Source: Candidatus Bipolaricaulota bacterium (GTDB taxonomy: Bacteria; Bipolaricaulota; Bipolaricaulia; Bipolaricaulales; Bipolaricaulaceae). Taken from it: a stretch of DNA of 50,597 nt. Below are positions 1 to 50,597 of the stretch, piece after piece. The stretch lies in contig CALKES010000006.1 of assembly GCA_938084715.1 (NCBI GenBank), positions 1 through 50,597 on the forward strand, written 5' to 3'. Position 1 is the first letter of the stretch. Each line of letters opens with the position of its first letter. The notes under the pieces were generated by a model. The model saw only the letters and a list, made by a program, of their open reading frames with translations. It did no database searches and was not told the DNA's origin. A program made the position numbers and the translations under genes.

Positions 1-759
1 CTCGAACGGGCGCTCGCCCGCCGGGAGCGGGCCCTCGCCGCCCTCGAGGCCGCGGAGCGGGAGGCCGGAGGGTGGCCCGAGCTCCAGGCTCAGGCCGACC
101 TCATCCTCACCCGGCTTGGGGAAATCCCCCGGGGCGCCTCGGAGGCGGTGGTCGAGGGATTCGATGGCCAGCCGGTGCGGCTTTCCCTGGACCCCTCCCT
201 CTCCCCCCTTGCCTACGCCCAGGCCCTCTACGCCCGGGCGCGGAAGCTCCGGCGGAGGCTTGAGGAGATCCCCTGTCGGCGGGAGAAGCTGCGGGAGGAG
301 ATCGAACACTTGCGCGAGCTCCGGGATGCGATCCTCCGGGAGCCCGCCCTCGCCCCGTACCTCGTCGAGGAGGAGGCCCTTCCCTCGCGCCGGGAGGAGC
401 CCGTCCGGGCAACCCCGCGGGAGTTCCTCCACGAGGGGTTCCGGATCCTCGTCGGCCGGTCGGCCCGGGAGAACGACCGGCTGCTGCGCCAGGCCCGGCC
501 GGAGGACCTCTGGCTCCACGCCCGCGGGGTTCCGGGGGCCCACGTGGTGATCCGGACGGGCGGCCGCCCCGTCCCCGAGGGGGTCCTCCTCCGGGCGGCG
601 GAGCTCGCGGCCTGGCACTCCCGGGCCCGGGGTGAGCGGAAGGCCGAGGTGAGCTACACTGAGGCCCGCTATGTCCGCAAGCCGAAAGGGGCCCCGCCGG
701 GAATGGTGACCCTCCTCCGCGAGGAGGTCGTCGTCGTCCCAGGGGACAGGGGACCGTGA
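1..759 (+). CDS. rqcH: RqcH/NFACT family protein, C-terminal part (5' truncated by window)
   Basis: The frame is open from base 1 to the TGA at 757-759, so only the last ~252 residues are present. The first ~130 residues are charged and helical (a run of Arg/Glu/Leu), matching the coiled-coil arms of NFACT proteins. The end is the NFACT-R (DUF814) domain, with DLWLHARGVPGAHVVIRT followed by a helix containing AAWHSRARGERKAEVSYT and the closing VRKPKGAPPGMVTL. Known family role: binds the 60S/50S-peptidyl-tRNA complex in ribosome quality control and recruits tRNA-Ala for C-terminal tailing. The N-terminal NFACT-N domain lies outside the window. The gene overlaps the next one by 4 bases (GTGA), so the two are probably co-transcribed. 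Family assignment is strong; the RqcH activity is inferred. Confidence 0.85.
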   Translation, partial: LERALARRERALAALEAAEREAGGWPELQAQADLILTRLGEIPRGASEAVVEGFDGQPVRLSLDPSLSPLAYAQALYARARKLRRRLEEIPCRREKLREEIEHLRELRDAILREPALAPYLVEEEALPSRREEPVRATPREFLHEGFRILVGRSARENDRLLRQARPEDLWLHARGVPGAHVVIRTGGRPVPEGVLLRAAELAAWHSRARGERKAEVSYTEARYVRKPKGAPPGMVTLLREEVVVVPGDRGP

Positions 760-1421
760 CCGACCTCATCTACAGCCTCCTGGCCCTCGGGGCCCTGTTC
801 GTCTGCGTCATCCCCCATGAGGTGGCCCACGGCTACGTGGCCTGGAAGCTTGGGGATCCCACGGCGAAGGCCGCCGGGCGCCTCACCCTCAACCCCCTCC
901 CCCACCTCGACCCCGTGGGGTCCTTCCTCCTCCCCCTCACCCTCCTCGTCCTCCGGCGGTTCGCCGGGTTCCCGATCGTCTTCGGGTGGGCCAAGCCCGT
1001 CCCGGTGAACCCGTTCTACTTCCGAGACCCGTGGGGGGGGATGCTCTACGTGAGCCTTGCCGGCCCGGCCACGAACGTGGGGATGGGCCTCCTCGCCGCG
1101 GGGATCGGCCGCGGGCTCCTCGCCCTCGGGGTCACGAACGCCTACGTGCTCGCGTTCCTCGCCCTGATCGTCCTCCTCTCGTTTGTCCTCGCTCTCTTCA
1201 ACCTCCTCCCTGTCCCGCCCTTGGACGGGTCCAAGGTCCTCGCCTACTTCCTCCCCGTTCGGTTGCGGATCGCCTTCCTCCGGTGGGAGCAGTTTGGGAT
1301 CCTCGTCGTTGCCGCCCTGGTTCTCCTCGGGGCTCTCGGGATCGTGTTCCAGGGGGCGGAGGCGATCGCGTTTCGGCTCCTGGGGATCCGGTGGGCCCTC
1401 CTCTCGGGCCTGTGGGGTTAG
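756..1421 (+). CDS. site-2 protease family (M50) membrane metalloprotease
   Basis: A 221-residue polytopic membrane protein starting at a GTG that overlaps the upstream stop. The zinc motif HEVAH (HExxH) lies in the first transmembrane segment near residue 22. It is followed by LTLNPLPHLDPVG, and NLLPVPPLDGSK near residue 150 supplies the third ligand (the LDG motif of M50 enzymes). About five or six hydrophobic segments are visible. This is the short, PDZ-less subgroup (YwhC/ Rip3-like) that cleaves substrates within the membrane plane. The substrate cannot be told from the sequence. The following trigger factor gene has its own -10 box 5 bases after this stop codon. Confidence 0.9.
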   Translation: MTDLIYSLLALGALFVCVIPHEVAHGYVAWKLGDPTAKAAGRLTLNPLPHLDPVGSFLLPLTLLVLRRFAGFPIVFGWAKPVPVNPFYFRDPWGGMLYVSLAGPATNVGMGLLAAGIGRGLLALGVTNAYVLAFLALIVLLSFVLALFNLLPVPPLDGSKVLAYFLPVRLRIAFLRWEQFGILVVAALVLLGALGIVFQGAEAIAFRLLGIRWALLSGLWG

Positions 1422-1425
1422 CGGC

Positions 1426-1431
1426 TATAAT
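1426..1431 (+). promoter_or_regulatory. consensus -10 box for tig (leaderless)
   Basis: TATAAT starts 5 bases after the M50 gene stop and ends 9 bases before the GTG start of tig. Initiation 6-9 bases downstream of the box would place the first mRNA base at or next to the start codon. No Shine-Dalgarno sequence lies between. No good -35 box is visible. Confidence 0.65.
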
Positions 1432-1440
1432 CGCGACACT

Positions 1441-2544
1441 GTGAGCACGGAGCGATTTCAGGTCGAGCGGGACGGGGGCGAGGTCACCCTCCAGGTCGAG
1501 GTCCCCCGCGAGGCAATCGAGGCCAAGGGGAGGGATCTCCTGGAGCTTGCGCGAACCCGGCTTTCCATTCCGGGGTTCCGCTCGGGACGGGCCCCGGATC
1601 ACCTCGTCCTCCGCTACTACGGGGAGGAGGAGTTCGCCCGGGACCTCAAGGAGGAGCTTGTCGAGGAGTGGCTGGGCCGGGCCCTGGAGGAACTCGGGCT
1701 CCACCCCGTGACGACGCCGCGGGTGGAGACGACGGCCTACGCCCGGGGGGAGAGGCTTGCGTTCCGGGCCCGGTTCGCCGTTCTTCCCGAGGTCGCGGTG
1801 CCCGATGAGCTTCCGATCGAGGTGCCCGAGCCCCCACCGGCGGTGGTGACGGAGGAAGAACTCCACGGGGTGCTTGCGGGGCTACGGCGGGACGCGGCGG
1901 TGCTTGAGCCGAAAGAAGGGCCGGCGGAGGAGGGAGACGTGGTCCGGCTCCAGCGGGGAGGCCGGGACTGGGAGGGGGAGGCCACCGCGTCTCGCCCCAT
2001 CGGCCGCCAGCTCCTCGGCGTCACCCCTGGGACCACGGTCACCCTGGCCGACGAGGAGGGCCACGCCGAGGCCTTCACTGTGGCCCGCGTCTACCGTGTG
2101 GTCCTGCCAAGCCCCGAGGAGACGGCCCGGCACTACGGCCACCCCTCGTGGGAGGCGTTCGAAGGGGCAGTTCGGGCGAGGCTGGTCGAGATCGCCGAGG
2201 CCCAGCGGCGGCGGGCGTGGCGGCTTGGGGCCCTGGACGCGGCTGCGGACGCCCTGTGGGTGGAAGTCCCTAGTTCCCTCCTCGCCGAGGCGGTGGCGGA
2301 GGAGGAGAAGGAGCTCGGGATTCCTCCCTCCGAGCGCCCCAGGCTCGAGGAGGCGGTCCGCCGGAAGCTCCGCCGGGAGATCCTTGCCCAGCGCCTGGCC
2401 GAGGCCAAGGGCCTGCTCCCCTCCCCGGAGGAGGTAGAGGCGATCGCCGGGGCAGTGGAGCGGGACCCGGAGGCGGTTCACGCGGGGCTCGTGATCGAGC
2501 GGGCGGCGGACTGGATCATCGCCCACGCAAGGAGGGCGGCATGA
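1441..2544 (+). CDS. tig: trigger factor, ribosome-associated chaperone
   Basis: 367 residues from GTG at 1441. The frame stays open further upstream, but that part overlaps the M50 gene, and the TATAAT at 1426 fixes the start. The N-terminal ribosome-binding domain is clear: [20 protein letters not shown] and the signature [11 protein letters not shown] (canonical GFRxGxxP) at residues ~40-50. The C-terminal helical arms (~residues 240-367) are also typical. The middle PPIase region (from EEGDVVRLQ to [10 protein letters not shown], roughly 65 residues) is shorter than the usual FKBP-type domain and lacks its F-x-x-G-x-x-x-x-L-x-G-x-K core. The protein therefore probably keeps holdase function without prolyl isomerase activity. 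It overlaps clpP by ATGA, as in the common tig-clpP operon, but clpX does not follow. Confidence 0.92.
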
Positions 2545-3152
2545 AGATGGAGCGGTTCACGGAGACGGAACGCCTGATGTCCTACTACGACCAGGTCCTG
2601 GCACGGCTCTTCGCCGACCGGATCATCTTCCTCTCGGGGACGATCATCACCGGGGCCCCGGGACGGGTCATGCAGTACGTGGGGGCAGAGTGGATCGTGT
2701 CCCAGATGCTCTCCCTCGAGGCCGAGGACCCGGAGAAGGACATCCAGCTCTACATCAACAGCCCCGGCGGCGACGTCTCGGCGGCCCTGGCGATCTACGA
2801 CACGATGCAGACGATCAAGTGCCCGGTCCGGACGATCTGCGTGGGGGTGGCGGCCTCGGCGGCGGCCCTCATCCTCGCCGGAGGCGCCAAGGGGAAGCGG
2901 TTCGCACTCCCCAACTCCAAGGTCCTCATCCACCAGCCGTGGGTGTCCGGGGTCGGGGGCCAGGCGATCGACCTCAAGATCTACGCCGACGAGATCATGA
3001 AGACCCGGGACCGGGTGAACGACATCCTCGCCAAGCACACCGGGCAGCCCAAAGAGAAGATCGAGCGGGACACCGACCGCGACTTCTGGATGAGCGCCGA
3101 AGAGGCCAAGGCCTACGGGATCGTGGACGAGATCATCCAGCCCCGGAGATAG
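2541..3152 (+). CDS. clpP: ATP-dependent Clp protease proteolytic subunit
   Basis: 203 residues, start ATG inside the tig stop (ATGA). The serine protease triad can be read: Ser in [14 protein letters not shown] (~residue 98-100), His in VLIHQPWV (~residue 124), and Asp in [13 protein letters not shown] (~residue 175). [20 protein letters not shown] forms the oxyanion and handle region. The usual AASMGA motif reads AASAAA here, which keeps the serine. ClpP forms a tetradecamer that degrades proteins fed to it by ClpX or ClpA/C; neither ATPase is next to it. The 3' end overlaps the convergent DUF6125-like gene by 20 bases. Confidence 0.97.
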
Positions 3153-3657
3153 CGAATTCCCAGGCGCACCAAGCTCCCTCCGGCCGGTCCGGGGGAGAGC
3201 CCAGGCACCGGGTCTCGATCCGGCCGTCCACGGCCCGGGCAAACGCCGAGTACTCCACGAGGCCCACCTCCTGGCAGGGGAAGAGGGGGCGGTCGTCCCT
3301 CCTCCGCGCCTCCTGGACCCGGCACGTCCTCACCTTGAGGACGAGGGTCCCGGTCTCCGTCCAGGTGATCTCCTGGTCGTTGATGCGGGCGTAGAGCCGG
3401 AAGCGCAGGGCCTCGGCCAGGGCGAGGAGCCCGCCCCCGGGGGGGATCCCCCGCCGCCGGAGGATCCTCCGGGCCTCGATCGGGGAGAACCGCTCCCAGA
3501 CCCGACGGTCGAGCTCGATCGCCTTCTCAAGGCCGAACGTCTCCTCCACGGCCAGGAACCACAGCCCGTCCATCGCGAGCCAGTTCTTGGCCCCGTCCTC
3601 GAGGAGGTCGACGAGCCCTTCCTGGCTCAGCCCGAGAAGAGGCGTGCGGTCCGGCAC
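3133..3657 (-). CDS. DUF6125-like hypothetical protein
   Basis: 174 residues on the minus strand. The N-terminal half reads [18 protein letters not shown] followed by [22 protein letters not shown], the pattern of a small family (DUF6125-type) common in anaerobic bacteria and archaea. The C-terminal half has four conserved-looking cysteines: [27 protein letters not shown] and GAWCAWEF. That spacing suggests metal or cluster binding, or a thiol enzyme related to the L-2-amino-thiazoline-4-carboxylate hydrolase fold. I do not recognise a demonstrated function. It stands alone between clpP (convergent) and the Mo-hydroxylase (divergent). Confidence 0.7.
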
Positions 3658-3709
3658 GGGGCGAGGTTCGCCGGGGTCAGGGCGGATGTCAACCGCCCGG
3701 GCACCGGGC

Positions 3710-3715
3710 TACAAT
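3710..3715 (+). promoter_or_regulatory. -10 box of the Mo-hydroxylase gene (leaderless)
   Basis: TACAAT ends 8 bases before the ATG at 3724, with no Shine-Dalgarno between. The same TACAAT hexamer precedes ftsH and the subtilase at similar distance. A -35 element 17 bases upstream (TGTCAA, 3687-3692) is poor. Confidence 0.55.
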
Positions 3716-3723
3716 CGATCGCA

Positions 3724-6039
3724 ATGACCAAGGCCGCGGTGGAGCAAGCCCTCGGCGCGGTGGGGAAGAGCGTGCCGCGCCCCGATGCGGAGGGGAAGGT
3801 CCGGGGGGAGGCCCGGTACGCCGATGACCTCTCCTTCCCGGGGACCCTCTACGGGAAGGCGATCCGCTCCGAGCGACCCCACGCCCGGGTCCTCGACCTC
3901 AACCTACGCGCCGTCGAGGCCCATCCGGAGGTGGCGTGCGTGGTGACCGCCCAGGACGTCCCCGGGGAGAACATCGTCCCCATCATCTACCGGGACATGC
4001 CCCTCCTCGCCCAGGGCGTCGTCCGCTACGTGGGGGAACCGATCGCCCTCCTGGCCGCGGAGACCCGGGAGGCGGCCGAGGAGGCGGCTTCCCTCGCCCG
4101 AGTTTCCTACGAGGACCTCCCCGCCGTGTTCGACCCCCGGGAGGCGGTGGCTCCCACCGCGCCCCAGGTGGCCGTCCCGGCGGCGGCGGAGCAGGGGAAC
4201 GTGTTCAACCACATGCGGATCCGGACTGGGGACGTCGCCCGGGGCTTCGCTGAGGCGGACGTGGTGGTGGAGGGGGAGTACGAGGTCGGCTACCAGGAGC
4301 ACGCCTACCTCGAGCCCCAGGGGGTCATCGCCGTCCCCGAAGAGGGGGGGATGGCGATCTACGGAACCCTCCAGTGCCCGTTCTACGTCCAGAACGCGGT
4401 GGCGAACGTCCTCGGGCTTCCCCTCGCGAAGGTCCGGATCGTCCAGACCGCCACGGGCGGGGGCTTCGGGGGAAAGGAGGACGTCCCGAGCCACCTGGCG
4501 GCGATGGCGGCCGTCCTCGCCTGGAGGGCCCGCCGACCGGTGAAGGTCGTCTTGGACCGGGCGGAGGACATCGCCACCACCTCCAAGCGCCACCCCGGCT
4601 TCGTCCGCTACCGGACGGGAGCGAAGCGGGACGGGACCCTAACCGCGGTCGAGGTGGAGTTCTACTACAACGCCGGCGCCTACCAGACCCTGTCCAGCGC
4701 CGTCCTGTGGCGGGGCCTCGTCCACGCCCCGGGCCCGTACCGGATCCCCCACGTGAAGGTGGACGCCTACTCCGTGGCCACGAACACCGTCCCCTGCGGG
4801 GCGTTCCGCGGGTTTGGATCCCCCCAGGTCATCTTCGCCCACGAGTCCCAGATGGACGAGCTTGCCCGGAGGCTGGGGATGGACCCCCTGGAGCTCCGGG
4901 CGAAGAACGCCCTCCGGGAGGGGGACCGGACGGCCACGGGCCAGCTCCTCCAGGAGTCCGTGGGGCTTGGCCGCTGCATCGCCCGGGCGCGGGAGCTCTC
5001 CTCGTGGGAGGAGCGGCAGCAGGAGGTGGCGGAGTTCAACCGGCGGGAGCGGTTCCGCCGCCGGGGGCTGGGGGTGTCGACCGTGATGTACGGGGTGGGG
5101 ATGGGGGCCAAGGCGCCGCTTCTCGAGAAGGCCGGGGCGTACCTCAAGCTCGAGGCCGACGGCTCGGTGGCCCTGGCGGTGGGGACGACGGAGATGGGCC
5201 AGGGGGCGATCACCGTTCTGTCTCAGATCGCCTCCGACGGGCTCGGGCTCCCCGTGGAGCTTGTCCAAGTCGCTCCGGTGGACACCTCGCGGGTCCCCGA
5301 CTCCGGGCCCACCGTGGCCTCCCGGACGACGACGGTCCAGGGGATGGCCGTCCTGGATGCCGCCCGGAAGCTCCGCGCCCGGATCGAGGACGCGGTCCGG
5401 GAGATGTTCGCCTGCCCCTCGTTCACCCTCGAAGGCCGGCTCTTCTGCATCCCCGGTCCCCCGCCCCGGCAGGTGGACCTCGCCGAGGTCGCCCGCTGGA
5501 TGTGGGCCCACAACTGGGACATGGGGGCGGCGGGCTGGGCCGAGGGTCGCCCCGTGGACTGGGACCCCGAGACGGGCCACGGGAACGCCTACTTCGTCTA
5601 CTCCTACGCCTGCCACGTGGCCCTCGTCGAGGTGGACCTCCTCACGGGGGAGGCCCACGTGGTCCGGTTCTGGGCCGTCCACGACTCGGGGAAGATCGTG
5701 AACCCGGCCACCGCCCGGGGGCAGGTCGTCGGGGGGATCGCCCAGGGGATCGGCTACGCCCTCCTGGAGGAGCTCCAGAGCCGGGAGGGGCGGATCCTCT
5801 CCCCCTCGTTCACCGCCTACCACATCCCCACCTCCTGCGATGTCCCCGAGGTGGAGGCGGAGTTCGTGGAGGCCCCCTACTCCGGAGGGCCGTTTGGGGC
5901 CAAGGGCCTGGGGGAGGTGCCCCTCATGGCGTCCCACGCCGCGGTGGCCAACGCCCTCTCCGCCGCGACCGGGGCCCGCCTCCGGGCCTACCCGGCGATC
6001 CCCGAGCGGGTCCTCCGGCTCCTGGCTGAGGGTTCGTGA
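3724..6039 (+). CDS. xanthine dehydrogenase-family molybdopterin-binding subunit
   Basis: 771 residues, the usual length for a separate large subunit of the xanthine oxidase family. Residues ~15-140 form the a/b hammerhead domain (GKVRGEARYADDLSFPG, then YVGEPIALLAAET). Mo-cofactor motifs follow: GGGFGGKED (~244), CGAFRGFGSP (~358), GTTEMGQGAITVL (~490) and GPFGAKGLGEVPLM (~722). The last carries the catalytic Glu, and CGAFRGFG carries the Arg found in purine hydroxylases. Such enzymes hydroxylate purines, aldehydes or N-heterocycles in the cytoplasm. No FAD subunit or 2Fe-2S subunit lies in the window, although the insertion factor XdhC is encoded at 15.7 kb. The downstream MFS gene overlaps by GTGA and may carry its substrate. 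The substrate is not determined; a purine is plausible from the carbamoyltransferase island nearby. Confidence 0.92.
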   Translation: MTKAAVEQALGAVGKSVPRPDAEGKVRGEARYADDLSFPGTLYGKAIRSERPHARVLDLNLRAVEAHPEVACVVTAQDVPGENIVPIIYRDMPLLAQGVVRYVGEPIALLAAETREAAEEAASLARVSYEDLPAVFDPREAVAPTAPQVAVPAAAEQGNVFNHMRIRTGDVARGFAEADVVVEGEYEVGYQEHAYLEPQGVIAVPEEGGMAIYGTLQCPFYVQNAVANVLGLPLAKVRIVQTATGGGFGGKEDVPSHLAAMAAVLAWRARRPVKVVLDRAEDIATTSKRHPGFVRYRTGAKRDGTLTAVEVEFYYNAGAYQTLSSAVLWRGLVHAPGPYRIPHVKVDAYSVATNTVPCGAFRGFGSPQVIFAHESQMDELARRLGMDPLELRAKNALREGDRTATGQLLQESVGLGRCIARARELSSWEERQQEVAEFNRRERFRRRGLGVSTVMYGVGMGAKAPLLEKAGAYLKLEADGSVALAVGTTEMGQGAITVLSQIASDGLGLPVELVQVAPVDTSRVPDSGPTVASRTTTVQGMAVLDAARKLRARIEDAVREMFACPSFTLEGRLFCIPGPPPRQVDLAEVARWMWAHNWDMGAAGWAEGRPVDWDPETGHGNAYFVYSYACHVALVEVDLLTGEAHVVRFWAVHDSGKIVNPATARGQVVGGIAQGIGYALLEELQSREGRILSPSFTAYHIPTSCDVPEVEAEFVEAPYSGGPFGAKGLGEVPLMASHAAVANALSAATGARLRAYPAIPERVLRLLAEGS

Positions 6040-7190
6040 GCGAACGGAGTTCGTCGGGACGCCCCGTCTGGCCCCTGGCCCTCGCCCACGGGCTAAACGA
6101 TGGGTACGGGGCGTTCCTCGCGGCCCTCCTCCCCCTCCTCATCGGGCGGTTCGGGATGTCCCTTGCCGCGGCCGGGTTTCTCTCCTCGTTCCGCTCCGCG
6201 GTGGCCTCGTTTGGCCAGCTCCCCTTGGGGGCCGCCGTGGACCGGGTGGGGGCCCGGTGGCTCCTCGTCCTCGGCCCGGCGCTGACCTGCACGGCGATGA
6301 GCCTCCTTGGGATCCTCCCGAGCTACGGCGCGACCGCCGCGGCCCTGGTCGCCGCCGGGATCGGGACCGCGGCGTTCCACCCCGCGGGGGCGTCCCTCGT
6401 TTCGGGAGCGGCCGGCCGGCGGGGGATCGCGATGGCCCTCTTCTCCGCCGGGGGGACCCTCGGGGCCTCCCTTGGACCGCTGCTTGTCGCCGGCGTGGCG
6501 GGGGGCCTCGGGCTCCCCCTCACCCCCCTCCTCCTCCTGCCCGCCTGGGCGGTGGTCCTCCTCGTGGCCCGAACGGCGCCCCGGTCGCCCCCGCCCGAGG
6601 GGCGGGAGCGGGCGCGGCTCCACCGCCACCCGAACGCCCGCCAGGTCCTGCGCCTCTGGAGCATCGGGGTCCTCCGGGAGTTCGTGAGCATGTCCTACGC
6701 CACGTTCCTCGCCGTCCTCTGGACGCGCCGGGGGGCGCCGCTGGCGGTGGCGAGCCTCGCCCTGACCGTCTACTCCCTCTCCGGGGTGGTGGGGGACCTC
6801 CTCGGGGGCCGGCTCTCCGACCGGTTTGGCCGAAAGCGGGTCATCCTCGGGTCCGTGGCCGGGGCCCTCCCCCTCTTCTACCTCTTCCTCCTCACCCAGG
6901 GGTGGCTGTCCTTCCTGTTCCTCGCCCTCGCCGGGGCGACCCTCATCGCCTCGATCCCCGTGTCCGTTGTGTTCGGCCAGGAGCTCGTGCCGGAGCAGCG
7001 CGGCCTAGTCTCCGGGGTCCTCATGGGCCTCGCGTGGGGCATTGGCTCCCTGCTCCTTGGGCTTGTGGGGTACTTGGGGGATCGGCTCGGCCTCGAGGTG
7101 GCGTTGGGGATCCTCACCGCCCTCCTCGTCCCGGCAGCCCTCCTCGCCGCCGGGCTTAAGGAGCCGAGTCCGGCCCGTGTCGGGGACTAG
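6036..7190 (+). CDS. MFS transporter, fosmidomycin-resistance (Fsr)-like
   Basis: 384 residues with about 12 hydrophobic helices, GTG start overlapping the upstream stop. HGLNDGYGAFLAALLPLL in the first helix and AAFHPAGASLVSG in the fourth are hallmarks of the Fsr/Nnp subgroup of the major facilitator superfamily. GGRLSDRFGRKRV is the conserved loop 8-9 motif of the second half. Members export drugs or small anions, but many are uncharacterised. Translational coupling to the Mo-hydroxylase suggests import or export of its substrate or product, which is inference. The 3' end overlaps the convergent Cas4-like gene by 4 bases. Confidence 0.9.
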   Translation: MSERSSSGRPVWPLALAHGLNDGYGAFLAALLPLLIGRFGMSLAAAGFLSSFRSAVASFGQLPLGAAVDRVGARWLLVLGPALTCTAMSLLGILPSYGATAAALVAAGIGTAAFHPAGASLVSGAAGRRGIAMALFSAGGTLGASLGPLLVAGVAGGLGLPLTPLLLLPAWAVVLLVARTAPRSPPPEGRERARLHRHPNARQVLRLWSIGVLREFVSMSYATFLAVLWTRRGAPLAVASLALTVYSLSGVVGDLLGGRLSDRFGRKRVILGSVAGALPLFYLFLLTQGWLSFLFLALAGATLIASIPVSVVFGQELVPEQRGLVSGVLMGLAWGIGSLLLGLVGYLGDRLGLEVALGILTALLVPAALLAAGLKEPSPARVGD

Positions 7191-7909
7191 TCGAGGTCGA
7201 ACAGGGTCTCCCGGGGGACCCGCTCCGCGGGGGCGGGCTCCGGCGCCGTCCGGTCGAGGGCAGCGACGTTCTCGGAGCAGAAGGGGACGTAGGGGCAGTA
7301 CCGGCACTGGTCGAACTCCCAGTCCCGCTTCTCCTCTGACCCGGGAAGTGGCGGGAGCTCCCCCCGGATGAAGATGAGCTCCCGGAGCCGCTCAAACTGC
7401 CCCAGGACCCGCCCCACCTCGGCCTTGTCGTAGGGGACGACGAACTCCCGGAGCTCCTGGGTCGCCTTGTTCTCGGCCAGCACAATCCCCTGGGGGATCC
7501 CGAAGTAGTGGAGGTAGAGCTGGAGCTGGAGGTAGTGGTCCCGGCGGGGGCCGGAGGCCATCTGCTCGAAGGTGTAGGGGTGGGCGGTCTTGATCTCGAC
7601 GACGTAGTTTTTGCCGTCGAGGGAGACGATGACGTCGCACCGGCCGTGGAAGAGGTTCCCCGGCGGGATGGGGACTTCGGCCGCCACGACGATCCCCATC
7701 CCGTAGAGGGCCTGGACGAGGCGGCGGTGGGCGTCGTCGCCCACGGCGAGCTTGCGGGCGGTGAGGCCGTCCAAGGGGGGACGGGGGAAGCCCCGGACGG
7801 CGTAGTAGATCTGGCGCGGGCACTTTCCGACCTCGCTCACGTAGAAGTAGTCCCGGGGCCGGTCCCGCTCCTCCCGCAGAAAGTACTGGTCCAGCCGGTC
7901 GATCAGCAT
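7187..7909 (-). CDS. Cas4/RecB-like Fe-S nuclease (PD-(D/E)XK), not CRISPR-linked
   Basis: 240 residues. Nuclease motifs appear in order: VGDDAHRRLVQAL (motif I His, ~residue 57), RCDVIVSLDGKNYVVEIKT (D...ExK, ~90-108) and LQLQLYLHYFG (Q-x-x-x-Y, ~128). One cysteine lies in VGKCPRQIYY (~residue 30) and three in CRYCPYVPFC (~residue 202-211), the four ligands of the 4Fe-4S cluster in Cas4 and AddB-type nucleases. Likely function: DNA end resection or repair. There is no CRISPR array or other cas gene in the window, so this is one of the solo Cas4-like proteins. A TTGCCG-N17-TAGACT promoter sits just upstream, ending 9 bases from the ATG. Confidence 0.85.
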   Translation of the reverse strand: MLIDRLDQYFLREERDRPRDYFYVSEVGKCPRQIYYAVRGFPRPPLDGLTARKLAVGDDAHRRLVQALYGMGIVVAAEVPIPPGNLFHGRCDVIVSLDGKNYVVEIKTAHPYTFEQMASGPRRDHYLQLQLYLHYFGIPQGIVLAENKATQELREFVVPYDKAEVGRVLGQFERLRELIFIRGELPPLPGSEEKRDWEFDQCRYCPYVPFCSENVAALDRTAPEPAPAERVPRETLFDLD

Positions 7910-7918
7910 CCCGGTGGC

Positions 7919-7947
7919 AGTCTACCGGGGGGCCGTGGAGGCGGCAA
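7919..7947 (-). promoter_or_regulatory. sigma70-type promoter of the Cas4-like gene (leaderless)
   Basis: On the minus strand TTGCCG (7942-7947) and TAGACT (7919-7924) are separated by 17 bases, and the -10 box ends 9 bases before the ATG at 7909. No Shine-Dalgarno is present. The -10 overlaps the stop codon region of pus10 (7922-7924), so the gene has its own promoter inside the end of its neighbour. Confidence 0.55.
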
Positions 7948-9181
7948 TTGGGCCTCCCCAGGACCCGTCGAGCACGTCGAGGACGTCAAGCTCGGCGACC
8001 TTGGCCGGAACCCCGAGGAGCGCGGCCAGGTTGGGCTGGGTGGCTCCGCCGTCGCCGGAGACCAGTTCCTTCACGTACAGGCCCCCTTGGCAGAGGATCT
8101 CCACCTCGGCCTCGGTGGGAGAGACAAGGGCCCCCTTGGCCGCGTGAACGCGGCGGCGGCGGACGAGGTCGGCCCGGCGGTGCCGGACCCGCTCCGGGGT
8201 CCGCTGCTCGATCTCGCCGACGAGGGCCTCGAGTGCCCGCGCCAAGGCCTCCCCACTCACCGGTTCCCCGAACTCGACCCGGGCCCGGTACCGCTTGTCG
8301 GCGTGCTCCTCCTTCACCTGGGCCACGAGCTCCGGGGATCCCGGCCGGAGGTCGAGGATCTCCACCCTCCCCTCGGCCGCGCGGTGGATCTCCTCGGCCA
8401 CGGCCGCCAGGTCGATCCTCCGCCGCCGGGGCTCCTTCACCTCGACGACGAACGGCCTCCCCCGGCCGAGCATCCGGGCATCGATGTCCTCCCGCCCCGC
8501 CCCGTGGAGGTGGCCTCCCGTCCCACCGGTGGCGGAAAGGAAGGCCGGAAGGACGAGCTCCTCGACCGAGAGGGGGTACTGTTTCCCCGTCCCCCCGCAC
8601 GAGGCGCAGCCCCGGCCGCGGCAGCTCCGGCACGGCCAGTGGGTCTGGGGGATCCCCCGGACGAGCTTCCGGTACCGGCCGTAGAAGAAGGTCGGGGCCA
8701 CCACGAGCTCGATCCGACCCGTCTCGAGGTCCACGGTGAACTGGACATCGGGGCGGGCGAAGTCCACCGTGGCCTCCCGGCCCCGCTCGGCGAGGGCCCG
8801 CTCAAAGGCCTGCCCCAGCGCCCGGTTCAGGTCGCGCCGCAGGGGCTCGGCCCACGGGGAGGGAAACCGCTCGTCGAGGAACTCCTCCACCGCCTCCTGG
8901 CGGGGGGTGAGGTGGACCCCAAAGAGGAACGTGCGGAACTCCCGGTCCGCCACGAGGTCCGCCGCCTCCCGGGCCCGCGCGGCGAGGGAGTCCCACACCC
9001 CCCGGCACACCCAGCAACGCTCGGGGGCGACTGGCGCACCACCTTGGGCCGCCGCGCGAAGCGTTCGCCCCCGTTCGACGTTGGAGAGGCCCGGGCCGAG
9101 GCCGGCGAACCGGCGCCCCAGGCACCGGTCGCAGATCGGCCCAGCCCGGACGAGCTCCGCGGCGAGCGTAATGGGGTCCAC
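7922..9181 (-). CDS. pus10: tRNA pseudouridine synthase Pus10 (archaeal/eukaryotic type)
   Basis: 419 residues. The N-terminal zinc-binding THUMP-containing part has CDRCLGRRFAGLGPGLSNVE (~17-36) and CWVC (~56). The catalytic part has WPCRSCRGRGCASCGGTGKQ, the Pus10 double CxxC insertion, then GAGREDIDARMLGRGRPFV with the catalytic Asp and VVEVKEPRRRRIDL. The C-terminus (YVKELVSGDGGATQPNLAAL) is the conserved closing motif. The enzyme makes pseudouridine 54/55 in the tRNA T-arm. It is typical of archaea and eukaryotes; bacteria normally use TruB for U55. The GTG start lies 6 bases after a TATAAT, so the mRNA should be leaderless. Family call is firm; its role beside or instead of TruB is unknown. 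Confidence 0.9.
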   Translation of the reverse strand: MDPITLAAELVRAGPICDRCLGRRFAGLGPGLSNVERGRTLRAAAQGGAPVAPERCWVCRGVWDSLAARAREAADLVADREFRTFLFGVHLTPRQEAVEEFLDERFPSPWAEPLRRDLNRALGQAFERALAERGREATVDFARPDVQFTVDLETGRIELVVAPTFFYGRYRKLVRGIPQTHWPCRSCRGRGCASCGGTGKQYPLSVEELVLPAFLSATGGTGGHLHGAGREDIDARMLGRGRPFVVEVKEPRRRRIDLAAVAEEIHRAAEGRVEILDLRPGSPELVAQVKEEHADKRYRARVEFGEPVSGEALARALEALVGEIEQRTPERVRHRRADLVRRRRVHAAKGALVSPTEAEVEILCQGGLYVKELVSGDGGATQPNLAALLGVPAKVAELDVLDVLDGSWGGPIAASTAPR

Positions 9182-9187
9182 GCCGCG

Positions 9188-9193
9188 ATTATA
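9188..9193 (-). promoter_or_regulatory. consensus -10 box of pus10 (leaderless)
   Basis: TATAAT on the minus strand ends 6 bases before the GTG at 9181. There is no Shine-Dalgarno. No convincing -35 is visible 17 bases upstream. Confidence 0.6.
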
Positions 9194-9209
9194 GGCGACC
9201 CGTCGGGGA

Positions 9210-9215
9210 TATACT
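9210..9215 (+). promoter_or_regulatory. possible -10 box of the YbjN-fusion gene
   Basis: TATACT on the plus strand, about 45 bases before the ATG at 9261. Unlike the leaderless genes nearby, this transcript would carry a leader with a strong Shine-Dalgarno (AAGGAGG, 9250-9256). It faces the divergent pus10 promoter across about 20 bases. Confidence 0.4.
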
Positions 9216-9260
9216 GCTCGGTCCCGGGATAAAAGCCCAGGAGACGGACAAGGAGGGCGT

Positions 9261-10322
9261 ATGCAGGCGGTGAGCGCGGTAGCAATCGTATTGGCGGGGA
9301 TCCTGGCCTGGATTCCCTACGTGCGGATGACCCCGGAGTACGACCACGTGGTGGAGGCCCTCGGGGGGCATCCGACGGAGACGGCGACCACGGAACCCGA
9401 GGAACTGGCGCTCCTGCTGGAGGGACGGGCGGTGCTCCTCATCCCCGAGCAGCAGGAGGCGGACGAGGCGGCCCTCGAGGCGCTAGGGACGGAGGTCGCG
9501 GGCGTCCTCCGGGCGTTCCTCTCCCGGGGCGGGCGGATCGTGGGGATGAGCTTCGCCCGGGGGGCCGAGGACCTCCTCCGGGGAGCGGGGCTGTGGGAGG
9601 TGAACGACGGGTACAACGTCACGGGCGGGACCCTCGGGGTCGCCCGGACCGACCACCCCCTCGCCGCGGGCATCCCAACCCGGTTCCCCGCCCCAGACGG
9701 GAGCACGGACTTCTACGGCCTCCCCGAGGGCGCAACCGTCGTGGTCTGGGACACCTACGACAAGGCCCCCGTCGTCTTCACCTGGGAGGTGGGTGGGGGG
9801 ACGGTCATCCTCCTCGGGTTCGACCTCTACGAGCGAACGGAGGCCACAGTGGGCCTCCTCCGCAACGCCGTGGGACTCCCTGCTGCCCCTTCCTCCACCG
9901 CCGCGTCCGAAAGGGTCGTCCGCGATGTGGGCGTCTCCGAGGTCGAGGAGGTCCTCGTGGACCTCGGCCTCACCTTCGACCAGCGGACGGACCCTTACGG
10001 TGACCCAGTGTGGGTCCTCTACTTCGACGATTTGACGGCGATTCTGTCCGTGGACGACGCGGCCGAGGAAGCTCCGGGCCGGTTCCGGTACCTGGGGCTC
10101 TACGCGGGCTGGACGACCGGTGGGGAGGTCTCCTGCGACGCCCTGAACGCGTGGAACCGGCTTACACGGGGGTCCCGAGCCTACCTCGATGAGGAAGGGG
10201 ATGCGGCCCTGGAGTCCGAGCTCTACCTCGGGGACGGGGTGACCCTGGCCACGGTGCAGGCGTTCATCGAGCGGTTCGGGCGCCTGGCCCGGGCGTTCGC
10301 GGAGTACATCGCCGGGAAGTGA
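9261..10322 (+). CDS. secreted/anchored protein with GATase1-like and YbjN domains
   Basis: 353 residues. Residues 1-22 (AVSAVAIVLAGILAWIPYV) form a signal peptide or membrane anchor. Residues ~28-210 look like the class I glutamine amidotransferase-like/ThuA fold: LLEGRAVLLIPEQQ, then FLSRGGRIVGMSFARG, HPLAAGIP and GGTVILLGFDLYE. At the nucleophile elbow the sequence has Ser (GMSFARG) instead of the amidotransferase Cys, so it is probably a binding domain. Residues ~225-350 match the YbjN (type III secretion chaperone-like) domain: VWVLYFDDLTAILSVDD, DALNAWNRLTRGSRAYLDEE and a C-terminal helix. I do not know this domain combination. It is monocistronic, flanked by the divergent pus10 and a terminator. 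Confidence 0.75.
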   Translation: MQAVSAVAIVLAGILAWIPYVRMTPEYDHVVEALGGHPTETATTEPEELALLLEGRAVLLIPEQQEADEAALEALGTEVAGVLRAFLSRGGRIVGMSFARGAEDLLRGAGLWEVNDGYNVTGGTLGVARTDHPLAAGIPTRFPAPDGSTDFYGLPEGATVVVWDTYDKAPVVFTWEVGGGTVILLGFDLYERTEATVGLLRNAVGLPAAPSSTAASERVVRDVGVSEVEEVLVDLGLTFDQRTDPYGDPVWVLYFDDLTAILSVDDAAEEAPGRFRYLGLYAGWTTGGEVSCDALNAWNRLTRGSRAYLDEEGDAALESELYLGDGVTLATVQAFIERFGRLARAFAEYIAGK

Positions 10323-10325
10323 AAA

Positions 10326-10357
10326 GGGGCCAGGGCGGGGGACGCCGCCCTGGCCCC
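10326..10357. terminator. bidirectional stem-loop terminator
   Basis: A 13-base-pair perfect stem, GGGGCCAGGGCGG and CCGCCCTGGCCCC, with loop GGGACG. It lies between the convergent YbjN-fusion gene and the carbamoyltransferase gene. There are four A residues before it (U tract in the minus direction) and CTTCT after it. Confidence 0.8.
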
Positions 10358-10363
10358 CCGCTT

Positions 10364-11389
10364 CTAAAGCCTTCCGCCCATCGTGAGGGCGAGGATCGCC
10401 TTCTGGGTGTGAAGGCGGTTTTCGGCCTGGTCGTACATCCAGGACAGCTCAGGGTCGTCGCAGAGCTCGACCTCGGCCTCGTTTCCGCGGTCGATGGGCA
10501 TCACGTGCATGAGGTAGCCGGGCTTGGCCAGCTTCTGCCGGGCCCGGGTGTACCGCCAGTCCTTGTACTTCTCCGCGTTCTTGATCTCGGCCTCTTTCCC
10601 GATCTCATAGCGGCGGAGGCTCATCCAGCCCCGGGGGAAGACGATCGTCGCCCCTTTCAGGGCGTCGTCGAGCTCGCCCGTGACCTCGAACTTCCCCCCG
10701 CTCTCCTGGGCGTAGGCCCGGGCGAGCTTGAGGACGTCCGGATCGAGCTCGTAGCCCTTGGGGTGGGCCACGGTGACGTGCATCCCAAACCGGGCGGCGA
10801 TGATGAGGTCCTCCTGGACCGAGCCCAGGGACCGCGCCCACGGGGAGTAGGCCCACATCACGGTGTACTTCACCCCCCGGAGGTCCGCGCCCAGCTTCTC
10901 CCGCATCGTGTAGAGGTCGGTGATCGCCTGGCAGGGGTGCCAGATGTTGGAGGCCATGTTCACGACCGGGATCTCGGCGTGGTGGGCGAACTTGTACATG
11001 ATCTCCGTGTCCTCCCCATACCGGGAGACCTTGTCCTCCAGAAGCCGGATCCCAATCCCGTGGGCGTAGCGGGCCATGACCTTCGCCGTGTCCTGGATCG
11101 TCTCCCCCGCCCCGGGCCTGTCCTCCAGGGACAGCCGGAGGTCGCTTGCGGCGACGAACTGGGCGTGGCCCCCAAGCTGGGTCATCGCCGTCTCAAAGGA
11201 GAGCCGGGTGCGGGTGGAGGTGTTGAAGAAGAGCATGAGGAACGTCTTGTCCTTGAGGGCAGGGGTGGGAAGCCCGGCGTAGTACATCCCTTTGAGCTGG
11301 TCCGTCACCTTGAGGACGATCTCCAGCTCCTCCTTCGTCCAGTCCTTCGTGCTGATGAGGTCCTTTCCCGCGAGGTTGAACCAGCTCAT
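10364..11389 (-). CDS. knotted carbamoyltransferase (ornithine/YgeW-like), paralogue 1
   Basis: 341 residues from the ATG at 11387-11389; an open frame continues upstream but is out of phase with paralogue 2, so that part is an overlap. The carbamoyl-phosphate site FFNTSTRTRLSFETAMTQLG (~52-71) has the classic STRTR. HPCQAITDLYTM (~150) is the second family motif. The usual HCLP loop of ornithine transcarbamoylases reads HVMPIDRG here, and the end has QAENRLHTQKAILALT as in knotted AOTC/YgeW proteins. The enzyme transfers carbamoyl groups, in catabolic clusters from a carbamoylated amine to phosphate, to give carbamoyl phosphate for carbamate kinase. It lies 8 bases behind paralogue 2 in the same operon. 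The acceptor amine is not known. Confidence 0.88.
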   Translation of the reverse strand: MSWFNLAGKDLISTKDWTKEELEIVLKVTDQLKGMYYAGLPTPALKDKTFLMLFFNTSTRTRLSFETAMTQLGGHAQFVAASDLRLSLEDRPGAGETIQDTAKVMARYAHGIGIRLLEDKVSRYGEDTEIMYKFAHHAEIPVVNMASNIWHPCQAITDLYTMREKLGADLRGVKYTVMWAYSPWARSLGSVQEDLIIAARFGMHVTVAHPKGYELDPDVLKLARAYAQESGGKFEVTGELDDALKGATIVFPRGWMSLRRYEIGKEAEIKNAEKYKDWRYTRARQKLAKPGYLMHVMPIDRGNEAEVELCDDPELSWMYDQAENRLHTQKAILALTMGGRL

Positions 11390-11397
11390 CTTCCACC

Positions 11398-12432
11398 TCA
11401 CAGGATGAGGGCCATCAGGCCCTTCTGGGCGTGGAGGCGGTTCGCGGCCTGCTCGACGATGACGGAGTTCGGGCCGTCCATGACCTCGTCGGTGACCTCC
11501 ATCCCCCGGTCGGCAGGGAGGCAGTGCATGTAGATCGCGTCGTTCGTGAGCTTCATCTTGTCCCCGGTGGTGATCCAGTGGCGGTTGGCCTCGAAGATGG
11601 CCTTCGCCTTCTCCGGGTCCATCGGGGTCTTCCCGTCCGTGGGCTGGGCCGTCCACGCCTTGGGGTAGACGACGTCGGCACCCTTGAACGCCTCGTCCAT
11701 GTCGTGAACGATCCGGAACGATCCTCCGTTCCTCTTCACGTTCTTCTTCACGAACTCGAGGACCTTCGGGTCGAGGTCGAGGCCCTTGGGATGGGCCAGG
11801 GTGATGTCCATCCCGAAGAAGCTCGCCCCGATCATCGCCGATTGAGGTACGGCGAGGGGCTTCTCCACCGACCCCGAGTAGGCCCAGCTCATGACGAACT
11901 TCTTCCCCTGGAGGTGGTGGCCGAGCTTCTCCTGCATGACCATCACGTCGGCCAGGGCCTGGCAGGGGTGGTACATGTCGTCCTCCATGTTGATCACCGG
12001 GACCCGGGACCAGCGGGCGAACTCCCGGATCAGGAGGTTCCCCTTCCCGTAGAGCCACCCCGTGTGCTTTCCGTAAATCCGGATCGCGATCCCGTGCCCC
12101 ATCTCCGCCAACACCCGCGCCACATCGGAGATCCGCTCCGTGGAGTAGGCCTTCTCCTCCCCGGGGAGGGCGGGGGTGTACACCGCGTCCGGCTCGAGGA
12201 AATGGGCGTGGCCCCCCAGCTGGGTCATCCCCGCCTCAAACGAGTTCCGGGTCCGCAAGGACCGGTTGTAGAACAGCATGAACAGGGTCTTGTCCTCGAG
12301 GAGCCGGTGGGGCTCCCCCCGGATCCACTTCCGCTTGAGGTCGTGAGCGGTGTCGAGGATCGTCTCCACTTCCTCCCGGTCGAACTCCATCAGGGTGATG
12401 AAGTCCCGGCCCCTGAGATCCGTTGCTGCCAT
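11398..12432 (-). CDS. knotted carbamoyltransferase (YgeW/AOTC-like), paralogue 2
   Basis: 344 residues; ATG with AGGAGG 6 bases upstream. The carbamoyl-phosphate motif is FYNRSLRTRNSFEAGMTQLG: Ser-Leu-Arg-Thr-Arg, as in acetyl- or succinylornithine carbamoyltransferases, against STRTR in paralogue 1. HPCQALADVMVMQ and MHCLPADRGMEVTDE (HCLP intact) follow, then VEQAANRLHAQKGLMAL, the knot-region signature. The two paralogues share the order of motifs but differ at the substrate loops, so they probably handle different amines or form a mixed enzyme. Its neighbours (carbamate kinase upstream, paralogue 1 downstream) point to catabolic phosphorolysis of a ureido compound, as proposed for YgeW in anaerobic purine degradation. 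The actual substrate is inference. Confidence 0.88.
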   Translation of the reverse strand: MAATDLRGRDFITLMEFDREEVETILDTAHDLKRKWIRGEPHRLLEDKTLFMLFYNRSLRTRNSFEAGMTQLGGHAHFLEPDAVYTPALPGEEKAYSTERISDVARVLAEMGHGIAIRIYGKHTGWLYGKGNLLIREFARWSRVPVINMEDDMYHPCQALADVMVMQEKLGHHLQGKKFVMSWAYSGSVEKPLAVPQSAMIGASFFGMDITLAHPKGLDLDPKVLEFVKKNVKRNGGSFRIVHDMDEAFKGADVVYPKAWTAQPTDGKTPMDPEKAKAIFEANRHWITTGDKMKLTNDAIYMHCLPADRGMEVTDEVMDGPNSVIVEQAANRLHAQKGLMALIL

Positions 12433-12458
12433 GGTCTGCCTCCTTTTGAACCGACTGG

Positions 12459-13409
12459 TTACCGGACGACCTGGGTCCCGGCCCGGCCCTCCAGGGCGTC
12501 CGCGGCCTGGGCGAGGGCAGCGATGACGGCCCGCTCCCCGCCCCCTTCCACGAACCGCACCGCGGCCCGGACCTTGGGCTCCATCGAGCCCTTGGCGAAG
12601 TGACCTTCGGCGAGGTACCCCTTGGCCTCCTCGACCGTCATCCGGTCGAGGGCCTTCTCCCCCGGCTTCCTGTAGTGGACCCGCACCCGGTCAACGTCGG
12701 TGAGGATGAGGAGGACGTGGGCCCCCACATCCTGGGCGAGCCGCTCTCCGGCGAGGTCCTTGTCGATCACCGCCTCCACCCCGCGGTAGGCCCCGTCCTC
12801 CTTCACCACCGGGATCCCCCCCCCTCCCGAGGCGATCACGATCGCCCCGGCTTCCACCAGGGTCCGGATGACCTCCTTCTCGACGATCGCCTTGGGATCC
12901 GGGGAGGGGACAACCCGCCGCCAGCCCCGCCCGGCGTCCTCCACCACGTGCCAGCCCCGCTCCTCCTGCATCCGGAGGGCTTCCTCTTTGCCGTAGAACG
13001 GGCCCACGGGCTTGGTGGGGTTCTTGAACGCGGGGTCGTCCCGGTCCACCAGGACCTGGGTCACCACGGTGGCCACGGGGATGTCCCCTCGCCCCTCCCG
13101 GGCGAGGGTGTTGTGCAGGGCCTGCTGGATCATGTACCCGATGAACCCCTGGGACTCCGCCCCGCAGACGTCCATCGGCATCGGGGGAACGATCGCCTTG
13201 GCGGCATCGTGCTGCAGCAGGATGTTCCCCACTTGGGGGCCGTTTCCGTGGGTGATGACGAGCCGCCATCTCCCGGACAGGACCATCCGGGCCAAGCCCG
13301 CCACCGCCCGCCCGACGTTCTCGTACTGCTCCTCGAACGTCCCCTTCTGCCCTGGCTGGAGGATCGCGTTCCCCCCCAGGGCCACGACCACGGTCTTCGT
13401 CGTGTCCAG
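12459..13409 (-). CDS. arcC: carbamate kinase, probable CTG start
   Basis: 316 residues. Catalyses carbamoyl phosphate + ADP to ATP, CO2 and ammonia, ending the carbamoyltransferase pathway encoded just downstream. Motifs: [17 protein letters not shown] at the N-terminus, [16 protein letters not shown] (~55), [20 protein letters not shown] (~80), [11 protein letters not shown] (~205), [13 protein letters not shown] and LILTDVDRV. No ATG, GTG or TTG occurs in frame near the domain start. A CTG at 13407-13409 stands 5 bases after a perfect AAGGAGG (13415-13421) and gives the family's normal length, so I take it as the start. An extension to further upstream codons would run into the FadR-type gene. 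Confidence 0.92.
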
Positions 13410-13434
13410 TGTGTCCTCCTTGCTCGCGTGGAAG

Positions 13435-14157
13435 TCAGGTTTGTGGGCCCTCGTCGCCCTGGACGAGGCGCCACATCCGCACCCAGTGGGCACGCATCGC
13501 CGCCCGGGCCTGGGCCGGCCGGCGGGCCCGCACCGCCGCGGCCACCTTCCGGTGGAGGTCCGCCACCTCCCCGATGCTCCCGGCGTCCTTCAGGTAGTAC
13601 TCCCGGGTGAACTCCCGGTACAGCCGCTCGTCCATCGTGTTCACAAGCGGGAGCAGAACCCGCGCCAGGAGCTCGTTGCCGGCCGCCTCGATCAGGGCCA
13701 GGTGAAACCGCTTGTCGGCGGAGAAGTAGGTGTCGAACAGCGCCGGGCTGGCCAGCCGGTGGAGCTCCTGGCAGATCTCCTCCAGGGCCTCGGCCTGGGC
13801 ATCGGTCCGCTTCCGGGCCGCCAGCTCCGCCAGCGGGGGCTCAAGCGCGGTCCGCGCCTCCATGATCTCGAGGCAGCTCTCCTCGCTCTCGAGGAGGACG
13901 AGGGCCTGGTGGACGAGGGGATCGGTGGGCGGGCGGACGAAGTTCCCGATCCCAACCCGGGGCTCGATCAGACCCACCGCGGCGAGGCCCGACAGGGCCT
14001 CCCGAACCGTGGGGCGGCTCACCCCCATCATCTGGGCCAGCTCGGCCTCCGACGGGAGCTTCGACTCCGGGGGAAACGCCCCGCGGCGGATGGCCTCCAG
14101 GATCTGCTCTGCCACCGCGGTGGACGCCTTCGTCGGCCGCACTTTCCGGAACTCCAT
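13435..14157 (-). CDS. FadR-type GntR transcriptional regulator
   Basis: 240 residues. The N-terminal winged helix has [20 protein letters not shown] (~34-53) and [20 protein letters not shown]. The C-terminal all-helical FCD domain has [32 protein letters not shown] and the late His in [13 protein letters not shown], which are the ligand and metal-binding positions of FadR-family proteins. It is first in the minus-strand operon with carbamate kinase and the two carbamoyltransferases, and divergent from the PLP enzyme. It therefore very likely controls both arms in response to a pathway metabolite, probably by binding the palindrome at 14169-14179. Confidence 0.9.
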
Positions 14158-14160
14158 CGC

Positions 14161-14190
14161 TTGTCAACCTGTCAGACAGTATGCTAGCAT
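14161..14190 (+). promoter_or_regulatory. divergent promoter/operator of the catabolic island
   Basis: The 64-base gap between the FadR-type gene and the PLP enzyme holds the palindrome CTGTC-A-GACAG (14169-14179). For the plus strand, TTGTCA (14161-14166) and TAGCAT (14185-14190) are spaced 18 bases apart, with the palindrome between them, an ideal repressor site. The plus gene then has AAGGAGG at 14212-14218. Confidence 0.55.
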
Positions 14191-14221
14191 TATCGCCAAA
14201 AGCGGTCAACCAAGGAGGGCC

Positions 14222-15685
14222 ATGATCGACCTCAGGGTAGACGAACGGGGCCGCCGCCGGGCGGCCGAGCGGGCGCGGGAGAGGGGAATCCTCATCCCCA
14301 CGTTCGCCGAGATGCGGGATCCGTCCCGGATCCCGTCCCCGATCCGGGACGAGCTGCGGGGGATCGGGCTGTGGGACCTTCACCCCCGGAACCTGTACCG
14401 GATCACGTGGAAGAACGAGCCGGTGAAGCGCGGGGGCGGCTTCGGCGGGGTGAACGTCCTGGAGTTCCCCCCGGCCCTGACCGGGATCCGGGCCCGGGTG
14501 ATCGCCCTCGTGGGGAAGTGGTTTCCGACGGGGGCCCACAAGGTGGGGGCGACGTTTGGGTGCCTGGTCCCGCGGCTCGTGACCGGGCAGTTCGACCCCA
14601 CGGTCCACAAGGCGGCCTGGCCGTCCACGGGGAACTACTGCCGGGGCGGGGCGTACAACTCCGCGCTTCTCGGGTGCCAGTCCATCGCCATCCTCCCCGA
14701 GGGAATGAGCCGGGAACGGTTCGAGTGGCTCAAAGGGATCGCCACCGAGGTCATCGCCACCCCGGGCAGCGAGTCCAACGTCTGGGAGATCTTTCAGAAG
14801 TGCAAAGAGCTCCAGGCGACGCGGCCCGACGTGGTGATCTTCAACCAGTTCGATGAGCCGGGGAACCACCTCTGGCACTACGCCGTCACCGGACCGGCGA
14901 TGGAGGAGGTCCTCCGGGCCGAGCTCGGGGAGGACGGCCGCTACGCCGGGGTCTGCCTCACCTCGGGGTCGGCGGGGACCCTCGGATGCGGGGACTACCT
15001 CAAGGAGCGGTACCCGGGGAGCCGGATCGCGGTGGGGGAGTCCCTCCAGTGTCCGACCCTCCTCCAGGCCGGGTTTGGGAGCCACCGGATCGAGGGGATC
15101 GGGGACAAGCACGTCCCGTGGGTCCACAACGTCCGGAACACGGACTTCGTGGGGGCGATCGACGACGAGGCGCCCTTGCGGCTCATCCGCCTGTTCAACG
15201 AGCCCGAAGGGAGGAAGTACCTCCTCCGCCAGGGGGTCCCCGCCTCCCTCGTCGAGCGGCTCGACCTCGTCGGGATCTCCGGGGCGGCAAACCTCCTCCT
15301 CGCCGTCAAGTTCGCCCGGTACTACGAGCTCTCCGAGCGCGACCTGGTCCTCACCGTCCTCACCGACTCGATGGAGCTCTACGGAAGCCGACTCCAGGAA
15401 CTGCGGGAGGAGCGGGGCGCCTACAGGGAGACCCAGGCCGCGGCCGACCACGAGCGGTGGCTCCTCGGGGCGACGACGGACCACGTCCTCGAGCTCACCT
15501 ACCGGGAGCGGAAGCGGGTCCACAACCTGAAGTACTTCACGTGGGTTGAGCAGATGGGGAAGTCCGCCGAGGAGCTGGAGCGGCAGTGGTACGACTGGCC
15601 CGAGTACTGGGACCGGATCCACCGCCAGGCCGAGGCGATCGACGAGCTCATCCGGGAGTTCAACGCCCTTGTCTTGAGGGGGTGA
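14222..15685 (+). CDS. fold-type II PLP-dependent enzyme, ammonia-lyase-like
   Basis: 487 residues; ATG follows AAGGAGGGCC. It belongs to the tryptophan synthase beta superfamily: GKWFPTGAHKVGATFG (~98-113) holds the Schiff-base Lys, WPSTGNYCRGGAYNSALLG (~136-154) is the substrate carboxylate loop, and TSGSAGTLGCGDYLK (~245-259) binds the phosphate. It is about 90 residues longer than diaminopropionate ammonia-lyase (YgeX) and cysteine synthases, with a helical C-terminal extension rich in Trp and Tyr (EQMGKSAEELERQWYDWPEY). Its place, divergent from carbamate kinase and the carbamoyltransferases and upstream of XdhC, suggests it does the YgeX step (releasing ammonia from an amino acid made during purine or ureide breakdown). 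The reaction is not proven by sequence. Confidence 0.8.
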   Translation: MIDLRVDERGRRRAAERARERGILIPTFAEMRDPSRIPSPIRDELRGIGLWDLHPRNLYRITWKNEPVKRGGGFGGVNVLEFPPALTGIRARVIALVGKWFPTGAHKVGATFGCLVPRLVTGQFDPTVHKAAWPSTGNYCRGGAYNSALLGCQSIAILPEGMSRERFEWLKGIATEVIATPGSESNVWEIFQKCKELQATRPDVVIFNQFDEPGNHLWHYAVTGPAMEEVLRAELGEDGRYAGVCLTSGSAGTLGCGDYLKERYPGSRIAVGESLQCPTLLQAGFGSHRIEGIGDKHVPWVHNVRNTDFVGAIDDEAPLRLIRLFNEPEGRKYLLRQGVPASLVERLDLVGISGAANLLLAVKFARYYELSERDLVLTVLTDSMELYGSRLQELREERGAYRETQAAADHERWLLGATTDHVLELTYRERKRVHNLKYFTWVEQMGKSAEELERQWYDWPEYWDRIHRQAEAIDELIREFNALVLRG

Positions 15686-16479
15686 CCGTGGAAGGGAGGA
15701 TCCTCGCCCGGGCGGCGGAGGCCCTCGAACGGGGGGAGCGGGCAGTTCTCGTGACCCTGGTCGCCGTGGAGGGGCCGGCCCCCCGGAACCCTGGGGCGCG
15801 GATGCTCGTCTTCGCCGATGGCCGGACCGAGGGGACGGTCGGGGGCGGGACCCTCGAGGCCGGGGCAGTCGGGCGGGCGCGGGAGCTCCTCGGGACGGGG
15901 AGGACCCTCCTTGAGACCCTCGACCTCACAGACCGAGGGCTCAAGTGCGGGGGAGGGAAGGCGACCCTGTTCTACGAGGACCTCTTCCCCGAGGCCGAGC
16001 TCGTGGTCCTCGGGGCGGGCCACGTCGGCCGGGCCCTGGCCCGGCTCGCCCACGAGGTGGGGGCGTTCCCCGTCCGCGTCTACGACGGCCGGGAGGGGTG
16101 CGGGGGGGAGATCGTCCCCGGGGTCGAAGTGGTCTCCATCCCCGGCTACCGAGAGCTTCCCACGTTCGGGGAGCGGACCTACGTGGCCATCTGCACCGAC
16201 TCCCACGCGGCGGACCTCGAGGTCGCCCGTACTGTCCTCCGCCAGGAGCCGCCCCCGGCCTACGTGGGGATGCTCGGCTCGAGGAGGAAGTCCGCCGAGA
16301 TCCGGGAGAAGCTCCTCTCCGAGGGGATCCCGCCCGAGCGGGTGGAGGCGATCCGCTGTCCGGTGGGTCTGCCCCTTGGTGGCCGATCGCCCGGTCTCGT
16401 CGCCCTCTCGATCCTCGCCGAGGTCGTCGCCTTCCACCACGGGCGGCTCCCCGCGGACCGTCGGGGGGAAGGCCCCTGA
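15682..16479 (+). CDS. XdhC/CoxI family molybdenum-hydroxylase maturation factor
   Basis: 265 residues from GTG at 15682 (overlapping the PLP gene stop as GTGA); a second GTG at 15688 is possible. The N-terminal XdhC/CoxI domain has LVAVEGPAPRNPGARMLVF and GTVGGGTLEAGAV (~20-65). The C-terminal Rossmann domain has VVLGAGHVGRALARLAHEVG (~112-131) and AYVGMLGSRRKSAEIREKL (~195-213). XdhC proteins bind molybdopterin cofactor, help its sulfuration and insert it into xanthine dehydrogenase-type enzymes. That links this island functionally to the Mo-hydroxylase at 3.7 kb. It is coupled to the next gene by a CTGA overlap. Confidence 0.88.
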   Translation: MTVEGRILARAAEALERGERAVLVTLVAVEGPAPRNPGARMLVFADGRTEGTVGGGTLEAGAVGRARELLGTGRTLLETLDLTDRGLKCGGGKATLFYEDLFPEAELVVLGAGHVGRALARLAHEVGAFPVRVYDGREGCGGEIVPGVEVVSIPGYRELPTFGERTYVAICTDSHAADLEVARTVLRQEPPPAYVGMLGSRRKSAEIREKLLSEGIPPERVEAIRCPVGLPLGGRSPGLVALSILAEVVAFHHGRLPADRRGEGP

Positions 16480-17006
16480 ACGGCAAGATCCTCCGGGAGG
16501 TCCTCGCCACCCGGGCGCGGGGGGACCGGGCCCTCCTCCTGACCGGGGAGATCGGGTCCGGGAAGACCCAGGCCGTCCTCGCCCTGGCCGAGGACCTTCG
16601 CCGCCGCGGCCTCCGGGTGGGAGGCGTGGCCTCCCCGCGGGTCCTCGCCGGGGGGGAGACCGTGGGCTACCGGGTCCGGAACCTCGGAAGCGGCGAGGAG
16701 CGGCCCCTCTGCTCCCGCGAGCCGCCGGGGATCCCGTTCCGGCGGTTCTTCTTCTCCCCCCAGGGCCTTGAATTTGTCAATCAGGTCCTCACCCGGGCGG
16801 CCGCCGAGGCGGAGGTGATTGTCGTGGACGAGGTGGGGCCGTTGGAGCTTGGGGGAGGCGGGTTCGCCCCCGGGCTCCGGGCCCTTCTCCGCTCCCGGGC
16901 GTTCCTCGTCCTCACGGTCCGCCCGTCCCTTGTGGAGGAGGTCCGCCGCTGGGCGGGGGTTCCTGGGGCCCCCGTCCTCGGCCTCCCGCTGGACTCCGTT
17001 CGTTGA
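16476..17006 (+). CDS. THEP1-like P-loop NTPase, probable CTG start
   Basis: 176 residues. The Walker A motif LLLTGEIGSGKTQAVLALAE lies ~25 residues from the start. Walker B reads VIVVDEVGPLELGGGGFAP, typical of the THEP1/DUF2478 nucleoside-triphosphatase family. No ATG, GTG or TTG occurs in frame between the upstream gene and the Walker A motif. The only sensible start is the CTG at 16476 in CTGA, overlapping the XdhC stop. Related NTPases accompany molybdenum cofactor and selenium-dependent hydroxylase genes, so a role in cofactor handling is plausible but unproven. Confidence 0.8.
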   Translation: MNGKILREVLATRARGDRALLLTGEIGSGKTQAVLALAEDLRRRGLRVGGVASPRVLAGGETVGYRVRNLGSGEERPLCSREPPGIPFRRFFFSPQGLEFVNQVLTRAAAEAEVIVVDEVGPLELGGGGFAPGLRALLRSRAFLVLTVRPSLVEEVRRWAGVPGAPVLGLPLDSVR

Positions 17007-17058
17007 GGCGGCCGGGGACGATCGAGGGTAAGCTCCCTCCCGATCCGAAGGAGGGTCG

Positions 17059-17481
17059 ATGGAACAAGAGGCGGAAGCGAGGCTTTGGGAAATCGTCGAG
17101 GAAAGCGAGGTTGTCCTCCTCGTCACCGTGGGCGACGGCTACCCCCGGATGCGGCCGATGACGGTGGTCGCCTACGAGGACGACGGGAGCCTGTGGTTCG
17201 CCACGAGCAAGAGCTCGCGGAAGGTGGAGGAGATCGGGAGGGACCCTCACACCACGGCCTGCTTCGTCAACCTCGAGGGCGGGGCGTACGCCCAGGTGTT
17301 CGGCGAGGCCGAGGTGGTGGACGACCCGGACCTCAAGAAGGAGCTTTGGGACGAGGACTGGAGCGAGTACTGGGAGGGGCCGGAGGACCCCGACTACGTG
17401 CTCCTCGTCCTGCGGGGGAAGCGCGCGGAGTACTACCTCCTCGACGAGGACGAGCTCTGGGTGGTGAACTTCGAGGCGTAG
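17059..17481 (+). CDS. pyridoxamine 5'-phosphate oxidase-fold (FMN-binding split barrel) protein
   Basis: 140 residues, ATG after GAAGGAGGGTC. The split-barrel pattern is clear: VVLLVTVGDGYPRMRPMTVV (~20-39), SLWFATSKSSRKVEEIGRDP and TTACFVNLEGGAYAQVFGEA. This is the general stress protein 26 subgroup, which binds flavin or F420-like cofactors; it has no substrate assignment. It is monocistronic, between the NTPase and padR. Confidence 0.85.
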   Translation: MEQEAEARLWEIVEESEVVLLVTVGDGYPRMRPMTVVAYEDDGSLWFATSKSSRKVEEIGRDPHTTACFVNLEGGAYAQVFGEAEVVDDPDLKKELWDEDWSEYWEGPEDPDYVLLVLRGKRAEYYLLDEDELWVVNFEA

Positions 17482-17513
17482 GCGCTCCGCCCCTCGCGGG
17501 GTCTCCGTATCCC

Positions 17514-17565
17514 TTGACACGGCGGGTTCAGCGAGTAGCATCTAAGTGCATGACGCATCTAAGTG
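17514..17565 (+). promoter_or_regulatory. padR promoter with an 11-base direct repeat (operator)
   Basis: A perfect TTGACA (17514-17519), a 16-base spacer and TAGCAT (17536-17541) end 8 bases before the ATG at 17550, so the mRNA should be leaderless. GCATCTAAGTG occurs twice (17538-17548 and 17555-17565), 17 bases apart, covering the -10 box and the first codons. This is a likely autorepression site for PadR. Confidence 0.7.
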
Positions 17566-17975
17566 GACACGGCAAGGGTTGCTGCTCCCCCGCCGAGGGG
17601 GAGTGCTTCCCGCCTGGGGGGGCGCGCGTGCGGGGGTTTGTCCACTCCTGGCTCCTCCTCCAGCTCGCCCAGGGGCCCGCCCACGGCTACGAGCTCCTGG
17701 AGCGGCTTGGGGACGAGGACGCCCCGGATCCCGGGTTCCTCTACCGGGCCCTCCGCGCCCTGGAGGAGGAGGGGCTGGTCCGGTCCACCTGGGACACCGC
17801 CGGGGCCGGGCCTGCGCGGCGGGTTTACGCGATCACCGACCTCGGCCTGGACTACCTCAAGGCCTGGTCCGTCCACCTCCGCCGGACCCGGGACCGGCTG
17901 AACCGCTTTCTCGACGAGTACGCCGCCCTGACCGAGGGGAAAGGAGGTGAGAGACGTGAACGGGCACCACGCTAG
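17550..17975 (+). CDS. PadR-family regulator with Cys/His-rich N-terminus
   Basis: 141 residues. The winged helix of PadR is clear: VHSWLLLQLAQGPAHGYELL (~37-56), FLYRALRALEEEGLVRSTWD (~67-86) and GPARRVYAITDLGLDYLKAW. Before it is a ~25-residue tail (THLSGHGKGCCSPAEGECF) with three Cys and two His, which is unusual and suits metal sensing. The ATG is fixed by the -10 box 8 bases upstream. The stop overlaps the next gene, whose product is even richer in Cys and His. A regulator-effector pair that responds to a metal or redox signal is the simplest reading; that is inference. Confidence 0.88.
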   Translation: MTHLSGHGKGCCSPAEGECFPPGGARVRGFVHSWLLLQLAQGPAHGYELLERLGDEDAPDPGFLYRALRALEEEGLVRSTWDTAGAGPARRVYAITDLGLDYLKAWSVHLRRTRDRLNRFLDEYAALTEGKGGERRERAPR

Positions 17976-18270
17976 ATCCCACGCCGAACGCCACGCCGGC
18001 TGCTGCGAGGCCCCGTCCTGGCACCACGGGGACAGCTGGGGCGGGCCCGAGCACCGCGGGCACGGCTGCTGTTGCTGTTGCTGCTCCTGCCACGGGGGGC
18101 ATTCCGGGCACCACCGGGACTCCTCCTGCGGGCACGGGGAGGCTTTGCAGTTCCACCGCCGGTTTGAGAGCCGCGAGGAGAAGATCGCCAAGCTTCAGGC
18201 CTACCTCGCCGACCTCCAGGCCGAGGCCCAGGCCGTTCAGGAGGAACTGACGCGCCTGCGCCAATCGTAG
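17956..18270 (+). CDS. His/Cys-rich small protein with C-terminal coiled coil (PadR partner)
   Basis: 104 residues. GTG at 17956 has AAAGGAGGTGA at 17941-17951, 5 bases away; another GTG at 17947 lies inside that site and is rejected. Residues 1-65 hold about 15 His and 10 Cys, including a run of six Cys (GHGCCCCCCSCHGGHSG). The last ~35 residues are a coiled coil (SREEKIAKLQAYLADLQAE, then VQEELTRLRQS). Small proteins with this same SREEKIxxLxxYLxxL tail occur beside padR genes in many anaerobes (DUF5320-like). Metal storage or sensing is likely from composition. No signal peptide is seen, so it should be cytoplasmic. Confidence 0.82.
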   Translation: MNGHHARSHAERHAGCCEAPSWHHGDSWGGPEHRGHGCCCCCCSCHGGHSGHHRDSSCGHGEALQFHRRFESREEKIAKLQAYLADLQAEAQAVQEELTRLRQS

Positions 18271-18284
18271 ACTTCCGCCTGTCC

Positions 18285-18311
18285 GGAGGCGGGGGCGTTG
18301 CCCCCGCCTCC
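18285..18311 (+). terminator. stem-loop terminator after the padR operon
   Basis: A 12-base-pair perfect stem, GGAGGCGGGGGC and GCCCCCGCCTCC, with a 3-base GTT loop, 14 bases after the stop. No U tract follows. Confidence 0.7.
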
Positions 18312-18323
18312 CGGATCCCACCG

Positions 18324-19423
18324 ATGCCCAGCGGGGGAAGGCGTTCCGGTACGCCGTGGGGCCGAGGGGGCACCCTGGCCGAGCTCGGCCTCCTCTTTCT
18401 CCGGCTGGGCGCTGTCTCGTTCGGGGGCCGGTGGCTCACAAGAGGAGACGGTTGCCCGCCGGGGGTGGTTCCCCCGGGGCCAGTTCCTGGACATGGTCGC
18501 CGCGACGAACCTCATCCCCGGTCCCGACGCGGCGGAGATGGCGATCTGGATCGGCTACCTCCGCGCACGGTGGTCCGGCCTGCTCGTCGCGGGACTCGCG
18601 TTCATCCTCCCCGGCGCGCTCCTCTCCTCCCTTCTCCCGTGGGTCTACGGTCGGTATGGCGGCCTTCCCGAGCTCCAGCGGGTCTTGCGCTACGGCGTGC
18701 ATCCCGCGGTGCTGGTGGTCTTCCTCGCTGCGGCGGTGCGCCTTGGCCGTTCCGCCCTCCCGCGGTGGGGGTGGGGCCTGCGGGCCGGCGGTGGGTTTGC
18801 CCTCGCCCTGCTCGGGGTGGATCCGCTGTGGATCCCGATCGGGGCCGGGCCCGCCGCGGTGGCGCGGCGGGCGTTTCCCCGTTCCTGGGCCAGGTTCCTC
18901 GCCGCGGGACCGCTGGTTGGCGGGGGTTCCCCCAGGCCCCCGGGCGGGCACCGTGGGCCTGTTCTTTGTCAAGGTGGGGCGCTCCTGTTCGGAAGCGGGA
19001 TGATGCTGTTTGCGTTCATCGAGCGAGAGGTCGTCGGCCAGGGCTGGCTCACCGCCCGCCCGCTTGCCCACGCGATCGCCGCTGACCAGGTCACTCCGGG
19101 GCCGGTCCTTTCCTCGGCCACGTTCATCGGCTGGCTCCTGGGCGGTCCGGGGGGGCGGCCCTGGCCACGGGCGCCGGGTTCCTCCCGGCATTCCTCATCG
19201 TCGCCTTTCTCGGCCCGCTTCTCCCCCGCCGCCAGATGCGGCAGGGCGTCCGGGAGTTCCTAAACGGCGTTTCCGCCGCCGTGGTCGGGGTGATCCTCGC
19301 CGTCACCGTTCGGCTCGCCCTTGGGGTTCCGTGGGAGGTTGGGACGGCGGGGGTTGTGTTCTTTGCCCGGTGGCCAGCGTGGGGGGGGTGGGCTTGGGGG
19401 GGCTTCGGTACCTGGTGGGATAG
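18324..19423 (+). pseudogene. chrA: chromate transporter (ChrA-like) pseudogene, multiple frameshifts
   Basis: ChrA-type sequence can be followed end to end only by changing frame about five times. The pieces are LAELGLLFLRLGAVSFGG (frame of 18324), EETVARRGWFPRGQFLDMV and ATNLIPGPDAAEMAIWIGYL (next frame), GTVGLFFVKVG (third frame), LLFGSGMMLFAFIEREVV through DQVTPGPVLSSATFIGWLLG, GFLPAFLIVAFLGPLLPR through GVREFLNGVSAAVVGVILAV, and the end GVGLGGLRYLVG. Most shifts sit at G runs (near 18963-18990, 19150 and 19381) and look like single-base losses; the first (~18430) also lacks a few residues. The two ChrA half-domains with their NLIPGP and VTPGPV signatures are recognisable. It must be inactive unless the shifts are sequencing errors. 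Confidence 0.82.
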
Positions 19424-19429
19424 AAAGAC

Positions 19430-19451
19430 GGGGGCGGCCGAGGCCGCCCCC
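19430..19451. terminator. bidirectional stem-loop terminator
   Basis: GGGGGCGGCC-GA-GGCCGCCCCC, a 10-base-pair perfect inverted repeat between the ChrA pseudogene and the convergent zinc-ribbon gene. CTTCG follows on the plus strand and GTCTTTCTA on the minus strand. Confidence 0.75.
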
Positions 19452-19461
19452 TTCGTATCGT

Positions 19462-19632
19462 CTACCGCAGGACGCGCGGGTTATCCCGTCGCCGGTTGCG
19501 GGCACACTTCTGGCAGTAGACTGGGCGGTCCGTCTTGGGCTCGAAGGGGAGCTCCTCGATCTTGGCCCCGCAGTCTGCGCACGTGAGGCTGAGATGGCTC
19601 ACGTTGTACATCTTGCGCCGCTCGAACGTCAA
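19462..19632 (-). CDS. small zinc-ribbon protein, TTG start
   Basis: 56 residues. It has two CxxC knuckles: LTCADCGAKIEELPFEP and RPVYCQKCARNRRRDNPR. The ADCG...PFEP...RPVYCxxC layout matches a widespread short zinc-ribbon family of unknown function, often seen near stress genes. I place the start at the TTG of 19630-19632 because AAGGAGG (19638-19644) is 5 bases upstream, rather than the upstream ATG, which has no ribosome site. Nucleic-acid binding is likely from the basic tail. Confidence 0.75.
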   Translation of the reverse strand: MTFERRKMYNVSHLSLTCADCGAKIEELPFEPKTDRPVYCQKCARNRRRDNPRVLR

Positions 19633-19762
19633 TGTCGCCTCCTTACCGTGGCCGAAGGGAACTTCTCGATCCAACGATGGGAGAAGTGTACCCGCAAACC
19701 CTCGCCGCGCCAGGGGGCCTGGGGTAGGATCTCCGCCGAGGCCGAGACCAAGGAGGGAAGCG

Positions 19763-20245
19763 ATGAAGGTTCTGGTGCTCTACTACTCGCGGGGAGGGAA
19801 CACGAAGAGGCTGGCCGAGGCGGTGGCCGAGGGGGCGCGGGAGGTGCCGGGGGGCGAGGTCCTCCTGCGGACCCCGGACACGGTGACGATGGACGAGTTC
19901 CGGGAGAGCTCGGCCGTGATCGTGGGTTCCCCGGTCTACTTCGGGGCGATGGCGGCCGAGCTCAAGAAGGTCCTCGACGACTTCGTCAAGGTGCGGCGGC
20001 ACATGGAGGGGAAGGTCGGGGCGGCGTTTGCGACCTCGGCCCATCCCAGTGGGGGCAAGGAGACGACGCTCCTTTCGATCATCCAGGCCCTTCTGATCTA
20101 CGGGATGGTCGTGGTGGGGGACCCGCTTGAGGCGGGCGGGCACTACGGGGTTGCCTGCGCCGGGGCACCGGATGAAAAGGCGCTGGACGCGGCCCGGAAG
20201 CTCGGGGCCCGCGTGGCCCGGATCGCCCACAAGCTCCGCGCCTGA
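19763..20245 (+). CDS. flavodoxin-like / WrbA-type flavoprotein
   Basis: 160 residues; ATG after AAGGAGGGAAGCG. The FMN phosphate loop is VLYYSRGGNTKRLAEAV (residues ~5-21). VIVGSPVYFGAMAAELKKVL (~51-70) and AAFATSAHPSGGKETTL (~88-104) are the isoalloxazine loops of NAD(P)H:quinone oxidoreductase (WrbA) flavodoxin-fold proteins. It probably acts in the cytoplasm as a quinone reductase or electron carrier. Monocistronic. Confidence 0.88.
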   Translation: MKVLVLYYSRGGNTKRLAEAVAEGAREVPGGEVLLRTPDTVTMDEFRESSAVIVGSPVYFGAMAAELKKVLDDFVKVRRHMEGKVGAAFATSAHPSGGKETTLLSIIQALLIYGMVVVGDPLEAGGHYGVACAGAPDEKALDAARKLGARVARIAHKLRA

Positions 20246-20349
20246 CCTGCCGGAGCGCCTACCCAGGGAGCAGGGGGGTGGCGCGGGGAGCCTACCGGCA
20301 TCGGAGGCCTGGCAACCCGGGACACCCCGGCAGGGGACCCGTGCGCTTG

Positions 20350-20369
20350 AACTGAACCCCCGTTCAGTT
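20350..20369. promoter_or_regulatory. palindrome upstream of ddl
   Basis: AACTGAAC-CCCC-GTTCAGTT, a perfect 8-base inverted repeat ending 12 bases before the ddl ATG. The spacing resembles operators of TetR-type dimers, or it could form a short hairpin at the ribosome site. The rest of the 136-base gap (20246-20349) is GC-rich with no other clear signal. Confidence 0.4.
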
Positions 20370-20381
20370 GAGGATCGCCTG

Positions 20382-21335
20382 ATGCCTAGCCTCCGGATCG
20401 CCGTCCTGTGCGGGGGGACGTCGGCCGAGCGGGAGGTGTCCCTCCGCTCGGGAGCCAGGGTCCACGCCACCCTCGTCCGCAAGGGCTGGAACGCGGAGCT
20501 CCTCACGATCGACACCTACGACGGCCTCCCCCAGCTCCTGAAGACATTTCACGCCGTGTTCAACGTCCTCCACGGGGGGGAGGGGGAAGACGGAACGGTC
20601 CAGCTCCTCCTCGACCTCATCGGGAAGCCCTACGTGGGCTCGGGGCCCCTCGCCTCGGCCCTGGCGATGGACAAGGCCGAGTCCCGGCGGGCGTTCGCGG
20701 GGAAGGGGATTCCCGTCCCGGAGGGGCTCCACTACACCGGGGGCGACCTCGGGGCGTTCCTCACCCGGGCGGAGGGGCTCGGGCTCCCCCTCGTCCTCAA
20801 GCCCCGGCGGGAGGGCTCGAGCGTCGGGGTCCACCTCGTGGAGGGGAGCGCGGAGCTCCGGGCCCGGGCGGAGGAGCTCGCCTCCCGGTACGGGGAGTTC
20901 CTCGTCGAGCGGTTCATCCCCGGTCGGGAGGTCACCGCCGGGCTTCTCGAGACCGAACGAGGCCTTCAGGCCCTCCCCCTGGTCGAGCTCCGGCCGAAGG
21001 CCAGCCCCCTCTTCGACTGGCGGGCGAAGTACACCCCCGGAGCGTGCGAGGCCCTCTGCCCGGCCCCCTTGGGCCCCGAGGAGTCGGCGCGGATCCAGGG
21101 CATCGCCCGCGAGGCGTTTGGGCTCCTTGGGTGCCGGGACCTCGCCCGGGCCGACTTCCGCCTCGCCCCGGACGGCACCCCGTACCTCCTCGAGGTGAAC
21201 ACGCTTCCGGGGTTCACCGAGCTCTCTCTCTTCCCCCGCGCCGCCGCCGCGTTCGGCCTCCCCTACGAGGACCTTGTCGAGGCCCTCCTCAAGCGGGCCC
21301 TGGCCCGGTTGCCGTCCGGGGCTCCCGTCGGGTAG
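20382..21335 (+). CDS. ddl: D-alanine--D-alanine ligase
   Basis: 317 residues. An ATP-grasp enzyme that joins two D-Ala for peptidoglycan. Motifs: IAVLCGGTSAEREVSLRSG (residues ~5-23, the first D-Ala site), FNVLHGGEGEDGTVQ (~60-74), LVLKPRREGSSVGVHLV (~138-154), and DFRLAPDGTPYLLEVNTLPG (~260-279) with the Mg ligands. TPGACEALCPAPL carries the omega-loop region. All catalytic residues I can check are present. The start has no strong Shine-Dalgarno; the ATG at 20382 gives the normal length. Confidence 0.96.
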   Translation: MPSLRIAVLCGGTSAEREVSLRSGARVHATLVRKGWNAELLTIDTYDGLPQLLKTFHAVFNVLHGGEGEDGTVQLLLDLIGKPYVGSGPLASALAMDKAESRRAFAGKGIPVPEGLHYTGGDLGAFLTRAEGLGLPLVLKPRREGSSVGVHLVEGSAELRARAEELASRYGEFLVERFIPGREVTAGLLETERGLQALPLVELRPKASPLFDWRAKYTPGACEALCPAPLGPEESARIQGIAREAFGLLGCRDLARADFRLAPDGTPYLLEVNTLPGFTELSLFPRAAAAFGLPYEDLVEALLKRALARLPSGAPVG

Positions 21336-21358
21336 AGTCTGGCTTGGAGGTGGCCGTC

Positions 21359-22006
21359 GTGAAACTCCAGTGGCTGGGCCACGCCTGCTTTCGGATCGAA
21401 TCGGGGGACGGCACGGTGATCGTAACCGACCCCTACGATGAGAGCGTTCCGTACACGGCCCCCAAGGGGCCGGCCCACATCGTGACCGTGTCCCACGACC
21501 ACTTCGACCACAACGCCGTGGGCCGGGTGGAGGGGAACCCGGAGGTCGTCCGGGGGATCGGGGAGCGGACCGTTCGAGGGATCCCGTTCCGGGGGATCGC
21601 CGCCTACCACGACACGAAGGGCGGTCGGGATCGAGGTGGGGACGTCATTTTCAAGTTCGCGGTGGACGGAGTGACCCTCGCCCACTTCGGGGACCTCGGC
21701 CACACCCTGAACGCGGAACAGCTCAAGTTCCTCTCCGACGTGGAGCTCGCCCTCCTCCCCGTGGGGGGCCACTTCACCGTGGGCCCCAAGGAGGCAAGCG
21801 AGGTAGTCCGGTCCCTCCCCCGCCTGCGGGTGGTAATTCCCATGCACTACCGGACCGAAGCGGTGAAGGACTGGCCCATCCGCCCGGTGGACGAGTTCCT
21901 GGAGGCCGTCGGGCTTCCGGCCAAGCGACTCAAGAAGTCGGCGGTGGAGATCACCCCTGAGTCCCTACCCGCCCAGAAGGAGGTGTGGGTCCTCAACTAT
22001 GCCTAA
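21359..22006 (+). CDS. metallo-beta-lactamase-fold hydrolase (UPF0173-like)
   Basis: 215 residues from GTG at 21359, with GGAGG 8 bases upstream. The metal site is visible: DGTVIVTDPYDE, then VTVSHDHFDHNAV (the HxHxDH motif, ~50-62), AHFGDLGHTL (~103) and VVIPMHYRTEAV with the last His (~161). LQWLGHACFRIES at the start is typical of the YtkL/UPF0173 group, zinc hydrolases of unknown substrate. It overlaps the aminotransferase gene by 8 bases. Confidence 0.9.
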   Translation: MKLQWLGHACFRIESGDGTVIVTDPYDESVPYTAPKGPAHIVTVSHDHFDHNAVGRVEGNPEVVRGIGERTVRGIPFRGIAAYHDTKGGRDRGGDVIFKFAVDGVTLAHFGDLGHTLNAEQLKFLSDVELALLPVGGHFTVGPKEASEVVRSLPRLRVVIPMHYRTEAVKDWPIRPVDEFLEAVGLPAKRLKKSAVEITPESLPAQKEVWVLNYA

Positions 22007-23219
22007 GCCATCGGCACGCAGCGTTGCCGCCCCGGCCTCCCCCATCCGCCGCCTCTACCCCCTGGCGGTGGAGGCCAAGAAGCGGGGCAAGAAGGTGTAC
22101 CACCTCAACATCGGTCAGCCGGACATCCCGACCCCGGAGGCGTTCATGCGTGGGGTCCGGGAGGCCAAGGTCGAGGTCCTCGACTACGCCCCGTCCCCGG
22201 GGATCCCCGAGGCGATCGAGGCGGTCGTCCGCTACTACGGGGAGTGCGGCCTCCAGGTGACGAAAGAGGAGGTCCTCATCACCATCGGCGGCTCGGAGGG
22301 GATCACGTTTGCCTTGACGATCGCCTGCGACCCGGGAGACCAGGTTCTGGTTCCGCAGCCCTTCTACCCCAACTACCTCGGCTACGCCCGGCTCACCAAC
22401 GTGGAGATCGTCCCCATCACCACCAGCCGCGCCGACGGCTTCCACCTCCCGCCCCGGCAGGAGATCGAGGCCCTGATCAGCCCGCGAACGAAGGCGATCC
22501 TGTTCTCCCACCCCGGAAACCCCACCGGGGTTGTCTACACCCGGAAAGAACTAGAGATGATCGTCGAGCTCGCCCTCAAGCGGGACCTCTTCATCATCTC
22601 CGACGAGGTGTACCGGGAGTTCGTCTACGACGGGACCCACACCAGCCTCCTCTCCTTCCCGGAGGTCCGGGACCGGGTCATCCTTGTGGACTCGATCTCG
22701 AAGCGACTTTCCGCCTGCGGGGCCCGGGTCGGGGCCCTCGTCTCCCACAACCGGGACGTGATGGCGGCGGCGATGAAGTGCGCCACGATCCGGCTTTCGG
22801 CCCCGACGTTTGAGCAGCTCGGGCTCGTGGCGTTCATGGCCGATCCCGACCACCAAAAGGTCGTCCAGGAGATGATCGGGGAGTACCACCGCCGCCGGGA
22901 CCTCTTCTGTTCCCTCCTCCGGGAGATCCCGGGGATCACGTTCCGGGTGCCGGAGGGGGCGTTCTACGTGATGATGGGCCTCCCCGTGGAGGACGCCGAG
23001 GCGTTCATCCGCTGGATGCTCACGGACTACCCGGGCACGGAGACGGTGATGCTGGCGCCGGGGGCGGGGTTCTACGTGACCCCGGGGCTTGGCAAGGACG
23101 AGGCCCGGGCGGCGTACGTCCTCAAGGAGGAGAGCCTCCGGAGGGCGTGCGCGGTCCTCGCCGACGGGCTTTCCCAGTTCAGCCGCCTTCCGGCAGCCCA
23201 GGCGGCCGAAAGGGGATGA
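21999..23219 (+). CDS. class I/II aminotransferase (aspartate aminotransferase-like)
   Basis: 406 residues. Fold-type I PLP signatures: YHLNIGQPDIPTPEAF (~33-48), VLITIGGSEGITFALTIA (~91), FSHPGNPTGVVYTRKEL (~169-185, substrate Asn), FIISDEVYREFVYDG (~197-211) and DSISKRLSACGARVGALV (~230-247, PLP Lys). The C-terminal MLAPGAGFYVTPGLGKDEAR with the carboxylate-binding Arg region is present. The exact substrate is open; branched-chain, aromatic or aspartate are all possible. It overlaps tlyA by ATGA, so MBL gene, aminotransferase, tlyA and GNAT gene form one transcription unit. Confidence 0.92.
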   Translation: MPKPSARSVAAPASPIRRLYPLAVEAKKRGKKVYHLNIGQPDIPTPEAFMRGVREAKVEVLDYAPSPGIPEAIEAVVRYYGECGLQVTKEEVLITIGGSEGITFALTIACDPGDQVLVPQPFYPNYLGYARLTNVEIVPITTSRADGFHLPPRQEIEALISPRTKAILFSHPGNPTGVVYTRKELEMIVELALKRDLFIISDEVYREFVYDGTHTSLLSFPEVRDRVILVDSISKRLSACGARVGALVSHNRDVMAAAMKCATIRLSAPTFEQLGLVAFMADPDHQKVVQEMIGEYHRRRDLFCSLLREIPGITFRVPEGAFYVMMGLPVEDAEAFIRWMLTDYPGTETVMLAPGAGFYVTPGLGKDEARAAYVLKEESLRRACAVLADGLSQFSRLPAAQAAERG

Positions 23220-23950
23220 AGGAGCGGCTGGACGTCCGCCTCGTCCAGCAGGGGCTCGCCTCCTCCCGCGCTCAGGCCCAGGCCCTGATTCGGGCCGGGC
23301 GGGTCCGCGTCGCCGGCCAGATCCTCGACAAGCCCGGTCACGAAGTCCCCGTGGACTCCCCCCTCGAGGTCCTCGCCCGACCCCGGTACGTCTCCCGGGG
23401 TGGGGAGAAGCTCGAGGGGGCCCTTCAGGCGTTTGGGGTCGATCCCCGGGGGAAGGTGTGCCTGGATGTCGGAGCCTCCACCGGTGGGTTCACGGACTGC
23501 CTCCTCCAGCACGGGGCGGCCCGGGTCTACGCCGTGGACGTGGGACGGGGGCAGCTCGACTGGAACCTCCGCACGGACCCCCGGGTCGGGGTGAGGGAGG
23601 GCCTCAACGCCCGCCACCTCCGGCCCGAGGACCTCGGGGAGCCGGTGGACCTCGCGACGGTGGACGTCTCGTTCATCTCCCTGCGGCTCGTTCTTCCTCC
23701 CCTGAGCTCGATCGTGAAGCCCGGGGGCGAGGTGATCGCCCTCGTGAAGCCCCAGTTCGAGGCCGGGCGGGGGCAGGTGCGGCGGGGGGTCGTCCGCGAC
23801 CCGGCGGTCCACGAAGCCGTGCTCCAGGGGATCGCCTCCTTCGCCCGGGAGGAGCTCGACTGGACGGTGGTGGGAAGCGTCCCCTCCCCCCTCCGGGGTC
23901 CTGCGGGAAACCAGGAGTTCTTCCTCTACATCCGGACCCCCAATGATTGA
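23216..23950 (+). CDS. tlyA: TlyA-family rRNA 2'-O-methyltransferase
   Basis: 244 residues. An S4 RNA-binding domain comes first (MKERLDVRLVQQGLASSRAQ, AQALIRAGRVRVAG). The FtsJ-like Rossmann methyltransferase follows: CLDVGASTGGFTDCLLQHGA (~81-100, SAM motif I), VYAVDVGRGQLDW, TVDVSFISLRLVLP (~158) and ALVKPQFEAGRG (~181). Known TlyA proteins methylate 16S C1409 and 23S C1920 and affect capreomycin sensitivity. All motifs are intact. Confidence 0.94.
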   Translation: MKERLDVRLVQQGLASSRAQAQALIRAGRVRVAGQILDKPGHEVPVDSPLEVLARPRYVSRGGEKLEGALQAFGVDPRGKVCLDVGASTGGFTDCLLQHGAARVYAVDVGRGQLDWNLRTDPRVGVREGLNARHLRPEDLGEPVDLATVDVSFISLRLVLPPLSSIVKPGGEVIALVKPQFEAGRGQVRRGVVRDPAVHEAVLQGIASFAREELDWTVVGSVPSPLRGPAGNQEFFLYIRTPND

Positions 23951-24488
23951 GATCGCCCCGCTCACCGAGGAGAACCTAGCCCGGGCCCCGGAGTGGGAGG
24001 TCTACCCCTGGAGCTGCAGGTACTGCTTGTACGGGGAGCACCCCGAGCTCGTTGACCCGAGCATGGAAGATAGGGCGGGTAGCTTCGAGAGGAAGCTCGC
24101 CTGGCTCCGCCGGGTGCGGACGGAGTTTGGGGACTGCGGCCGCCTCCTCTACGCCGGCGAACAGGCGGTGGGCTACGCCCCGTACGCCCCGCCGACCTTC
24201 CTCCCCACCGCCGGGAGCTACCCCGCATGGCCGGTGAGGGAGGACGCCGCCCTCCTCGCTTGCCTGTTCTTCCCCGACCCCCGCCACCGCGGCCACGGGC
24301 TGGGGAGCCTCCTCCTCCACGACGTCCTGGGCGAGCTCCGGGCACGGGGAACCCCCGCCGTGGAGACGTTCGCGCGGAAGGGAAGCGCGGACAACCCCTC
24401 GGGACCGACGGAGTTCTACCTCCGCCGGGGTTTCCGGGGCCTCCGGGACGACCCGGCGTTCCCCCTCCTCCGCCTCGACCTCAGGTAG
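23943..24488 (+). CDS. GNAT-family N-acetyltransferase
   Basis: 181 residues overlapping tlyA by 8 bases. The acetyl-CoA loop FPDPRHRGHGLGSLLLHDVL (~112-131) and the last strand motif FYLRRGFRGLRDD (~161) define the GNAT fold. An N-terminal WSCRYCLYGEHPEL holds a CxxC, a feature of a subset of GNATs from anaerobes. Substrate unknown. It converges on the Mut7-C gene with an 8-base overlap. Confidence 0.85.
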   Translation: MIEIAPLTEENLARAPEWEVYPWSCRYCLYGEHPELVDPSMEDRAGSFERKLAWLRRVRTEFGDCGRLLYAGEQAVGYAPYAPPTFLPTAGSYPAWPVREDAALLACLFFPDPRHRGHGLGSLLLHDVLGELRARGTPAVETFARKGSADNPSGPTEFYLRRGFRGLRDDPAFPLLRLDLR

Positions 24489-25242
24489 CGAGGATCCGGT
24501 TTACAAGATCTTGAAGCCGGGGGTAGTGGGTCCCCTCCCAGTACACCTTCCCGCACCCCCGGCAGCGGAGGTACACCTCCCGCCACGCCGCCACCCGCGG
24601 CGGAACCTCTTCCTGAACCTCCTCCTTCGTCACCCCGTGGAGAAGGCCGTTGCAGAGGAGGCACCGGGTGAACGGGGCGACCGAACCCCGCAGCCCGAAC
24701 CGGAGGAGGACCTCCCGGGCCTGGGCCAGGGGTTCGGACGACCGGACCCAGTAGCCGTGCTCGACAACCGACCGCTTGAGGAGCTCCCGGTCCCGGGTGA
24801 GGAGAATCCGCCCTTCCCTCCGGGCGAGCTGGGCAAGCTCATCATCCCGGTAGCCGTTGGCGTGGAGGGCGTCGAGCCCGAGGAGCCGCAGAAGCCGTGC
24901 CAGTCGCCCGAGGTGCCCGTCGAGGACGAACGTCCGCCCCGCCGGCCTCCGCTCAATCCGCCGGAGAGGCGAGACGTCGAGGGACCGGAACGGGGGGTAG
25001 ACGGCGATCCGATCCCCGGGGCCCACCCGGGCCGCGAAGTCGACCGACCGGCCCCCTACAAGGATCAGGTCCACCTCCACGTGGGGAACCCCCAACGACT
25101 CGATCAGATCCTTCACCGGCGGGCTCCCGACCACGGGGTGGACGACCTCCCGCCCCCGGAGCTCGGGGGGGAGGAAGTCGTTCAACTCCCCGTACAGGCG
25201 GACCCAGGCCGCGGGCCCGGCGTCGGCCCCGACCCTAGGCAA
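24481..25242 (-). CDS. Mut7-C RNase-domain protein with ubiquitin-like N-terminus
   Basis: 253 residues from TTG at 25242. The first ~85 residues are the ubiquitin/ThiS-like Mut7-C associated domain (WVRLYGELNDFLPPELRG, LIESLGVPHVEVDLILVGG, GDRIAVYPPF). Residues ~105-250 are Mut7-C, a PIN-fold nuclease: FVLDGHLGRLARLLRLLGLD with the first Asp, GRILLTRDRELLKRS with the Asp pair, and a zinc ribbon made of RCLLCNGLL and YLRCRGCGKVYWEGTHY. Predicted endoribonuclease with unknown target. Co-transcribed with the ACT gene, overlapping by 8 bases. Confidence 0.88.
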   Translation of the reverse strand: MPRVGADAGPAAWVRLYGELNDFLPPELRGREVVHPVVGSPPVKDLIESLGVPHVEVDLILVGGRSVDFAARVGPGDRIAVYPPFRSLDVSPLRRIERRPAGRTFVLDGHLGRLARLLRLLGLDALHANGYRDDELAQLARREGRILLTRDRELLKRSVVEHGYWVRSSEPLAQAREVLLRFGLRGSVAPFTRCLLCNGLLHGVTKEEVQEEVPPRVAAWREVYLRCRGCGKVYWEGTHYPRLQDLVNRILAT

Positions 25243-25609
25243 GGCGGAAGATGGCCTTCGCCCGGTCCACCTTGTCCACGGTGAGGACGATCTGGTTCTT
25301 CTCCACGGTGCAGTAGCAGGAGAGGACGTTGATCTTCTCGTCGGCGAGCCGGGTCAGGATCGAGGCAAGCTGCCCCGGCTGGTGGGGGAGGGCCATGACG
25401 AGGGCCTCCCGCTCCTCGAACTCGATCCCTTTGGCGCGGAGGACCTTGCGGGTCTTGTCCGGGTTGTCCGTGACGAGGGAGATCACGCCCTCGTCGAGGA
25501 CGGTGAGACCGGCCACCGCCTCCAGGTTCACGTGCTCCGCCCCCAGCGCCTCCGAGACCTCGGCGAGGGCCCCCGGGTTGTTCCCCAAGATGAACGAGAA
25601 CTCCTTCAC
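25235..25609 (-). CDS. tandem ACT-domain protein
   Basis: 124 residues made of two ACT domains: EFSFILGNNPGALAEVSEAL (1st) and ALVMALPHQPGQLASILTRL (2nd), each with the Gly-Ala/Gly-Gln turn that binds amino acids. It starts at GTG behind GGAGGTGATCC. Stand-alone tandem ACT proteins sense amino acids and regulate partner enzymes; no partner is evident here. Confidence 0.88.
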   Translation of the reverse strand: MKEFSFILGNNPGALAEVSEALGAEHVNLEAVAGLTVLDEGVISLVTDNPDKTRKVLRAKGIEFEEREALVMALPHQPGQLASILTRLADEKINVLSCYCTVEKNQIVLTVDKVDRAKAIFRLA

Positions 25610-25664
25610 CGTGGATCACCTCCGAGGGGGATCCTACCACGGGCCCGGGGGCGAAGGGAAGGGC

Positions 25665-28373
25665 CTAGATCTCCCCCCAGTGGCGGCCGACGCTCACCTC
25701 GACCTGGAGAGGAACCCGGAGCTCGGCCACGCCCTCCATGATCGCCCGCACCGTCTTGGCCGAGGCCTTGGCCTCCCCCTCGTCCACCTCGAACACGAGC
25801 TCGTCGTGGATCTGGAGGATCATCTCTGCTGGGAGCCTCCCCTCCTTCCACGCCCTGTGGAGCCGGAGCATGGCGAGCTTGATGAGGTCGGCCGCGGAGC
25901 CCTGGATCGGGGTGTTGATCGCGTTCCGCTCCTCCGCCCCGATCGCCGGAAGCTCGCCCCGCCCGAGCCCCGGGATCGGCCGCCTCCGGCCGAGGATCGT
26001 CCGGGCGTACCCCGTCTCCCGCGCCTCGGCCACAAGCCGCTCGAGGAACGGCCGAACCCCGGGATAGGCCGCGAAGAACCGTTCGATGTGGGCCCTCGCC
26101 TCGTCCCGGGAGATCCCGAGGTCCCGCGCCAGGCCGTAGGGGCTGATCCCGTAGATGATCCCGAAGTTCACCCTTTTCGCGATCCCCCGCATCCGGCCGT
26201 CCACCCGCTCGGGGGGGACGTCAAAGAGGACGGCCGCGGTCCGGCGGTGGAGGTCCTCCCCGTTGGCGAAGGCTGCGGTCAGGTTCTCGTCCCCCGAGAG
26301 GTGGGCAAGGACCCGGAGCTCGATCTGGGAGTAGTCGGCCCCGAGGAGGATCCGGCCCGGCGGGGCCACGAACGCCCGCCGGATGTCCACTCCGACCTCG
26401 GTCCGGAGGGGGACGTTCTGGAGGTTGGGCTCGGAGGAGGAGAGCCGACCCGTCGCCGTGGCGGTCTGGTTCCACGAGGTGTGGACCCGCCCTGTCCGGG
26501 GGTGGACGTAGGAGGGGAGCTTCTCGATGTAGGTGTTCCGGAGCTTCTCGAGCTCCCGGTAGGCGGCGAGCTTCCCCGGGAACTCGTGGTACTGGGCGAG
26601 CTCCCGGAGGACGAGGGCGTCCGTCGCCGGCCCGGTCTTCCGCTTCCCCAGGACCGGGAGCTTGAGCTTCCCGTAGAGGATCTCCCGGACCTGGGGCGTG
26701 GAGTTGGGGTTGAACGGCCCCCCGGCAAGGGCGAACAGCTCCTCCCGCAGCCGGTCGAGGAGGACGGAGAGCTCCTTTCCCTGCTCGGCGAGGGCGTCCA
26801 CGTCGAGGAGCACGCCCCGGCGCTCCATCGCCCGCAGGACCTCGATCAAGGGGATCTCGACCTCGGAGAAGAGCCCTTCGAGCTCCGCCTCCCGGAGCTG
26901 GGCGGTGAGGAGGGGCCGGAGGCGGCACACGACCGCGGCGTCCTCCCCAGCGTAGCGGGCCGCCCCCTCCACGGGGACCTCCCCCATCCCCTGCGCTCCC
27001 CCCGCGGCCAGAAGCTCCCCGTAGGTCTTCATCGCGATCCCGAGCTCCGAGCGGGCTATCGCGTCCAGGGCGTGGGACGGGGCGTCGGGGTGGAGGAGCC
27101 AGTGGGCCACCATGGCGTCGAACGCCACCCCCCGGACCTCGACCCCGTAGTTCGCGAGGACCTGGAGGTCGTACTTGAGGTTCTGGCCGATCACCCGCGG
27201 TCGCTCCCCCTCGAAAAGGGGCCGGAGGCCCTCCAGGACGCGGGAAAGCGGGAGCTGGGCCGGGGCCCCTGGGTAGCGGTGGCCCACCGGGATGTACCAA
27301 GCGTGGTCTCCCCAAACGGCGAGGGCGATCCCCACGATCTCCGCGCTCAAGGGGTCCGTCCCCGTGGTCTCTAGGTCGAGGGCGAACTCCTCCGACCTCT
27401 CAAGCGCAGCGAGGACCCGGGCGAACGCCTCCCCCGTGAGGACGAGCTCGTGCGTCCCTTCGGCCGCCTCGGTCCGCCGGAGCTCGAGCTCGGCGAGGAT
27501 CGAGCGAAACTCGAGCTCCTCGAGGGTCCGCCGGAGCTCCTCGGGGTCGAGGGCCCGGGGGCGGCAGTCCTGGAAGGAGACGGGAACGGGGGCCTCCCGG
27601 AGGAGGACGAGTTCCCGGGAGAGGAGGGCGTCCTCTCGCCCTGCGGTCAAGGCTTGGGAAACCCGGGCGTTTCGAATCTCCGGGGCCGCCGCGAGGACCG
27701 CCTCGAGGGACCCGTACCGGGAGAGGAGCTCCCGGGCCGTCTTCTCCCCGATCCCCCGCACCCCGGGGACGTGGTCCGTGGGGTCGCCCTCGAGGGCGAG
27801 GAGGTCGGGGATCCGCTCCGGGGGGATCCCAAACTTCTCGATCACCCCCGCCCGGTCGAGGACGGTCAGGGGGTCCCCGGGCCGGCGCCCGGGCCGGAGG
27901 AGGGCCACCTTTTCTGAGACGAGCTGGGCCATGTCCTTGTCCCCGGTGAGGAGGAGGGCGGGGACCCCCTCCCGCTCCGCCTCCCGGGCCAGGGTCGCCA
28001 TCACGTCGTCCGCCTCGTAGCCGGGGACGGCGAGGGCGGGAATCCCGAGGGCCCCAAGGAGCCCCGGGACCCGGGGGATCTGCTCAAGGAGGGGCTCGGG
28101 GGTCGGCTTCCGGGTCGCCTTGTAGTCGGCGTACGCCTCGTGGCGAACCGTAGGCCCCCCGGCATCGAGGGCCACCGCAACGTAGGAGGAAGGGTACTCC
28201 CGCAGGACCTTGAGGAGGGTCCGGAGGAACCCGTACAGGGCCCCCACGGGCTCCCCGCGGCTCGTGGTGAGCTCGGGGACGGCGTAGAACGACCGGTAGA
28301 GGGCGGAGTGCCCGTCCACGAGGAGGAGCCGCTCGGGGACCTCGGGGATCCCGAGGGCGTCCCAGATCGTCAA
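25665..28373 (-). CDS. polA: DNA polymerase I, TTG start
   Basis: 902 residues. The start is a TTG in TTGA overlapping the ruvC stop; reading further upstream would run through ruvC. The 5' nuclease domain has LLLVDGHSALYRSFYAVPEL, LLTGDKDMAQLV and FGIPPERIPDLLALEGDPTD. The 3'-5' exonuclease appears intact: FALDLETTGTDPLSAEIVG (Exo I), GQNLKYDLQVL (Exo II) and YAGEDAAVVCRL (Exo III). The polymerase domain has LLGADYSQIELRVLAHLSG (motif A), KRVNFGIIYGISPYGLARDL (motif B) and LQIHDELVFEVDEGE (motif C). It fills gaps and matures Okazaki fragments, with proofreading predicted. Last gene of a yceD-ruvC-polA unit. Confidence 0.97.
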   Translation of the reverse strand: MTIWDALGIPEVPERLLLVDGHSALYRSFYAVPELTTSRGEPVGALYGFLRTLLKVLREYPSSYVAVALDAGGPTVRHEAYADYKATRKPTPEPLLEQIPRVPGLLGALGIPALAVPGYEADDVMATLAREAEREGVPALLLTGDKDMAQLVSEKVALLRPGRRPGDPLTVLDRAGVIEKFGIPPERIPDLLALEGDPTDHVPGVRGIGEKTARELLSRYGSLEAVLAAAPEIRNARVSQALTAGREDALLSRELVLLREAPVPVSFQDCRPRALDPEELRRTLEELEFRSILAELELRRTEAAEGTHELVLTGEAFARVLAALERSEEFALDLETTGTDPLSAEIVGIALAVWGDHAWYIPVGHRYPGAPAQLPLSRVLEGLRPLFEGERPRVIGQNLKYDLQVLANYGVEVRGVAFDAMVAHWLLHPDAPSHALDAIARSELGIAMKTYGELLAAGGAQGMGEVPVEGAARYAGEDAAVVCRLRPLLTAQLREAELEGLFSEVEIPLIEVLRAMERRGVLLDVDALAEQGKELSVLLDRLREELFALAGGPFNPNSTPQVREILYGKLKLPVLGKRKTGPATDALVLRELAQYHEFPGKLAAYRELEKLRNTYIEKLPSYVHPRTGRVHTSWNQTATATGRLSSSEPNLQNVPLRTEVGVDIRRAFVAPPGRILLGADYSQIELRVLAHLSGDENLTAAFANGEDLHRRTAAVLFDVPPERVDGRMRGIAKRVNFGIIYGISPYGLARDLGISRDEARAHIERFFAAYPGVRPFLERLVAEARETGYARTILGRRRPIPGLGRGELPAIGAEERNAINTPIQGSAADLIKLAMLRLHRAWKEGRLPAEMILQIHDELVFEVDEGEAKASAKTVRAIMEGVAELRVPLQVEVSVGRHWGEI

Positions 28374-28858
28374 AGCCCCCCCTCGAACAGGGCGCACAGG
28401 GCGAGGGCCACCGCGTCCCCGGCGTGGTCGGACCAAGCCTCCGCCCCCTTCCCCCCCACGAGGGCCCGGACCATGGCGAGCATCTGTTCTTTCGGGGCCG
28501 AGCCGTTCCCGCAAATCCGCTTTTTCACCGCCCGGGGGGGATAGGCGCGGAGCTCCCGGCCCCGGGCCAGGAGCTTCACGATCCCGATCACCTCCGCCGT
28601 GGCCATCGCCGAGGGGGCGTTCTGGGCGAGGAACACCTCCTCCACCGCCACGCTGTGGGGATCGAACTCCGCCACCGCCCGCTGGAGCCGGTCGTGGATC
28701 TCCCCCAGCCGCTCGGGGAGCGGGGTGTCGGCCCGGGTGCGGATCGTCCCCGCCTGGAGGACAACGAAGCCGTCCCTTCCGCCGGCGACCACGGCGTACC
28801 CGGTGGCGGCCAACCCCGGGTCCACCCCGAGGACCCGCACCTCGCTAGGGGAGCTCAT
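28370..28858 (-). CDS. ruvC: crossover junction endodeoxyribonuclease RuvC
   Basis: 162 residues from the ATG at 28856-28858 (an earlier ATG at 28882 lies well inside the yceD-like gene). RVLGVDPGLAATGYAVVAGG carries the first catalytic Asp, VAVEEVFLAQNAPSA the Glu, and WSDHAGDAVALALCAL the His/Asp pair near the C-terminus. It resolves Holliday junctions with RuvAB, which is not in the window. It overlaps its neighbours on both sides. Confidence 0.95.
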   Translation of the reverse strand: MSSPSEVRVLGVDPGLAATGYAVVAGGRDGFVVLQAGTIRTRADTPLPERLGEIHDRLQRAVAEFDPHSVAVEEVFLAQNAPSAMATAEVIGIVKLLARGRELRAYPPRAVKKRICGNGSAPKEQMLAMVRALVGGKGAEAWSDHAGDAVALALCALFEGGL

Positions 28859-29333
28859 CGAGGAGCCCCCGCAGCTTGGCAAACCGGGGATCGGGGGAGC
28901 GTCCCCCCCCGTGGCACCCCGGGCGGTGGTCCTCGTGGTTCAGGTCCGCCCCGCACTCGGGGCAGATCCCCCTGCACCCGGGGCGGCAGAGGGGCTTCCC
29001 CTGAAGCCCCAGGCGGAGCCCGGCCTCGACGAACGGGCGGAGCTCGAGGTACCTCCCCGCCGTGTCCTCGGGGAGGACGTCGAGGACGTGGTCCGAGTCC
29101 ACCCGCTCCACGAGCTCCGCCAGGCACCGGGCGCACAGCCGATGCACCCTCCCCTGGACCGCCACCCGGAGCTCCACCTCCCCGTCGCGCCAGCTCGCCC
29201 ACGCCCCCACGTGGACGACCCCCTCCACGTGGAGCACCTCCCCCTGCCAATCGAGGTCGGGGATGGAGAGATCCCCGTCGAGGTGGAACCGCTGTCCGGG
29301 ATGGGAGCGCAGGGCCTCAAGATCGAACCGCAT
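28845..29333 (-). CDS. DUF177/YceD family protein
   Basis: 162 residues from ATG at 29333; a GTG two codons earlier is an alternative. It has VHRLCARCLAELVERVDSDH (CxxC-like pair) and the characteristic PLCRPGCRGICPECGADLN of YceD/DUF177. The family is linked to 23S rRNA accumulation and normally sits directly before rpmF (L32). Here rpmF is absent and ruvC-polA follow. A TATACT box lies 22 bases upstream. Confidence 0.88.
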   Translation of the reverse strand: MRFDLEALRSHPGQRFHLDGDLSIPDLDWQGEVLHVEGVVHVGAWASWRDGEVELRVAVQGRVHRLCARCLAELVERVDSDHVLDVLPEDTAGRYLELRPFVEAGLRLGLQGKPLCRPGCRGICPECGADLNHEDHRPGCHGGGRSPDPRFAKLRGLLDELP

Positions 29334-29355
29334 CGTCACCGCCTCGTGATGGGAA

Positions 29356-29361
29356 AGTATA
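29356..29361 (-). promoter_or_regulatory. -10 box of the yceD-ruvC-polA operon
   Basis: TATACT on the minus strand, ending 22 bases before the ATG at 29333, with GAGGCGGTG acting as the ribosome site. This operon therefore has a short leader. Confidence 0.5.
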
Positions 29362-29423
29362 GCGGGGTTTGCGGGCTCTGGGGCTCGCCTCTACCATTGG
29401 GCCCGTCCAAGGAGGGATACGAG

Positions 29424-29870
29424 GTGAAGGTGTTGCTCATTCGCGAGGTGCCCGGGCTCGGGATTCCCGGCGATGTGGTGGACGTAAGGGACGGCTACGC
29501 CCGGAACTACCTCCTCCCCCGGAAGCTCGGGGTGGTTCCCACCGTCCACGAACTGTCCCGGTTCGGCGAACTGCGTTCCCGATATGAAACCGAGCTCGCC
29601 GACCGCCACGCCCAGGCCCAGGCCCTGGCGGAGAAGCTCCAGGGCGCCGAGCTCCTCTTCCCCCGGCGGGTTCACGACAAAGACAAGCTCTACGCCGCCG
29701 TCCGCCCCCAGGATGTGGCCCGGGAGCTCGAATCCCGGTTTGGGGTCAAGCTCGACCCCGATCGAATCCGCATGGACACGGTCGAGCGCCTGGGCGAGCA
29801 CCAGGCTGAGGTCCTCCTCTACGAGAACATCAAGGCCACGGTTAAGGTCACTGTAACCCCCGCGGCCTAG
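29424..29870 (+). CDS. rplI: 50S ribosomal protein L9
   Basis: 148 residues from GTG at 29424, with AAGGAGG at 29409-29415. The start KVLLIREVPGLGIPGDVVDV and VRDGYARNYLLPRKLGV is the L9 signature. The connecting helix (ELADRHAQAQALAEKLQ) and the C-terminal domain (RIRMDTVERLGEHQAEVLLY) follow. Divergent from the yceD operon. The usual neighbours rpsF and rpsR are missing; murJ begins on the base after the stop codon. Confidence 0.96.
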   Translation: MKVLLIREVPGLGIPGDVVDVRDGYARNYLLPRKLGVVPTVHELSRFGELRSRYETELADRHAQAQALAEKLQGAELLFPRRVHDKDKLYAAVRPQDVARELESRFGVKLDPDRIRMDTVERLGEHQAEVLLYENIKATVKVTVTPAA

Positions 29871-31412
29871 GTGGGCCCCTCTTCCCCTCCCCCTCCCTCC
29901 GAGGCCCCCCAGGGGAGCGGAACGGGGCGACAGCTGGTCGGGAGCGTGGCCCGGGGCGCGGTGGGAACCGCCCTGTCCCGGGTCCTGGGGCTCGTCCGCG
30001 ACGGGGCCATCGCCTACGTGTTCGGGGCGTCGGCCGGCTACGACGCGTTCCTCGTCGCCCTGTACATCCCCCAGGCCCTACGCCAGGTCCTTGGGGAAGG
30101 GGGCCTCGCCGCGGCGTTCCTCCCCGTGTACGCCCGGGCCCAGGAACGGGGGGAAGGGGAGGCCCTGGCTCGGTCGGCCCTTCTCGTCCTCCTCATCCTC
30201 CTCCCCGCCGTGTGTGGGCTTGGGGCCCTCCTCGCCCCGGCCTACGTCCCCGTCCTCGCCGCCGGGTTCCCCCCCGAGACGATGGCCCAGGGGGTAGCCC
30301 TCGCCCGGTGGCTGTTTCCCCTGATCGGGTTCATTTCGCTCTCCGCCCTCGCGGGCGGGATCCTCAACGCCCACGGTTGGTTCTTCCTTCCCGCCCTCGC
30401 CCCGGCCGTCCTCAACGTGGGGATGATCGCCGGCGCTGTGGCCCTGGCCCGCCTGACCCAGCCCCCCGTGCTCGGGCTTGCCCTGGGGGCGCTCGCCGGG
30501 GGAGGGGCGATGGTCGTCCTCCTCCTTCCCCCCCTGCGTCCCCTCGTGAGGGCACCCACTCGCCCCTGGCCACCCCACCCCGCCCTCCGGGAGGTGGGGG
30601 GGCGGCTTCTGCCCCTCCTGGGTTCCTTCCTCGTGGCCGAGCTCAACGGCCTTGTGGACAACCGGCTCGCCTCCTACCTCGCCCCGGGCTCGATCGCCAC
30701 CCTCCAGTACGCGATGCGGCTGTTCCAGCTCCCCTTGGGGATCCTCGCCGTCTCGGTCAGCACGGCAGCCCTGCCCCAGCTCTCCCGCCGCGCGGCCCAC
30801 GGGGACCAGGAGGGGTTTCGCTCCGCCCTGAGCCAGGGGTTCTCCCTCACCGCCGCCCTCCTCCTCCCCGCCACGGCCGGCCTCCTCGTCCTGGGAACGC
30901 CGACCGTCGCCCTGCTCTTTGAGCGGGGGGCGTTCACGGCCCACGACACGGCCCGGACGTCCGCCGCCCTCGCCGGGTACCTCGCGGGGCTGTGGGCCTA
31001 CGCCCTCGTCTACCTCTTCTCCCGGGCGTGGTTCGCCCTGGGGAAACCGTTCCGCCCCCTGGTCGCGGGGGCCGTGGCCCTCGGGGTGAACGTCGGCCTC
31101 AACCTGTGGTGGGTGAGGATCTGGGGAACGTTCGGCCTAGCCCTGGCCACGGGGATCGCGGGCTGGGTCCACGCCCTTCTCCTGGGAATCCCCCTCCTCC
31201 GCCGGGAAGGGGGGTGGATCTCCACATCCGTGCTCGGGAAGGTCGCCCTCGCCGTGGGGGGAATGGCGGGGGGGATCCTCCTCGTCCGCCCCCTCCTCGC
31301 CCTCCATGGACCGTGGGTCGAGGTGGGGGCTGGGGTCCCCCTTGGGCTTCTCCTCTACGGGGCCCTGACGTGGGCCCTGGGCCTCATCCCGCCTCTGAGG
31401 GGTGGGCGATGA
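29871..31412 (+). CDS. murJ: lipid II flippase MurJ
   Basis: 513 residues, GTG directly abutting the rplI stop. About 14 hydrophobic helices. MVF-family motifs: VGTALSRVLGLVRDGAIAYV (~31-50), GEGGLAAAFLPVYARAQERG (~75-94), LVDNRLASYLAPGSIATLQY (~262-281) and FELPLG-like LFQLPLGILAVSVSTAALPQ (~284-303). The essential Arg residues in RVLGLVRD are present. MurJ flips the lipid-linked peptidoglycan precursor across the inner membrane, matching ddl in the same window. The 3' end overlaps a convergent gene by 29 bases. Confidence 0.95.
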   Translation: MGPSSPPPPSEAPQGSGTGRQLVGSVARGAVGTALSRVLGLVRDGAIAYVFGASAGYDAFLVALYIPQALRQVLGEGGLAAAFLPVYARAQERGEGEALARSALLVLLILLPAVCGLGALLAPAYVPVLAAGFPPETMAQGVALARWLFPLIGFISLSALAGGILNAHGWFFLPALAPAVLNVGMIAGAVALARLTQPPVLGLALGALAGGGAMVVLLLPPLRPLVRAPTRPWPPHPALREVGGRLLPLLGSFLVAELNGLVDNRLASYLAPGSIATLQYAMRLFQLPLGILAVSVSTAALPQLSRRAAHGDQEGFRSALSQGFSLTAALLLPATAGLLVLGTPTVALLFERGAFTAHDTARTSAALAGYLAGLWAYALVYLFSRAWFALGKPFRPLVAGAVALGVNVGLNLWWVRIWGTFGLALATGIAGWVHALLLGIPLLRREGGWISTSVLGKVALAVGGMAGGILLVRPLLALHGPWVEVGAGVPLGLLLYGALTWALGLIPPLRGGR

Positions 31413-31992
31413 GGCCGGGCTTGGCTGGGGGAGGCGGGGGAAAGAGCCCCAGAAGCCCTCGCCCAAACCGGAACGGGTCCTCCGCCGACCGATACCCCTC
31501 CAGCCACTTCAGGAGCTCCTGAACCGCCCTCCGGAGTTCCTCCCGGTCGAGGCGCCCCTCCCGCACGAGGACGAGGAACCCCTCCTCCGCGAGAAGCCGG
31601 CCCAAGGGGGATGGAGAACCCGCGACGAGGACCACCGGGGACAGGGACCGTTCGAGGTGGCGCAGGGCGGCCTCGACCTCGGGGTCGGGGACAAGCCCGC
31701 GGTGGAGGAGGGCGGCGAGGGCCTCCCCCACGAGCTCCACGTGGGGCCACACCCCTTCCCTCCCGGCGGCGGCGAGCTCCCCGTACCAAAGGGCCCACAC
31801 CCGCTCCAGTTCCCTCGCCCGGCGCTCCCGCAGCCGGCCCTCGGCCTGGATCCCGTACCGACAGCCAGGTGGACAGCGGACCCCATGCCCCCGGTGGGTC
31901 CCGCAACACGCGCTGCAGACGCGCCGATCGAGGCCTGGGCAAGCGCGGTCCCCGATCCGGGCCCCGCACAGGGCGCAGCGTTCCGCCTTCAC
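31384..31992 (-). CDS. hypothetical protein with N-terminal zinc-binding cluster
   Basis: 202 residues from GTG at 31992 (GTGA overlap with the MIP18 gene). The first ~48 residues contain eight cysteines in pairs: CALCGARIGDRACPG, RRVCSACCGTHRG and VRCPPGCRYG. The arrangement resembles a small treble-clef or B-box-like zinc finger. The remaining ~150 residues are helical with no recognised motif and end in a Pro-rich stretch (GLFPPPPPAKPG). It probably works with the Fe-S related MIP18-family gene before it. I do not recognise a family. Confidence 0.65.
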   Translation of the reverse strand: MKAERCALCGARIGDRACPGLDRRVCSACCGTHRGHGVRCPPGCRYGIQAEGRLRERRARELERVWALWYGELAAAGREGVWPHVELVGEALAALLHRGLVPDPEVEAALRHLERSLSPVVLVAGSPSPLGRLLAEEGFLVLVREGRLDREELRRAVQELLKWLEGYRSAEDPFRFGRGLLGLFPPPPPAKPGLIAHPSEAG

Positions 31993-32285
31993 CCAGCCAG
32001 CCTCCGCCGCGCCCCCTCCGCCATCCGGTCCGGGGTCCAGGGCGGCTCCCGCACGAGGACGACCTCGACCTCGTGCCCGACGAACGCCTCCCTCAGGGCC
32101 CGCTCGACCTCCGCGGGAAGGGCCTCCCCAAGGGGGCAGAAGGGCGAGGTGAGGGTCATCTGCACCCGGATCCGCATTCCGTGGACCTCGACCCCGTAGA
32201 CGAGGCCCAAGTCTACAATATCCACGCCGAGCTCGGGGTCCGTGACCCCCCGCAGGACTTCCCGGACCTCCCGGGCCGTGGGCAC
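31989..32285 (-). CDS. MIP18/DUF59-family Fe-S assembly factor (SufT/PaaD-like)
   Basis: 98 residues from GTG, 2 bases after the Rrf2 gene stop. REVLRGVTDPELGVDIVDLG and the conserved LTSPFCPLGEALPAEVERAL (with the family Cys) define the MIP18 fold. These proteins help mature Fe-S clusters in target enzymes. Position between an Rrf2 regulator and a zinc-cluster protein agrees with an Fe-S homeostasis operon. Confidence 0.9.
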   Translation of the reverse strand: MPTAREVREVLRGVTDPELGVDIVDLGLVYGVEVHGMRIRVQMTLTSPFCPLGEALPAEVERALREAFVGHEVEVVLVREPPWTPDRMAEGARRRLAG

Positions 32286-32287
32286 GG

Positions 32288-32758
32288 CTACTTGCGGGCC
32301 CTCTCCCGGCGCCCGGCGGTCTTCCGCTTGGGGGCCGCCGCCTTCGCGGGAGCCCCAACCTGGGCGATGACGTCGGCGAGGGTCGCCTCCGCGACCGACG
32401 CGGCGAACTTCGCCTCGACCCCCTTCCAGAACGGGGCCACGGGGCAGGCATCCGCGGGCATGTTCGTCCCCCGGCGCAGGCGGCCGTAGATGAGGACCGG
32501 TTCCTCCGGCTCGAGGGCCTTTATGAGGGCGCCAAGCTTGATCTCCTTCGGGGAGTGGGCGAGCTGGTAGCCGCCCATCCGCCCTTTCTGCGCCTCGACA
32601 AACCCGGCCCGCCGGAGGTCGAGGAGGAGCCGCCGGACAAACGCTTCCGGCACGCTGTACCCCTGGGCGAGGTCGCGGGCGGAATGATGTCCCCCCTCTC
32701 GGGTCGCAAGCTCGTACAGCACGCACAATCCGTATCCGAAACGCTTGCTCGTGATCAT
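32288..32758 (-). CDS. Rrf2-family transcriptional regulator
   Basis: 156 residues. The winged helix reads ITSKRFGYGLCVLYELATRE, VPEAFVRRLLLDLRRAGFVE and QKGRMGGYQLAHSPKEIKLG. IscR-type regulators carry three Cys for a 2Fe-2S cluster in the following segment; only one Cys (ADACPVAPFW) is present here, so cluster binding would need another ligand set. The C-terminus ends in a Lys/Arg/Ala tail (AKAAAPKRKTAGRRERARK). Leaderless start, 8 bases after TAAAAT. It probably regulates the MIP18 gene behind it. Confidence 0.88.
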   Translation of the reverse strand: MITSKRFGYGLCVLYELATREGGHHSARDLAQGYSVPEAFVRRLLLDLRRAGFVEAQKGRMGGYQLAHSPKEIKLGALIKALEPEEPVLIYGRLRRGTNMPADACPVAPFWKGVEAKFAASVAEATLADVIAQVGAPAKAAAPKRKTAGRRERARK

Positions 32759-32766
32759 GGCGCTCG

Positions 32767-32772
32767 ATTTTA
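32767..32772 (-). promoter_or_regulatory. -10 box of the rrf2 operon (leaderless)
   Basis: TAAAAT on the minus strand ends 8 bases before the ATG at 32758, no Shine-Dalgarno. It overlaps the dxr stop codon (32770-32772), so this operon restarts transcription at the end of ftsH-dxr. Confidence 0.5.
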
Positions 32773-33936
32773 TTCCCTTTGTCGCCGCATTGCCACCCAA
32801 TCCCGGGCGCGGGCCCGAGCCCACCGATCCGCCTCCAGCACGTCGGTGAGGCTTTCCACCGGGACCGGATGATGAGCGGAAAGCGTTGCGCCGATTCCCT
32901 CGGCGATGGCCGGGAAGGGGATCTCGCCCCGCAGGAACGCCTCGACGAGGACCTCGTCGGCGGCGTTGGCGGCCGCGGGGCACGTTCCCCCCCGCTGGCC
33001 GGCCTCGAGGACGACGGCGTACCCGGGGTAGAGCTGGGGATCCAAGGCCTCGAAGGTGAGGTTTAAACCCGGAAGGGAAAGGGGCCGCGGGGGCGGGAGG
33101 CGGTGGGGGTGGGTGAGGGCAGCACGGATGGGGATCCGCATGTCCGGAACCGAAAGCTGGGCGAGGACGGACCCGTCGGCGAGCGCGACCAGGGCGTGGA
33201 CGCAGGCCTGGGGGTGGACGAGAACCCCGATCCGGTCCCAGGGAAACCCAAACAGATAATGAGCCTCGATCACCTCAAACGCCTTGTTCACGAGGGTCGC
33301 CGAGTCCACGGTGATCCGCCGTCCCATGGGCCATACCGGGTGGGCGAGGGCCTGGGCCGGGGTGACGCTGCCGAGGTCGGCCGGCCGACGGTTGCGGAAC
33401 GGGCCCCCGGACGCGGTGATCCAGGCCCGCTCCACCTCGGCGCCCTCCAGTCCGGAAAGAAGCTGGAACAGGGCCGCGTGCTCGGAGTCCACGGGGATGA
33501 TCTGGTCCGGTCGCCTCCGCGCCCCGAGGACGAGCTCCCCTCCGATCACGAGGGACTCTTTGTTCGCAAGAAGCAGGGTCTTCCCGGCCTCGAGGGCCGC
33601 CAAGGTAGGGAAGAGGCCCGCCGCCCCCACCACGGCGTTGAGGACGAGGTCGGCCACGGGCAGCGAGGCAAGCTGGGCCAGGCCCTCGGGGCCGGCCACG
33701 ACCTTCGCCTGGGGGAGGAGGGAACGGAGCCGCGCCGCCTCCTCGGGCCCGGCGACTCCGAGGTGGGAGACCCCGAACTCACGGGCGAGGGCGGCCAGCG
33801 CCTCGACGTTCGTCCCGGCCGCCAGGGCAATGATCTCGATGGGAAAGGAGCCCCGAACCTCCCGGACCACGTCCAGAGCCTGGCGGCCGATCGAGCCCGT
33901 GGCCCCGAGGATCGCGAGCCGCCGCGGGTCGCTCAT
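32770..33936 (-). CDS. dxr: 1-deoxy-D-xylulose 5-phosphate reductoisomerase
   Basis: 388 residues from the ATG at 33936, inside the ftsH stop (ATGA). NADPH-binding RLAILGATGSIGRQALDVVR starts the protein. LLLANKESLVIGGELV (~120), IIPVDSEHAALFQLL (~146, metal Asp and Glu), TASGGPFRNR (~180) and TVDSATLVNKAFEVIEAHYL (~214, metal Glu) are the catalytic motifs. It commits DXP to the MEP isoprenoid route and is the fosmidomycin target; the window also encodes an Fsr-like carrier at 6.0 kb, though not linked. Confidence 0.95.
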   Translation of the reverse strand: MSDPRRLAILGATGSIGRQALDVVREVRGSFPIEIIALAAGTNVEALAALAREFGVSHLGVAGPEEAARLRSLLPQAKVVAGPEGLAQLASLPVADLVLNAVVGAAGLFPTLAALEAGKTLLLANKESLVIGGELVLGARRRPDQIIPVDSEHAALFQLLSGLEGAEVERAWITASGGPFRNRRPADLGSVTPAQALAHPVWPMGRRITVDSATLVNKAFEVIEAHYLFGFPWDRIGVLVHPQACVHALVALADGSVLAQLSVPDMRIPIRAALTHPHRLPPPRPLSLPGLNLTFEALDPQLYPGYAVVLEAGQRGGTCPAAANAADEVLVEAFLRGEIPFPAIAEGIGATLSAHHPVPVESLTDVLEADRWARARARDWVAMRRQRE

Positions 33937-35774
33937 CCCGCAGGCTGGAGGGCGATGTCGGAAAGGAGCGTGTCGATCTCCTCCCCGTCCAGGGACTCCC
34001 GGCGGAGGAGCTCCTGGGCAATGCGGTCGAGGGCCTCCCGGTTCCGGCGGAGGAGGTCCTTGGCCCGCTCGTAGGCTCGGGTCAGGATCCGCCGGATTTC
34101 CCGGTCCACCGCCGCGGCGAGCTCCTCGGAGTGGGCCTCGCTCCGGACGATCTCCTCCCCGAGGAAGATGTTCGTCCGTTCCTGGCCGAGGTTGATCGGC
34201 CCAAGTTCCTCCGACATCCCGTACTCGACGACCATCTTCGTCGCGATTTCGGTCGCCTCCCGGAGGTCGTTGGCAGCCCCCGTGCTCTGCTCCTCGAACA
34301 CGATCTCCTCGGCCGCCCGGCCGCCGAAGGTCCACGTCACGAGGTCGAGGAGGTCCTCCCGCGAAGTCCAGTACTTGTCCTCCAGCAGCCGCTGGGAGTA
34401 GCCCAGGACCCCGGTTCCCCGGGGGACGATCGTCACCTTGTGAACGGGCCCGAGCCTCGGCAGGAGCTTGTTGAGGAGGGCGTGTCCCGTCTCGTGGTAG
34501 GCGATCCGGATCCGCTCCTCGTCCTTGATGTACATCCCCTTCCGGGCCAGCCCGGTGAGGACGCGGTCCAGGGCCTCCTCGAAGTCCTCGGGTTCAATTC
34601 GGTCTTTGTTCCGGCGGGCGGCGAGGAGCGCCGCTTCGTTGCACAGGTTCTCGAGGTCCGCCCCCACGAACCCCGGGGTCCGCCGAGCGAGGAGCCCCAC
34701 GTCCACCCCTGGGGCGAGCTTCTTGTCCCGGAGGTGGATCTTGAGGATCGCCTCCCGACCGCGCAGGTCTGGGGCAGGAACGGCGATTTTGCGATCAAAC
34801 CGGCCGGGCCGGAGGAGCGCGAGGTCGAGGACGTCAGGCCGGTTCGTGGCGGCCAGGACGATGACCCCGGTGCTCCCCTCAAACCCGTCCATCTCCGAGA
34901 GGAGCTGGTTCAGGGTCTGTTCCCGCTCGTCGTGGCCCCCCCCGAGGCCCGCGCCGCGCTTCCGGCCCACGGCGTCGATCTCGTCAATGAACACGATGCA
35001 GGGAGCGCTCGCCTTCGCCTTCTGGAACATGTCCCGCACCCGCGCCGCTCCCACCCCGACGAACATTTCCACGAAGTCGGATCCGGAGATGGAGAAAAAG
35101 GGAACCCCGGCCTCGCCGGCGATGGCCCGCGCCAGCAGCGTCTTCCCCGTCCCCGGCGGGCCCACGAGGAGGATCCCTTTCGGGATCTTCGCTCCCAGGC
35201 GGACGAACCGCCCGGGGTCCTTGAGGTAGTCCACGATCTCTTTGACCTCGTCCAGGACCTCGTCGATTCCGGCCACGTCCTTGAACGAGACCTTGGTGAA
35301 CTCTTTGGTGACGAGCTTGGCCCGGGACTGGCCGAAGGTGAACGCACTTCCCCCCTGGACCCGACGCATCATGTACAGCCACAGGACGGCGAGGAGGATC
35401 ACGGGCAGGGTGTAGCCGAGGAGGGGGAGGATCCACGAGGCCGCGCCAGGGGATTGGAAGCGGACGGTTCCCCCGCGGGCCACGACCTCCTGGGCGAGCT
35501 CGGCGTAGAGGGGGGAACCCTCCGGCGGGCCCTGGACGACGAACTCCCGCACCTCACCAACCCGCAGCTGGCCCTCGATCCGCGTCCCTTGGACCGTCAC
35601 GCTTTCCACGTTTCCCGCCTCAACCTGGACGAGGAGGTCGGAGTAGGTGAGCTCGATCAGGCGCCGGGACGGCGTCCACCACAGCTGGGAGATGAGGAGC
35701 CCCAACAGCACAAGCACCACGAGGAACGTGATGCCGCGAAAGTTTCGGGTCGGCCCAACCGAACGTCGATCCAT
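33933..35774 (-). CDS. ftsH: ATP-dependent membrane zinc metalloprotease FtsH
   Basis: 613 residues. Two transmembrane segments ([19 protein letters not shown] near 15-33 and [20 protein letters not shown] near 115-134) flank a periplasmic domain. The AAA+ module has Walker [21 protein letters not shown] (~200-219), Walker [17 protein letters not shown], and the [23 protein letters not shown]. The protease motif HETGHALL (~420) and the distal Asp region ([20 protein letters not shown]) are intact. It degrades membrane and unstable proteins. Transcribed from a good TTGATC-N16-TACAAT promoter, divergent from the subtilase operon, with dxr overlapping behind. Confidence 0.97.
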
Positions 35775-35783
35775 TTCACGGAG

Positions 35784-35811
35784 ATTGTAGCCCCGCTCCC
35801 GAGCTGATCAA
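35784..35811 (-). promoter_or_regulatory. ftsH promoter
   Basis: Minus strand TTGATC (35806-35811), 16-base spacer, TACAAT (35784-35789), ending 9 bases before the ATG. The short GTGA between gives no usable Shine-Dalgarno, so the transcript is leaderless or nearly so. It shares the 79-base gap with the subtilase promoter. Confidence 0.65.
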
Positions 35812-35840
35812 CGACCGTGGCCCCGGTTCTGGACTGCGGC

Positions 35841-35846
35841 TACAAT
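35841..35846 (+). promoter_or_regulatory. -10 box of the subtilase operon (leaderless)
   Basis: TACAAT on the plus strand ends 7 bases before the GTG at 35854. It also overlaps an in-frame ATG at 35845, which therefore cannot be the start if this box is used. Confidence 0.55.
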
Positions 35847-35853
35847 GGCGTTC

Positions 35854-37980
35854 GTGGCCTGGTTCCGCTACCTGCTTCTCGTCTTGCTTTTCTCCTTCGC
35901 CGCCCTTGGAGGCCCGGAGAAGCTCGACCCTGTCCTAAGGCTCCTCCTGGCCATCCCCGACGCGGCGGATCCTGCGGCTCCTTTCCGCGCGGCGACGGGG
36001 CTCGTGGCCCTTCAGGCGCCCGCGGCGGGAGACGAGCCGGAGGTTCGGGTGTTCCTCCTCACCCGGGACCCTGAGGGGGCCCGATCCGTCGCGGGCTTTC
36101 GGACCCACCAGGTCGTGGGAACCCTCGCCACCGGGTCCGTCCTCCTCCGGGATCTCCTCTCCCTCTCCGAGGATCCCCAGGTCCTGTACGTCCAGGCCAG
36201 CCGGCCCGTCTACCCCGCGCTCGACGTCTCCGTCCCGGAGACCGGGGCCCCGGCCCTGTGGTACGGGAGCCCCCGGGCCACGGGGCAGGGGGTGATCGTC
36301 GGGATCGTGGACACGGGGGTTGATCCCCTCCACCGCGACTTCAGGGTCGACCGCACGGGGGACGGGTTCGAGGAGGGCTCGCGGATCCTGTGGCTGTGGG
36401 ACCAGGGCGGGGCCACGCCCGCCGGGTTCCCCCCCTGGTGGGGGGACGGGGCGACCGAGGGCCGCTACGGCCGGGTCTACTCCCAGGGAGAGCTCGAAGG
36501 CGCGATCGCTTCCGGGTCTTCCCCCGTGGGGGACCCCCAGGGCCACGGGACCCATGTGGCGGCCATCGCCGCCGGGGATGGATCGGCCTCCCCCCAGGCC
36601 CTCCGGGGGGTCGCCCCCGAGGCCGACCTCGTGGTGGTGAAGACCACGTTCTACGAGGACGCCGTCGTGGATGGGGTGCGGTTCGTGTTCGAGGCCGCCC
36701 AGGCGCTGGGCAAGCCTGCGGTCGTGAACCTGTCCCTCGGCGGCCACGGGGGGTCCCACGACGGGAACTCCCTCTTTGAGCGGATGATCGACGCCCTGGT
36801 CGACCGCCCCGGGCGGGTGGTCGTCGCCGCGGCGGGGAACGAGGGGAACCGGAGGATCCACGTGGGGGGCGACGTCCGAACCCCCACCACCTGGCACCTG
36901 GAACTCGAGAAGGGGACGGTCTCCGTCCGGTTCTGGCACAGCGGGACGGCGACGTTCTCCGTCTCGGTGCGGACGCCGGGAGGGGAAGAAGTGACCGTCC
37001 CTCCCGGAGGCCAGCGTTGGGCGGTCACCTCCTCGGGCGGCGTGTGGATCGACAACACCTCCCTCCCCGACCCCCTGACCCTCGACCGCTCGATCTACCT
37101 CGCCCTCACGGATGCCGTCCCGGGGACGGCGTGGGCGATCACGGTGAGCCCAATCCTGGGAGGAGCCCGGGTCGACGGGTGGGTGGAGCAGGCGTCCGCG
37201 GCCCAGTTCCGGGAGGGAGACACGAACTTCACGATCAGCGAGCCGGGGAACGCCCGAAAGGTGATCACCGTGGGGGCGTACATCACGAAGACCCGCTGGA
37301 CGTCCGTGACCGGAGAGCAGCGGGCGGAGGGGGAGGTCGGGGCCCTCGCCTCGTTCTCCTCCCGGGGGCCGACCCGGGACGGGCGGATCAAGCCCGACCT
37401 CGCCGCGCCGGGGGCGTGGATCGCCTCAGCCCGATCCCGCCTGGCGAGCCCCGCGGGCTGGCTCACCCTCCCGGGTGGGGAGTACTCGATGCTCCTTGGG
37501 ACGAGCATGGCCGCGCCCCACGTCGCGGGGGCCGCAGCCCTCCTCCTCTCCCTCCGCCCGGACCTCACCTGGTCGGAGGTGAGAGACGCCCTGACCAAGG
37601 GGGCACGGGTCGATTCGGCCGTCGGGGGGGCCCCCAACACCCTGTGGGGGGCAGGGAAACTCGACGTGTCCTGGGCGGCGACCTTGATCGCTTCGCCGTC
37701 GCCCCAGCCCAGGCCCGTCCTCACCCTCCTGGCCAACCCCGTGAGCCGTGAGGCCCGCTTCCGCTACAGCCTCCCCCCCGAGGCGCGGTGGGCGACACTC
37801 CAGGTCTACGACCTCTCCGGCCGGCTCCTCTATAGCCAACCCCTCGCCCCGCCCGCGGGGGACGCCCGCTGGCCCCTCACGACGACCGACGGCCTGCCGG
37901 TGGGAAGCGGCCTGTACCTCGCCGTCCTCGTCACCGACCGGGGGGCGTCGGAGGTCGTCCGGGTGGTGGTCCAGCGATGA
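35854..37980 (+). CDS. secreted S8 subtilase with C-terminal Por/FlgD-like sorting domain
   Basis: 708 residues from GTG at 35854. Signal peptide FRYLLLVLLFSFAALGG at the start, then a ~110-residue propeptide-like region. The triad is visible: Asp in IVGIVDTGVDPLHRDF (~152), His in GHGTHVAAIAAGDG (~232) and Ser in LLGTSMAAPHVAGAAALLLS (~550). About 300 residues separate His and Ser, including a beta-rich insert (VSVRFWHSGTATFSVSVRTP) as in CspA-type subtilases. The last ~85 residues form a beta domain, LTLLANPVSREARFRYSLPP, LQVYDLSGRLLYSQPL, VGSGLYLAVLVTDRG, ending VVVQR, related to the C-termini of two other proteins in the island. It overlaps the next gene (a PorV-like barrel) by 4 bases. 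Location: outside the outer membrane (inference). Confidence 0.9.
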   Translation: MAWFRYLLLVLLFSFAALGGPEKLDPVLRLLLAIPDAADPAAPFRAATGLVALQAPAAGDEPEVRVFLLTRDPEGARSVAGFRTHQVVGTLATGSVLLRDLLSLSEDPQVLYVQASRPVYPALDVSVPETGAPALWYGSPRATGQGVIVGIVDTGVDPLHRDFRVDRTGDGFEEGSRILWLWDQGGATPAGFPPWWGDGATEGRYGRVYSQGELEGAIASGSSPVGDPQGHGTHVAAIAAGDGSASPQALRGVAPEADLVVVKTTFYEDAVVDGVRFVFEAAQALGKPAVVNLSLGGHGGSHDGNSLFERMIDALVDRPGRVVVAAAGNEGNRRIHVGGDVRTPTTWHLELEKGTVSVRFWHSGTATFSVSVRTPGGEEVTVPPGGQRWAVTSSGGVWIDNTSLPDPLTLDRSIYLALTDAVPGTAWAITVSPILGGARVDGWVEQASAAQFREGDTNFTISEPGNARKVITVGAYITKTRWTSVTGEQRAEGEVGALASFSSRGPTRDGRIKPDLAAPGAWIASARSRLASPAGWLTLPGGEYSMLLGTSMAAPHVAGAAALLLSLRPDLTWSEVRDALTKGARVDSAVGGAPNTLWGAGKLDVSWAATLIASPSPQPRPVLTLLANPVSREARFRYSLPPEARWATLQVYDLSGRLLYSQPLAPPAGDARWPLTTTDGLPVGSGLYLAVLVTDRGASEVVRVVVQR

Positions 37981-38768
37981 GGGTTCTGGTAGCCCTTCTC
38001 CTCTTCGGGGCCACCGCCCAGGGCTTCGTGGGCGGGGACCTCCTGTTCGACCTCGGGCGCGGGGCGCGGACCCTGGGGATGGCGGGCGCGGGGATCGCTC
38101 TTCCCTCCCCGGACGCCCTGTTCCTCAACCCCGCCGGGCTCCCGGGGGTCGAGGGGTTCCACGTCCAATCCACGTACGGAGACCTGTTTGGGGCCGCGAC
38201 CCTCGGGGCGCTGGGGGTGACGGCCCCCGGAGTGGGCTTCGCGGGGATCCTCCTCGACGCGGGGGTCCTCGGGCCGGGGCTCTCCTTCCGGACGGCGGGG
38301 GCCCTCGTTGGGGCGGGCGTGCGGCTTGGCCCCGTGGCGATCGGGGCCCGGGCGCGCCTCCTCCGCCCGCTCCTCCCTGTCCCCGGCGTGGGCGGGGCGC
38401 TCGACCTGGGCCTCCTTCTCCAAGGCCCAGTCCAGATCGGCCTCGTGGTGAGGAACGCCCTCGCCCGGTCCCCGGTCGCATCCGAGTCCTGGCCTGTGGA
38501 GGGGGCCGTGGGCGTGGCCCTCTCCCTGGCGTGGGGATCGTGGAGGATCACCGTAGCCGCTGACGTCTGGGGAATCGGCTCCCTCCTCTCCGCGGCTGTT
38601 GGGGCCGAGGTGGGGATCCCAGGGCTTTTCGTCCGAGCCGGGTACGGATCCAGTGGGCTCACCCTCGGGGGGAGGGTCGCCTGGCGGGCGTTCACCCTGG
38701 ACTGGGCTGTCCTCCTTCCCCCCGTCCTTCCCCCGGCGTTCCGCGTATCCTTGGACCTGAGGTTGTGA
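37977..38768 (+). CDS. PorV/PorQ-like outer membrane beta-barrel 1
   Basis: 263 residues. Signal peptide RVLVALLLFGATAQGF. The N-terminal motif GARTLGMAGAGIALPSPDAL then FLNPAGLPG is the hallmark of the FadL-related PorV/PorQ group (GxRxxGMGGAxxA...xNPAGL). The remainder alternates Gly/Ala/hydrophobic residues in short amphipathic strands and ends FRVSLDLRL, as in outer membrane barrels. In Bacteroidota PorV shuttles type IX cargo from the translocon to the surface. Here the gene overlaps the subtilase by ATGA and is followed after 1 base by the giant barrel, so the three form one operon. Confidence 0.78.
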   Translation: MRVLVALLLFGATAQGFVGGDLLFDLGRGARTLGMAGAGIALPSPDALFLNPAGLPGVEGFHVQSTYGDLFGAATLGALGVTAPGVGFAGILLDAGVLGPGLSFRTAGALVGAGVRLGPVAIGARARLLRPLLPVPGVGGALDLGLLLQGPVQIGLVVRNALARSPVASESWPVEGAVGVALSLAWGSWRITVAADVWGIGSLLSAAVGAEVGIPGLFVRAGYGSSGLTLGGRVAWRAFTLDWAVLLPPVLPPAFRVSLDLRL

Positions 38769-38769
38769 G

Positions 38770-41700
38770 ATGAGACGAACGATCCTTGCGCTCCTTGCCG
38801 TGGGCTGGGCCGCCTGGGCCCAGCCGACCCCGAGCTTCACGGTGACCGTGGCCGGGGAGAAGACGTGGACGATCACCCTGGGGTTCGGGGCAACCGAGCT
38901 CCTCTCCGGGGAAGGGCTCGCTCCGGGGCAGCCTGCCCTCACCCAGACCCTCCGGGCGGAGATCGAGGGGACGGCCCTCGGGTTCGTCACCGTCCGGGCG
39001 AGCTTCAACGACCAGCTCGGGCCGGGGTTCCAGGACTTCCTTGTCACCGCCGCCCAAGGGCCGTGGAAGGGAGAGCTTGGGCGGTTCACGGTCGGGGCCG
39101 AGGGGGAAGGCCTCGGGGTGTACAACAAGCGGGTGCTGGGGGCCCGGGTCAGCTTTGCCGGGGAGACCGTTCAGGCCGGCGCCCTTGTCACCCGCCTCGA
39201 GGGGATCTCCGAGTCGCGGACGTTCCGGGGGGAACGGGGGTTCGCCGAGATGGAGTTCGCCCGGGAGGACCCGGACCGGCCGTGGGAGCCTGCCCCCTAC
39301 CTCCGCTCTGTGGAGGGGCTCGCCTACTGGCCCCTGCGCCTCCCCTTCGTGGAGGGGCTGACCCAGGTCACGCTGCGCCTGGACAAGACTGGCGCCCTGG
39401 GGACGTTCCTCGCCGACTGGGGTCTTGACTACCTCCTGCCTGACCTCGCGGCCGACGCCGCGGTCGCCTCCGGGGAGTACCTCGTCCTGCGGGACAATGG
39501 GGACGCCCTCGCCCTGCGCCTCTCCCCAGCTTCCCTCGCCCGGAGGGTCGTCCAGGAAGCGATCGAGGCCCACAACCGCCGCCTGGGCCTGGCGGGGGGG
39601 AGCCGCCGAACTTATCCCTTCGTCGGGGGGAGCGAGCTGGAGGGACGGTTCTTGACTGGGCTCACGGCCTACCTCGCCGTGGCGGTGGACGAGGACCGCT
39701 ACCCGTTTGGGGATCTTCGGCGCCGCCGGTACCTCCTCCTCGGGGAGAAGGACGTGATCGAGGGGTCGGTGGAGGTCTCCCTGCGGCTCCCGGGGGAGAC
39801 CGAGTTCCGGCCCTCTTCGGAGCTTCCCGAGTACCGGTGGTCCCTCCTCCCCGGACCGGGGGTCCTCGTGATCGCTTTTCCCGACTCCTTCTTCTCCGGT
39901 GGGGCCGTGCGGTTGAGCTACGCCTACCGCCGGGAGGGGGCGACGTTTTCCCTTGGGCTCTCTGTCGTCCCGGGCTCGGAGCGGGTGTACCTGGACAACC
40001 GACCCCTCGTCCGGGGCTCGGACTACAGCCTCGACTACGAGTCCGGGCTCCTCCTCCTCTTCACCCCGCTCGGCGAGGAGGACACCCTCCGGGTGGACTT
40101 CGAACGCCAGCGGGGAGGACTGGGCGGGGCGACGGAGTACGAGCGGAACCTGTTCGGCCTGTCCCTCACCTTCCCCGATCTCGACGGGCTTCGGCTCGGG
40201 ATCTGGCGGGCGATGGACTTCGGGACCCCGGGGCCCACGACGCGGACGATGCCCAACGCCCACACCGTGGCTGCCCTCTCCGCCGCAGGCCAGGTAGGGG
40301 AATGGCGGTACAGCCTCTCCCTTGGGGGCTCGGAGAACGTCTTTCCTGCCGACGACAACGCCCGCATCCCGACCGCCAACCGGATCCACGCCATCGCCGT
40401 CTTCTCCGCCCCCGACGGGACCTACGTCGTCTTCGCCCATGGAAACGGGCTCACGGCCTACAAGGACGGGGCTTTCTCCTCCTATAGCTCTGCCCACGGG
40501 CTCGGGGGCCGGGCGGCCTACGCCCTCCTCCCCCTCCCGGGTCAGCTCCTCGTGGGAACGGACTCCGGTCTAACCGTGGTTCGCCTCGCCGACCCTTCCC
40601 CTCTCGACCGGATACGGAGCTGGGTTCGGCTTGGCTCCTCCGACGGCGTCCCCGGAGCCCGGGTCGTGGCCCTGGCAGAGGGTGAAGGCCGGGTCTACCT
40701 CGCCACGGAGAAGTCCCTTGCCGCGTTTGCCCCGGCCGCCGCCGAGAGGCCCGCCTCCTGGGAGAAGATAGCCATCCCCGAGGGCGCCCTGGAACCAACG
40801 GCCCTCCTCGCCGCCGGGGAGGCGCTGTACTTGGGAACGGAAAACGGCCTGTTCGTCCGCCAGGGTGGGCTTTGGACGCGGGTCGTTGAGGTTGGGGGGA
40901 GGGTCCACGCCCTTGCCCTCCGGGGGGAGGAGGTCCTGGTGGGGACGGAGGAGGGGATCCGGATCCTCCGGGGTGGAACGGGAGCCGGGTGGGTGGTCTT
41001 GGGCCGACCCGTCTACGGGATGGTTGTCCACGACGGAGTCCTCTGGTACGCGGCGGGAGACGGCCTGTGGCGGGAGGGGGAGGCGGGGCCCACCCTTCGG
41101 GGCCGGGTGGTGGCCGTGGGGGCGGGTGGGGGGGCCGTCTGGGCCGGGGAGGAGGCCGACGAGGCGTTCTCCCTTCCGCTTTGGCGGGTGGGGGAGACGG
41201 TGGAGCGCTTCCCTCAGACCAGGACAAAGATCGACGGCCGGGACCTCGCCCAGTTCCGGGACATCCCGGCCTCGGAGCACACCCGGTACGGCCTCACCGG
41301 AAACCTCCTCCTCCAGCGCTCGGCGGGGGGATGGGACCTCGACCTCCGGGTTGCCAGCCGCCTCCCCGGCTACGAGGAGATCGGCCGAGCCGGTCGATCG
41401 GACGCGCACGGGATCTCCCTTTCCGCCCGGACGGTCCAGGGGCAGGCGTCCGTCGACCTCCGCGGTTCCTGGACGGTCACGGATCTCGCGGTGAGGCCGA
41501 CGGGCAAGCTGAGCGCGGGGCTCGACTGGCGGAGGACGGGATCCCCTTCCCTTTCCCTCTCCCTGAACCCCGAGTTCCTGGGGGACGGCCTCGTCCCCCG
41601 GACCGGGCTGAACCTCGGCTGGCGGGGGGGCGCCTCGGACAAGGGCCCCACCTGGTTCTGGAGCCTCACCGGAAGCGGATCCCTCCGCACCCCCGGCCTC

Positions 41701-42615
41701 TCGGCCTCGGGGCAGCTTGGGGCAAGCGGTTCCCTCCAACTCGCCCCCGGGTGGACCCTCTCCGGGAGCTGGGCCCGCCCTTTCCAGTCCGAGCGGGCCC
41801 GCGGCGAGGAGACGATCAGCGCCACCCTCAAGGGGACGGGGACGGTCCAGGGAGCGTCCTGGTCGATCGCCGGGACGGAGACCCTCCGCCACCGGCTCGA
41901 GACCGGGCGGTGGACCGCGGAACACGCGCTTCTGGGAGAGCTCCGGCCCCGGCCCCTCACGGTGAGCGGGACCCAGCTCGCCCCGCAGCTCTCGGGCTCC
42001 TGGTCCCTGACCCCATCCGATTGGCGGTGGAGCGGGCGCCTCGCCGCGGACCTCTCCAGAAGCCCGGTCCTGTTCCGGCTGAGCTTGAACCTGGGCGGGG
42101 CGTTCCAGCCGGCTACCGAGCGGGGGGAGCGGACGCTCGGGTACTCCGTGACCTGGGAGTACGGAGGCCTTCTTGGCCTCCGGCCCACCGTCCGTTGGGA
42201 CCGGTCGTGGACGACCCTCTCCCACCCCCGGTACGGGGAGCGGACGACGGAGAAGGAGGAACTCTCCCTGCGCCTCGCGGCCGAGGCCCCGGATCGGGGC
42301 TGGCGGGACTCCCTGAGCGTGGTCTGGAAACCGGGGGAGGGGAGGCTATCCCTGACCAACCGGTTCAGCCTGGCCCGGGAGGCGTGGACCCTCACCGCCG
42401 ACACCACGGCCACGGCGGAGGGAGAGACCGTTGAAGTGAAGACGATGGCCCAGGTCGGGGTCCCCCTGGACACGGTGCTCCAGGCGCTGGGGGGCCGCTC
42501 CGTCGGAGACGCGTGGACGGTCAACCTCGCCCTCGGCCACGCCCTCAAAGCCCGGCCCGAGGCCGGGCTCCAGGGCGCCCTGTGGCTGGGCGTAACGCTC
42601 GCTGTTCGCTTCTAG
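38770..42615 (+). CDS. giant outer membrane beta-barrel with internal beta-propeller
   Basis: 1,281 residues. Signal peptide RRTILALLAVGWAAWAQ. Residues ~20-520 are beta-rich with repeated amphipathic strands; VYLDNRPLVRGSDYSLDYES then GLLLLFTPLGEEDTLRVDFE (~405-445) recalls the DYxxDYxxGxI...LxVxFE modules seen in SprA/Sov-type proteins. Residues ~535-800 are a propeller: GTYVVFAHGNGLTAYKDGAF, LLVGTDSGLTVVRLADPSP, LYLGTENGLFVRQGGLW, EVLVGTEEGIRILRGGTG, about one blade per 45-55 residues. Residues ~830-1281 are continuous barrel strands (GLTGNLLLQRSAGGWDLDLR ... LGVTLAVRF) ending in Phe. No known family fits the whole. A translocon, an adhesin or a receptor are all possible; the operon with a PorV-like gene favours export or surface assembly. 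Confidence 0.7.
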   Translation: MRRTILALLAVGWAAWAQPTPSFTVTVAGEKTWTITLGFGATELLSGEGLAPGQPALTQTLRAEIEGTALGFVTVRASFNDQLGPGFQDFLVTAAQGPWKGELGRFTVGAEGEGLGVYNKRVLGARVSFAGETVQAGALVTRLEGISESRTFRGERGFAEMEFAREDPDRPWEPAPYLRSVEGLAYWPLRLPFVEGLTQVTLRLDKTGALGTFLADWGLDYLLPDLAADAAVASGEYLVLRDNGDALALRLSPASLARRVVQEAIEAHNRRLGLAGGSRRTYPFVGGSELEGRFLTGLTAYLAVAVDEDRYPFGDLRRRRYLLLGEKDVIEGSVEVSLRLPGETEFRPSSELPEYRWSLLPGPGVLVIAFPDSFFSGGAVRLSYAYRREGATFSLGLSVVPGSERVYLDNRPLVRGSDYSLDYESGLLLLFTPLGEEDTLRVDFERQRGGLGGATEYERNLFGLSLTFPDLDGLRLGIWRAMDFGTPGPTTRTMPNAHTVAALSAAGQVGEWRYSLSLGGSENVFPADDNARIPTANRIHAIAVFSAPDGTYVVFAHGNGLTAYKDGAFSSYSSAHGLGGRAAYALLPLPGQLLVGTDSGLTVVRLADPSPLDRIRSWVRLGSSDGVPGARVVALAEGEGRVYLATEKSLAAFAPAAAERPASWEKIAIPEGALEPTALLAAGEALYLGTENGLFVRQGGLWTRVVEVGGRVHALALRGEEVLVGTEEGIRILRGGTGAGWVVLGRPVYGMVVHDGVLWYAAGDGLWREGEAGPTLRGRVVAVGAGGGAVWAGEEADEAFSLPLWRVGETVERFPQTRTKIDGRDLAQFRDIPASEHTRYGLTGNLLLQRSAGGWDLDLRVASRLPGYEEIGRAGRSDAHGISLSARTVQGQASVDLRGSWTVTDLAVRPTGKLSAGLDWRRTGSPSLSLSLNPEFLGDGLVPRTGLNLGWRGGASDKGPTWFWSLTGSGSLRTPGLSASGQLGASGSLQLAPGWTLSGSWARPFQSERARGEETISATLKGTGTVQGASWSIAGTETLRHRLETGRWTAEHALLGELRPRPLTVSGTQLAPQLSGSWSLTPSDWRWSGRLAADLSRSPVLFRLSLNLGGAFQPATERGERTLGYSVTWEYGGLLGLRPTVRWDRSWTTLSHPRYGERTTEKEELSLRLAAEAPDRGWRDSLSVVWKPGEGRLSLTNRFSLAREAWTLTADTTATAEGETVEVKTMAQVGVPLDTVLQALGGRSVGDAWTVNLALGHALKARPEAGLQGALWLGVTLAVRF

Positions 42616-43460
42616 AACCGGACCCCGAACCCGAACCGGTGGGAGGATGAGAGGACGGGGTGGGTGAGGAGGGCGTAGTCGAGGACGAAGGACCCCCACC
42701 GAACGCCGAGGCCTACGGCCCAGCGGAGGCCCCCCTGGAGCCGGAGCCCGGCCCGGACCTCAAGGAGGTTCAGAAGCCCCCACCCGAGCCCGAAGGCGGT
42801 GTACTCCGAGGTCAGGTCGGCAGCGAGGAGGAACCCGAACGGGCTCACGAGGGCCGCCCCGACCCCGAAGTCAATCGACCACCCGTCGGGGGTGTCCCCG
42901 ACCCGCATCCCCAGGCCCAGGTCCCGGAGGGCGAGGCCGAACTGAAGCGCCCCGAAAGGCGTGTTCGTCCGCCCGAGGACCCCCACGTCCAGAGCGAACC
43001 CGCTCCCGGACTCGCCCCCGATCTGGACCCGGTTGAACTTGAGGTTGACTCCCCCCGCAGCCGGGAACGGGAAGACCCGGAACGGGGCGAGGTCGAACCC
43101 GAGGCCCAGGACGAGGGCCAGATGGGAGAAGGTGAGCGGATTCCCCTGTGGGTCGGTAATCCCCCCGACTCCGAGGTAGGCCACGCCTCCCCCGAGGTTG
43201 GGAAGGGCGCCGGCGATCCAGGTCACGGAGTAGAGCCCAAGGACGCTTGAGAGGCTGGAGTCGGCCCGCAGCCCCCGCGACCAGCCCAGGCCCGCCGGGT
43301 TGTAGAGGAGGGCGTCCGTTCCCTCGGCCAGGGCCAGGCCCGCCCCCCCGAACCCCATCGCCCGGACGGAGAGCCCCGCGTCGAACGGGTTCGGGAGCGA
43401 CTGGGCGACGGCCGCCCCCCCCGCGAGCGCTACCAGAACGAATACACCTATCCGTCGCAT
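42612..43460 (-). CDS. PorV/PorQ-like outer membrane beta-barrel 2
   Basis: 282 residues; ATG with GGAGGAGAC directly upstream, 9 bases after the PKD gene. Signal peptide RIGVFVLVALAGGAAVAQ. The motif VRAMGFGGAGLALAEGTDAL then LYNPAGLGWSRG matches barrel 1 and the PorV/PorQ/FadL group. Amphipathic strands continue to the end (HRFGFGVRF, terminal Phe). It is the downstream partner of the PKD protein gene and converges on the giant barrel gene with a 4-base overlap. Confidence 0.78.
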   Translation of the reverse strand: MRRIGVFVLVALAGGAAVAQSLPNPFDAGLSVRAMGFGGAGLALAEGTDALLYNPAGLGWSRGLRADSSLSSVLGLYSVTWIAGALPNLGGGVAYLGVGGITDPQGNPLTFSHLALVLGLGFDLAPFRVFPFPAAGGVNLKFNRVQIGGESGSGFALDVGVLGRTNTPFGALQFGLALRDLGLGMRVGDTPDGWSIDFGVGAALVSPFGFLLAADLTSEYTAFGLGWGLLNLLEVRAGLRLQGGLRWAVGLGVRWGSFVLDYALLTHPVLSSSHRFGFGVRF

Positions 43461-43469
43461 GTCTCCTCC

Positions 43470-46400
43470 CTACCGTACGACGAGGATCCTGCCGACCTCG
43501 GACCGCTCGGTCTTTCCGGCCACGGTGGCCGTGACGAGGTAGAAGTACAGACCATCGGCGATCCTCCGGCCGGCCTGGTCGGAGAGGTTCCAGGTGTACT
43601 GCCCACCCACGACATCCGCGGCGAGAACCGGCCGGCCGAGCATGTCGAAGATCTGGATCTTGACCGCGGTCGCCCCCTGGGGGAGGAAGACCTGGATCCG
43701 GGCCTGGGTCCGGGCCGGGTTGTCCAGGAGCTTGGTCCCGATGAGGGCCCCGCCCTTGGGCCGGACGTAGAGGGACAGGGTCCGGGGTTGGCTCCAGCCG
43801 CCGCGGGCGTTGCGGGCCCGGACGGTGACGGTGAACACGTTGCTCGCCGCGTAGGTGTGCTTGGCCGTCCCCGCAGTGGTGGTCCTCTTCGGGGTCCCAT
43901 CTCCGAAGTCCCACTCCCAGGTCGTCACCGGGTCGTCGGTTGGGGCCTGAACCGGGGCGGCGAACGTGACCTCAACCCCCACCTCCGGCACGGGCGGGAC
44001 CGCCGTCAGGCCCGTGACCGTGGGAACCACCCAAGGAGTGACCGTGACGTCGTGCGAGGCCAAACCCAGGCCGTTGGGGTGCGTCACCGTCAGGGTCACG
44101 GTGAACGTGCCCGCCTCCGCGTAGGTGTGGGTGACCTCACCCAGATTCGGTCCCTCCTGTCTGTTGCCATCCCCGAAGTCCCACGCGTAGGTGAGCCCGC
44201 CCCCCTGACCCGCCCCAGGGGGCAGTTCGACCTGGGCGATGAACTTCATCGGATCGCCCACCTTGGGGTTCTCCGGCTCCCAGCGGAAGTCCACGGTAAG
44301 CCACGTGACCTGAAGCCGGTGCTCCTTCGTCCCCGTGGCGGTGCCTTCGTCGATGACCGTGAGGCGGACGGTGAACGTTCCGCCCTTGCCGAAGGTGTGG
44401 GGCACGGAGGCAGGTCCCAGGGTGGTGACCGCCGGGGTGCCGTCCCCGAAGTCCCAGGAGAAGGTGGCCCGGGCGATGTCGCCGTCGGGGTCCTCAATCC
44501 CGCGGGCAGGGGTGAACGTCACCGCCTCGTTCCAGAGGGGCTTCTCCGGCTCCCAGGAGAAGTCGACCCCCGTGGGCGGGGCGTTCGTGACGTCCAGGAC
44601 CCAGGTCTTCTCCGCTTTGGCGCCGCCCTGGTCGGTGACGGTGAGCTTGACGGTGAACCGTCCTCCCTTCCGGTAGGTGTAGCGGACCGGGGCGGGCCCC
44701 ACCGTGAACTCCCGCTTGCCATCCCCAAAGTCCCAGTCGAACGTCGCGCTGCTGATCTTCCCATCGGGATCGTCAATCCCGCGGGCGGGGGTAAACGTGA
44801 CCTCGTCGCTCCACTTCGGCCGGGCAGGCTCCCAGGAAAAGTCGACCCCGGTCGGGGGGCGGTTGGTGATGGTCACCCGCTTCGTGGCCGCGGTGGAGGC
44901 CCCCCCCTCGTCGGTGACGGTGAGCGTTACGGTGAACTCACCACCTTTTCCGTACAGGTGACGAACCTCGGTGGGGCCGGTGGTGACGCGGGTTGTCCCG
45001 TCCCCAAGGTCCCACTCAAATCTAGCTGCGGCAATGTCTCCATCAGGGTCAACAATACCGCGGGCCGGGGTGAAGGTTACCTCGTCGCTCCAACCCGGGG
45101 CCGACGGAGTCACCGAGAACTGCACCCCTGTGGGAGGTCGGTTTTCGGGAACATCGATCGTGGCGGCAGCCTCGGCCTTGAGCCCGCCCTCATCCGTCAC
45201 GGTCAGCTTGACCGTGAACCGGCCCGCCTTTCCATAGCGATGGGTGATGATCTCTGGCCCTGTTCGGATCACTTTCGTCCCGTCGCCGAGGTCCCACTCG
45301 AACTTGGCTCTCGCTACATCGCCGTCGGAATCTGTGCTTCCTGACGGATCAAAGGTGAACGTGGTGTTCCATCGGATGTCCCGGGTCGGGGAGTAGGTGA
45401 ACCGGGCGAGGGGGGGCTCGTTAACCTTGGTGATGAACTCCGCCGGTCCCACCAGCACCCCGGTCGGGTATGTGGTAGCCCCTTCCGTGTGCCATACCGC
45501 GGTCTCGAGCCTCAACCGGCGCCCGGTGGCCGCTGTGGGGGCAACGGTGACGAGGATGATCAGTTCAACCGCCGTGTCATCGACCACCCGATTGTTTGTT
45601 CCGGTACTGATTCGCACGCCGGCCTGGCTGAACCCGCTTGTCTCCGTCGTCGCCCCCAGCAGGGCGTTGTCGCTTGCCCGGCGGACTTCGATCCGCGTCA
45701 CGTGGTGATCCGCCAGCGGGCTTGTCGTGGGATTGTTGCGGATGACCAGCGACTCCAGCAGGACGTCGTAGATGTCGGGATCGTTATCCTCCAGGCGCAA
45801 CCGCTGCATCACGAACTGCTCCCCCAGGTACACCGGGCGTTGGCGCACGTCCAACACTTCCGCCTTCTCCAGCCCCCCCCTCCCTGCCGGTCCGGTGGTG
45901 AGTGTAGCATTTCCGTAGGCAACGCGGTCGAAGGTGACCGCTCCCTCGCTGTGCCACACCGCGGTGGCCAGTTTGATCTGCCGACCGTCAGGAATCGGCT
46001 GCGTGGGGGTGGCGGCCTTGAGCGTCACCCAAACCTCGACCGCAAGCTCGGTGTCATCGCGAACTGTCCTGTTCGCAGTGGCGGGAATCCTCACCCCCCC
46101 TGAGCTCAAGCCGGTGACGTTGGTCCCCTGACCGATCACGGCACCGTCGCTGGCACGGCGAACCTCGATCTTGGCGACGTGAGAGTCGGCCAGACGGCGG
46201 TCTGCGGGAGCTACGTTGCTGACAACGAAAGACTCGATGGTTACGTCGTACGGGTCCTCATCGTCGTCCCGCAGCGTTATCCGCTGGGCCAGGAACGTCT
46301 GCCCGGCGTACACGTTGGTATCGGCCAGGGGAACGTTGTCCACCCGATCCAGCCCTCCCGGGGCTCCCACGACAAACACCTGGGCCTCCGATGCCCGTAC

Positions 46401-47372
46401 CCTTTCCCTTGCCTGTTGAACGGGCTCGGGTGGGGCAACCCGTGGTGTGTACAAGACTTGGGTCTCCAGCCACAACCTATGGCCTGGGACCGGGTTCGCC
46501 CTCAAGGTAATCCACACCTCGACCTTCACTTGGCCGAACGCGGGGACGCGGTTGTTCGATCCGGTCGTGACCACTGTTCCGGTGGTTGTCAGGTTCGCGA
46601 GCGGCGCCGCGCTGGTCTGCTGGCCAAGCACCGCGCCATCCCCCGCCCGCCGTACTTCGACCGCCGCCACGTGCCCCCCGCCCAGGGGGGTGGCACCGGC
46701 AATCTGGTCGGCAATATTTCGCACCACCAGCTGATCGACGGTGACCTCCACGGCGTAGGTGTTGACCATGATCAGGCGTTGGGCGAGGAACTTCTGACCC
46801 GGGAAGACGGTCCCGTCCTCCACGTCCGGGTCGTTGCGCGTGGCAAACAGGCTTACCCGAAACGTTTGGTCGGGGTTCGTTTCGGCCCAACCTGTGATCC
46901 CGGTATCTCGGCCGATGGAGTAGCCTGCCCGGGAGGCGATTCGGACCGTGGCCCCTTGGGGCACCGTGGCCCGAAGGCCCAGGTAGATGACCAGCTCCAC
47001 CGCTCCCCCGCGGGGGATGACGTTGTTCCCTGTGCACGCAACCCGGACCCCGTCGCCCGTCTCAAACCGGCCGAGGGTTCCGGGGCTCGTCTCCGCTCCC
47101 ACAACGACACCGGAGTCAGCGCGAACAACATCGACTCGGTTGAGAGAGGTACCTTCAAGATCTCCAGCAAGTCTTCTCACGTCAATCCAGTCTAGGGTCA
47201 GCGGCTCTGCCGCGACGTTGGTGACCACCACCCTCTGGGCGATGAAGTACTCCCCAGGGGCCACCGCGGCACCGTCGGCTCCCCGCGCCTGGTTGTGGTA
47301 CCCTGGAGCTTGGCCCAAAGCCACAACGGGGATCAACGTCAAAACCACTAGCAATGTGGACAGGCCTCTCAT
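43470..47372 (-). CDS. secreted PKD-repeat protein with four novel N-terminal repeats and sorting domain
   Basis: 1,300 residues from ATG at 47372 (AGGAGGG upstream); the open frame before it has no signal peptide. Residues 1-20 (RGLSTLLVVLTLIPVVALGQ) form the signal peptide. Residues ~40-650 hold four ~155-residue repeats beginning near 42, 194, 359 and 519, each with FxAQRxxL, then HVxxIEVRRAxDgAvlG, then NNRV and a late LETAVWHTEG. Residues ~656-1205 are six PKD domains (each with WDFGDG or WDLGDG and a TxTVTLTVTD strand). The last ~80 residues, LDNPARTQARIQVFLPQG, IQIFDMLGRPVLAADVV, IADGLYFYLVTATVAGK, ILVVR, are the sorting-like domain shared in the island. It is likely an extracellular fibre, adhesin or S-layer-type protein. 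The downstream gene encodes PorV-like barrel 2. Confidence 0.85.
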   Translation of the reverse strand: MRGLSTLLVVLTLIPVVALGQAPGYHNQARGADGAAVAPGEYFIAQRVVVTNVAAEPLTLDWIDVRRLAGDLEGTSLNRVDVVRADSGVVVGAETSPGTLGRFETGDGVRVACTGNNVIPRGGAVELVIYLGLRATVPQGATVRIASRAGYSIGRDTGITGWAETNPDQTFRVSLFATRNDPDVEDGTVFPGQKFLAQRLIMVNTYAVEVTVDQLVVRNIADQIAGATPLGGGHVAAVEVRRAGDGAVLGQQTSAAPLANLTTTGTVVTTGSNNRVPAFGQVKVEVWITLRANPVPGHRLWLETQVLYTPRVAPPEPVQQARERVRASEAQVFVVGAPGGLDRVDNVPLADTNVYAGQTFLAQRITLRDDDEDPYDVTIESFVVSNVAPADRRLADSHVAKIEVRRASDGAVIGQGTNVTGLSSGGVRIPATANRTVRDDTELAVEVWVTLKAATPTQPIPDGRQIKLATAVWHSEGAVTFDRVAYGNATLTTGPAGRGGLEKAEVLDVRQRPVYLGEQFVMQRLRLEDNDPDIYDVLLESLVIRNNPTTSPLADHHVTRIEVRRASDNALLGATTETSGFSQAGVRISTGTNNRVVDDTAVELIILVTVAPTAATGRRLRLETAVWHTEGATTYPTGVLVGPAEFITKVNEPPLARFTYSPTRDIRWNTTFTFDPSGSTDSDGDVARAKFEWDLGDGTKVIRTGPEIITHRYGKAGRFTVKLTVTDEGGLKAEAAATIDVPENRPPTGVQFSVTPSAPGWSDEVTFTPARGIVDPDGDIAAARFEWDLGDGTTRVTTGPTEVRHLYGKGGEFTVTLTVTDEGGASTAATKRVTITNRPPTGVDFSWEPARPKWSDEVTFTPARGIDDPDGKISSATFDWDFGDGKREFTVGPAPVRYTYRKGGRFTVKLTVTDQGGAKAEKTWVLDVTNAPPTGVDFSWEPEKPLWNEAVTFTPARGIEDPDGDIARATFSWDFGDGTPAVTTLGPASVPHTFGKGGTFTVRLTVIDEGTATGTKEHRLQVTWLTVDFRWEPENPKVGDPMKFIAQVELPPGAGQGGGLTYAWDFGDGNRQEGPNLGEVTHTYAEAGTFTVTLTVTHPNGLGLASHDVTVTPWVVPTVTGLTAVPPVPEVGVEVTFAAPVQAPTDDPVTTWEWDFGDGTPKRTTTAGTAKHTYAASNVFTVTVRARNARGGWSQPRTLSLYVRPKGGALIGTKLLDNPARTQARIQVFLPQGATAVKIQIFDMLGRPVLAADVVGGQYTWNLSDQAGRRIADGLYFYLVTATVAGKTERSEVGRILVVR

Positions 47373-47662
47373 CACAAACCCTCCTCCACTTCCGCGTACC
47401 CCATACCGTTGCGGGCGTGCCATACCTGGGCTGCCGCGCCGTCCCCGACGGTGAAACGTGCCCCACTTAGGGATAAAAGGCCGCTTGCACGCACCGGGCG
47501 GGGTCTGGGGCCGAGCAAGTTGCCAGTCCTCAGAGAACCGCACGCGGCCACTGTACGGGTCCCGTCGCCCCCGGCCCAACGGTCAGTGTCTCCCCCGTCA
47601 CGGAACTGCGCGGGAGGAAGAGGGGACAGATGTCCCCCCACCTCACCGGTGGCCCGAACCCC
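47373..47662. other. 290-base intergenic region upstream of the PKD gene
   Basis: I see no gene that I can support. An 89-codon minus frame covers most of it but has no family match, no ribosome site and no codon signal. The region holds a stem-loop at 47622-47637 and the PKD gene's ribosome site; no clear promoter boxes were found. Confidence 0.5.
47622..47637 (-). terminator. stem-loop after the small barrel gene
   Basis: GGGGACA-GA-TGTCCCC, a 7-base-pair stem 25 bases beyond the small barrel gene stop. In minus direction it is followed by TCTTCCTCCC, the pyrimidine run used instead of poly-U at other minus-strand terminators here. Confidence 0.5.
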
Positions 47663-48268
47663 TCACCGCCAACGAAGGGAAAGGGAAAGAAAAAGCCCCG
47701 AGAAGTCGGCGGCAGGGAGGCCCCGGGTCTCAATGGGGTTCCCCCGCCCGTCCCGGACGCGGGGGACCGGGGCGTAGCGGAAGCCCCCTCCAGCCGTGAG
47801 GGAAACAGGCCCGGCCCCGACCAGACGCCACGTCACCGCTCCACCCACGAGGATGCCCAGCCCCCCGCCCTCCACGACCCCCCCAAGGGCGGCCCACCCC
47901 GCCCCGGCGTAGAGGGAGAGGCCAACCGGGAGGCCCGGGAGGAGCTCCGGAAGCCGAAGTCCCGCCGAGAGGCTCGCAAGCGTTGCCCTCTGCTCCCGCC
48001 GCTCCCGACCGAGGATCGCCCCCAAGGAGGAGAGCCACCGCATCCCGAGGCCAACCCAGGGCCACGGCCAGACCTCAAGCCCCCCCTCCCACGCTAGGCG
48101 GAGCGGCGCAAGCGGGGCCCCGGCCTCCCCGGCCAGGAACTCCAGGCGCCGGTTGAGGAACTCCATGCCCACGGGTCCGATCCCGACCGAGACGCCCACG
48201 CCCGCCCCAGCGACAGGCCCGCTCAGGAGAACGGCCAAGAGGACAACCGCTATCCCTTTCTTCGCCAT
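47663..48268 (-). CDS. small secreted outer membrane beta-barrel
   Basis: 201 residues; ATG behind GGAGGTGATC. Signal peptide AKKGIAVVLLAVLLSGPVAG. The rest alternates in amphipathic strands rich in Gly, Leu, Trp and Val (WEGGLEVWPWPWVGLGMRWL, VGLSLYAGAGWAALGGVV, VSLTAGGGFRYAPVP) and ends FLSLSLRWR. That fits an 8- to 10-stranded outer membrane barrel. No family motif is recognised, and the PorV NPAGL signature is missing. It follows the third sorting-domain gene in the same direction, like the two PorV-like genes follow theirs. Confidence 0.65.
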   Translation of the reverse strand: MAKKGIAVVLLAVLLSGPVAGAGVGVSVGIGPVGMEFLNRRLEFLAGEAGAPLAPLRLAWEGGLEVWPWPWVGLGMRWLSSLGAILGRERREQRATLASLSAGLRLPELLPGLPVGLSLYAGAGWAALGGVVEGGGLGILVGGAVTWRLVGAGPVSLTAGGGFRYAPVPRVRDGRGNPIETRGLPAADFSGLFLSLSLRWR

Positions 48269-48307
48269 GATCACCTCCGACCCCGCACCCCTTGAGGGGG
48301 AAGAAGA

Positions 48308-48336
48308 GGGGGTGGCCGGCCCCGCCGGCCACCCCC
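48308..48336 (-). terminator. strong stem-loop terminator after the jelly-roll protein gene
   Basis: GGGGGTGGCCGG and CCGGCCACCCCC pair over 12 bases with a 5-base loop, 17 bases past the stop codon at 48354. In the minus direction TCTTCTTCCCCC follows. It separates this gene from the small barrel gene. Confidence 0.75.
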
Positions 48337-48353
48337 GAACACTTCGAACCTCC

Positions 48354-50597
48354 CTACCGGTAGATCGCGAGCTTCTGGAGCTCCGAGGAGATCCAGGTTC
48401 CCGCGACCTTGGCGTGGACGCGGTAGAGGTACACCCCGTTGGCGAGGTACCGGCCCGCGAGGTCGTCCGTGTGCCAGACGAGCTCGCCTCCGGCGACCTC
48501 CGCGGTGTAGACGAGGCGACCGGAGAGGTCGTAGATCTCGACCTTGAGGGCCTCGGGGTCCGCCCCGCGCACCGCGAAGGTGGTGGTGTGGACATCTCGG
48601 ATCGGGTTGGGATAGTTGAAGAACGAAATCCCCATCCCGAGACGCTCCAGCGAAGCCGGCGCCAGGGGAAGGCACGGAGACGGATCGCCTGATTCAGCAG
48701 CGGTTACCTGAATGTTGTCCACGATCCAGCCAACGAACTTGTTGTTGTGCTTATCCACCGAGTCAAAGACGAACTTGATCTGCATCGTCTTTGCTCCGGT
48801 GGGAACTGCGATCGATTTGGACCACTCCGTCCAGGCCCTTTCCGAAAGGGATCTGGAATCCATGTACCAAATCGTGCACCAACCTCCGCTACCGAACCTC
48901 ACCTGGAGGTAGGTCCGATCGAATGCACCGTCATAGGACTCAACCTCCCGCCAGAACCAGAAGCGGACGGTCACGTACTTGGCACCCGAGAGCGAGAACG
49001 GTTTTGAGGTCAGCTCACCCTTTGTAGTGCTTCCAGTGTTGTAGTTGTACCGAACAGCGGGCGGCTGTCCTCCGTAGGCCGTGCCCGTCACTTCAGCCCG
49101 GCCGTAGTACGCAGCGGACTCAGCCACCGGAATCCCGCCCTCAGCCGCAGCGGGAAGGAGATCCTGCCCGTTGTAGATCACCGTGTTCGTACACTGCCAG
49201 AGGCCGGTGGGGGTCTCCCATTTCGCCTCGCTGAACGGGCCGGTGTCGAAGTTCTCCATGAACAGGGCCTGCGAGGCGGCAACCCGGAGGAGACACCGCT
49301 CCTTCTCGTCCTCGGCCAGGGTGGCATCCCTGACCTTGATCGTGGGGTAGAACTCGCCACTGGCGGTGGGCGTCCCCGAGATCACGCCGGTCGTCGGGTC
49401 GACCGAAAGCCCGGGAGGAAGCCCCGTGACCTCCCACTGGTACGGTGGGGTCCCCCCGAACGCCTGGAGGGTAGTGGTGTAGGGCATGCCCTTCACCCCC
49501 TCGGGGAGCGGGCAGCCGGTGGTGATGGAGAGCGCGGGCTCGACAATGCGCACCTCGACCTCATCGATCACCCAACCCGTGAACGCGTTGTTCGTGGCGT
49601 CGACCGAGTCAAATCCGAACCGGACCCACATCCGCGTTGCCCCGGCGGGGATCCTGTCGTTCGAGATCGCCACCACCCTCTGCCACGTCCTCTCCGACGG
49701 GTTCCGGGAGTCCTTGTACCAGATCCGCGTCCAGTTTCGATTGTCGAAGGAGATCTCGACGTAGGTCTGGTCGAAGGCGCCTTTGTCAAACTCTTCCACC
49801 CCTCGCCAATGGCTGAAGCTTACTCCAACGTGCTTCCCGACGTCTACGAGCTGCAGCGGGATCGCCGGCGAGGTCAGGAACCCCGAGGTCCGCGCAGGCG
49901 GGGCCGGCGCCATCGGGTAGACGTAAGTGTAGGTTGGAACGGCTGGGGCGGGCGTGTTGTACGGGCTCAAACCGTAGTACATTGCCCAGTTGGTCCCCGC
50001 GGGCGGGGGCGGCGGCGGGGGATTTGTAGCAGCCAGCACGATGTCTGCGCCATCCACCAGAACCACGTGCGTCCCGTGCCAGAGCCCGGTTGTCGTCCAC
50101 CCCCCTGCGGCAAACGCCGCCCCAGTGACCCAGTTGATTGCGTGGCGCACCGGCCCGGCCCCGATAGCGGGGAGGATCGTCAGGTCAAGCCGCTTCGAGT
50201 CCTGCCCACCGCTCTCGTCCTTGAGGATGAACCCCAGGGTCCAGGTTCCGGCTTGGGTCGGGGTCCCGCGGATCCGTCCCTGGGCCCGGTCGAACTCCAG
50301 GCCCGGTGGGAGAACGTCGTAGCCGCGCTCGAGCTCCCACACCAAGCGGGGATTGACGCCGCCGGGCGCCGGTGTAGCCGCAAGCGTGAAATCGTAGGCC
50401 ACCCGCTCTGTTCCGTTCGGCAACGCCAGCGTGGTGATCGTCGGCGGCTGGCCAACCCAGAGGTCGTCCACGAGCCAGCCAAGGAAGTCATTGTGTTTGG
50501 CGTCCCGGGAGTCGAACTCGAAGATGACCTGCATCCAAACTGCACCAAGTGGGGGGGCGAACCGGTCTGAGATCACCTGCTCCCACCCCGTGGACGA
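48354..50597 (-). CDS. surface protein with jelly-roll and Ig-like repeats and sorting domain (5' truncated)
   Basis: At least 747 residues; the frame stays open to the window edge, so the N-terminus and signal peptide are missing. Three copies of a MAM/jelly-roll-like module can be seen, each ending in a motif such as VIFEFDSRDAKHNDFLGWLV, VRFGFDSVDATNNAFTGWVI and IKFVFDSVDKHNNKFVGWIV, with W(Y)KDSR upstream in the two complete ones. Between them are He_PIG-type Ig domains (LPPGLEFDRAQGRIRGTPTQ and LPPGLSVDPTTGVISGTPTA). The C-terminus ISFFNYPNPIRDVHTTTF, VEIYDLSGRLVYTAEVAGG, GRYLANGVYLYRVHAK, LAIYR is the clearest match in the window to type IX (Por) sorting domains, including the YPNP motif. 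Probably a surface-bound carbohydrate-binding or adhesive protein. Confidence 0.85.
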   Translation of the reverse strand, partial: SSTGWEQVISDRFAPPLGAVWMQVIFEFDSRDAKHNDFLGWLVDDLWVGQPPTITTLALPNGTERVAYDFTLAATPAPGGVNPRLVWELERGYDVLPPGLEFDRAQGRIRGTPTQAGTWTLGFILKDESGGQDSKRLDLTILPAIGAGPVRHAINWVTGAAFAAGGWTTTGLWHGTHVVLVDGADIVLAATNPPPPPPPAGTNWAMYYGLSPYNTPAPAVPTYTYVYPMAPAPPARTSGFLTSPAIPLQLVDVGKHVGVSFSHWRGVEEFDKGAFDQTYVEISFDNRNWTRIWYKDSRNPSERTWQRVVAISNDRIPAGATRMWVRFGFDSVDATNNAFTGWVIDEVEVRIVEPALSITTGCPLPEGVKGMPYTTTLQAFGGTPPYQWEVTGLPPGLSVDPTTGVISGTPTASGEFYPTIKVRDATLAEDEKERCLLRVAASQALFMENFDTGPFSEAKWETPTGLWQCTNTVIYNGQDLLPAAAEGGIPVAESAAYYGRAEVTGTAYGGQPPAVRYNYNTGSTTKGELTSKPFSLSGAKYVTVRFWFWREVESYDGAFDRTYLQVRFGSGGWCTIWYMDSRSLSERAWTEWSKSIAVPTGAKTMQIKFVFDSVDKHNNKFVGWIVDNIQVTAAESGDPSPCLPLAPASLERLGMGISFFNYPNPIRDVHTTTFAVRGADPEALKVEIYDLSGRLVYTAEVAGGELVWHTDDLAGRYLANGVYLYRVHAKVAGTWISSELQKLAIYR

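Follow-up and report, generated by a model that had tools for sequence, protein, structure and literature searches.

The window, a stretch of 50,597 bases that makes up the whole of contig C6 in a 1.38 Mb genome (96% complete), probably carries core genes for outer-membrane export of a type IX-like kind, in which a compact SprA-like channel and PorV carriers would export proteins bearing C-terminal tails. The genome belongs to Candidatus Bipolaricaulota, the deep-branching phylum formerly known as Acetothermia or OP1. A sequence-only reading of the window had proposed that a Por-type export system, divergent or simplified, might exist beyond the phyla known for it, and the present data support that proposal through the association of tails with PorV-family barrels, a SprA-like translocon, and PorM, PorL and full-length PorU going undetected. 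The same reading had seen no Por core genes in view; this was overturned, as the gene at 38770-42615 (+) is SprA-like by both profile and predicted fold.

Profiles for SprA-like, PorV, tail, GldM, GldL and PorU proteins were searched against 100 genomes of the phylum, and those for LptD, the MotA/TolQ/ExbB family and BamA against 60, with control genomes alongside. Most of the phylum genomes were metagenome-assembled, and the searches for type IX components were confined to those just named. Elsewhere in the window, positions 7922-9181 (-) encode a pseudouridine synthase of Pus10 type (E 1.5e-60) whose THUMP domain is archaeal-type (E 6e-14); the Pus10 family is otherwise chiefly known in archaea and eukaryotes.

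The core operon and its SprA-like protein

Three consecutive genes on the forward strand form the operon. The first (35845..37980) encodes a subtilase (S8; Peptidase_S8 E 9e-43) with a C-terminal sorting domain at approximately 37735-37974 that scores over the TIGR04183 cut-off. The second (37977..38768) encodes b1, assigned as the core PorV-like carrier barrel from the PorV_fam matches of its orthologues, its AlphaFold2 (AF2) model and its operon position. The third (38770..42615), which begins right after the b1 stop and lies between b1 and a further barrel gene, b2, encodes a compact SprA/Sov-like translocon of 1281 residues, recognized from TIGR04189 matches in its relatives, its predicted fold and its distribution. 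Sufficient flanking sequence was available at 30 loci, and 29 of them kept the order tailed subtilase, PorV-like barrel and SprA-like gene, all on the same strand; a b1 orthologue lay immediately upstream of the SprA-like gene in 33 of the 34 loci with sequence directly upstream. The exception, L064, is in a genome with several SprA-like copies and is without the usual upstream subtilase and b1. The subtilase stop overlaps the b1 start (ATGA), a junction repeated in several relatives.

The subtilase was at first read as cargo, an assignment that was dropped because its position in the operon is fixed. In Porphyromonas gingivalis, porU and porV adjoin, 75 bp apart, and PorV is the proposed anchor of the tail-bearing protease PorU (PMC5445135). 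Here as well, a tail-bearing protease is encoded beside a PorV-type barrel, and its catalytic Asp/His/Asn/Ser residues were invariant wherever a copy covered them. By its gene position and architecture, the subtilase is probably a PorU analogue belonging to the machinery, with no homology to PorU.

In the genome scan, the window translocon gave a short match to TIGR04189 (SprA/Sov; E 1.4e-5), and the domain map places its SprA-matching stretch at 39955-40065. An NCBIfam scan found TIGR04189 in 32 of 33 relatives (best E 2.5e-8), with matches to other families being inconsistent. As these scores were approximately 20 to 30 bits against a cut-off of 200 and covered some 70 residues, sequence alone was insufficient to call the protein SprA. 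A sequence search of the PDB with the SprA-like profile returned no SprA and matched the propeller only (BT4663, 3ott); structure prediction was therefore needed.

An AF2 model was built from 33 Bipolaricaulota sequences, the first being that of the relative at L061, which is 45% identical to the window translocon and was represented by 1200 of its approximately 1232 mature residues. The model (pLDDT 84.4, pTM 0.52) opens with 8 to 9 barrel strands and a mixed plug region; a further 4 strands and a beta-propeller precede 23 long strands, amounting by our count to about 36 barrel strands, with approximately 30 terminal residues, the last strand or so, missing. SprA itself is a 36-stranded barrel (PMC7463736). 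Among 350,542 PDB chains, the four best fold matches were all SprA (8gl6, 1.5e-17; 8gl8, 2.0e-17; 6h3i, 2.5e-15; 6h3j, 2.4e-11). The TM-scores by query were modest, at 0.36 to 0.38, and the alignments were heavily gapped, SprA having about double the length. LptD came next at 3.3e-8, an E-value roughly nine orders of magnitude weaker, and the Deinococcus SlpA barrel was among the further matches. An LptD identity for the large barrel was rejected, given this weaker fold match and the finding of PF04453 in 0 of 60 genomes.

The propeller corresponds to residues ~533-830 of the window protein (~40366-41259, +) and resembles those of two-component regulators (3ott; Reg_prop in 11 of 33 relatives). 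A weak match to the PorZ propeller was also seen (4 of 33 relatives, E 0.003), as though a PorZ-like part sat within the channel protein.

The SprA-like gene was present, mostly as a single copy, in 89 of 100 genomes, including 37 of the 38 of good quality. Contamination as its source was rejected, since 37 of 39 genera carry it, and a tblastn search of the translocon against plasmids found nothing. One genome encodes 15 sorting tails and more than one SprA-like copy, G031 (L043 and L064; contigs C81, C161 and C1). Two records titled Thermotoga (L052, DYGJ01000047.1) and Neomarinimicrobiota (L074, JAJRTG010000068.1) carry the Bipolaricaulota operon and are probably mislabelled bins. The Deinococcota controls Thermus composti and Deinobacterium chartae matched the SprA profile (Thermus, below cut-off), the sorting-tail profile or both; judged from these matches, compact SprA-like systems may extend beyond Bipolaricaulota.

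Sorting tails and PorV-family barrels

Besides the subtilase, two tailed genes are found in the window, both on the reverse strand and both encoding probable cargo. The gene at 43470..47372, its start placed at the ATG preceding the signal peptide, encodes a PKD-repeat surface protein (PKD E 3e-79) with a sorting domain at 43527-43721 scoring over the TIGR04183 cut-off. The gene at 48354..50597, whose 5' end lies beyond the contig edge, encodes a repeat/Ig surface protein (He_PIG E 5e-23); its sorting domain, at 48411-48614, has the top TIGR04183 score in the genome. The proposal that the three C-termini are sorting domains thus held, all three being of TIGR04183 type (type A) with genome-scan scores that exceed the curated cut-off, while tail matches to the Pfam families FlgD-Ig, CHU_C and Por_Secre_tail were all below cut-off. 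In total, eight genes of the genome carry TIGR04183-type tails. Across the phylum, tails were detected in 88 of 100 genomes and exceeded the TIGR04183 cut-off in 84. A terminal Arg was found in 82 of 87 unique tails, compared with 20% of ORFs, a background that includes spurious frames, and the Arg-ending tail was common to otherwise unrelated proteases and repeat proteins.

As had been noted from the sequence, a barrel gene comes after each of the three tailed genes in the same orientation. The PorV-like character noted for the first two of these barrels was borne out for b2 directly and for b1 through its orthologues. The b2 protein (42612..43460, -) scored 49 bits against PorV_fam (E 5e-13), where the cut-off is 90 bits, and probably serves the PKD protein as its dedicated carrier. 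The b1 match was weak by itself (E 3e-4). Of its 29 aligned orthologues, however, 22 matched PorV_fam and 4 matched the PorV equivalog model. For b3 (47663..48268, -), the small barrel-like product of the gene downstream of the third tailed gene, family and profile scans gave no match and no similarity to PorV; a relative is present at L064. The AF2 model of b1 (pLDDT 89) has 14 strands and an N-terminal plug. Its comparison with known structures did not single out PorV: the closest folds were FadL and simple porins (OmpG), and PorV was absent among the 50 matches listed. The fold search not being PorV-specific, the PorV identity of b1 rests on the profiles. PorV_fam barrels were detected in 89 of 100 genomes, scoring over cut-off in 6.

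The association of tails with barrels extended to the phylum. Among 150 tails listed, at least 50, from at least 41 genomes, had a same-strand PorV match within 700 nt downstream (median distance, 143 nt), whereas among the matches listed for these tails none preceded the tail gene or lay on the other strand. In Bipolaricaulaceae, the PKD-b2 pair beside the core operon was kept in 10 further loci. The idea of one barrel per cargo was correct in part, as a barrel gene comes next after four of the eight tailed genes of the genome and not after the other four; the subtilase, moreover, resembles machinery and not cargo. Contigs C27 and C11 (L012:1-5258 and L010:1-9300), whose ends share identical coding sequence, join into a second cluster in the order tailed protein, PorV, tailed beta-helix protein, tailed metalloprotease, TlpA-like protein, PorV and tailed subtilase. 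This arrangement indicates that tail-carrier pairing is frequent without being one-to-one. Type A tails in Bipolaricaulota appear to have dedicated carriers encoded beside them.

Missing components and competing explanations

Omp85/BamA was detected by profile in 55 of 60 genomes; hence, an outer membrane is very probable for Bipolaricaulota cells, and the searches were able to detect envelope genes. The envelope type of the phylum was previously uncertain, and Ca. Bipolaricaulis has been reported to lack LPS genes (PMC6092417). In agreement with that report, LptD (PF04453) was found in 0 of 60 genomes, the window genome included, with controls positive. No credible PorM/GldM was found in 100 genomes, the one profile match having an E value of 0.08. 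PorL/GldL was over cut-off in none of the 100, with weak, partial and scattered matches in seven and none in the window genome. Full-length PorU was likewise found in none of the 100; the matches obtained, all below cut-off, covered the PorU tail domain and, in a few genomes, fragments of the catalytic region. The MotA/TolQ/ExbB family was detected in 1 of 60 genomes and in 0 of 34 good ones, compared with 8 of 14 controls. The near-absence of these proton channels is in itself unusual for a diderm lineage.

The scan for a Por motor thus fits the earlier description of the system as simplified. A motor-less system is a strong lead and short of proof, as profiles may miss divergent members. In type IX secretion, the energy for ejection is supplied by the PorL/M motor. 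The energy-requiring step in Bacteroidota is ejection of the carrier-cargo complex from SprA (PMC12635249). As PorL/M, PorU and LPS export were not found here, the energy source (if one is needed) and the anchoring must differ.

Transport, the specificity of carriers for cargo and the role of the protease can be pictured as follows. Cargo would cross the inner membrane via Sec, and its C-terminal beta domain would be recognized at the SprA-like channel (38770-42615). A PorV-family carrier would dock at the channel wall and receive the cargo, and dedicated carriers, encoded right after their cargo, may hold it at the surface. The tailed subtilase would sit at the surface on the core carrier b1 and process some of the cargo, as PorU does on PorV. 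We speculate that carriers leave by diffusion or are swapped by competition, in which case no motor would be needed. On the most far-reaching reading, LPS-free diderms outside Bacteroidota would have a SprA-PorV translocon that runs with no proton-driven motor in the inner membrane, a subtilase replacing PorU and dedicated PorV-type carriers serving type A tails, and it would represent either an ancestral form, to which a gliding motor was added later in Bacteroidota, or a stripped-down one. This fuller account is plausible and is advanced tentatively.

It is unlikely, although conceivable, that a complete type IX system is present, with a motor and ring of PorL/M/K/N type that have diverged beyond the reach of the profiles. 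Both SprA and PorV score below their own curated cut-offs here, so other parts could do likewise, and of these motor and ring proteins the profiles covered PorL/GldL and PorM/GldM. The weak GldL matches in seven genomes also lean this way, but they are partial, scattered and below cut-off, nothing credible was obtained for GldM, even the broad MotA/TolQ/ExbB family is missing from 59 of 60 genomes, and the conserved operon contains no motor-like gene.

Less probable still is that these are unrelated envelope proteins, the big barrel serving in general or lipid transport, the small ones being porins of FadL type and the tails common Ig-like domains without a sorting function. Although b1 folds most like FadL and OmpG, FlgD-Ig weakly matches the tails, and LptD and SlpA also match the large model, the SprA match is far the stronger and LptD is absent from the phylum sample; three parts of type IX type share one operon phylum-wide, and the same Arg-ending tail is found on unrelated proteins. 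Direct export of each cargo by its own small barrel, in the manner of two-partner secretion and with the large barrel unrelated, would account for the adjacency of cargo and barrel genes but was rejected as highly improbable, because a 14-strand plugged barrel is small for such cargo, one tail family is used whichever barrel follows, and Flavobacterium cargo with dedicated neighbouring carriers still passes through SprA (PMC12618676).

Relation to known secretion systems

Published surveys confine type IX secretion to Bacteroidetes (PMC4793230, PMC5445135), and a search of the open-access literature found neither SprA nor this secretion type reported for Bipolaricaulota or Acetothermia. Two features of type IX systems were found here, namely type A C-terminal sorting domains on cargo (TIGR04183, in the genome and the phylum) and a PorV-family carrier (PorV_fam, b1 orthologues). 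The PorL/GldL-PorM/GldM motor, the PorU sortase and an LPS anchor of the P. gingivalis type were not, and the system is for that reason not filed as a type IX member; it would function as the SprA-PorV-tail portion of such systems does and is placed as a variant of the SprA-PorV kind. With it, the phylum would gain an export route and a surface proteome. Two questions become testable, the purpose of the motor and whether the translocon predates gliding, and the Bipolaricaulota case could reveal which parts are truly needed for such export. A half-size translocon is perhaps also easier to study than SprA.

The closest known counterpart is SprA/Sov-PorV of Flavobacterium johnsoniae and P. gingivalis (PDB 6h3i, 8gl6), which shares the giant barrel of approximately 36 strands with a plug region (here predicted), the PorV-family carrier and the type A tails. 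In contrast, the Bipolaricaulota translocon is about half as long, carries a propeller insert, shares one operon with carrier and subtilase, comes from another phylum and matches the profiles below their cut-offs, and PorL/M, full PorU and LptD were not detected. LptD and Deinococcus SlpA are likewise large outer-membrane barrels but much weaker fold matches than SprA. The subtilase-b1 pair recalls porU-porV (PG0026-PG0027), where a protease with its own tail is encoded directly before a PorV-type carrier; here, however, the fold is that of a subtilase (S8) and not of a gingipain-like cysteine protease, and there is no LPS for attachment. Finally, carrier genes directly downstream of cargo genes are known from the dedicated PorP/SprF carriers that serve type B cargo (PMC12618676). 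A single PorV handles all type A cargo in Flavobacterium, where dedicated carriers encoded next door are limited to type B tails (PMC12618676), whereas in Bipolaricaulota the paired tails are of type A (TIGR04183) and the carriers belong to the PorV family.
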